Source: Lysobacterales bacterium PRO7
GTDB taxonomy: Bacteria > Pseudomonadota > Gammaproteobacteria > Xanthomonadales > Rhodanobacteraceae
Assembly: GCA_021404785.1 (NCBI GenBank)
Contig: QWHH01000018.1
Span: 1-36,232 of the forward strand
Direction: 5' to 3'
DNA length: 36,232 bases
Shown: one piece after another, positions 1-36,232 of the stretch
How the letters are laid out: every line of letters starts with the position of its first letter
Numbering within the stretch: the stretch's first letter is position 1
Program-made: the position numbers and the translations under genes
The notes under the pieces: generated by a model
Databases searched by the model: none
What the model was told of the DNA's origin: nothing
Seen by the model: only the letters and a program-made list of their open reading frames with translations

Positions 1-1
1 G

Positions 2-1219
2 GCTACCCCAGTACTTGTCACTCATAGTTTGACAGAACTGGAGGAAGTGCGAGCGCGTATTACCGACGCGTTGACATCAGCTATCGGCGCAGGAGGTATT
101 CGGAAGTCCTACGTCGACCCCCAAGCAAACGGGGTTGTTCTAGGGGTTGGCGGTGATGTCATTGTTCCGGCCTCAGCGTTTATTGCGACGTATGCCAAAG
201 ATGTGCCGGTTCAAGTGAATTCGGTCATTGTGGATGCAGGATTTTCGACCGATTTGCATGGGGCCGATGGCACACAAAACGACTCATGGCACGTTACTTA
301 TGGGGGTACTTGGCCATGTTCCGCTGGCGCCTCAGCAGAGCAAGTGAATGGTTCGACTTATGTTGCAGGATTTGCAACGGCCGGACACTGCGACACATCT
401 GGCAACACCATCAAATCGAGCAGTGGAACAACTTTGGGCACGGTTGCCCAATCTACGTACTCGATTACGGGCGGTATAGGAAGCTTTTCGTTCAACGAGG
501 ATGGATCGTGGGTTCAGACGTCTTCCGGTTGGGTTCCCAAGCCACAGATTAATGGCTATACAAGTGGAACCTTGAATGTCAGTGGAACTTGGACCGGAAC
601 TCTGGTCGCTCCAGTTGGGACCACCGCCTGTCGATATGGATCGACATCTGGTGGTCCGCACTGCGCTTCTGTAACCGCACGAAATGTATCGGTCACCGTG
701 GGCGGCTATTTGTTCAATGGGATGATCGAAGTTGACGGTATTTGTACCGATGATGGCGATTCCGGCGGCCCCCTTGTCACGCCGGCAAATCAGGTTCAAG
801 GCACTGTTACAGGCGGAACACCTAACTCGTGTCCGGACAGTAGCGGCGACTATGTCTATTTCCAGCCGATCACCACAACACTTGCTCGTGCGGAATCGGC
901 GCTTGGCAATCCGGTCGCCATGCTCACCTCGCATGGTCGATCCGCGCCGACGGTTACCAATTTCCGTTGCCCGGATCCGAACAACAGCGGCGTTACGTCG
1001 GGCGTTCATGTCTACACCTGCAACTTCGACGACTACGATTCGCAGGGCGAAACCACTATGTCGTGGACGACGAACACGGGCGCGTCCAGCGATTGGGAGG
1101 AAATTTCCGCCTCGTGTTCTACCGGCCAGACGGTGAACGTCACGCTGACGATTTCCAATCCTTACGGAACGACGACAAAGCCGCGTTCGTTTACGTGTCC
1201 GAACTATCCGATGCCTTGA
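2..1219 (+). CDS. S1 family serine protease, alpha-lytic/streptogrisin type (5' end outside window)
   Basis: Probably an exported chymotrypsin-fold endopeptidase. The frame is open to the left edge, so the true start, signal peptide and most of the pro-region lie outside; a TTG at 29 is only an internal candidate start. Counting from that TTG, residues 1-60 look like the end of a pro-domain, and a small protease domain spans about 85-305. The His of T-A-G-H-C (codon at 386), an Asp in N-E-D-G (codon at 500, least certain) and the Ser of G-D-S-G-G-P (codon at 761) form the likely triad. Paired cysteines around A-G-H-C, C-R-Y-G-S-T-S-G and the active-site Ser match the family's disulfides. About 90 further residues form a Cys-containing beta-rich C-terminal extension of unknown role. 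The first ~900 bp are much lower in GC than tmk, which suggests transfer. The family call is firm; substrate and secretion route are inferred. Confidence 0.9.
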   Translation, partial: ATPVLVTHSLTELEEVRARITDALTSAIGAGGIRKSYVDPQANGVVLGVGGDVIVPASAFIATYAKDVPVQVNSVIVDAGFSTDLHGADGTQNDSWHVTYGGTWPCSAGASAEQVNGSTYVAGFATAGHCDTSGNTIKSSSGTTLGTVAQSTYSITGGIGSFSFNEDGSWVQTSSGWVPKPQINGYTSGTLNVSGTWTGTLVAPVGTTACRYGSTSGGPHCASVTARNVSVTVGGYLFNGMIEVDGICTDDGDSGGPLVTPANQVQGTVTGGTPNSCPDSSGDYVYFQPITTTLARAESALGNPVAMLTSHGRSAPTVTNFRCPDPNNSGVTSGVHVYTCNFDDYDSQGETTMSWTTNTGASSDWEEISASCSTGQTVNVTLTISNPYGTTTKPRSFTCPNYPMP

Positions 1220-1222
1220 TTG

Positions 1223-1242
1223 ACCGGCGCAACTTGGCCGGT
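1223..1242 (+). terminator. possible weak hairpin after the protease gene
   Basis: A perfect 6-bp inverted repeat (ACCGGC, 8-nt loop, GCCGGT) begins 4 nt after the protease stop and is followed by GGGTTTG rather than a clean T run. It could be a weak terminator separating the protease from the tmk operon. The rest of the gap to 1349 holds two TTGACY hexamers (1220 and 1247) but no convincing -10 partner. Confidence 0.3.
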
Positions 1243-1349
1243 GGGTTTGACTGGCACGCGGCCAAGACGATCCGTCATAGCTCATTGCGTTAGTGAATAC
1301 GAAATTGCCGCGCCTTCACCCGGCAGCGAGTGAAGACGAGAGAATGCTC

Positions 1350-1988
1350 ATGACCGGAAAACTCATCACCCTCGAAGGCGGCGAAGGCGCTGGCAAGAGC
1401 ACCGTGCTTGAAACCGTGCGTGAACTGCTCGCCGCACGCGGGCTGAATGCGCTGGTCGTGCGCGAGCCCGGCGGCACGAAGGCGGGTGAAGAAATTCGTC
1501 GCGTACTGCTCGACACGGCGCATCACGGCCTGTGCGCCGAAGCCGAACTGCTGCTGATGTTTGCCTCGCGCGCGCAGCTCGTGCGCGAACTGGTGCGGCC
1601 TGCGCTCGCGGCGGGCCAATGGGTGTTGTCCGACCGCTTCACCGATGCGAGTTACGCGTATCAGGGCGGCGGCCGCGGCCAGCCGCAGGCGCGCATTGCG
1701 GAACTGGAACGCTGGGCGGCGGATGGCTGCGTTCCCGACCTGACCCTGCTGCTCGATCTTCCGGTCGCGGAAGGATTGAAGCGTGCGAACGGGCGCGGTT
1801 CGGCGGATCGCATCGAAATGGAAACTGCGGACTTTTTTGAACGCGTGCGTGCTGCGTATCGCCTGCGCGCCGCCGCCGAGCCGGCGCGATTCCGCGTGAT
1901 CGATGCGAGCCAGCCGCTCACCGGCGTGCTTGCCGATGTGCGCATCGCCGTCGGTCGTTTCCTTGACGCCAACGGAGTGCGCGCATGA
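1350..1988 (+). CDS. tmk: thymidylate kinase
   Basis: Phosphorylates dTMP to dTDP with ATP in the cytoplasm, the step that joins de novo and salvage dTTP synthesis. At 212 aa it has the usual length. Residues 10-18 form the P-loop G-G-E-G-A-G-K-S-T, followed by the D-R-F motif in S-D-R-F-T-D-A-S-Y-A-Y-Q-G and a LID segment rich in Arg (R-A-N-G-R-G-S-A-D-R-I-E), as in the E. coli-type enzyme. The ATG at 1350 is chosen because M-T-G-K-L-I-T-L-E-G-G starts where the family normally starts and a GAGAGA stretch lies upstream. In-frame starts at 1344 and 1293 (GTG) are possible but would add unusual residues. It overlaps holB by 4 bp (ATGA), so the two are probably translationally coupled. Confidence 0.97.
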   Translation: MTGKLITLEGGEGAGKSTVLETVRELLAARGLNALVVREPGGTKAGEEIRRVLLDTAHHGLCAEAELLLMFASRAQLVRELVRPALAAGQWVLSDRFTDASYAYQGGGRGQPQARIAELERWAADGCVPDLTLLLDLPVAEGLKRANGRGSADRIEMETADFFERVRAAYRLRAAAEPARFRVIDASQPLTGVLADVRIAVGRFLDANGVRA

Positions 1989-2971
1989 CGCTTGCGCCGT
2001 GGCATGCCGACAACTGGCAGCGCCTGCTGGCGCGCCGCGCGCAGGATCGACTTCCGCATGCCCTGTTGCTGTGCGGCGCGGCTGGACTTGGCCAGCGCGA
2101 TTTTGCGGAACGCCTGGCGGCGATGATCCTGTGCGAAAAGGACGACGCGCCGTGCGGTACCTGCCAGGCATGCCACTTGTACGCGCAGCGTTTCCAGCGC
2201 GATCCGGAGGAAACGCGGCCCGACGGCACGCTGGCGCAGCCGCAGGGACATCCCGGCCATCCGGACGCGCGCTTTGTCGGGCACGCGCTGAACGAAAAGT
2301 CGAGTCCGAAGAAAATGTATACGGAACTGACGGTCGACCAGATACGCGACCTGTCGGCGTGGCTGGTGCTGCCGCCGCAGCTTGGCCGCGCGCAGGTCGC
2401 GCTGATCGATCCGGCCGATGAATTGAACGTCGCCGCGTCGAATGCCTTGCTGAAAACGCTGGAGGAACCCGGTGAGCGCCGGCATCTGATTCTGGTTTCG
2501 TCCAGACCGGCGCGATTGTCGGCCACGATCCGCAGCCGTTGCCAGCGCATCGAGTTTCATTTGCCGCCGCGCGAGCAGGCACAGGCATGGCTGGCCGGGC
2601 AGGGGCTGAGCGCCAAGGTGGCCGGCGCGGCATTGGATGCGGCCAGCGGCAACCCGGGACTGGCCCTGGAACTGACCAATGCCGGTGGGTTGGAGCTGCG
2701 CGCCGAAGTCGATGCCGACATGCAGGCCTTGCGCGCCGGCAATGCGTCGCCGGCGCAGATCGCCAATCGCTGGAGCAAGTCCGATCCGGAGCGGTGCCTG
2801 TGGTTCGCCGCCCGGCATCTGCAGGACCGCGCGCGCGCCTTGACCGCGCCCACCGAATTGCCCAAGCTATCGGCCGGATTCGACCGCATCAACCGCGCCC
2901 GCGAACAATTGCGCGGGCCGCTGCGGACGGAGCTGGTGATTCTGGACGCGCTGGCGGCTCTGGCCGCGTAA
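1985..2971 (+). CDS. holB: DNA polymerase III delta' subunit
   Basis: Stator subunit of the clamp loader that helps place the beta clamp on DNA during replication. The 328-aa product has an N-terminal AAA+-like domain with a degenerate P-loop (G-A-A-G-L-G-Q, no Lys), as expected for a delta' that does not hydrolyse ATP. A Cys4 zinc module follows around residues 50-65 (C-x6-C-x2-C-x2-C), and the S-R-C motif in S-A-T-I-R-S-R-C-Q carries the trans-acting arginine. N-A-L-L-K-T-L-E-E-P is the other family signature. The tmk-holB-pilZ order is conserved in Pseudomonas and relatives. It overlaps tmk by 4 bp and is 15 bp from pilZ. Confidence 0.96.
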   Translation: MTLAPWHADNWQRLLARRAQDRLPHALLLCGAAGLGQRDFAERLAAMILCEKDDAPCGTCQACHLYAQRFQRDPEETRPDGTLAQPQGHPGHPDARFVGHALNEKSSPKKMYTELTVDQIRDLSAWLVLPPQLGRAQVALIDPADELNVAASNALLKTLEEPGERRHLILVSSRPARLSATIRSRCQRIEFHLPPREQAQAWLAGQGLSAKVAGAALDAASGNPGLALELTNAGGLELRAEVDADMQALRAGNASPAQIANRWSKSDPERCLWFAARHLQDRARALTAPTELPKLSAGFDRINRAREQLRGPLRTELVILDALAALAA

Positions 2972-2986
2972 CGAGGAGCAATCGCA

Positions 2987-3349
2987 ATGGCCGCACCCAA
3001 TCTCGCCATGCCGCGCCAGGGCATCCTGCCGCTGACGATCAAGGACAAGACCGCCTTGTACAACGCCTACATGCCGTTCGTGCGCGGCGGCGGCCTGTTC
3101 GTGCCGACGGCCAAGCACTACAACCTTGGCGACGAGGTCTTCATCCTGCTCACCCTGATGGACGAGAAGGATCGCCTGCCGGTTCCCGGCAAGATCGTGT
3201 GGATCACGCCCGCCGGTTCGCAGGGTAACCGTGCCGCCGGAATCGGCGTGCAGTTCAACGATTCGTCCGACGGCGAAGCGGCGCGTACGAAGATCGAGTC
3301 GATGCTGGCGGGCATACTGGGTTCTGACAAACCCACGTATACGATGTAA
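2987..3349 (+). CDS. pilZ: type IV pilus assembly protein PilZ
   Basis: A 120-aa single PilZ-domain protein needed for type IV pilus biogenesis. In Xanthomonas the orthologue contacts the PilB extension ATPase and FimX. The canonical c-di-GMP ligands (R-x3-R and D/N-x-S-x2-G) are absent: the second position reads V-R-G-G-G-L-F-V, which marks the non-binding PilZ subfamily. The C-terminus (L-A-G-I-L-G-S-D-K-P-T-Y-T-M) resembles the conserved tail of pilus PilZ proteins. A GAGGAG ribosome-binding site lies before the ATG. The gene follows holB by 15 bp and its TAA directly abuts the glmM ATG. No other pilus gene is in the window, so its partners are encoded elsewhere. Confidence 0.95.
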   Translation: MAAPNLAMPRQGILPLTIKDKTALYNAYMPFVRGGGLFVPTAKHYNLGDEVFILLTLMDEKDRLPVPGKIVWITPAGSQGNRAAGIGVQFNDSSDGEAARTKIESMLAGILGSDKPTYTM

Positions 3350-4669
3350 ATGCAAAAGCGTTACTTCGGCACCGACGGCATCCGCGGCCGCGCGGGTGAG
3401 CACCCGATCACCGCGGAATTCATGCTGCGCCTCGGGCGCGCGGTGGGCCGCGTGCTGGCGAACGGCAGCGTCGCTCCAGTGTTCATCGGCAAGGACACGC
3501 GCGTTTCCGGCTACATGCTTGAATCCGCGCTCGAGGCCGGGCTGGTTTCCGCGGGCGCGAACGTGCGCCTGCTCGGGCCGATGCCGACGCCGGCTGTTGC
3601 CTTCCTCACCCGCGATCTGCACGGCAGTGGCGGCATCGTCATCAGCGCCTCGCACAATCCGTACTGGGACAACGGCGTCAAGTTCTTCGATGCCAATGGC
3701 GAGAAACTCGGCGACGCCGTGGAACTGGAAATCGAACGCGAGCTCGATGTCGTGCCGGAACCATCCACTCGCATCGGCAAGGCCGCGCGCGTGGACGATG
3801 CCGCGCAGCGCTATGCGGCGCATTGCCGCGCCGTCGCGCCGAATCTGGATCTGCGCGGCCTGCACATTGTCCTTGATTGCGCGCACGGCGCCACCTATCA
3901 GATCGCGCCAAGACTTTTCACCGAACTCGGTGCGCAGGTACATGCGATCGGCGTGAGCCCGGATGGCGAGAACATCAACCGTGACTGTGGCGCCACGCAT
4001 ATTGCCGCGTTGCAGGCGCAGGTGCGAGATCGCGGCGCTGCAATCGGCATCGCCTTCGACGGCGACGGTGACCGCCTGCAGATGGTTGACGCGAATGGCA
4101 AGCTTGCCGACGGCGACGACCTGCTTTACATCCTCGTGCGCGACGCGCGCACGCAGGGCACGCTGCATGGGCCGGTCGTCGGTACGCTGATGACGAACTT
4201 CGGCGTGGAGCGCGCGATCGGCGAACTTGGGGCGCAATTCCTGCGCGCGAATGTCGGCGACCGTTATGTGTTGCAGATGCTCAAGGAACATGGAGGCGTG
4301 CTTGGCGGCGAGGCGTCCGGGCATCTGTTGAGCCTGGAACATGCGCCGACCGGCGACGGCATCGTCAGCGCCTTGCTCGTACTCGATGCCTTGCAACGCC
4401 AGGGCAAGACGCTCGCGCAGGCGCGCGCCAGCCTGCGTCGCGTGCCGCAGGTGATGCTCAACGTGCGGACGAATCCGGCCGCACTGTCTGCCGTTACCGT
4501 GCAAACCGCGTTGCGGCGCGTGGAAGACATCTTGCGCGGCCGCGGCCGCGTGGTGCTGCGCGCCTCCGGCACCGAGCCGCTGGTGCGCGTAACGGTGGAA
4601 GGCGAGGACGCTGCGGAAGTGCAAAAACTCGCGCAGGAGTTGGCCAACGCCGTAGAATTGGTGAAATGA
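3350..4669 (+). CDS. glmM: phosphoglucosamine mutase
   Basis: Interconverts glucosamine-6-phosphate and glucosamine-1-phosphate, feeding UDP-GlcNAc for peptidoglycan and LPS. The 439-aa product is close to the family's ~445 aa. Visible motifs are F-G-T-D-G-I-R-G at the N-terminus, the phosphoserine loop S-A-S-H-N-P with catalytic Ser101, the metal-binding D-G-D-G-D-R (Asp237, 239, 241), the sugar loop G-G-E-A-S-G-H, and the phosphate loop [11 protein letters not shown]. The start follows the pilZ stop with no spacer, so translation may depend on ribosomes finishing pilZ. It overlaps the downstream oxygenase by 4 bp. In E. coli and Pseudomonas glmM sits beside (tpiA-)secG-tRNA-Leu; here those genes lie about 13 kb away. 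Confidence 0.97.
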
Positions 4670-5604
4670 ACGCACGTATCCCGACCCTCGACATCCGCCG
4701 TTTCGATACAGATCGAAACGCCTTCGTCGCCGAACTCGGCGCGGCCTACCGCGAATGGGGCTTCGCCGGCATCCGCGGCCATGGCATCCCGCAGGCATTG
4801 ATCGACGGCGCCTACGACGCCTTCGTACGCTTCTTCGCACTGCCCACGCAGACCAAGGCGAAATACCACCTCAAGGGCACCGGCGGCGCACGCGGCTACA
4901 CGCCGTTCGGCATCGAAACGGCCAAGGATTCGCGCTATCCGGACCTGAAGGAGTTCTACCACATCGGTCGCGAACTGCCGCCCGGCTCGAAATTCGCTGA
5001 CGTGATGGCGCCGAACGTGTGGCCGGCCGAAGTTCCGCAATTCCATGAAAAGGGATTGGCGCTGTACCACGCGCTCGATGCGCTCGGCTCGCGCGTGTTG
5101 TGCGCGCTCGCCTTGCACATCGGCTTGCCGGAACATTTCTTCGCCGACAAGACCAATGTCGGCAATTCGATCCTGCGCCCGATCCACTATCCGCCGATCA
5201 CCACGCCCGACGTACCGAACGTGCGCGCCGGCGCGCACGAGGACATCAACTTCATCACCTTGCTGGTCGGCGCCAGCGCCGCTGGCCTGGAAGTGAAGTC
5301 GCGCGCGGGCGAATGGGTGCCGTTCACTTCGGATGCCGACACCATCGTGGTGAATATCGGCGACATGCTGCAACGCCTGACCAATCACGTTTATCCATCG
5401 ACCACGCATCGCGTCGTCAACCCGCCGGGCGAGGCTGCGCGCAAGCCGCGCTACTCGGTGCCGTTCTTCCTGCATCCGAATCCGGACGTGGTGCTCGATC
5501 CGTTGCCGTCCTGCGTGAGCGCGGACAATCCGCGCCGCTACGACACCTCGATCACCGCGCACGAATACCTGCAACAGCGGCTGCGCGAGATCAAGCTGAT
5601 TTGA
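4666..5604 (+). CDS. 2-oxoglutarate/Fe(II)-dependent oxygenase, isopenicillin N synthase family
   Basis: Non-haem iron oxygenase of 312 aa with the DIOX_N plus 2OG-FeII_Oxy layout. The iron triad is visible as His191-x-Asp193 in A-H-E-D-I-N and His248 in T-T-H-R-V-V-N. Arg262-x-Ser264 (P-R-Y-S-V-P-F-F) is the usual site for the 2-oxoglutarate carboxylate, which argues for a 2OG-dependent enzyme rather than a true isopenicillin N synthase. The N-terminal part has the family pattern W-G-F-x2-I-x-G-H-G-I. The substrate cannot be read from sequence. It overlaps glmM by 4 bp and ends the forward operon; the convergent kinase gene ends 27 bp further on, with no hairpin terminator seen between. Confidence 0.93.
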
Positions 5605-5631
5605 TCAAAGCGATCCGATCCGCAGCGCAGG

Positions 5632-7470
5632 CTACGCGGTTTCGGGCAAAGGCATCGTCAAACGCACGACGGTCGCACCGGGTTGCGATCCGATGGAAAA
5701 CGTCGCGCCGAGTCGACGCGCGCGCGCCTGCATGCTGCGCATGCCGGTGCCTTCGCCAGCGGCCGGCGACTGCACGCCCTTGCCGTTGTCGCGCACCTCG
5801 ACCGTGAGCATGGCGTCGCCGCGGAGCAAATCGACTTCGACGCGTTTGGCGCCGGAGTGCTTGAGCACATTGGTCAGCGCCTCCTGCACGATGCGCAGCA
5901 GATCCAGATTCTGCGTCGTGGACAGGTAGATGTTTTCCAGATTCTCCGCGCGCCAGCGCACGTCGATGTCGTGCGCCTCGAACAGCCGCGTCATGCGATG
6001 GCGCAGCGGCGCTAGCAGATCGGTGAGCGCGTGCTCGCCATAGTGCTGCGCCGAGGCGGTGTCGATGATCAGGCGCAGGTCGTCGCGCAGTTCGCGCAGC
6101 GTGTCGAGCATCTTGCGCGACGAAACCGTTTCCGGCGCCTGTTCCAGCGCGGCGATGTTGCCGATCAGCATGCCGCCGAGGCCGTCGTGCAGGTCGTGCG
6201 CCAGATTCAGGCGTTCGCCCAGGCGCGCCTGCACCAATTCCAGCTCGTGCTGGCGCAGCAGGCTGCCGGCGAGCTCGCTGCGCGCATCTTCGACACTGTG
6301 TTGCAGTTCGACGTTGAAGCCCTCGATGCGGCGCAGGCTGCGCGCGAAGTTCCAGGCCAGCACCAGCGCTACGCCGACCACGGTGAGCTGCACGGTCATC
6401 GAAGCGTAATTCGTGGTACCCCGGATCATGCCGGCAACCGAGAGCACATCGTGCACGCCAGCCCCGAACGCGGCGGCTGCGCACAACGACAGCACGCGCT
6501 GATCGGTGCGCCCGCCGTGCCAGGCGAACCACAGGAACAGCAGGTCGGCGCTGCTGGTGATGAGCAGCGACAGCGCATTCGCCGCGTCGCGCACCGAGGC
6601 CTTGGCGGAATGTGGCGCGAACACGATGCACGCCGATGCAATTGCAATTGCGATCCACATCGCAATCTCGCGTCGCGGCCAGCGACGCTCGCAGAAGCGC
6701 AGCACGAACATCGTCCAGCAACCGGCGAACAGCGGCACCGCCACTTCGGTGACGTTCTGGTACGGATCGGTGGTCGCGAACGGCCACGGACTCGTCGCCA
6801 CCACGTTCCAGGCGATCGGCAGCCAGACCAGTTGCTGCGCGCCGTACCAGCCGTAGGCGACTTCACGGCGGCGCATGAGCCACAGCACGAGAAAAAAAAG
6901 CCCCAACGTGACGCCGATGCCCAGACTGACGAAGGCCAGGCGTTGGCGCAGCCACCATGCGGTTTCGTAAACCAGGTGCAGCGGCGCAGCAGGTCCGACC
7001 TGCACCGGGCCGAGGCCCGGCTGGTATTGCGACAAGCCCGATACGCGCACGAGCAGCGTGTTCTCGCCGGCGCGCAGCAGCGGCGGCGGCAGGCGCCAAT
7101 AACGCGGCACGTTCCAGCCGCGCGACAACGGTTCGATCAAGCTCGCGTCGCGACCGAGCAGTGCGCCGTTGACGCTGATTTCGCCGGCGAACGTGAGATT
7201 TTCGATGTACAACGCGACGTCATCCAGTGGCGCGGACTGGTTCCACGTCAGGCGATACCAGACCACGCCATCGAAACCGGGCCAGCGCACGCTCCAGTTG
7301 TCGGGCAACGTCACATCCACCCAGCCGGTTGCGGGCGGCGTCTGCGCATTCCAGTCGGATTTCGCAGCTTGTACCGTGCCCGGCCAAGCGGCCGACGTTG
7401 CGTTTGCCACGGACGCATACAGCAAGAAAAGCGCAACTGCCAATCGCAGCAACACGCGGCTCCCTCTCAC
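5632..7470 (-). CDS. sensor histidine kinase with periplasmic sensor and multi-helix membrane region
   Basis: Membrane kinase of a NarL/LuxR-type two-component system, 612 aa from the chosen start. An N-terminal signal-like segment (R-L-A-V-A-L-F-L-L-Y-A-S-V-A-N-A) precedes a periplasmic domain of about residues 25-165, with a jelly-roll-like pattern (W-V-D-V-T-L-P-D-N-W, Y-R-L-T-W) recalling DISMED2 or galactose-binding folds. About seven hydrophobic segments follow (175-375), then a short coiled coil, a HisKA_3 dimerisation helix with phosphoacceptor His428 in D-L-H-D-G-L-G, and an HATPase_c domain (N box in Q-E-A-L-T-N-V-L-K-H, then D-N-G-K-G and G-T-G-M-R-S-M). The GTG at 7470 overlaps the regulator stop as GTGA; a GTG at 7455 with a better GAGGGAG site is an equal alternative. 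The ligand is unknown; a sugar or polymer is a guess. Confidence 0.92.
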   Translation of the reverse strand: MRGSRVLLRLAVALFLLYASVANATSAAWPGTVQAAKSDWNAQTPPATGWVDVTLPDNWSVRWPGFDGVVWYRLTWNQSAPLDDVALYIENLTFAGEISVNGALLGRDASLIEPLSRGWNVPRYWRLPPPLLRAGENTLLVRVSGLSQYQPGLGPVQVGPAAPLHLVYETAWWLRQRLAFVSLGIGVTLGLFFLVLWLMRRREVAYGWYGAQQLVWLPIAWNVVATSPWPFATTDPYQNVTEVAVPLFAGCWTMFVLRFCERRWPRREIAMWIAIAIASACIVFAPHSAKASVRDAANALSLLITSSADLLFLWFAWHGGRTDQRVLSLCAAAAFGAGVHDVLSVAGMIRGTTNYASMTVQLTVVGVALVLAWNFARSLRRIEGFNVELQHSVEDARSELAGSLLRQHELELVQARLGERLNLAHDLHDGLGGMLIGNIAALEQAPETVSSRKMLDTLRELRDDLRLIIDTASAQHYGEHALTDLLAPLRHRMTRLFEAHDIDVRWRAENLENIYLSTTQNLDLLRIVQEALTNVLKHSGAKRVEVDLLRGDAMLTVEVRDNGKGVQSPAAGEGTGMRSMQARARRLGATFSIGSQPGATVVRLTMPLPETA

Positions 7471-8132
7471 TGCAACAATCCGTGCGCGCGCGCCGCGTTG
7501 ATCGCCTGCGTGCGCGATTTCACCGCGAGCTTGCGGTAGATGTGCTGCACATGGGTGTCGACGGTGGATTTGGAAATCGACAAGGTCTCGGCAATCTCGC
7601 GGTTGCTCATGCCGCCGGCCACGCGCGCAAGGATGTCCAGCTCGCGCTCGCTCAAGGCACGGCGCAGTTCCGCGGCGTCTTCCTTCGCGGCCGGCGTCGG
7701 CGCGGGCTCGTGGAGCAGCCCAAGGATGCGCCGTGCGATGAACGGGTCGATCGGCGCGCCGCCGGCGAGCACGCTCTTGAGCGACAGCGCGATCTCCATG
7801 TCGTCGCGTTCCTTGAGTACATAGCCCGACGCACCTGCCCGCAGCGCGCCGAGGATCATCTCTTCCGTGCTCCACGCCGAGATCACCAGAATCGGCAGCG
7901 ACTCGGAGCGCGCGCGCAGCCAAGCGATCAACTCGATGCCGTTGCCATCGGGCAGGCCCAGGTCCACCAACGCCATCGCGAATTCGCCGTTGCCGCCCGC
8001 CAGCGCCTTGCCTTCGGCCAGATTTCCGGCGCAGCGCAGCGCGCCGTTCGCATGTCCGAGCGTGCCCAGAATGCGGCGCAAGCGCTCCTGCATGGGCGGT
8101 TCGTCGTCGACGATGAGGATGGATTCGATCAT
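7467..8132 (-). CDS. NarL/FixJ-family response regulator
   Basis: DNA-binding output half of the two-component pair, 221 aa. The receiver domain (1-120) has acidic residues Asp9/Asp10, phosphoacceptor Asp57 in A-L-V-D-L-G-L-P-D, the Ser switch in V-I-S-A-W and the conserved Lys in Y-V-L-K-E. A linker leads to a C-terminal LuxR-type helix-turn-helix (about 155-215): L-S-E-R-E-L-D-I-L, G-M-S-N-R-E-I-A, S-T-V-D-T-H-V-Q-H-I-Y-R-K-L. The ATG at 8132 is preferred because M-I-E-S-I-L-I-V-D-D-E is a standard receiver start; the longer in-frame start (GTG at 8195) would add 21 untypical residues. It is first in a two-gene operon with the kinase and is divergent from the secreted-protein gene at 8249, a natural but unproven target. 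Confidence 0.95.
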   Translation of the reverse strand: MIESILIVDDEPPMQERLRRILGTLGHANGALRCAGNLAEGKALAGGNGEFAMALVDLGLPDGNGIELIAWLRARSESLPILVISAWSTEEMILGALRAGASGYVLKERDDMEIALSLKSVLAGGAPIDPFIARRILGLLHEPAPTPAAKEDAAELRRALSERELDILARVAGGMSNREIAETLSISKSTVDTHVQHIYRKLAVKSRTQAINAARAHGLLQ

Positions 8133-8190
8133 GGTGGGCGGCGACCGTAGCACATCGCGGCGCGGCAAAAAATCACTATTTCTATGGATA

Positions 8191-8217
8191 TTCACGGCAA
8201 GCTGGGATTGCTAGATT
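8191..8217 (+). promoter_or_regulatory. candidate promoter for the secreted-protein pair
   Basis: In the 116-bp divergent gap (8133-8248), TAGATT (8212-8217) preceded by TGC forms an extended -10 candidate. The only -35-like hexamer, TTCACG (8191-8196), is just 15 bp upstream, so the call is weak. The gap is locally AT-rich, probably also holds the start signals of the regulator operon, and is where that regulator might bind. A GGGGGAA ribosome-binding site follows at about 8237-8243. Confidence 0.3.
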
Positions 8218-8248
8218 CCCGGGTGTTTGCAACCGCGGGGGAATCGCC

Positions 8249-11200
8249 GTGAACATCAAGTCCGTCTTGTCGATCTGTGCCAGCACGTTCGTGCTGACGT
8301 TGGCTGCCGGCATCCTGCCGGATGCAGTGCACGCCGATCCGATCGATTGCAACACCACGCCTTTCGGCAAGGGCGTGCAGATGATCAGGGACGACGAGTT
8401 CCTGAGCCTGCACGATGGTTCCTCGAACCAGTTTGGCGAGTATCGGTTGCCGTTCGCCGGCGAGCACGATCCGCTGCCTCAGGTGTACAGCAGCGATCTG
8501 ATTCCGGCCGGATCGCCGGTGGCTGGTGCCACGTTTCTGACCGCGACGAACGTCGATCTGAACGGCGACGGTCGCGACGAGGCGGCGGTGGCTTACAGCA
8601 TGCCGTCTGGTACCTATGGCAAGCTGATGATCGCGATTTTCGAGCGCCAACCGGGCTTTGCGCCGTCGGCGCAGTTGTTGAAGACCTGGACGCTCGATCT
8701 GAATGGCGACCGGGGCGGTGCCGGTGCGTTCAATCCTTCCGTTGCGTTGAAGTCCGGCGACTTCATCGGATCGAAAACCCGCCAGCAGCAACTCGCGCTG
8801 ATGTGGCGCAGTCATGGCGGCAACGAGCACGGCGGCGACTTGAACGTGATCGTGCTCACCGGCGCGGCCGATGGCAGCATCGCCCAAGCGGACAACGCCT
8901 GGGCCGGGCGATGGGAAAGCCCGAACCACCAGCCCTACGACGGCGCTAGCCTGACCACCGGCGATTTCCTGCTCGACGGCCGCGATCAAATTGCGGTGGT
9001 AAGCAATCTCGGTGGTGGCCCTGCGAGCCAGACCCTCTATTACGACCTGCTCGAATTCAACGGCGACGGTTTGGCGCCGGCGGTCAACGGCGGCGGCCTG
9101 CCGGTCAACACCAATGGGGTCGACAGCGCCATCGGCAGCAAAGAGTTTGCGAGCAGCATCGCCACGTTTGCCGATGATGCGTTCGATCCGGCGAATCTCT
9201 CGTCGTTGTATTGCCCAATCGGCTTTGGGCCATGTACTGAACGGCCGCAACCTTCGGCGGAGCCGGACCGGATCGTCGCCAGTGGCGGCGACGTGGTCGA
9301 CAGCGCGGCAGCGGAACTGATGGTGCATTTGTCGTTCCTTGCGAACCTGAATGTCAGGGACAAGACCGACGCGCTGGTATTCGGTTCGCCGTTCGGCCAA
9401 TACCTCGGACAGCGCTTGGTGCATTTTGCTGTCACGCAGGCGGTGCCGGGTGGCGACATCAGTGCCGTGCGACTGGCCAACAGCAACACCGCTGCGGATA
9501 GCAGTCGCGATTTTGATTCAAGCCAGATTCTTGGCGTGCGATCCCAAGGCGTTCCAGCCTCTGAAACGACCAAGACGGCCTTCGACGCTGCCATCGGCGC
9601 GGTCGATGGTCAGGAAAAGCAATCCGTCGCCTTGGTGCATGTCATCAACAGCGGCTTTTTCGGCCAACTCGAAACGGATTTGTACAAGGCGTCGGTGCGG
9701 TTGAATGCTGGTTTCCAGTTCACCGTGCATGGCGCGTTCGGGCCGTTTCCGGTGGATTTCGCCAATACCTCCACCGGCGACGTGCAAGGTGTGAGCTGGG
9801 ATTTTGGCGACGGGGCAGGCTCAATAGCGGTCAACCCCTCGCACAGCTTCAACAGCACCGGCACCTATACGGTGAAACTGACCGTCACCGACAGCAACAA
9901 CAAGACCAGCACGTATTCGACTTCCGTTGCGATCAATGGCCAAGCCAGCACCGGCGGCGCGGCGGCCAGCTATTCCTACCAAATGACCACGACGCCGGTG
10001 TATTCGGCGGCGACGGCGAATCCGGTCGATATCGTTAACAACCCAACCCAATGCAACAGCTTCGGCACGGGAGCGGTGCCGCATATCGCCATAGGCGACA
10101 TGGACCGCGACGGGTTCGCTGAAATCATGACGACGGCGCAGTCCATCCAGTTTACTCCACAGCCCTTTGTCGGGTGTTCTCAATCCAATCCTTTGACCAA
10201 CGAGGCCACCATTTGGCGCTCGTTGTGGCGAGTCGATCCCACGACGTATGCGTTCGCGGGCACACACGCGCAGCAAGTCACCGCGACCGGCATACTCTCC
10301 ACACTGCCGTACTCCAATGCGGTGACGGTGGCCAGCGATTTCGACGGCGACTCGGTCTTCGCCAAATTGGGCAGCGATTGCCGCGCGGTGAGCGAGCCGC
10401 AGTTGCGCGACCTGGTCTGGATGCCGCCGTTCTTCCAGGCCATGCAGTCCGGTTCGCTCGACAGTGGTTTCATCGCCGCCTCGTTCGGCATCAACGAAAA
10501 ATCCGGCAGCGGCACCGAAAACCGCTCGGGCAGTTTCACCGGCAATTCGGTATCCGGATATGTCGGCATCGGGGGCGAGTACTCGTCTGGCGACAAACCC
10601 TGGGACTTCAAGTTCGCGGCGTCGCTGAAAGTTACTGCCGGACACGACTGGCAATCCGAGCACGGCGCCATCCATGGTTCGGACGTCGAGTACGACTACA
10701 GCGAAGGCCAGTCGGCATCGGTGGGCGAGGCGCTGGTGGTGGCAGAGGCCGACGATGCGAACTGCTATTCCTACGACACGGTGCAATCCGGCGGGCCGGT
10801 TCCGGACAGCTCCTTGCGCATGTGCCAGATCACCTACCAGGAACGCACCGCGTTGACGGCTGAAACCTGGAACAACCAGTCCAGCTATGCCGGCGTATCG
10901 CCGAACTGGGTGCCGTTGCAGCGCGACTGGGCCAGTCTTGCGATGTTTCGCACGCCGGCCAGCACGATTCCGTTCACGGTTGGCAAGGAAGCGGACAAGG
11001 CGACCGACGGCTTGTTCAGCACGTCCGCGACCAGCGTGACGACGACGAATCCTTATCTGGACATCGATCTGGGCCAAGTGCAAGGCATCACCTCGATCCG
11101 CGTGTTTCCCGCCGCGAACAAGGATGCCAACGGGAATCTGATCCTGCCCTTGTCGTTCACGCGGGCCATGCCCGATCTGCAAGGGTTTCGCCTGTATGTG

Positions 11201-12136
11201 TCCGCGACGCCGTTCACGAGTCCGGATGTGCCCGCCGGCCCCGGTGTGAGCGTGTTCACGCAGGGCGCGAACGACGATCAGATTTACGATCGCTGGAACG
11301 TCTTCACGGTCGATACGAATCTGAATCCCCTGCGCGGGCGCTATGTCCGCCTGCAGTATCCAGGGCAGAGTCCGGCGCGCATCAACATCGCGCAGATCCA
11401 GGTATTCGGCGACACGCATCTTGATCCGCCGGCGTTTCCGGATGCGGTGTGCCAACCCGTGGCGGGCACGGGTTACTTCCTTGCGCGCGTCTGGAATCCC
11501 GTGGCCCGCGGTTACCAGAACATCGAAGAGCGCGGTGACCTGATGTGGTCCGGCACCAATGGCAGGCAGCAGCCGACCGGCGTGACGTTGGGCGGGCAGC
11601 CATGCCGCAACCATACCGACGTGCGCGAAACCACGATCTGGAACAACCTGCGCATCGGCAATACCGGCATCACCAACTCGTGGGATTCCACCTCGGACAC
11701 GACGAATACCGTTGGCTCTTACGGCAGCTTTGAATCGGCCACGCGGGTCGGCGCGGAGTTGGAGACCGAAATCGGTACGAATGCTCTTCATTCCATCGAG
11801 GGCATCTCCTATGAATACACGTTTGGCGTGAATTCGGATTCGCAGACGACCAGCTTCTGGGGCAACGGCTTGCAGATCGGCGGCGCGGTGGGCGGTTTCG
11901 ATCAGCCGTTCCAGAATCTGGTGCTGACCTGCGGTTACTTCCCGCATCCGTATTCCTATCACCTGGCCGAACGCGGCAACTCGAGTTACCAACACGATCT
12001 GTACGTGGTCGATTACATCGTGCATCAGCCGACCGGCGGCAGCGCTTGGCAGCGCGGCGCGGTGCCGCTCACGTGCACCGGGCAGGACGAAATCTTCAAA
12101 GACGGCTTCGGCAACAATTCCAGGGAGCAGCCATGA
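8249..12136 (+). CDS. large Sec-exported multidomain protein (FG-GAP-like, PKD, discoidin-like)
   Basis: Unrecognised 1295-aa protein. The GTG start has a strong purine-rich site upstream and gives a clean signal peptide (cleavage likely after A-V-H-A, about residue 29). Calcium-loop/FG-GAP-like stretches occur at about 94-120 (V-D-L-N-G-D-G-R-D-E) and 611-631 (G-D-M-D-R-D-G-F-A-E-I). A PKD domain covers about 500-564 (V-S-W-D-F-G-D-G, then G-T-Y-T-V-K-L-T-V-T-D). A discoidin/F5-8C-like domain lies at about 904-1054 (A-T-D-G, Y-L-D-I-D-L-G, R-Y-V-R-L-Q, I-A-Q-I-Q-V-F-G). Beta-rich Gly/Ser/Tyr segments flank it (about 748-877 and 1117-1260). The C-terminus carries D-E-I-F-K-D-G-F-G. An extracellular or surface role in binding glycans or matrix is plausible; no catalytic motif was identified. 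It overlaps the next gene by 4 bp. Confidence 0.85.
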   Translation: MNIKSVLSICASTFVLTLAAGILPDAVHADPIDCNTTPFGKGVQMIRDDEFLSLHDGSSNQFGEYRLPFAGEHDPLPQVYSSDLIPAGSPVAGATFLTATNVDLNGDGRDEAAVAYSMPSGTYGKLMIAIFERQPGFAPSAQLLKTWTLDLNGDRGGAGAFNPSVALKSGDFIGSKTRQQQLALMWRSHGGNEHGGDLNVIVLTGAADGSIAQADNAWAGRWESPNHQPYDGASLTTGDFLLDGRDQIAVVSNLGGGPASQTLYYDLLEFNGDGLAPAVNGGGLPVNTNGVDSAIGSKEFASSIATFADDAFDPANLSSLYCPIGFGPCTERPQPSAEPDRIVASGGDVVDSAAAELMVHLSFLANLNVRDKTDALVFGSPFGQYLGQRLVHFAVTQAVPGGDISAVRLANSNTAADSSRDFDSSQILGVRSQGVPASETTKTAFDAAIGAVDGQEKQSVALVHVINSGFFGQLETDLYKASVRLNAGFQFTVHGAFGPFPVDFANTSTGDVQGVSWDFGDGAGSIAVNPSHSFNSTGTYTVKLTVTDSNNKTSTYSTSVAINGQASTGGAAASYSYQMTTTPVYSAATANPVDIVNNPTQCNSFGTGAVPHIAIGDMDRDGFAEIMTTAQSIQFTPQPFVGCSQSNPLTNEATIWRSLWRVDPTTYAFAGTHAQQVTATGILSTLPYSNAVTVASDFDGDSVFAKLGSDCRAVSEPQLRDLVWMPPFFQAMQSGSLDSGFIAASFGINEKSGSGTENRSGSFTGNSVSGYVGIGGEYSSGDKPWDFKFAASLKVTAGHDWQSEHGAIHGSDVEYDYSEGQSASVGEALVVAEADDANCYSYDTVQSGGPVPDSSLRMCQITYQERTALTAETWNNQSSYAGVSPNWVPLQRDWASLAMFRTPASTIPFTVGKEADKATDGLFSTSATSVTTTNPYLDIDLGQVQGITSIRVFPAANKDANGNLILPLSFTRAMPDLQGFRLYVSATPFTSPDVPAGPGVSVFTQGANDDQIYDRWNVFTVDTNLNPLRGRYVRLQYPGQSPARINIAQIQVFGDTHLDPPAFPDAVCQPVAGTGYFLARVWNPVARGYQNIEERGDLMWSGTNGRQQPTGVTLGGQPCRNHTDVRETTIWNNLRIGNTGITNSWDSTSDTTNTVGSYGSFESATRVGAELETEIGTNALHSIEGISYEYTFGVNSDSQTTSFWGNGLQIGGAVGGFDQPFQNLVLTCGYFPHPYSYHLAERGNSSYQHDLYVVDYIVHQPTGGSAWQRGAVPLTCTGQDEIFKDGFGNNSREQP
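12086..12112 (+). other. C-terminal IFxDGFG motif, copy 1
   Basis: Encodes D-E-I-F-K-D-G-F-G, eight residues from the end of the 1295-aa exported protein. It matches the tail of the next protein at 7 of 9 positions. No hydrophobic segment or basic cluster follows, so it is not a PEP-CTERM or GlyGly-CTERM type anchor. The function is unknown. Confidence 0.6.
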
Positions 12137-13530
12137 ACACGACGCGAAAAATCCTGCGGATCGTTCTGGCCGCCTTGCTTGCCGGCCTGGCTTCCACCGC
12201 GTTCGCGCAGACCACGTTTACCTCGAACTCGCCTTTCGTCGCGGTCGGCGCGGAGCAGACGACGAACCATCCATCGATGTCGGCGGCGGATCCGGCGATA
12301 TTCGCCTACGCGCCGTCGAATCCGAATCTGAGCATTTCGCACCCGTCGTATGCGGGCGCGTGGATCACGCAGTCCGCGGCGACGCCACAGGCGAAAATCA
12401 ACTCGGTGCGGCTGTACGCCTATGCGTTGAAAACGGGCGTGTATCAGCACGTCGCAGCGCGCTTTCGCTTCTGGAATGCGTATCAGGCGTCGGCGAGTCC
12501 GGTATTTTCCAAACCCACGGAATTTGTCGTCAACATGACGGCGTGCCCGTGCAATTTCGTGGCGGGGCAGGCGTATTTCGTCGATATCGCGCTTCCCAAG
12601 CCGATGTACACCGAATCGACGAGCGTCGGCTTCAGTCAGGTGTGGGAGGTCGACACCGGCGACGGCATGCTCGCGATATCCGCCGATCTGGTGCCGGCGC
12701 TCGACACTGCCCCGGGATCGGAAACCGCGGGCGCGACAATTGCGGGTTACGGCAACCTCGGCCGCAGTCCGGACGATCTGAACTTCGCGCCGGTGGACGA
12801 GCTCGGCGGCGGCCGGCTTGGTCTTGTCTTGAACGGCGCGTCGATGACGCTGGATCAATGCACGGGCACGGCGAATTTCCAGACCCAATTCGACGAGGAA
12901 TTCGACGACGCCAGCGCGTTCTACCAGCGCTGGAAGGCGAATCCCAACAACGGCACGTTTACGGTTGGATCGGGTTATCTGACGCTGAGCGCGCCGGACG
13001 GCGCCGCGCAGTTTCCGTATATCGCGTCGGGCGCACAATCGACGCCGATTCCGCCCGTTGGCAATTTCGAGGTGATCTGGCTCGCGCAATACAACAGCGG
13101 ACCGAAACCAGATGGCGCGGGCGAAATGGCGGTTTCCCGAGGGACGCCGCTCAATGGCAATCCCGGCGATTCCTATGCCGGCAACGTGCTTCGATCGTGG
13201 CAGGACAATGGCTTTACCGTTTCAGTGAACACGAGCGGCGGCGTGCAGACGACTGGCGCGGGCAACGGCACGGATCTGCGCTTGATGGAGTATTGCTGGG
13301 TGAATGGCAACGTCGAAGTCTGGGAGACCTGGAACGGCGGGCAGATGCATTTTTCTCAAACGCTACAACCGGCGCAGCGCCCGGATTCGCTCTGGCTCGG
13401 CAATTCGATAGTCGCCAGCGGCGCTACGTCGTGGCCCTCCGTAACGATCTATCGCGTACTGGTGCGCGGCGATCAGACCCAGATTGTCGACCACATCTTC
13501 AGCGACGGTTTCGGCCTGCCGCCGGAATAG
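12133..13530 (+). CDS. Sec-exported protein of unknown function with lectin-like C-terminal half
   Basis: A 465-aa protein starting at the ATG of an ATGA overlap with the preceding gene, with GGGAG upstream. The signal peptide is clear: M-N-T-T-R-K, a hydrophobic core, and A-F-A before Q-T-T-F. Residues 25-240 are a Ser/Ala/Tyr-rich region with a C-P-C-N-F pair. From about 250 to 440 the sequence (F-D-E-E-F-D-D-A-S-A-F-Y-Q-R-W, F-E-V-I-W-L-A, L-W-L-G-N) resembles concanavalin-like jelly-roll domains; that is a pattern-level guess. It ends with D-H-I-F-S-D-G-F-G and a few more residues, nearly the same tail as the preceding protein. The overlap, shared export signal and shared tail suggest the two proteins act or are sorted together. 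Confidence 0.83.
   Translation: MNTTRKILRIVLAALLAGLASTAFAQTTFTSNSPFVAVGAEQTTNHPSMSAADPAIFAYAPSNPNLSISHPSYAGAWITQSAATPQAKINSVRLYAYALKTGVYQHVAARFRFWNAYQASASPVFSKPTEFVVNMTACPCNFVAGQAYFVDIALPKPMYTESTSVGFSQVWEVDTGDGMLAISADLVPALDTAPGSETAGATIAGYGNLGRSPDDLNFAPVDELGGGRLGLVLNGASMTLDQCTGTANFQTQFDEEFDDASAFYQRWKANPNNGTFTVGSGYLTLSAPDGAAQFPYIASGAQSTPIPPVGNFEVIWLAQYNSGPKPDGAGEMAVSRGTPLNGNPGDSYAGNVLRSWQDNGFTVSVNTSGGVQTTGAGNGTDLRLMEYCWVNGNVEVWETWNGGQMHFSQTLQPAQRPDSLWLGNSIVASGATSWPSVTIYRVLVRGDQTQIVDHIFSDGFGLPPE
13489..13515 (+). other. C-terminal IFxDGFG motif, copy 2
   Basis: Encodes D-H-I-F-S-D-G-F-G four residues from the end of the 465-aa exported protein. The nucleotide match to the copy at 12086 is also close (ATCTTC, then GACGG and TTCGGC), so recent common origin or strong selection is possible. 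Confidence 0.6.
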
Positions 13531-13596
13531 AAAACCCGCTTCGGACCACGGACGGTCCAGGGATGCGGCGGGCAACGCCGGGAAGTTTGTGGGACA

Positions 13597-13618
13597 CTAG
13601 CCGCGCATTAGCGGCTAG
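13597..13618 (+). promoter_or_regulatory. perfect inverted repeat next to the receptor ribosome-binding site
   Basis: CTAGCCGC and GCGGCTAG form an 8-bp perfect stem with a 6-nt loop (GCATTA). The 3' arm ends inside the AGGG (13617-13620) that is the best ribosome-binding site for the ATG at 13631. It could be an RNA hairpin limiting access to that site or a dimeric repressor's operator. A second, weaker repeat (GGACC, 6-nt loop, GGTCC) lies at 13543-13558. The whole gap 13531-13630 is only 100 bp and shows no clear sigma-70 promoter. Confidence 0.45.
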
Positions 13619-13630
13619 GGTCTCCACGAA

Positions 13631-15745
13631 ATGCGGCTGTTTGTTGTTTGCGCGGCCAGCGCATTGATGCTGACAAGTTTTTCTGTGCGCGCGGACGAGT
13701 CCGCGCCAACGCTCGGCACCATCGATGTCCGTGCCATGCCGAGCAGCGATCCGGGCAGCGTCGAGGTGTTCGATGCGACGGAGATTGCCGCCGCGAACCT
13801 GGCCGAATTCGGCAATTTGCAGGACGCCATCGCCAACCTGCGCATCGGCAATCTCGGCGGGCGCGCCACGCAGTCGATGGTTTCGCTGCGCGGCTACACC
13901 AATCCCTACGGCGCGCCGGAAGCGGCGCTGAAAATCTACGTCGACGGCGTACCGATCGACGATTTTTATTCGCTGGATTTGCGCCTGTTCGATATCGCGC
14001 GCATCGCGGTGTACAAAGGCCCGCAGGGCTCGGCCTTTGGCGCCGGCGGCGAAGCGGGCGTGATCGATATCGTCACACGCGCGCCGGATGCGACGCCGCG
14101 CGCGCAGGCCGACGCCAGCTTTGCATCGCGCAACAACTACTCGCTGCAAGCGGGCGCATCCGGGCCGCTGGGTGAGAATGCATTCGGAAGTCTCTCGGCG
14201 GTGAAGGACGGCGGCGACGGGTATCTGAACAATCTCGCCGGACGGCGCGACTACAACGGTACCGATGGCGCGAATCTGCGCGGGCGGCTGATCTGGAAAC
14301 CGGATGAGCGCAGCGAGATTTCCGCGATGTTGCTCGCGCACCACGCCAGCGACGACGGCGGTGAAATCTACGCGCCGGTGAACCTGGCCTCGTTCAACGC
14401 GCTGCCCACGCTCGGCGGCTTGCACCTGGGCCGTTTCGATCAGGCCATCGATGCGCCCGGTTTCAATCGCGGCCGCAGCGTGCTCGGCGCGCTGTCGGCC
14501 ATGCGCGCGGGCGAGCGCGTGCGCTGGCGCGCGACGGCTTCGTGGCGCGGTAACGCTGCGCGCAATCTCACCGATTACGATTTGTCGCCGCAGCCGTGGT
14601 TCGCCCTGGATTCGCGCTATCGCGTGCGCCAGGGCAATCTGGAATTGCGCGCCGAGTCGATCAATGCGGACGCGGCATGGACCTGGTTCGGCGGCATCGA
14701 TGCGAATCATCGCGATTTCGATTTCCTGCGCATCCTCGGTGCCGGTCCGGGCAATATCTTTCAGTTGCCGCTCGGCGATTACACACGCACCGATGCGCGG
14801 CTCGTGGACGACAGCTACGCCGCATTCGGGCAATCGGTCTGGCGCTTTGGCACGGCGCGGGATTGGAGCCTGACCGCTGGCCTGCGCACCGAACGCGCCG
14901 AACGCGCCGTGGATTTTCGCGCCAATGCGATCGATGCGGGTGCGGCGCGGCTGGATCGCGCCGACACGCGCGCGCTGCCGAAACTGGCATTGCAGCGCCG
15001 TTTGGCGCCGCAGCGATTCGTCTACGCATCCGTCGCGCGCGGCTGGAAGCCGGGCGGCTACAACACCGATGCGTTCAGCGCGGCGCAGACCGAATATCGT
15101 CCCGAGGTCAGCACCGCGTACGAGATCGGCATCAAGGGTTCGGGCGAGCGCTGGAATTACGCGCTGGCCGCGTATCGCAACGACATCCGCGATTACCAGG
15201 ATCTGGTGATCTCAGAAACCGCGCTGGCCAGCTACGTGGTCAACGCGCCGCGTGCACGCACGCAGGGAATGGAGGCGACACTCGGCTGGCGTCCTGCGCG
15301 AGAATGGAAACTCGGCGCGACGTTCGGCAGCGTGCATGCGACCTACGTGGACGATCCGCTCGATGCGTCGAATGGATTTCGCCTGGACGGCCAGCGTCTG
15401 GAAAACGTGCCGCGCTACAACTACAACGTGCATGCGCAATGGATGCGCGGCCCATGGATGGCACGCGTGCAGGTCGCCGGCGCCGGCGGATTTCCCGCGA
15501 TGGGCTACAACGCCGACGGCGGCGTACTGCATGTGCAGAATGTGCCGGGTTATGCCACGCTCGGTGCTAAAGTCGGCTGGCGCGGCGCGCATTGGTCGGC
15601 GTACGTGTTCGGCAGCAATTTCACCGACCGACGCTATTTCACCAGCGCGTCGTTCGGCTTTTTGCAGGTGGCGCTGTATCCGGATGCGGTCGGCAACCTC
15701 GCGCCGCCGCGCACACTCGGCGTGGGATGGCGATGGGACGGGTGA
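13631..15745 (+). CDS. TonB-dependent outer-membrane receptor
   Basis: A 704-aa gated beta-barrel for energy-dependent uptake across the outer membrane. The signal peptide (M-R-L-F-V-V-C-A-A-S, cleavage near V-R-A) is followed by T-L-G-T-I-D-V-R-A, a plausible TonB box. The plug domain spans about 40-150: V-S-L-R-G-Y, I-Y-V-D-G-V-P-I-D, I-A-V-Y-K-G-P-Q-G-S-A-F-G-A-G-G and G-V-I-D-I-V-T-R. The remaining ~550 residues show alternating barrel strands with typical W-K-P-G-G-Y-N, Y-E-I-G-I-K and N-Y-N-V-H-A-Q-W patterns. The protein ends in R-W-D-G rather than the usual terminal aromatic residue. Siderophore- or vitamin-type ligands are typical for such receptors, but the ligand cannot be told here. 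It is probably co-transcribed with the phosphoesterase 14 bp downstream. Confidence 0.95.
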   Translation: MRLFVVCAASALMLTSFSVRADESAPTLGTIDVRAMPSSDPGSVEVFDATEIAAANLAEFGNLQDAIANLRIGNLGGRATQSMVSLRGYTNPYGAPEAALKIYVDGVPIDDFYSLDLRLFDIARIAVYKGPQGSAFGAGGEAGVIDIVTRAPDATPRAQADASFASRNNYSLQAGASGPLGENAFGSLSAVKDGGDGYLNNLAGRRDYNGTDGANLRGRLIWKPDERSEISAMLLAHHASDDGGEIYAPVNLASFNALPTLGGLHLGRFDQAIDAPGFNRGRSVLGALSAMRAGERVRWRATASWRGNAARNLTDYDLSPQPWFALDSRYRVRQGNLELRAESINADAAWTWFGGIDANHRDFDFLRILGAGPGNIFQLPLGDYTRTDARLVDDSYAAFGQSVWRFGTARDWSLTAGLRTERAERAVDFRANAIDAGAARLDRADTRALPKLALQRRLAPQRFVYASVARGWKPGGYNTDAFSAAQTEYRPEVSTAYEIGIKGSGERWNYALAAYRNDIRDYQDLVISETALASYVVNAPRARTQGMEATLGWRPAREWKLGATFGSVHATYVDDPLDASNGFRLDGQRLENVPRYNYNVHAQWMRGPWMARVQVAGAGGFPAMGYNADGGVLHVQNVPGYATLGAKVGWRGAHWSAYVFGSNFTDRRYFTSASFGFLQVALYPDAVGNLAPPRTLGVGWRWDG

Positions 15746-15759
15746 ATGCGGAAAGCGCG

Positions 15760-16863
15760 ATGAAAACGATCCGATGGACTTTTTTTGCGGCAAGTGTCGC
15801 GCTGCTCGCAGCTTGCGCATCCGCGCCGAAACCCGACCTGGCATCCAAAGCCCCGATCCGCCACGTTTTCGTCATCGTGCTCGAGAACGAACCGTTCGAA
15901 GTCACGTTCCATGAAAATTCCATCGCGCCCTACCTCGCGCACGAGTTGCCCAGGCAGGGCGCATTGCTCACGAACTACTACGCGATCGGGCATCTGAGCC
16001 TGGACAACTACATCGCCATGATCAGCGGCCAGGCGCCGAACAAGGCGACCCAGGACGATTGCAAGACATATGTCGATTTCGTGCGCACGCGGCCGGGTCT
16101 GGATGAGAATGGCCAGGCCAGCGGTGAAGGCTGCGTGTATCCGCCCGACGTGAAAACGCTGCCAGACCAGCTCGAAGCGGCGGGCTTCACATGGAAGGGC
16201 TACATGGAAGACATGGGCCTTGATCCAGCGCGCGAGGCGCACACCTGCGCGCATCCGCCGCTGAGCGCGAAGGACATTACGAACAAAGCCACGCCGCGGG
16301 ACCAGTACGGCGCCAAGCACAACCCATTCGTATACTTTCATTCGATCATCGACGACCAAGCGCGCTGCGACGCGCACGTCGTCAATCTCGATGCGCTAGA
16401 AGGGGATTTGGCGAACATCGCCACGACGCCGAATTACGCCTTCATCACGCCCAATTTGTGCCACGATGGCCACGACGCGCCGTGCAAGAATGGCGAGCCG
16501 GGCGGGCTGATTTCGGCGGACAAGTTCCTGCGCGAGTGGGAGCCGAAGATCCTCGCTGCGCCCGCGTTCAAGCGCGACGGTTTGCTGGTCGTCACCTTCG
16601 ACGAAGGCACCGCGAACGATGCCTGCTGCGGGGAGCAGCCGTTGCCGGGTGGTCCGCCACCCGGGCGGTTCGGCCCCGGCGGCGGACGCACCGGCGCGGT
16701 GCTGTTTTCGCCGTGGATCAAGCCAGGCACGGTCTCGACGCAGGAATACAACCACTATTCCCTGTTGCGCAGCATCGAGGATCTGTTCGGTCTGGCGCAC
16801 CTGGGTTACGCCGCCGCGCCGCAGTTGCGTGGTTTTGGTGAGGACGTCTACACGGCTAAGTGA
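15760..16863 (+). CDS. lipoprotein phosphoesterase (phospholipase C/acid phosphatase family)
   Basis: A 367-aa member of the PF04185 phosphoesterase family in the alkaline-phosphatase superfamily. The start M-K-T-I-R-W with GGAAAG upstream gives a lipoprotein signal with lipobox L-A-A-C (Cys19). Position +2 is Ala, so outer-membrane sorting is expected. Family features are V-F-V-I-V-L-E-N-E-P-F (about 36-46), the T-N-Y-Y-A-I-G-H-L-S-L-D-N-Y segment, I-T-P-N-L-C-H-D-G-H-D, and V-T-F-D-E-G near residue 290. These supply likely metal and phosphate ligands. It follows the TonB receptor by 14 bp, which suggests a surface enzyme freeing a phosphorylated substrate or phosphate linked to uptake. That link is inference; the substrate is unknown. 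Confidence 0.9.
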   Translation: MKTIRWTFFAASVALLAACASAPKPDLASKAPIRHVFVIVLENEPFEVTFHENSIAPYLAHELPRQGALLTNYYAIGHLSLDNYIAMISGQAPNKATQDDCKTYVDFVRTRPGLDENGQASGEGCVYPPDVKTLPDQLEAAGFTWKGYMEDMGLDPAREAHTCAHPPLSAKDITNKATPRDQYGAKHNPFVYFHSIIDDQARCDAHVVNLDALEGDLANIATTPNYAFITPNLCHDGHDAPCKNGEPGGLISADKFLREWEPKILAAPAFKRDGLLVVTFDEGTANDACCGEQPLPGGPPPGRFGPGGGRTGAVLFSPWIKPGTVSTQEYNHYSLLRSIEDLFGLAHLGYAAAPQLRGFGEDVYTAK

Positions 16864-16875
16864 TTCTGACGAGGA

Positions 16876-17691
16876 TCAGTCCCCCGCCCGAAAATCCCGC
16901 GAGCGTTTCTGCATCACGCGCAGTGCGAAACGGTCCGGCAGCAGCTTGAACAGGGATTTGATGGCGCGGTTCAATCGACCGGTGACGTACACGATCTCGC
17001 CGCGTTCGGCGGCATCGACGCCGATGCGCGCGACTTCGTCGGCGCCCATCCACATCCATTTCGGCATTTTCGAGACGATGCCGCGCGTGCCGGTGACGTC
17101 GTGGAATTCCGAATAGGTGAATCCCGGGCACACGGCGCAGACGTTCACGCCCGTCGAGGTGTTTTCCAGCGCCAGCGATTGCGAGAACTTGATCAGGAAC
17201 GCCTTCGACGCGCCGTACAGCGTATGTCCGGCGGAGCCCGGAACATGGCCGGCGAGCGAGGCGATGTTGAGGATGCGGCCGTAGCCGCGCTGCTGCATGC
17301 CCGGCAGCAATTTGTAGGTGAGTTCACACGGCACGATCATCAGCACGCGGAAGAAATCGGCGTGAGTCTGCCAGGACGGCGCGAGGAAATTTCCCGACAC
17401 GCCATAGCCGGCATTATTGACGAGGATGTCAATGGCGATGCCGCGATGGACGATTTCCACGCAAAGCTTCTCCACCCCGGCCGGGTCGGCCAGATCGGCA
17501 GCGATGCATTCGCAGCGCGTGCCGTGCTTTTCGCGCAGTTCAGCGGCGAGGCTTTCAAGCCGTTCTGCACGGCGAGCGGTGAGCACCAACGATGCGCCGC
17601 GCGCGGCCAGCTCGCGCGCGAAGGCGGCACCGATCCCGGCGGATGCGCCGGTGACGAGCGCGAAGCGGTTGGCGTAGGGGAGTGCGTTCAT
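16876..17691 (-). CDS. short-chain dehydrogenase/reductase
   Basis: A 271-aa classical SDR with a Rossmann fold. The cofactor loop T-G-A-S-A-G-I-G (Gly15, 19, 21), an Arg-rich end of strand 2 (L-T-A-R-R) suggesting NADP(H), the D-L-A-D motif, N-N-A-G-Y-G, and the catalytic Ser145, Tyr159 and Lys163 (Y-x3-K in Y-G-A-S-K) are all present. The C-terminal ~70 residues are basic and could form a membrane-associated helix (I-K-S-L-F-K-L-L-P). The substrate is not predictable. The gene is convergent with the phosphoesterase (12-bp gap) and divergent from tpiA (65-bp gap), so it is transcribed alone. Confidence 0.94.
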   Translation of the reverse strand: MNALPYANRFALVTGASAGIGAAFARELAARGASLVLTARRAERLESLAAELREKHGTRCECIAADLADPAGVEKLCVEIVHRGIAIDILVNNAGYGVSGNFLAPSWQTHADFFRVLMIVPCELTYKLLPGMQQRGYGRILNIASLAGHVPGSAGHTLYGASKAFLIKFSQSLALENTSTGVNVCAVCPGFTYSEFHDVTGTRGIVSKMPKWMWMGADEVARIGVDAAERGEIVYVTGRLNRAIKSLFKLLPDRFALRVMQKRSRDFRAGD

Positions 17692-17756
17692 GCGCCGATT
17701 CTAACCGGTGCAAGCTTCGGATATGCTTTGCAGCCCTTTGCAATCGGACGCGATGC

Positions 17757-18506
17757 ATGCGCCGCAAGATTGTCGCCGGAAACTGGAAGATGCACGGCTC
17801 GCGCGCGAGCGCCCGCGAACTCGTGTACGCCATCGCAAAGGCGCCGCCGATGCATTGTGAGATCGCGGTGTTTCCGCCGTTGCCCTATCTGTCCGAACTG
17901 ATCGCGTCGCATGCGAACTCGACCATCGTCTTCGGCGCGCAGGACGTGAGCGCGCACGACAAAGGTGCGTTCACCGGCGAGGTATCCGCCGCGATGATCA
18001 AGGACATCGGCGCGCGCTACACCCTGGTCGGACATTCCGAGCGCCGCCAGTATCACGCCGAATCCAGCGAAGTCGTCGCCGCGAAATTCGCGCAGGCGCA
18101 GGCGGCCGGAATCGTGCCCGTGCTGTGCGTGGGCGAGACGCTCGAGCAGCGCGACGCCGGCCAGACCGAAGCGGTGATTGCCGCGCAGCTCGATGCGGTG
18201 ATCGCGCGCAGCACCGCTGCCAGTCTGGCCGATGCCGTGGTCGCCTATGAGCCGGTCTGGGCCATCGGCACGGGCCGGACTGCGGCGCCGGAGCAGGCGC
18301 AGGCAGTGCATGCCTTCATCCGTGACAAAATCCGCCGGGATGATGCTAAAATCGCCGGCTCGCTGCCGATCCTGTATGGCGGCAGCGTGAAGCCGGACAA
18401 TGCGGCCGGGCTGTTTGCCCAGTCAGACATCGACGGCGGATTGATCGGCGGCGCATCCCTCGTCGCCGCGGATTTCCTGGCCATTTGCGCCGCGGCGCGT
18501 GGCTGA
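17757..18506 (+). CDS. tpiA: triosephosphate isomerase
   Basis: Interconverts dihydroxyacetone phosphate and glyceraldehyde-3-phosphate in glycolysis and gluconeogenesis. At 249 aa it is standard length. Catalytic residues are visible as Lys11 (G-N-W-K-M), His93 (V-G-H-S-E-R-R) and Glu165 (A-Y-E-P-V-W-A-I-G-T-G); the phosphate loop G-G-S-V-K-P-D-N lies near the end. The ATG at 17757 gives the canonical R-K-I-V-A-G-N-W-K start, and longer in-frame starts add no homologous sequence. It is followed by secG, whose start lies 16 bp past the tpiA stop. The 65-bp gap shared with the divergent dehydrogenase must hold its promoter; a TATGCT at 17722-17727 is only a weak -10 candidate. Confidence 0.97.
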   Translation: MRRKIVAGNWKMHGSRASARELVYAIAKAPPMHCEIAVFPPLPYLSELIASHANSTIVFGAQDVSAHDKGAFTGEVSAAMIKDIGARYTLVGHSERRQYHAESSEVVAAKFAQAQAAGIVPVLCVGETLEQRDAGQTEAVIAAQLDAVIARSTAASLADAVVAYEPVWAIGTGRTAAPEQAQAVHAFIRDKIRRDDAKIAGSLPILYGGSVKPDNAAGLFAQSDIDGGLIGGASLVAADFLAICAAARG

Positions 18507-18522
18507 ATCGACGGAATTGCCC

Positions 18523-18945
18523 ATGTTGCTCACGATTTTCAACATTTTCTATGTGCTCGTCGCGATCGCGATGTGCGTGCTCATCCTTCTGCAACGCGGT
18601 GATGGCGCGGCGGCCGGATCGGGTTTCGGCGGCGGCGCTTCGGCGACCGTGTTCGGTGCGCGCGGCGCGACGACGTTCCTGTCGCGCGCCACCGCGATTC
18701 TGGCGGCCGTGTTCTTCGTCCTCAGCATCGCGATGGGCATTTACCTGCATCCTGTCGCGAATCCGAACGTGGATCTTGGCGTCATGAGCGGCGTTGGCAC
18801 TTCGGAACCCGCCAAGACTCCTGCGCCGGTGGCGGCCCCGGTCGCGCCGGTCAAGACCGACGTACCGGCGGCGACGCCGGCGCCGCCTGCAGCGCCGACG
18901 GCAGAGAAGAAAGACGCGGGCAAGCCGGAGCCGAAGAAGAACTAG
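18523..18945 (+). CDS. secG: preprotein translocase subunit SecG
   Basis: Small membrane subunit of the SecYEG channel that assists SecA-driven export. The 140-aa product has two transmembrane helices (about 3-21 and 52-72) joined by the conserved Gly-rich loop L-Q-R-G-D-G-A-A-A-G-S-G-F-G-G-G-A. A hydrophilic tail of about 60 residues rich in Ala, Pro and Lys follows, longer than in E. coli SecG (about 110 aa). The ATG at 18523 with GGA upstream is chosen; a GTG at 18499 would overlap tpiA and add eight residues before the first helix. The position before tRNA-Leu(GAG) matches the secG-leuU order in E. coli. Confidence 0.95.
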   Translation: MLLTIFNIFYVLVAIAMCVLILLQRGDGAAAGSGFGGGASATVFGARGATTFLSRATAILAAVFFVLSIAMGIYLHPVANPNVDLGVMSGVGTSEPAKTPAPVAAPVAPVKTDVPAATPAPPAAPTAEKKDAGKPEPKKN

Positions 18946-18963
18946 CGATACATTCAACTCCTT

Positions 18964-19048
18964 GCCCAGGTGGCGGAATTGGTAGACGCACTACCTTGAG
19001 GTGGTAGCGCCGAAAGGCGTGGGGGTTCGAGTCCCCCCTTGGGCACCA
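18964..19048 (+). tRNA. tRNA-Leu (anticodon GAG)
   Basis: An 85-nt class II tRNA with encoded CCA. The acceptor arms GCCCAGG and CTTGGGC pair with one G-T wobble, followed by A and CCA. The anticodon stem CTACC/GGTAG encloses the loop TTGAGGT, so the anticodon is GAG (18998-19000), reading CUC and CUU codons. The variable arm GCGCCGAAAGGCGT is long, as expected for leucine, and the T arm GGGGG/CCCCC encloses TTCGAGT. It corresponds to leuU, which also follows secG in E. coli. Confidence 0.98.
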
Positions 19049-19054
19049 GCAAAC

Positions 19055-19078
19055 AAACCCGCGCGAGCGGGTTTTTTT
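19055..19078 (+). terminator. rho-independent terminator after tRNA-Leu
   Basis: AAACCCGC and GCGGGTTT form a perfect stem with a GCGA tetraloop, running into a seven-T tract (19072-19078). It sits 7 nt after the tRNA's CCA and should end the tpiA-secG-tRNA transcript, so the nuo genes need their own promoter. Confidence 0.93.
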
Positions 19079-19099
19079 GTGGCCGTGGATTCCATTGCA

Positions 19100-19129
19100 T
19101 TGCGTGCGGCGCGCGGCGCGTGCGAAAAT
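19100..19129 (+). promoter_or_regulatory. candidate promoter of the nuo operon
   Basis: Between the terminator and nuoA, GAAAAT (19124-19129) with TGC directly before it forms an extended -10. TTGCGT (19100-19105) lies 18 bp upstream as a poor -35. This would give a leader of roughly 30 nt before the nuoA GTG. The location is required by the terminator upstream; the exact boxes are uncertain. Confidence 0.35.
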
Positions 19130-19167
19130 CGCCCGGCTTCGCTGCCCCGATTCGAGGTATTTCCTTC

Positions 19168-19524
19168 GTGCTTGCCGAATACCTGCCGATACTCCTGTTC
19201 CTGATCGTCGCCGGCGGCATCGGCGTGGCCCTGCTTGGCATCGGCGCGCTGCTCGGTCCGCGCAGCAAGAACGCGGAAAAATCCGACGCCTACGAATGCG
19301 GCTTCGAAGCGTTCGAAGACGCGCGCACCAAGTTCGACGTGCGTTACTACCTCATCGCCATCCTTTTCATCATCTTCGATCTGGAAATCGCGTTCCTGTT
19401 TCCGTGGGCGGTGGTGTTCAAGCAGATCGGCATCGTCGCTCTGATCGAGATGCTGATGTTCCTGCTGTTGCTGCTTTTGGGATTTGTGTACTGCTGGAAG
19501 AAGGGAGCTTTGGAGTGGGAATAA
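19168..19524 (+). CDS. nuoA: NADH-quinone oxidoreductase subunit A
   Basis: Membrane subunit of complex I near the junction with the peripheral arm. The product is 118 aa with three transmembrane helices and the conserved loop [20 protein letters not shown], whose Cys and acidic residues lie near the quinone channel. GTG at 19168 (V-L-A-E-Y-L-P) with GAGG 10 nt upstream matches the family start; the longer open frame runs back through the tRNA and terminator and is not coding. Its end overlaps nuoB by 10 bp. Confidence 0.96.
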
Positions 19525-20090
19525 CAGACACCACCGTCGAGAAAAAGCTCTTCCTCAATCCGGTTCCGACCGGTCCGGTGGAGGACATCCTGCGCACGGG
19601 CGACGACAACCCGTTGTTGCAGCGCGGCTTCGTCACCACCCAGGTCGACACCTTGCTCAACTGGGCGCGCACCGGTTCGATGTGGCCGATGACGTTCGGC
19701 CTGGCCTGTTGCGCGGTGGAAATGATGCACGCCGGTGCCGCGCGCCTGGACCTCGACCGCTACGGCGTGGTGTTCCGCCCGAGCCCGCGCCAGTCCGACG
19801 TGATGATCGTCGCCGGCACCCTGGTCAACAAGATGGCGCCGGCGCTGCGTCGCGTCTACGACCAGATGCCGAATCCGAAGTGGGTCATCTCGATGGGATC
19901 CTGCGCGAACGGCGGCGGCTATTATCACTATTCGTATTCCGTGGTGCGCGGCTGCGACCGCATCGTGCCGGTGGATGTCTACGTCCCGGGCTGCCCGCCG
20001 ACGGCCGAGGCACTGATCTACGGCATCCTGCAATTGCAGAAAAAGATCCGCCGCACCGAATCGATTGCGAAGAAGGCGAGCGGCGCATGA
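19515..20090 (+). CDS. nuoB: NADH-quinone oxidoreductase subunit B
   Basis: Peripheral-arm subunit carrying cluster N2, the last iron-sulfur centre before ubiquinone. The protein is 191 aa. The four ligands are visible as Cys65-Cys66 (L-A-C-C-A-V-E-M-M), Cys130 (G-S-C-A-N-G-G) and Cys160 (P-G-C-P-P). The start is the GTG at 19515 with AGGGAG about 7 nt upstream, overlapping the nuoA end by 10 bp; the longer open frame is non-homologous. The stop overlaps nuoC by 4 bp (ATGA). Confidence 0.97.
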
Positions 20091-20818
20091 GCGCGGATCC
20101 CGGCACGCTTGCGCAGCGCCTGAACGCGCACCTGGGCGAGAAGATCGCGGCCACGCACGAGTGGCGCGGCGAGATCATCCTTGAAATCACGCCGGAAAAC
20201 TGGCTCGCCGTGGCGCAGCACCTGCGCGACGATGCGGAGTTCCGCTTCGAGCAGCTCATCGACGTGTGTGGCGTGGATTACCTCGGCTACGGCCAGGTCG
20301 AGTGGGACACGAGCGATGTCACCTCGACCGGTTTCTCGCGCGGCGTGGAAGGCGAAAGCGCCGGCCGTTTCGACTGGGCCAGCCGTCCGCGCACCGGTGC
20401 CGGGCACAAGCGCTTCGCCGTCGTCGCGCAACTGACCTCGATCGCGAACAATTGCCGCGTGCGCCTGCGCTGCCATGCGCAAGATGATTCGCTGCCGGTG
20501 GTGCCGTCGCTGGTGCCGCTGTGGCCGATCGCGAACTGGTTCGAGCGCGAGGCATTCGACCTGTTCGGCATCGCCTTCGAAGGGCATCCGGATTTGCGCC
20601 GCATCCTCACCGACTACGGTTTCGTCGGCCATCCGTTCCGCAAGGATTTCCCGTTGATCGGCAACGTCGAGGTGCGCTTCGACGAGAAACTCGGCCGCGT
20701 GATCTACGAGCCGGTGACCAGCGTGGTGCCGCGCGTGACCGTGCCGCGCGTGCTGCGCGAGGATTCCGATCTGATGCAGGCCCGGGCCGAAGCCGCCGAC
20801 AAGTGGCGGGAGAACTGA
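20087..20818 (+). CDS. nuoC: NADH-quinone oxidoreductase subunit C
   Basis: The 30-kDa peripheral subunit that packs against NuoD and NuoB. It is 243 aa, separate from NuoD rather than fused as in E. coli. The conserved core reads [10 protein letters not shown] and [11 protein letters not shown][21 protein letters not shown]. A Gly/Ser-rich insert of about 35 residues (roughly 70-105) separates the first core strand from the rest and looks like the insert of xanthomonad NuoC. It overlaps nuoB by 4 bp and is 2 bp from nuoD. Confidence 0.96.
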
Positions 20819-20820
20819 GC

Positions 20821-22074
20821 ATGCAGGAAATCAAGAACTACACGATCAACTTCGGCCCGCAGCATCCGGCCGCGCACGGCGTGTTGCGCCTCGTGCTCGA
20901 GATGGATGGCGAAACCGTGGTGCGCGCCGATCCGCACATCGGCCTGCTCCATCGCGGCACCGAAAAGCTCGCCGAGTCCAAGCCGTTCAATCATTCGATC
21001 GGCTACATGGACCGGCTCGATTACGTGTCGATGATGTGCAACGAGCACGCCTACGTGCGCGCCATCGAAAACCTGATGGGCGTCGCGCCGCCGGAGCGCG
21101 CCCAGTATATTCGTACACTTTTTGACGAAGTCACGCGCATCCTCAACCACCTGATGTGGATCGGCTCGAACGCGCTCGACCTCGGTGCGATGGCGGTGTT
21201 CCTCTACGCGTTCCGCGAACGCGAGGAACTGATGGATGTCTACGAGGCGGTGTCCGGCACGCGCATGCACGCCACGTACTACCGCCCCGGCGGCGTGTAT
21301 CGCGACCTGCCCGGGCAGATGCCGCAGCACAAGGAATCGCGCTGGCACAAGGGCGAGGACCTCAAGCGTCGCAACGCCCGCCGCGAAGGCTCGATGCTCG
21401 ATTTCCTCGACGATTTCGCGGACGATTTCCCGCATCGCGTCGACGAGTACGAAACCCTGCTCACCGACAACCGCATCTGGAAGCAGCGCACGGTCGGCAT
21501 CGGCGTGGTCGCGCCCGAGCAGGCGCTGGCCTGGGGCATGACCGGGCCGATGCTGCGCGGCTCGGGCATCGAATGGGACCTGCGCAAGAAGCAACCCTAT
21601 GCGATGTACGACAAGATAGATTTCGACATTCCGGTCGGCGTCAACGGCGATTGCTACGACCGTTACCTCGTGCGCGTTGCCGAGATGCGCCAATCGACAC
21701 GCATCGTCAAGCAATGCGTGGCCTGGTTGCGCGCGAATCCCGGCCCGGTGATCGTGCAAAACTACAAGGTCGCGCCGCCGCATCGCGAGGAAATGAAGGA
21801 AAGCATGGAGGCGCTGATCCATCATTTCAAATTGTTCAGCGAAGGCTATTGCGTGCCGGAAGGCGAGACCTACGCCGCGGTCGAGGCGCCGAAGGGCGAG
21901 TTCGGCTGTTACCTCGTATCCGATGGCGCAAACAAGCCGTTCCGTGTGCACCTGCGCGCGCCGGGCTTCGCGCATCTGTCGTCGATGGACGCGATCGTGA
22001 AGGGCCACCTGCTCGCCGACGTCGTCGCCATGATCGGAACCTACGACGTGGTGTTCGGAGAAATCGACCGATGA
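20821..22074 (+). CDS. nuoD: NADH-quinone oxidoreductase subunit D
   Basis: The 49-kDa subunit, related to the large subunit of NiFe hydrogenases, forming much of the quinone-binding cavity with NuoB. It has 417 aa. [13 protein letters not shown] near the N-terminus carries the conserved His loop facing the quinone head group, and H-R-G-T-E-K-L, M-C-N-E-H-A-Y and R-x-H-L-R-A-P-x-F-x-H-L-S follow in the expected order. The hydrogenase metal cysteines are absent, as in all NuoD. It overlaps nuoE by 4 bp. Confidence 0.98.
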
Positions 22075-22598
22075 AAGCGACCGGACACTACACGCAAGTC
22101 AAGCATGTCGACCCGCAGGTCGCGCTGAGTGCGGACACGCGCGCGCACATCGACCATTGGGCGGCGAAGTTTCCGCCGGATCGAAAACGCTCGGCACTGA
22201 TCCAGGGCCTGATCGCGGCGCAGGAGCAGAATGGCGGTTTCCTGACCGACGAACTCATCGCGGCGGTGGCGAAATATCTCGACCAGCCGGCCGTGTATGC
22301 GTATGAAGTCGCGACGTTCTATTCGATGCTGGAAACACATCCGGTCGGCCGCAACAACGTCGCCGTGTGCACGAACATCAGTTGCTGGCTGAATGGCGGC
22401 ATGGACATCCTCAAGCATTGCGAGAAAAAGCTCGGCATCAAGGCCGGCGAGTCGACGCCGGATGGCCGTGTGTACCTGAAGAAAGAAGAGGAATGCCTGG
22501 CCGCCTGCTGCGGCGCGCCGATGATGGCGGTGAACGGGCATTACCACGAGCACCTGACACCCGAGAAAGTTGACAAGATTCTGGACGAGCTCAAGTAA
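22071..22598 (+). CDS. nuoE: NADH-quinone oxidoreductase subunit E
   Basis: The 24-kDa thioredoxin-like subunit holding 2Fe-2S cluster N1a next to the FMN site. The 175-aa protein has the four ligands Cys100 and Cys105 (C-T-N-I-S-C) and Cys142 and Cys146 (C-L-A-A-C). The N-terminal helical part ([18 protein letters not shown]) is typical. It shares ATGA with nuoD; nuoF starts 4 bp after its stop. Confidence 0.97.
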
Positions 22599-22602
22599 CC
22601 CC

Positions 22603-23913
22603 ATGGCATACGGACCCGCACCGCAGGAACATCAGGTCGTCTACACCACGTTGCACTTCGACAAACCGTGGTCGATGGACAACTACGTGCAAACCGGCGG
22701 CTGGCAGGCGTGGAAGAAGATCCTCGCCGAAAAGCCCGATCCGGCGACCATCATCGACGAGTTGAAGAAATCTTCGCTGCGCGGCCGCGGCGGCGCGGGC
22801 TTTCCCACCGGCCTGAAGTGGAGCTTCATGCCCAAGGGCAGCATGCAAAAGTATATTTTGTGCAATTCGGACGAATCCGAACCGGGCACCTGCAAGGATC
22901 GCGACATCCTGCGCTACAACCCGCATGCGGTGATCGAGGGCTTGGCCATCGCCTGCTACGCGACCGGTTCGACCGTTGCCTACAACTACCTGCGCGGCGA
23001 GTTCCACCACGAACCGTTCGAGCATTGCGAGGAAGCGCTCAAAGAGGCTTACGCCGCCGGATTGCTCGGCAAGAATATTCAGGGCAGCGGCATCGACGTC
23101 GACATCCACAATGCTCTGGGCGCTGGCGCCTACATCTGCGGCGAGGAAACCGCGCTGATGGAATCGCTCGAGGGCAAGAAAGGTTGGCCGCGCTTCAAGC
23201 CGCCGTTTCCGGCCGGCTTTGGCTTGTACGGCAAGCCGACGACGATCAACAACACCGAAACCTACGCCTCGGTTCCGGCAATCTTGCGCAAGGGCGCGGA
23301 GTGGTTTCTCGCGCAGGGCAAGCCGAACAACGGCGGTCCGAAAATTTTTTCCGTGTCCGGTCATGTCAACAAGCCGGGCAATTACGAGATCAAGCTCGGC
23401 ACGCCGTTTGCCGATCTGCTGGCGATGGCCGGCGGCGTGCGCAACGGGCATAAATTGAAGGCGGTAATTCCCGGCGGCTCGTCGATGAAGGTGTTGCCGG
23501 CCGACGTGATGATGGAATTGACCATGGATTACGACGCGATCGGCAAGGCCGGATCGGGCCTGGGCTCGGGCGCGGTGATCGTGATGGACGAAACCACCTG
23601 CATGGTGCGCGCCTGCGAGCGCATCAGTCAGTTCTACCATATGGAATCGTGCGGCCAGTGCACGCCCTGCCGCGAAGGCACGGGCTGGATGCATCGCCTG
23701 CTCATGCGCATCGTCGCCGGCAAGGGCACGCCCGACGACCTGCATCGCCTGAAAGCCGTCGCAGGCCAGATCGAAGGCCACACCATCTGCGCATTCGGCG
23801 AAGCCGCCGCCTGGCCGGTGCAGGCCTTCCTGCAACGTTACTGGAACGAGTTCGAATACTACGTCGAGCACGGCCATTCGATGCTGGACGAAAAACTGGG
23901 AGTCGCGGCATGA
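22603..23913 (+). CDS. nuoF: NADH-quinone oxidoreductase subunit F
   Basis: The 51-kDa subunit where NADH is oxidised. It binds NADH, FMN and cluster N3. Residues 60-72 ([13 protein letters not shown]) and 172-183 ([12 protein letters not shown]) are the nucleotide and flavin loops. N3 ligands are Cys350, Cys353 and Cys356 ([11 protein letters not shown]) plus Cys396. The length of 436 aa is typical. The ATG at 22603 is preferred over an in-frame ATG at 22570 inside nuoE. It overlaps nuoG by 4 bp. Confidence 0.98.
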
Positions 23914-26267
23914 GCGCAGCTCCAACCACGCCGAATACTGCACCGGACCTTGTGAACATCGAGATCGACGGGAAGGCACTTCAGGTGCCGAAGAATTCGA
24001 TGATCATCCAGGCCGCCGATGCGGCCGGCATTCCGATTCCGCGTTTCTGCTACCACAAGAAGCTGCCGATCGCGGCAAATTGCCGCATGTGCATGGTCGA
24101 GACGGAAATGAACGGCAAGGCTGTGCCGAAGCCGCAACCGGCCTGCGCGACGCCGGTGATGGAAGGCATGAAGGTCAACACGCAGTCGATGCGCGCGCTG
24201 TCCGGCCAGCGCAACGCGATGGAATTCCTGTTGATCAATCACCCGCTGGATTGCCCGGTCTGCGACCAGGGCGGCGAGTGCGAATTGCAGGATGTCTCGC
24301 TCGGTTATGGCCGTTCGGTCAGCCGCTTCACCGAACGCAAGCGCGTGGTTCCGGACGAAGACATCGGCCCGCTCGTTGCCACCGAGATGACGCGCTGCAT
24401 CCACTGCACGCGCTGCGTGCGCGTGCTCGGCGATGTCGCCGGCACCTACGAATTCGGCGACATGGATCGCGGCGACCGCCATGTCGTCGGCACCTATATC
24501 GGCCGGCCGCTGGTGAGTGAAATCTCCGGCAACGTCATCGACGTGTGCCCGGTCGGCGCGCTGACCAACAAGGTGTTCCAGTTCAAGGCGCGCGCCTGGG
24601 AACTGATCGCGCGCGAATCCATCGGTTATCACGACGCGCTTGGCTCCAACTTGTGGCTGCACACGCGTCGCGGCGAGGTGTTGCGTACCGTGCCGCGCGA
24701 CAATGAAGCGATCAACGAATGCTGGCTGTCGGATCGCGACCGCTACTCGCATGAAGGTTTGTACGCTGCGGATCGCGCGACGAAACCGCTTGTGCGCAAG
24801 AACGGCGAGCTCGTCGAAGTGTCGTGGGACGAAGCCATTGCGTTCGTCGCCGATGGCCTGAAAAAATCCGGCGGCGATCTCGGCGCGCTGGTCGCACCGC
24901 TGGTGTCGAGCGAAGAAGGATTCCTGCTTGCGCAGATCCTGCATGCGCTTGGCAGCGACTCCATCGATCACCGCCTGCGCACGCTGGATTTCGCCGACGG
25001 CGCGCCGGTTACCGCGTTCGAGATGCCCGTTGCCGACGTCGAGAAAGCACGCGTCATCGCGTTGATCGGCAGCAATCCGCGCCACGAGATGCCGCTGCTC
25101 GCACAACGCATCCGCAAGGCGTGGAAGGCCGGCGCCAGGGTTTACGCCATCAATCCGCTGGATTTCGATTTCAATTTCGAGCTCGCCGGCAAGACCATTG
25201 CCACGCCATCGGCGCTGGTCGATGCGGTACTGCGCCTCGCCAAAGCCGCCTACGACGCCGGGCATTTGCCGGACGGCGAACTCGCGCAGGTCTTGTCTGG
25301 CGTGAGCGCGGACGATGCCGCGCGATCGCTGTTCAAGGCATTATCCGAGGCGTCGTCGAAGGTCTTTATTCTCGGTGAATCCGCCGCGCAGCATCCGCAG
25401 GCGTCGGTGTTGCGCGCAGCCGCGCGCTTCGCCGCAAAAGCGGCTGGCTGTGCGTACAACGAGATTCCTTCCGGCGCGAACGATATCGGTCTCGCGCGCG
25501 CGGGCGCACAGCCGCAAGGGCAGGGCAAGACCGCCGCTGCGATATTGGCGCAGCCCCCGAAACATTTGATCATTTATCAGGCCGGTTCGCAGGACACGTC
25601 ATCGTCAGCGGCGTTCGACGCGGCGCGCAGCAATGCGCAATTCTGTGTGTACATGGGTTCGTTCGCGTGCAGCGGCGTGAAGCGCACCGCGCATGCGGTA
25701 TTGCCGATCGCGCTGCCGCCGGAATCCGACGGCAGCTACGTCAATGTCAACGGCGTCGTGCAGACGCTGAAGGCTGGCGCGCGCGCGCCGGGCGATGCAC
25801 GTCCGGGTTGGAAAGTCCTGCGCGCACTCGGCGCGGCACTGGGCGTGGCCGGTTTCGACTTCACCGAATTTGCGCAAGTGCGCGACCTGATCGCGCCGAA
25901 GCTTGGCGCGAAATCCACGATGCCGCATACCGGCAAGCTGGCGTCGCGTGCGCCGACGGTTGCGGGTCTGCAGCGCATCGCCAGCGTGCCGATCTATCGC
26001 ACCGATCAGGTGCTGCGCCGCGCGCCTGCACTGCAATCGCATCCGTTGACCGGCAAGGCAAGCGTGACGCTCAATCCCGAAGACGCGCTCGCGCTGGGTC
26101 TTGCGCAGGACGCGTCAGCGAAAATTTCCGGCAATGGTGCCGAGGTGACGTTGCCGGTGGCGATTTCGCGCAACATTCCGAAAGGTGCCGCTTGGATTCC
26201 GGCGACCTGGCCTGAAACCCGTGCGCTGCCGCCGATGGGCACGCCACTGACCGTGACGAGGGCCTGA
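23910..26267 (+). CDS. nuoG: NADH-quinone oxidoreductase subunit G
   Basis: The 75-kDa peripheral subunit that relays electrons, 785 aa. The ligands of 2Fe-2S N1b are Cys47, 58, 61 and 79; of N5, His111 with Cys115, 118 and 124; of N4, Cys163, 166, 169 and 213. The long C-terminal part is a molybdopterin-oxidoreductase-like domain without cofactor function in complex I. The extra Cys cluster (N7) found in E. coli NuoG is not visible after N4, where the sequence runs [14 protein letters not shown]. It shares ATGA with nuoF and is 2 bp from nuoH. Confidence 0.97.
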
Positions 26268-26269
26268 GC

Positions 26270-27325
26270 GTGTTCGATCCCGTACGCAACTGGTTCCTCG
26301 GCTTCGGCGACCTCGGCCTTGTCGTGTGGCTGGTCATTCTGATCTTGTGCATTGCCGTGCCGGTGATCCTCGCCGTCGCCTTTTACGTGTGGTGGGAACG
26401 CAAGGTGCTCGGCTGGATGCATGTGCGCATGGGGCCGAACAGTGTCGGCCCTGCGGGCCTGGCGCAAACCTTCGCCGACGTGTTCAAGCTGTTGTTCAAG
26501 GAATACCTGCTGCCGGCCAAGTCGAGCAAGCTGCTGTTCGTGCTCGCGCCATTGATCGCGCTGGTTCCGGCGTTCGCCGCGTGGGCGGTGATCCCGTTCG
26601 ACCAGCAAGTCGTGTTGTCCAACGCGAATGCCGGATTGCTGTACCTGCTCGCGATGACCTCGATGGGCGTGTACGGCATCATCATCGCAGGCTGGGCCTC
26701 GAACTCGAAGTACGCGATGCTCGGCGCGATGCGTTCGGCGGCGCAGGTGGTCTCCTACGAGATCTGCGCCGGCATGGCCCTGGTCGGCGTGCTGATTTGC
26801 GCGGGCAGCCTGAACATGACCGATATTGTCAACGCGCAATCCGGCGCGTACGGCATTTTCTCGTGGTTCTGGCTGCCGCTGCTGCCGCTGTTCGTGATCT
26901 ATTTCGTCTCAGGCGTCGCTGAAACCAATCGTCTGCCGTTCGACATGGCCGAGGGCGAATCGGAAATCGTCGCCGGGTTTCACGTTGAATATTCGGGTGC
27001 CCCGTTCGCGGTGTTCTTCCTCACCGAATACGCGAACATGATCCTGATTTCCTTCCTCGCCTCGGTGCTGTTCCTCGGCGGCTGGCTGTCGCCGTTTCCG
27101 GAAAGCTGGCCGCTGGTCGGCATTGCCGGATGGTGGTGGCTGTTCGGCAAGGCTTTCTTCTTCGCCTTCCTGTACCTGTGGTTCCGCGCCGCGTTCCCGC
27201 GCTATCGCTACGACCAGATCATGCGCCTGGGCTGGAAGGTGTTCATCCCGATCGCGCTGGCCTGGATCGGCGTCGCCGGCGTGCTCGTGTACTTCGGCTG
27301 GTTCGGTTTGGGAGGCGCACGATGA
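26270..27325 (+). CDS. nuoH: NADH-quinone oxidoreductase subunit H
   Basis: Membrane subunit that joins the proton-pumping arm to the quinone cavity. It is 351 aa with eight or so transmembrane helices. The conserved loop [20 protein letters not shown] and the earlier W-W-E-R-K and R-x-G-P-N motifs are intact. The GTG start at 26270 has GAGGG 8 nt upstream. It overlaps nuoI by 4 bp. Confidence 0.97.
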
Positions 27326-27810
27326 GCCGCGTGATCCGCTACATCAAGAGCCTGTTCCTGATCGAGCTGCTCAAGGGCCTGGCCCTGACCGGCAAGTACA
27401 TGGTCAAGCCGAAATACACCGTACGCTATCCGATGGAGACGATTCCGCGCTCGAATCGTTTTCGCGGCCTGCACGCATTGCGCCGCTACCCGAATGGGGA
27501 AGAACGCTGCATCGCCTGCAAATTGTGCGAAGCGGTTTGCCCGGCGCTGGCGATCACCATCGATTCGCACAAGCGCGAGGATGGCACGCGCCGCACCACG
27601 CGCTACGACATCGACCTGTTCAAGTGCATCTATTGCGGCTTCTGCGAGGAGTCCTGCCCGGTCGATTCGATCGTGCTGACCGATGTGCTGGAATACCATT
27701 TCGAGAAGCGCGGCGAAAACGTCATCGACAAGCCGAAGCTGCTCGCAATTGGCGACCGCTTCGAATCGCTGATCGCCGCCGCGCGCATGCAGGACGCGCC
27801 GTACCGCTGA
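27322..27810 (+). CDS. nuoI: NADH-quinone oxidoreductase subunit I
   Basis: The 23-kDa ferredoxin-like subunit with clusters N6a and N6b, passing electrons to N2. In 162 aa, two 4Fe-4S motifs are complete: Cys63, 66, 69, 73 ([12 protein letters not shown]) and Cys102, 105, 108, 112 ([12 protein letters not shown]). An N-terminal amphipathic helix ([14 protein letters not shown]) would lie on the membrane. It shares ATGA with nuoH; 13 bp separate it from nuoJ. Confidence 0.98.
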
Positions 27811-27823
27811 GGATGCCACGACG

Positions 27824-28423
27824 ATGAGCCTGATCCTTTTCTATGTCTTCGCCGCCATCCTCGTGCTCGCCGCGCTGGGCGTGATCGCGGTGAAGAACTC
27901 CGTGCACGCGGCGCTGCTGCTGGTGCTGTGCTTCTTCACCACATCGGCGCTGTGGCTGCTGATCCAGGCCGAATTCCTCGGCATCGTGCTCGTGCTGGTC
28001 TACGTCGGCGCAGTAATGGTGCTGTTCCTGTTCGTGGTGATGATGCTCGACATCAAGATCGAACCGCTGCGCGAAGGTTTCATCCGTTACCTGCCGATCG
28101 GCATTCTGGTCGCGGCGGTGATGCTGGTCGAAATGCTGCTGCTGATTGGCGTGAAGAACCTGCAGGTAGGGCCGCCAGTCGATCCTTCGGGCGCTTCCAA
28201 CACGGCGTGGCTCGGGCAGGCGCTGTTCACGCGCTTCCTGCTGCCGTTCGAGGTCGCCGCAATCATCCTGACTGTCGCGGTCGTCGCGGCGGTGATGCTC
28301 ACCCTGCGCAAGCGCAGCGGCGTGCGCTACCAGAATCCGTCGCAACAGGTGGCGGTCAAGGCCAGCGAGCGCATCCGCATCGTCAAGATGCCCAGCTCGC
28401 CGAAACCCGAGGTCGCGCCATGA
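27824..28423 (+). CDS. nuoJ: NADH-quinone oxidoreductase subunit J
   Basis: Membrane subunit of 199 aa with five predicted transmembrane helices. The family signature [17 protein letters not shown] contains the flexible helix 3 region that lines the proton path. The C-terminal tail (from about 165) is basic and cytoplasmic. GAGG upstream supports the ATG at 27824. It overlaps nuoK by 4 bp. Confidence 0.96.
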
Positions 28424-28740
28424 TCGCTTCCGGTCAAATCACGCTTGCGCATTTCATCGTGCTCGGCGCGGTGCTGTTCTGCATCTCGGTCGCCGGCATT
28501 TTCATCAATCGCAAGAACTTGATCGTGCTGCTGATGGCGATCGAACTGATGCTGCTTGCGGTGAATATCAACTTTGTCGCGTTTTCGCGCTACCTCGGCG
28601 ACGCGGCCGGGCAGGTGTTCGTGTTCTTCATCCTGACCGTGGCGGCGGCCGAGTCCGCGATCGGACTGGCGATTCTGGTGACGTTGTTCCGCAATCGCGC
28701 GACGATCAATGTCGGCGAAATGGATGAATTGAAGGGGTAA
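28420..28740 (+). CDS. nuoK: NADH-quinone oxidoreductase subunit K
   Basis: Small antiporter-like membrane subunit, 106 aa, three transmembrane helices. Helix 2 carries a conserved Glu in [11 protein letters not shown], and helix 3 another acidic residue in [13 protein letters not shown]; both are proton-path residues in this MrpC-like family. It shares ATGA with nuoJ. It is followed by the only large gap in the operon (174 bp), filled by palindromic repeats. Confidence 0.97.
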
Positions 28741-28749
28741 AAGAATTTC

Positions 28750-28781
28750 GTCATTCCGGCCATGGATTGGCCGGAATCCAG
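28750..28781 (-). repeat. REP-like palindrome, unit 1 (inverted orientation)
   Basis: GTCATTCCGGCC, a 7-nt loop and GGCCGGAATCCAG make a 9-bp perfect stem (28753-28777). The flanks GTCATTCC and GGAATCCAG are the reverse complement of units 2 and 3. It belongs to the widespread dispersed palindromes with CTGGATTCC/GGAATGAC ends. Confidence 0.85.
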
Positions 28782-28815
28782 GCGGCAGGAAGCCACCGCG
28801 ACGGACGATCAACAA

Positions 28816-28843
28816 CTGGATTCCAGCTTTCGCTGGAATGACG
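28816..28843 (+). repeat. REP-like palindrome, unit 2
   Basis: CTGGATTCCAGC, TTTC and GCTGGAATGACG: an 8-bp perfect stem (28820-28839) with a TTTC loop. It has the same orientation as unit 3 and the opposite one to unit 1. In the mRNA it would form a stable hairpin between nuoK and nuoL. Confidence 0.87.
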
Positions 28844-28875
28844 CGCAAAAGGAAGGCGAGCAAGAGCTAAAGACA

Positions 28876-28903
28876 CTGGATTCCGGCTTTCGCCAGAATG
28901 ACG
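28876..28903 (+). repeat. REP-like palindrome, unit 3
   Basis: CTGGATTCCGGC, TTTC and GCCAGAATGACG: the same layout as unit 2 with one stem mismatch (28880-28899). It ends only 11 nt before the nuoL start codon, so the repeat edge makes up the upstream context of nuoL. Confidence 0.87.
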
Positions 28904-28914
28904 AGCAAAAATAG

Positions 28915-30915
28915 ATGAAATTGGATTCGACAATTCTGCTCCTTATCGCCCTCGCGCCGCTCGCCGGCGCGCTGGTCGCGGGCCTGTTGCGCAACCAGAT
29001 CGGCCGCGTCGGCGCGCACAGCGTCACCATCGCCGGAGTTGGTCTGAGCTGCGTGTTGTCGTTCTACGTGTTGTACCAACTGGTCTGGGGTGGGGCGCCG
29101 ACCTACAACGAGAACGTCTACACCTGGTTCCAGGTCGGTGATTTCTCCACGCATGTCGGATTCATGATCGACCGGCTCACCGCACTGATGATGGTGGTCG
29201 TCACTTTCGTTTCGCTGTGCGTGCACGTCTACACCATCGGCTACATGGCTGACGATCCCGGCTACCAGCGTTTCTTCAGCTATATCGCGCTGTTCACGTT
29301 CTCGATGCTGATGCTGGTGATGGCGAACAATTTCTTCCAGTTGTTTGTTGGCTGGGAACTGGTCGGACTCGTCTCCTATCTTTTGATCGGATTCTGGTTC
29401 AAGAAGCCGAGCGCGATCTTCGCGAACCTGAAGGCCTTCCTCGTCAACCGTGTCGGCGATTTCGGCTTCATCCTCGGCATTGCTGGCGTGCTGTATTTCT
29501 TCCACACGCTCGACTACCAGAGCGTTTTCGATCACGCGAACATTCTCAACGGCAAAACCCTCTTGATCTGGGGATCGACGCCGTGGTCGGCCGCGACCGT
29601 GATCTGCCTGTGCCTGTTCGTCGGCGCGATGGGCAAGTCCGCGCAGGTGCCGCTGCATGTGTGGCTGCCGGATTCGATGGAAGGCCCAACCCCGATTTCG
29701 GCGCTGATTCACGCGGCAACGATGGTAACCGCCGGCATCTTCATGGTCGCGCGCATGTCGCCGCTGTTCGTGCTGTCGGACACGGCGCTTTCCACCGTAC
29801 TCGTGATCGGCGCGACGACCGCGTTCTTCACCGGACTTGTAGGCATCGTGCAGAACGACATCAAGCGCGTGGTTGCGTATTCGACGCTGTCCCAACTTGG
29901 CTACATGACGGTCGCGCTCGGCGCCGGGGCATTCGGCGCCGGCATCTTCCATTTGATGACGCACGCGTTCTTCAAGGCGTTGCTGTTCCTCGGCGCGGGC
30001 TCGGTCATCATCGCCATGCACCACGAGCAGGACATGCGCTACATGGGCGGCCTGCGCCGTTACATGCCGATCACCTGGATCACGATGTGGGTCGGCACGC
30101 TGGCGTTGGTGGCTGCACCCGGTTTCTCGGGCTTTTATTCGAAGGACGCGATCATCGAAGCTGCGCACGAATCCACGCGCTGGGGTTCGGGCTACGCCTA
30201 CTGGTGCGTCCTGCTCGGCGCCTTCGTCACCGCGCTGTACAGCTTCCGCCTGCTGTACATGACCTTCCACGGCAAGGAACGTTTCGTTGTCGAACACGGC
30301 GTGCATCACGGACACGATCATCATCACGATCCCGGCCATCTCGCGCACGCGCCGCACGAATCGCCGTGGGTGGTGACGGTGCCGCTGATCCTGCTCGCGA
30401 TTCCGTCGATCGTCATCGGCTGGATGACGGTTGGCCCGATCCTGCACGGCGATTATTTCGGCGCCGCGATCCGCACTATCGGCGAGCACGGGCACGAAGC
30501 ATTCGCAGGTTCGTTTGCGACCATGCTCGATGGGTTCAAGGCGCCGCCGTTCTGGATGGCGTTCGCCGGTTTCGCGGTCGCGACGTACGTCTACCTGTTC
30601 AATCCGGCGCTGGCGGATCGCGCGAAAAAAGCGCTGCACCCGCTGTGGAACCTGCTCGACCACAAGTTCTACGTCGATGAGTTGTACCAACTGGCGTTCG
30701 CGCGCGGCGGTTTTGCGCTCGGCCGCGGTTTGTGGAAGGGCGGCGATACCGGCGTGATCGACAATATCCTGATCGACGGCACGTCGGCCGCCGTCGGCCG
30801 CACCGCTGCCGTGGTGCGCTGGATCCAGTCCGGCTATCTGTACAGTTACGCGTTTGCAATGATCCTTGGCCTCGTCGTGCTGCTCGGCGGGTTATGGTGG
30901 GTGGTTCGAGTCTAG
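28915..30915 (+). CDS. nuoL: NADH-quinone oxidoreductase subunit L
   Basis: Distal antiporter-like proton-pumping subunit with the long lateral helix, 666 aa and about 16 transmembrane helices. Conserved parts include L-F-V-G-W-E-L-V-G-L-V-S-Y-L-L-I-G-F-W, G-K-S-A-Q-V-P-L-H-V-W-L-P-D-S-M-E-G-P-T-P, H-A-A-T-M-V-T-A-G and V-A-Y-S-T-L-S-Q-L-G-Y. A loop at about 459-482 has ten His in 24 residues. The site upstream of the ATG (GACGAGCAAAAATAG) is a poor ribosome-binding site and directly follows repeat unit 3. nuoM begins 18 bp after the stop. Confidence 0.97.
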   Translation: MKLDSTILLLIALAPLAGALVAGLLRNQIGRVGAHSVTIAGVGLSCVLSFYVLYQLVWGGAPTYNENVYTWFQVGDFSTHVGFMIDRLTALMMVVVTFVSLCVHVYTIGYMADDPGYQRFFSYIALFTFSMLMLVMANNFFQLFVGWELVGLVSYLLIGFWFKKPSAIFANLKAFLVNRVGDFGFILGIAGVLYFFHTLDYQSVFDHANILNGKTLLIWGSTPWSAATVICLCLFVGAMGKSAQVPLHVWLPDSMEGPTPISALIHAATMVTAGIFMVARMSPLFVLSDTALSTVLVIGATTAFFTGLVGIVQNDIKRVVAYSTLSQLGYMTVALGAGAFGAGIFHLMTHAFFKALLFLGAGSVIIAMHHEQDMRYMGGLRRYMPITWITMWVGTLALVAAPGFSGFYSKDAIIEAAHESTRWGSGYAYWCVLLGAFVTALYSFRLLYMTFHGKERFVVEHGVHHGHDHHHDPGHLAHAPHESPWVVTVPLILLAIPSIVIGWMTVGPILHGDYFGAAIRTIGEHGHEAFAGSFATMLDGFKAPPFWMAFAGFAVATYVYLFNPALADRAKKALHPLWNLLDHKFYVDELYQLAFARGGFALGRGLWKGGDTGVIDNILIDGTSAAVGRTAAVVRWIQSGYLYSYAFAMILGLVVLLGGLWWVVRV

Positions 30916-30933
30916 ACCAGGGACGATAACGAC

Positions 30934-32448
30934 ATGACTTCCGATTCCATCCTGCTTTCGCTGTTGATCTGGCTGCCCATTGCCGGCGGTGTATTCGTTT
31001 CGTTTGTCGGCAGTACGAACGCAGCACGCGCGCGGTGGCTCGCGCTGATCGTTTCCGTCGTTATTTTCGCGGTCAGCATCCCGTTACTCACAGGTTACGA
31101 TGCCGTGGCCGGGACGATGCAGTTCCAGGAACACCACGTCTGGATCGCCGCGATCAACGCGAACTACCATCTCGGCGCGGACGGCATTTCCATCGCCCTG
31201 ATCGTGCTGACCACTTTCGTCACTCCGCTGGTCGTGCTCGGCGCGTGGGACGCCGTGCATGAGAAGGTCAGCCAGTACATGGCAGCATTCCTTGTGCTCG
31301 AAGGCCTGATGATCGGCGTGTTCGCGGCCATGGATGCGCTGCTGTTCTACGTGTTCTTCGAGGGCATGCTGATTCCGATGTTCATCATCATCGGCATCTG
31401 GGGCGGACCGCGCCGCGTCTATGCGACGTTGAAATTCTTCCTGTACACGTTCTTCGGCTCGATCTTCATGCTGATCGGGCTGATCTATCTCTACCTGCAC
31501 GCGCACACCTGGGATCTGGCGCAACTGGCGGCATTCCATCTGTCCGCGACCGAGCAGTCGTGGCTGTTCTTCGCCTTCCTGCTCGGCTTTGCCATCAAAG
31601 TGCCGATGTGGCCGGTGCACACGTGGTTGCCGGACGCGCACGTCGAGGCGCCGACAGGCGGTTCGGTGATCCTGGCCGCGATCATGCTGAAGATCGGCGG
31701 CTACGGGTTCATCCGCTTCTCGCTGCCGATCGTGCCGGACGCGAGCCAGGAATTCGCGTGGCTGATCATTGCACTGTCGATCATTGCGATCATCTACGTC
31801 GGCTATGTCGCGCTGGTGCAGGAGGACATGAAGAAGCTGATCGCGTATTCCTCCGTCGCGCACATGGGCTTCGTCACGCTCGGCCTGTTCATCGTGTTCG
31901 CGCTGATGCGCTCGACCGGCAACACGCAGGCGGCGTACCTGGGCGTGCAGGGCTCGATGGTGCAGATGATCTCGCACGGCTTCGTCTCCGGCGCGATGTT
32001 CACCTGCGTCGGCGTGCTCTACGAGCGCATGCACACGCGCATGATCGCCGACTACGGCGGCGTGGTGAACACGATGCCGTGGTTCGCGGCGTTCTGGGTG
32101 CTGTTCTCGATGGCCAACTGCGGCTTGCCCGGAACGAGCGGTTTCGTCGGCGAATTCATGGTGATCCTGGCGAGCTTCGCGATGAATCCGTGGATCGCCG
32201 CCGGCGCTGCGTTCACCCTCATCATCGGCGCGGCCTACACACTGTATCTGGTCAAGCGCATCATCTGGGGTGACGTGACCAACGACCATGTCGCCAAGTT
32301 GAAAGACATCAATCCGCGTGAAGCGCTGGTGCTTGGCCTGTTCGCCGCCGGCGTGCTGGTTCTCGGCGTGTGGCCGGAACCGCTCACGCACCTGATGGAT
32401 GCGTCGGTGAAACACATCGTCGATCAGTTGTTGGTCGTGAAGATTTGA
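30934..32448 (+). CDS. nuoM: NADH-quinone oxidoreductase subunit M
   Basis: Antiporter-like proton-pumping subunit, 504 aa, about 14 transmembrane helices. It shows the family motifs F-Y-V-F-F-E-G-M-L-I-P-M-F, A-I-K-V-P-M-W-P-V-H-T-W-L-P-D-A-H-V-E-A-P-T-G-G-S, L-K-I-G-G-Y-G and I-A-Y-S-S-V-A-H-M-G-F. The essential Glu and Lys residues of the half-channels are present. CAGGGA lies upstream of the ATG. It is the last nuo gene in the window: nuoN, which normally follows directly, is not present in the 3.8 kb to the window end. Confidence 0.97.
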   Translation: MTSDSILLSLLIWLPIAGGVFVSFVGSTNAARARWLALIVSVVIFAVSIPLLTGYDAVAGTMQFQEHHVWIAAINANYHLGADGISIALIVLTTFVTPLVVLGAWDAVHEKVSQYMAAFLVLEGLMIGVFAAMDALLFYVFFEGMLIPMFIIIGIWGGPRRVYATLKFFLYTFFGSIFMLIGLIYLYLHAHTWDLAQLAAFHLSATEQSWLFFAFLLGFAIKVPMWPVHTWLPDAHVEAPTGGSVILAAIMLKIGGYGFIRFSLPIVPDASQEFAWLIIALSIIAIIYVGYVALVQEDMKKLIAYSSVAHMGFVTLGLFIVFALMRSTGNTQAAYLGVQGSMVQMISHGFVSGAMFTCVGVLYERMHTRMIADYGGVVNTMPWFAAFWVLFSMANCGLPGTSGFVGEFMVILASFAMNPWIAAGAAFTLIIGAAYTLYLVKRIIWGDVTNDHVAKLKDINPREALVLGLFAAGVLVLGVWPEPLTHLMDASVKHIVDQLLVVKI

Positions 32449-32469
32449 ACTGACTCAGGGCCGTTTGCC

Positions 32470-35400
32470 ATGGATTTTTACAATCGCATGCGAGCTTGCA
32501 AGGTCGGCGTGTTCCGCTTGCTATTGTGTCTCTGTGGATTGATGTTTGGGCAATCCGCTTTTTCGCAGATCGCGCACAACTGTCCAGCAGGGACTGTTCC
32601 TCTGATCGGAGGCGGTGGACCTGAGTTGAGTTTCAGTGGCAAACCATATTGCTGGACCGGTCTTCCGCAAACTAATGTTTTTGGCAAAGCGTTTTCGTCA
32701 GCTGTGGCGTGGGGCTCGGCCGTTCAGCAAGCCTGTGACGGATCCGTGCATGGGACGACAGTTCAATGGCTGAGTGGTCCGTATCCGTGTGACTCCGGCA
32801 GCGCAGTTTGTATGTGGGGTTCCGCTTGGGGAGGAGATATCCCTGATCCAGATATCAACGATCCTAGCGCTGCGGACGGTAATATTTCCTGTGTGAGCGG
32901 CTACTTCGTACTAAACCCTCAAACCCCCAATACAGGCCCTCAATGCCCAAATTGCGGAGACCCAATCAATCCAGGTGATGGCAACGAGTATCATTCTGAG
33001 ATCGATTATCAGGCACCGGATTCCCGGTTATCTTTTCGCAGGACTTTTAATAGCTCGTCGACCGTTCAGGGAAGCTTCGGGGCAAATTGGCAGCACAATT
33101 TCTCCAGCAAGATCGTTAACACTATTTCGCTGCTCTCTGCTGCGCAGCTAGTGGAAACACTGTTCTCCTCGCCCCAACTGACCCCGTCCTCCGCATGTAC
33201 GACAGGTTGGAGCCAGATTGCCGCTTCCTCTGCCTATCCAACAGCGACAGCCACATTTTCTGGCGGAGTTTGCCAGTTATCGAACGGGGTCATACTTCCG
33301 GTCTATAGCACGAATATGAGTGCAGCTTGGACGAATGTGCCAGGGGTATCTGCGGCAGCAGCCGTCGTTCGGCCAAACGGGCGTATCGAAACATTTACGT
33401 GCGCTAATGGAACCTGTTCGGGTAGATCGAACGTGCCGTTAGCTCTCTCGGCCAGCGCGAACGGATTTACCCTGACCGATGAACACAGCAATACCGAATC
33501 GTACTCGACATTGGGTGCCCTGTCCTCGGTCACTGATCTCGATGGATATAAGCAATCATTTGCATACAACAGTGACGGCACACTGAGCACGATTTCGGAC
33601 AATCGTGGCAGGCAGATAACGCTCTCGTATACCAATGGCACTCTGACTGGTCTAACGCTGCCTGACAGCAAAACGATTTCTTATGGTTACGATTCTTACA
33701 ATCGGCTTTGGGCAGTGACGTACCAAGACAGTAAGAAACGAACCTACGCCTACACCAACAAGCAATTCCCTTCATTGCTTACGAGCGTCGTTGACGAGAA
33801 CCAAAGCACCTACGCCACGATTGGCTACGATTCTCAAGGCCGGGCTAGTTCCAGCATTCTAGGAGATATTGCTGACAGCACTTCCATTGAGTACAACAGT
33901 GATGGCAGCGCTACCGTCACTGACTCGCTGGGTGCAGTGAGAACTTACGGCTATCAGCAGATTCAAGGCCGTGCCGCGAATGACTCCATTACGGGCCAGC
34001 CGTGCGATCACTGCGGCAAAGCGGGAACCGGTTACGATCCCGTAGGCTATTTGCAATCCACTATAGACTTCAATGGCCGGGTCACAACCCACACCTATGA
34101 CGACACGCGCGGTCTCGAAACGCAGCGTGTCGAAGCCGTTGGCACAACCGGGCAGCGCACCACGAATACTGTGTGGGATGCTAATTTCCGCGTCCCCGAC
34201 CAGCGCAGCGTGGTCAATGCTGGCGGCGTTACCGAATCGCTGACCAATTGGGCCTACAACACGCGCGGCCAGACCTCAGCCCGTTGTGAAGTCGACCCGG
34301 CCGTCAGCGGTGCATCGAGCTACACGTGCGGCGCATCCGCGAACGCACCGACCGGCGTGCGCCAGTGGAGCTACACCTATTGCGAACAGACCGGCGTCAC
34401 TGCCGGCACCTGCCCGCTGGTCGGCTTGCTGGTGAGCACCGATGGCCCGCGCACGGACGTTTCCGACGTTACTACCTATACGTACTATCAGACTACCGAT
34501 TTGTCCGGCTGCTCGACGCTCGGCGCAGCCTGCCACTACTTGGGCGACCTGTACCAAGTGACGAACGCGCTTGGCCAGGTATCGACCTACGTCAGCTACG
34601 ACAAGAACGGCCGTGTAACCCGCCAGCAAGACGCCAACGGCGTCTACACCGACATGACCTACCACCCGCGTGGCTGGCTGCTTACGCGCACAGTGCGCGC
34701 CAATGCGAACGGCATGCCGAACTCATCGTTGGATGCGACGACGACGTTCGCCTACGACAACGTCGGCAACGTCACCGAGATCACGCAACCAGACGGCGCA
34801 TACCTTTCCTATGGCTATGACGCCGCGCATCGGCTGACCGACATCACCGACAACGCCGATGACCACATCCACTACACGCTGGATGCCGCCGGCAACCACA
34901 TGAACGAGAGCACTTACGATCCGTCGAGCACGCTCAAGCGCTCGCTGTCGCGCCAGTACGATCAACTCAACCACCTTCTCAAGACCCTCAATTCATCCAG
35001 CGTCGCGGTGCAGACGTACCAGAATCCGGTCGATGCGGCGCCCGCCGGAATCACCTACACCGACGGCTACGACGGCAACGGCAATGCGATCTATTCGGTG
35101 GATACAAACGGCGTTGGCACCGAGCAGCAGTACGATCCGCTCAATCGTTTGATGAAGACGCTACAGGATCATGCTGGTACGGGAACAACCAAGGATACGA
35201 CCACGCAGTACGCCTACGATGCGCGCGACAACCTGCGCAGCGTCACCGATCCGGATAATCTCGTCACGAACTACACCTACGATGGGCTGAACAACCTTAC
35301 CCAGCTGCAAAGCCCGGACACCGGCACGACCACGTATGGGACGATCACGCAGCCCGGCTACGACGCCGCCAGCAACCGGCTCATGCAGACGGATGCGAAC

Positions 35401-36232
35401 GGCATCACGACGACGTACAGCTACGATGCGCTCAATCGTCTTACCGGCATCGCGTATCCGACCACGAGCCTGAACGTTACCTATGCCTACGATGTGCCGG
35501 CAACGGGTTGCTACAACATCGGGCGGCTGACAAAGATCACCGATAGTTCAGGCAGCACGACCTATTGCTACGACTTGCGTGGCAATGTGCTGTCCAAGAC
35601 GCAGGCCACCGCCGATGGTTCGGGATATTTTACGCTGCAATACCAATACACTCTTGCCGATCGGCCAGCGCAAATGACCTATCCGGACGGCATGGTGGTG
35701 TCGTACGGGCGCGACAGCGTCGGCCGCGTGACGTCGGTCAGCTACAAGCCGTTCGCCAATGCACCCACATCCACCGCGATCGTCAGCAATGTCAGCTACT
35801 ATCCTTTCGGTCCCGCCAACAAGATCACCTTCGGCAACGGCAGGACGCTGACGAAGAGTTACGATCAGGATTACGCCATCGGCGGCGTGGCCAGTTCCGA
35901 TTTGAAAGGATTGCAGATCGGAGCGCAGGTGGATGCGGTGGGTAACTTGGTCAACAGCAGAACGCCAGTTGGCGCCAGCATACCCACGCAGCAGTACCAA
36001 TACGATCCATTGTACCGGCTCACCAACGTGCAGAACGGCAATGGGACATCGCTGCTCGGATTCACCTACGATGCCACCGGCGACCGGCTGAGCAAGACGC
36101 CGCAGGGGCAAAGCGCACAGAGTTACGCCTATTCATCCGGCACGCACCGGCTTGCGAACGTGGCCGGCACCGCGCGTGGCTACGATGCCAACGGCAACAC
36201 CACGCAGATCGGCGGCACCGCTTTCAGCTTCG
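32470..36232 (+). CDS. Sec-exported RHS/YD-repeat protein (3' end outside window)
   Basis: One frame stays open from the ATG at 32470 to the window end: 1254 codons, no stop, incomplete. The product starts with a signal peptide (R-L-L-L-C-L-C-G-L-M-F-G, cleavage near S-A-F-S), a Cys-rich N-terminal region, then C-P-N-C-G-D-P-I-N-P-G-D-G-N-E-Y with D-Y and R-T-F-N-S, the DUF6531-type entry to RHS proteins. Many YD repeats follow from about residue 340 (Y-N-S-D-G-T-L, Y-D-S-Y-N-R-L, Y-D-A-L-N-R-L, Y-D-A-T-G-D-R-L). No PAAR domain is seen. RHS shells usually enclose a variable C-terminal effector, which would lie beyond the edge. The first ~1.5 kb is lower in GC than the rest. It lies 21 bp after nuoM with no terminator between, so read-through from nuo is likely. 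Confidence 0.93.
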   Translation, partial: MDFYNRMRACKVGVFRLLLCLCGLMFGQSAFSQIAHNCPAGTVPLIGGGGPELSFSGKPYCWTGLPQTNVFGKAFSSAVAWGSAVQQACDGSVHGTTVQWLSGPYPCDSGSAVCMWGSAWGGDIPDPDINDPSAADGNISCVSGYFVLNPQTPNTGPQCPNCGDPINPGDGNEYHSEIDYQAPDSRLSFRRTFNSSSTVQGSFGANWQHNFSSKIVNTISLLSAAQLVETLFSSPQLTPSSACTTGWSQIAASSAYPTATATFSGGVCQLSNGVILPVYSTNMSAAWTNVPGVSAAAAVVRPNGRIETFTCANGTCSGRSNVPLALSASANGFTLTDEHSNTESYSTLGALSSVTDLDGYKQSFAYNSDGTLSTISDNRGRQITLSYTNGTLTGLTLPDSKTISYGYDSYNRLWAVTYQDSKKRTYAYTNKQFPSLLTSVVDENQSTYATIGYDSQGRASSSILGDIADSTSIEYNSDGSATVTDSLGAVRTYGYQQIQGRAANDSITGQPCDHCGKAGTGYDPVGYLQSTIDFNGRVTTHTYDDTRGLETQRVEAVGTTGQRTTNTVWDANFRVPDQRSVVNAGGVTESLTNWAYNTRGQTSARCEVDPAVSGASSYTCGASANAPTGVRQWSYTYCEQTGVTAGTCPLVGLLVSTDGPRTDVSDVTTYTYYQTTDLSGCSTLGAACHYLGDLYQVTNALGQVSTYVSYDKNGRVTRQQDANGVYTDMTYHPRGWLLTRTVRANANGMPNSSLDATTTFAYDNVGNVTEITQPDGAYLSYGYDAAHRLTDITDNADDHIHYTLDAAGNHMNESTYDPSSTLKRSLSRQYDQLNHLLKTLNSSSVAVQTYQNPVDAAPAGITYTDGYDGNGNAIYSVDTNGVGTEQQYDPLNRLMKTLQDHAGTGTTKDTTTQYAYDARDNLRSVTDPDNLVTNYTYDGLNNLTQLQSPDTGTTTYGTITQPGYDAASNRLMQTDANGITTTYSYDALNRLTGIAYPTTSLNVTYAYDVPATGCYNIGRLTKITDSSGSTTYCYDLRGNVLSKTQATADGSGYFTLQYQYTLADRPAQMTYPDGMVVSYGRDSVGRVTSVSYKPFANAPTSTAIVSNVSYYPFGPANKITFGNGRTLTKSYDQDYAIGGVASSDLKGLQIGAQVDAVGNLVNSRTPVGASIPTQQYQYDPLYRLTNVQNGNGTSLLGFTYDATGDRLSKTPQGQSAQSYAYSSGTHRLANVAGTARGYDANGNTTQIGGTAFSF

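Follow-up and report, generated by a model that had tools for sequence, protein, structure and literature searches.

An RHS module probably inserted between nuoM and nuoN of the complex I operon in Lysobacterales bacterium PRO7

We found that, in this species, the short spacer separating nuoM from nuoN has very probably received an RHS module oriented in line with transcription. Complementary RHS parts, native nuo flanks, an intact nuoN, an empty site in relatives and a low GC content in much of the module can all be read from the sequence. The window, which is the whole stretch of DNA analysed, comprises the entire contig C19 (36,232 bp) of a genome of 2.81 Mb in 19 contigs with 99.5% completeness (G000), and the RHS gene is still open at the contig end. 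The features on C19 and on a second contig, C18, are as follows.

19039..32448, + strand: nuoA to nuoM, in order (NCBIfam subunit models; the first frame reaches upstream of the likely nuoA start)
30934..32448, + strand: nuoM, 504 aa, last complex I gene before the probable insert (TIGR01972, 1.5e-183)
32449..32469, + strand: 21-bp spacer, left boundary of the probable insert; in relatives, nuoN stands at about this point
32470..36231, + strand: 5' part of the probably inserted RHS gene, a frame of 1254 aa that runs off the contig end, with a putative Sec signal, DUF6531 and RHS/YD repeats
36232: contig end inside the RHS core; the remainder is assigned to C18, - strand
C18:159523-160200, - strand: end of the RHS core and tip (TIGR03696; HELLHQMGIPH)
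C18:159029-159514, - strand: candidate immunity gene, 161 aa, signal-like start, named for its position behind the RHS tip
C18:157461-158921, - strand: nuoN (NF004442)

The two sides of the RHS module

The original prediction described nuoA to nuoM as complete and in order, and on the plus strand NCBIfam models indeed matched every subunit from A to M (A-C, E-H; D, I, J, K; L, M). The nuoA matches were strong (8e-37) yet under the curated cut-offs. The gene 21 bp behind nuoM was correctly recognized as RHS, with nuoM ending at 32448 and the RHS frame starting at 32470. The Pfam search matched RHS_repeat (PF05593, 6.9e-48) in 11 stretches as well as DUF6531, and the NCBIfam search matched YD_repeat_2x (TIGR01643, 2.3e-24). 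The N-terminus of the RHS protein looks like a putative Sec signal peptide when read by eye. The earlier wording of a Sec-exported RHS protein thus held for the family, and its export part is a prediction from this signal-like start. The statement that no terminator lies between nuoM and the RHS gene agreed with a terminator scan of the 21-bp spacer, which gave none.

The RHS gene had also been said to stand in the place of nuoN. An RHS frame does lie directly behind nuoM, but the missing nuoN is partly an effect of the contig end: nuoN is absent to the right of the RHS gene in the window because C19 ends there. The DNA downstream of 36232, where nuoN was to be looked for, could not be read on this contig, and nuoN was found instead on C18, where the terminal part of an RHS gene precedes it. 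At the end of C19 the repeats were short and diverged, like RHS repeats generally, and gave no cause for the contig break.

A search of the genome with PF00361 gave four antiporter-like proteins, namely NuoL and NuoM on C19, one protein on C18 and one on C12. The protein on C18 is an intact NuoN of 486 aa, scoring 680.2 bits with NF004442 against a cut-off of 523. The second explanation first offered, that nuoN was lost or moved, is therefore not supported: its loss was rejected, and the gene keeps its native stretch downstream. The C12 gene is followed by a gene for a DabA inorganic-carbon transporter, and both stand behind a divergent LysR regulator (L020, G000:C12, 14290-19321).

Between the start of nuoN and the end of C18 there are 1,280 bp. 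Reading inwards from that end, the last 225 RHS codons, the candidate immunity gene, a 107-bp spacer and nuoN follow one another on one strand. The end of the RHS core was matched by TIGR03696 (9.1e-22), and the sequence DPYGL, corresponding to the core motif DPxGL, precedes a tip of 140 aa. The candidate immunity gene begins 8 bp past the RHS stop. Downstream of nuoN there is a tRNA-Met, followed by frames that we take, by eye, to be rimP and nusA. This downstream stretch is the same as in two congeners, G008 and G011.

Much of the module is below its surroundings in GC content, its ends above all. The values were 0.608 for nuoM and 0.624 for nuoN, compared with 0.53 for the RHS 5' part (first 885 nt), 0.584 for the core and 0.488 for the core on C18. 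On the right side, the GC content was 0.44 in the tip, 0.422 in the candidate immunity gene and 0.402 in the spacer before nuoN.

A probable single insertion and its alternatives

Comparison with the two congeners points to a single insertion. G008 is the closest relative in NuoM (96.0% amino acid identity over 503 residues), and its alignment block with C19, ending at 32443, is contiguous with its block for C18, which begins at the nuoN start, the two being 18 bp apart. In G011, the same blocks lie 27 bp apart, and the block shared with C19 stops at 32448. Within G000, the N-terminal RHS part matched one place, the end of C19, and the C-terminal part likewise one place, the end of C18. Since the RHS parts occur only at these two contig ends and the G008 blocks are contiguous, the RHS module most likely entered the nuoM-nuoN spacer, the first of the two explanations originally proposed.

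The size of the missing piece was estimated from the RHS genes of relatives: of eight loci examined, seven contained both pieces, representing six distinct genes, and here the intervening stretch is 318 to 402 bp long. C19 and C18 would accordingly meet inside one RHS gene with ~0.3-0.4 kb unsequenced, and the insert would be ~3.78 + 0.3-0.4 + 1.28 kb, roughly 5.4 kb, part of it unsequenced. The pieces on C19 and C18 were kept separate in the analysis.

It is also conceivable, albeit unlikely, that the insert is larger and that displaced RHS tips and immunity genes are arrayed in the gap, only the last pair being visible. Displaced tip arrays are known at RHS loci, and the assembly broke at this point even though the searches gave no further RHS copy. 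However, the missing piece is 318-402 bp long in the six distinct homologous genes, and a simple gap therefore suffices.

A wrong join of the RHS gene to nuoM at 32449-32470 had been named as a possible refutation. Both contigs do break in the RHS gene, and the junctions are known from assembled contigs rather than from reads. However, an assembly error would require two independent misjoins, at the end of nuoM and at the start of nuoN, involving complementary RHS parts in the right orientation, and a second RHS match to these parts was not found in the assembly. We consider such an error extremely improbable.

A genuine rearrangement would leave a similar picture if two RHS genes had recombined, so that the parts on C19 and C18 came from different genes and nuoN was really separated from nuoM. 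Recombination at RHS genes is known, and the join between C19 and C18 falls in the unsequenced stretch. Nevertheless, only one N-terminal and one C-terminal part were found in the assembly, and their flanks correspond to both sides of the ancestral nuoM-nuoN junction. One insertion explains both flanks, so a second RHS gene is not needed, and the rearrangement appears very improbable.

We examined how common the junction is among relatives. In the congener set of 16 other genomes, three were uninformative (G007 without a match, G009 with nuoL and nuoM only, and G010 with nuoL only), and all 13 informative genomes carried nuoM and nuoN adjacent on one contig at 11 to 84 bp, counted from the last aligned nuoM codon to the first aligned nuoN codon. 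The suggestion that nuoM followed by RHS might be the ordinary gene order of the genus was thus ruled out.

A draw of 148 genomes from the family (completeness at least 90; G000 and nine of these congeners were among them) yielded 145 nuoM-nuoN pairs on a single contig, in 144 genomes, with a median distance of 55 bp between the model matches. The pair of G000 lies on two contigs, and G116, G139 and G153, in which nuoM did not reach the threshold, do not enter the distances. All but two of the pairs (143/145) fell within 141 bp, the exceptions being G037 with 319 bp and G107 with 2,363 bp. Among the best 80 of at least 599 named nuoM loci, 79 had an adjacent nuoN and one ended at a contig end; 77 of these 79 showed distances of 0 to 399 bp, and two showed -1 and -6 by extrapolation. 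Most likely, then, the insertion is real and, of the species examined, confined to this one; the module is of a known kind and its location is unusual.

G107, a genome of another genus, has a different insert of ~2.3 kb between nuoM and nuoN (L126, G107:C9, 3371-5525), which encodes a methyltransferase (PF13489) and an exported-looking protein of 326 aa, with a GC content of 0.51-0.52 against 0.66-0.67 for the nuoM and nuoN beside it. The 319 bp of G037 (L127, G037:C21, about 1884-2201) was exceeded by one of the other 144 pairs.

The N-terminal 294 residues of the RHS protein had matches in 54 of 234 genomes (G000 included), mostly over DUF6531 only, and the RHS part of the window was matched in 8 of the 16 congeners, with long matches in 5. 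By their listed coordinates, none of the congener matches adjoins nuoM. Of five congener homologues inspected, four had signal-like starts and differing ends, and the fifth was a frame without a start. The congener G002, whose nuoM and nuoN have an intact junction, carries a long RHS gene (L130, G002:C9, 13622-18658) on the far side of secG, ~3.8 kb away from nuoA.

A candidate toxin and a candidate immunity gene

RHS polymorphic toxins are already known, and HExxHxxGxxH is the metzincin signature. The translated tip on C18 carries HELLHQMGIPH, which we take to fit this motif. The tip gave no family at cut-off in Pfam and NCBIfam (Astacin at E 0.089 and CpaA at E 0.092), and a comparison with PDB sequences gave no match up to E 1; the protease reading of the tip consequently rests on the motif. 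The tip was also absent from the 233 other family genomes (0/233), as expected for a polymorphic tip. We give about even chances to the reading that the RHS gene with its zinc-metalloprotease-like tip encodes a protease toxin and that the small gene behind it is the cognate immunity gene.

In such a system, the RHS protein would leave the cell by Sec, the tip would attack other cells as a protease, and the small protein, itself exported, would protect the producer outside the cytoplasm. Delivery by a type VI secretion system (T6SS) was considered and is not supported: the sheath family PF05591, the one T6SS family searched, had no match in the genome, and PAAR had no match in the N-terminal part of the RHS protein.

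The survey PMC3482391 names several HExxH metallopeptidase tips that typically occur with RHS repeats. The gene resembles the RHS polymorphic toxins of that survey, which include toxins exported by the general route, in its RHS repeats, its Rhs-associated core, its variable tip, the small gene behind the tip and its signal-like N-terminus. It differs from those toxins in its location between nuoM and nuoN and in having a tip without a family at cut-off.

A functional analogy is offered by PMC6899460, in which a periplasmic metallopeptidase effector is neutralised by a periplasmic immunity protein. By analogy with this effector/immunity pair, the small exported gene became the candidate immunity gene. 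VgrG2b and Tpe1, whose immunity proteins are located in the envelope, are similar in the HExxH of the tip and the exported-looking small neighbour, which makes a periplasmic site of action plausible. In contrast to VgrG2b and Tpe1, which are T6SS cargo in this source, no T6SS sheath gene was found here, and the likeness drawn is one of motif and neighbouring gene.

The candidate immunity protein had four distant homologues (25-33% identity) in 4 of the 233 other genomes, at L140 4258-4752, L141 1793-2269, L142 3763-4239 and L143 4047-4526. These four genes resemble single-gene integron cassettes, with attC-like sites on both sides in three of them and on one side in L141. No RHS-like frame was found near them by eye in the fetched stretches. 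As the homologues adjoin attC sites and not RHS genes, the immunity role is assigned by position only.

The attC-like sites beside these homologues, some of which were used to build our attC model, raised the idea that the module or the immunity gene entered as an integron cassette at a secondary site. However, neither boundary of the insert was matched by the model. The best hits were at chance level, with E 2.9 inside the RHS gene (33172-33212, - strand) and E 2.9 on C12, and on C18 it reached E 8.3, far from the insert. As a control, L140-L143 yielded 36 matches with E no higher than 1, including the model's own sequences, and 7 other loci yielded 0; the sites outside its training were those in L141, L143:3979 and L140:4747. 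A half-attC suspected behind the candidate immunity gene was not borne out by the model either. With the boundaries negative, integron insertion was rejected as highly improbable.

Expression and significance of the probable insertion

The 21-bp left spacer is too short for a usual promoter. In the window part, 1 promoter-like site was found against a shuffled mean of 2.0, and 2 terminator-like sites against 3.3; in the C18 part, the corresponding values were 0 against 2.0 and 3 against 3.7. The single terminator-like site on the plus strand is weak and lies within the RHS gene (33015-33028). Such sites are not in excess over the shuffled sequences, which makes read-through from nuo into the RHS gene and onwards to nuoN plausible and the simplest interpretation. 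It is fairly likely, judging from the sequence, that the RHS gene is co-transcribed with the nuo operon in this way. For nuoN, transcription would then either run on through ~5.4 kb of inserted DNA or begin at a promoter within it.

We compared the constraint on nuoN with that on its neighbours. Between G000 and G008, nuoN had 90.9% identity and nuoM and nuoL had 96.0% and 94.7%; the dN/dS of nuoN was 0.103, about twice that of nuoM (0.058) and nuoL (0.048). Between G000 and G011, the three genes were alike (nuoN 0.098, nuoM 0.091, nuoL 0.120), as they were between G008 and G011 (0.126, 0.105 and 0.142, respectively). Constraint on nuoN over the whole span is clear. Some relaxation of nuoN in this species is neither shown nor excluded, because nuoN is less conserved only relative to G008 and the three genes are alike relative to G011.

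The operon is like the usual complex I operon in the standard order of nuoA to nuoM, in its intact nuoN and in a downstream stretch as in G008 and G011. It differs in that an insert of roughly 5.4 kb, by our estimate, parts nuoM from nuoN. In the listed titles and opening lines of abstracts on Rhs proteins (their export, islands and metallopeptidases), on nuoM/nuoN and on nuo insertions, no RHS gene in a nuo operon was named. The unusual part is the place of the RHS module, RHS polymorphic toxins being known in themselves.

A broader and quite unlikely proposal combines two ideas. In this family, the nuoM-nuoN spacer may be a site that tolerates the arrival of foreign genes for surface or antagonism functions, such as the RHS module here and the methyltransferase and exported-looking protein of G107. 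At the same time, the module may use the nuo promoter, so that toxin output follows respiratory demand, and with nuoN downstream a polar or imprecise loss of the module would cost the cell complex I and thereby entrench the toxin.

The insertion raises the question of whether a core respiratory operon can accommodate a weapon and continue to produce the subunit encoded after it. If the co-transcription is true, antagonism would be coupled to respiration with no dedicated regulator. If it is false, the locus would clearly exemplify an RHS module that settled at a new site and did not destroy its neighbours.
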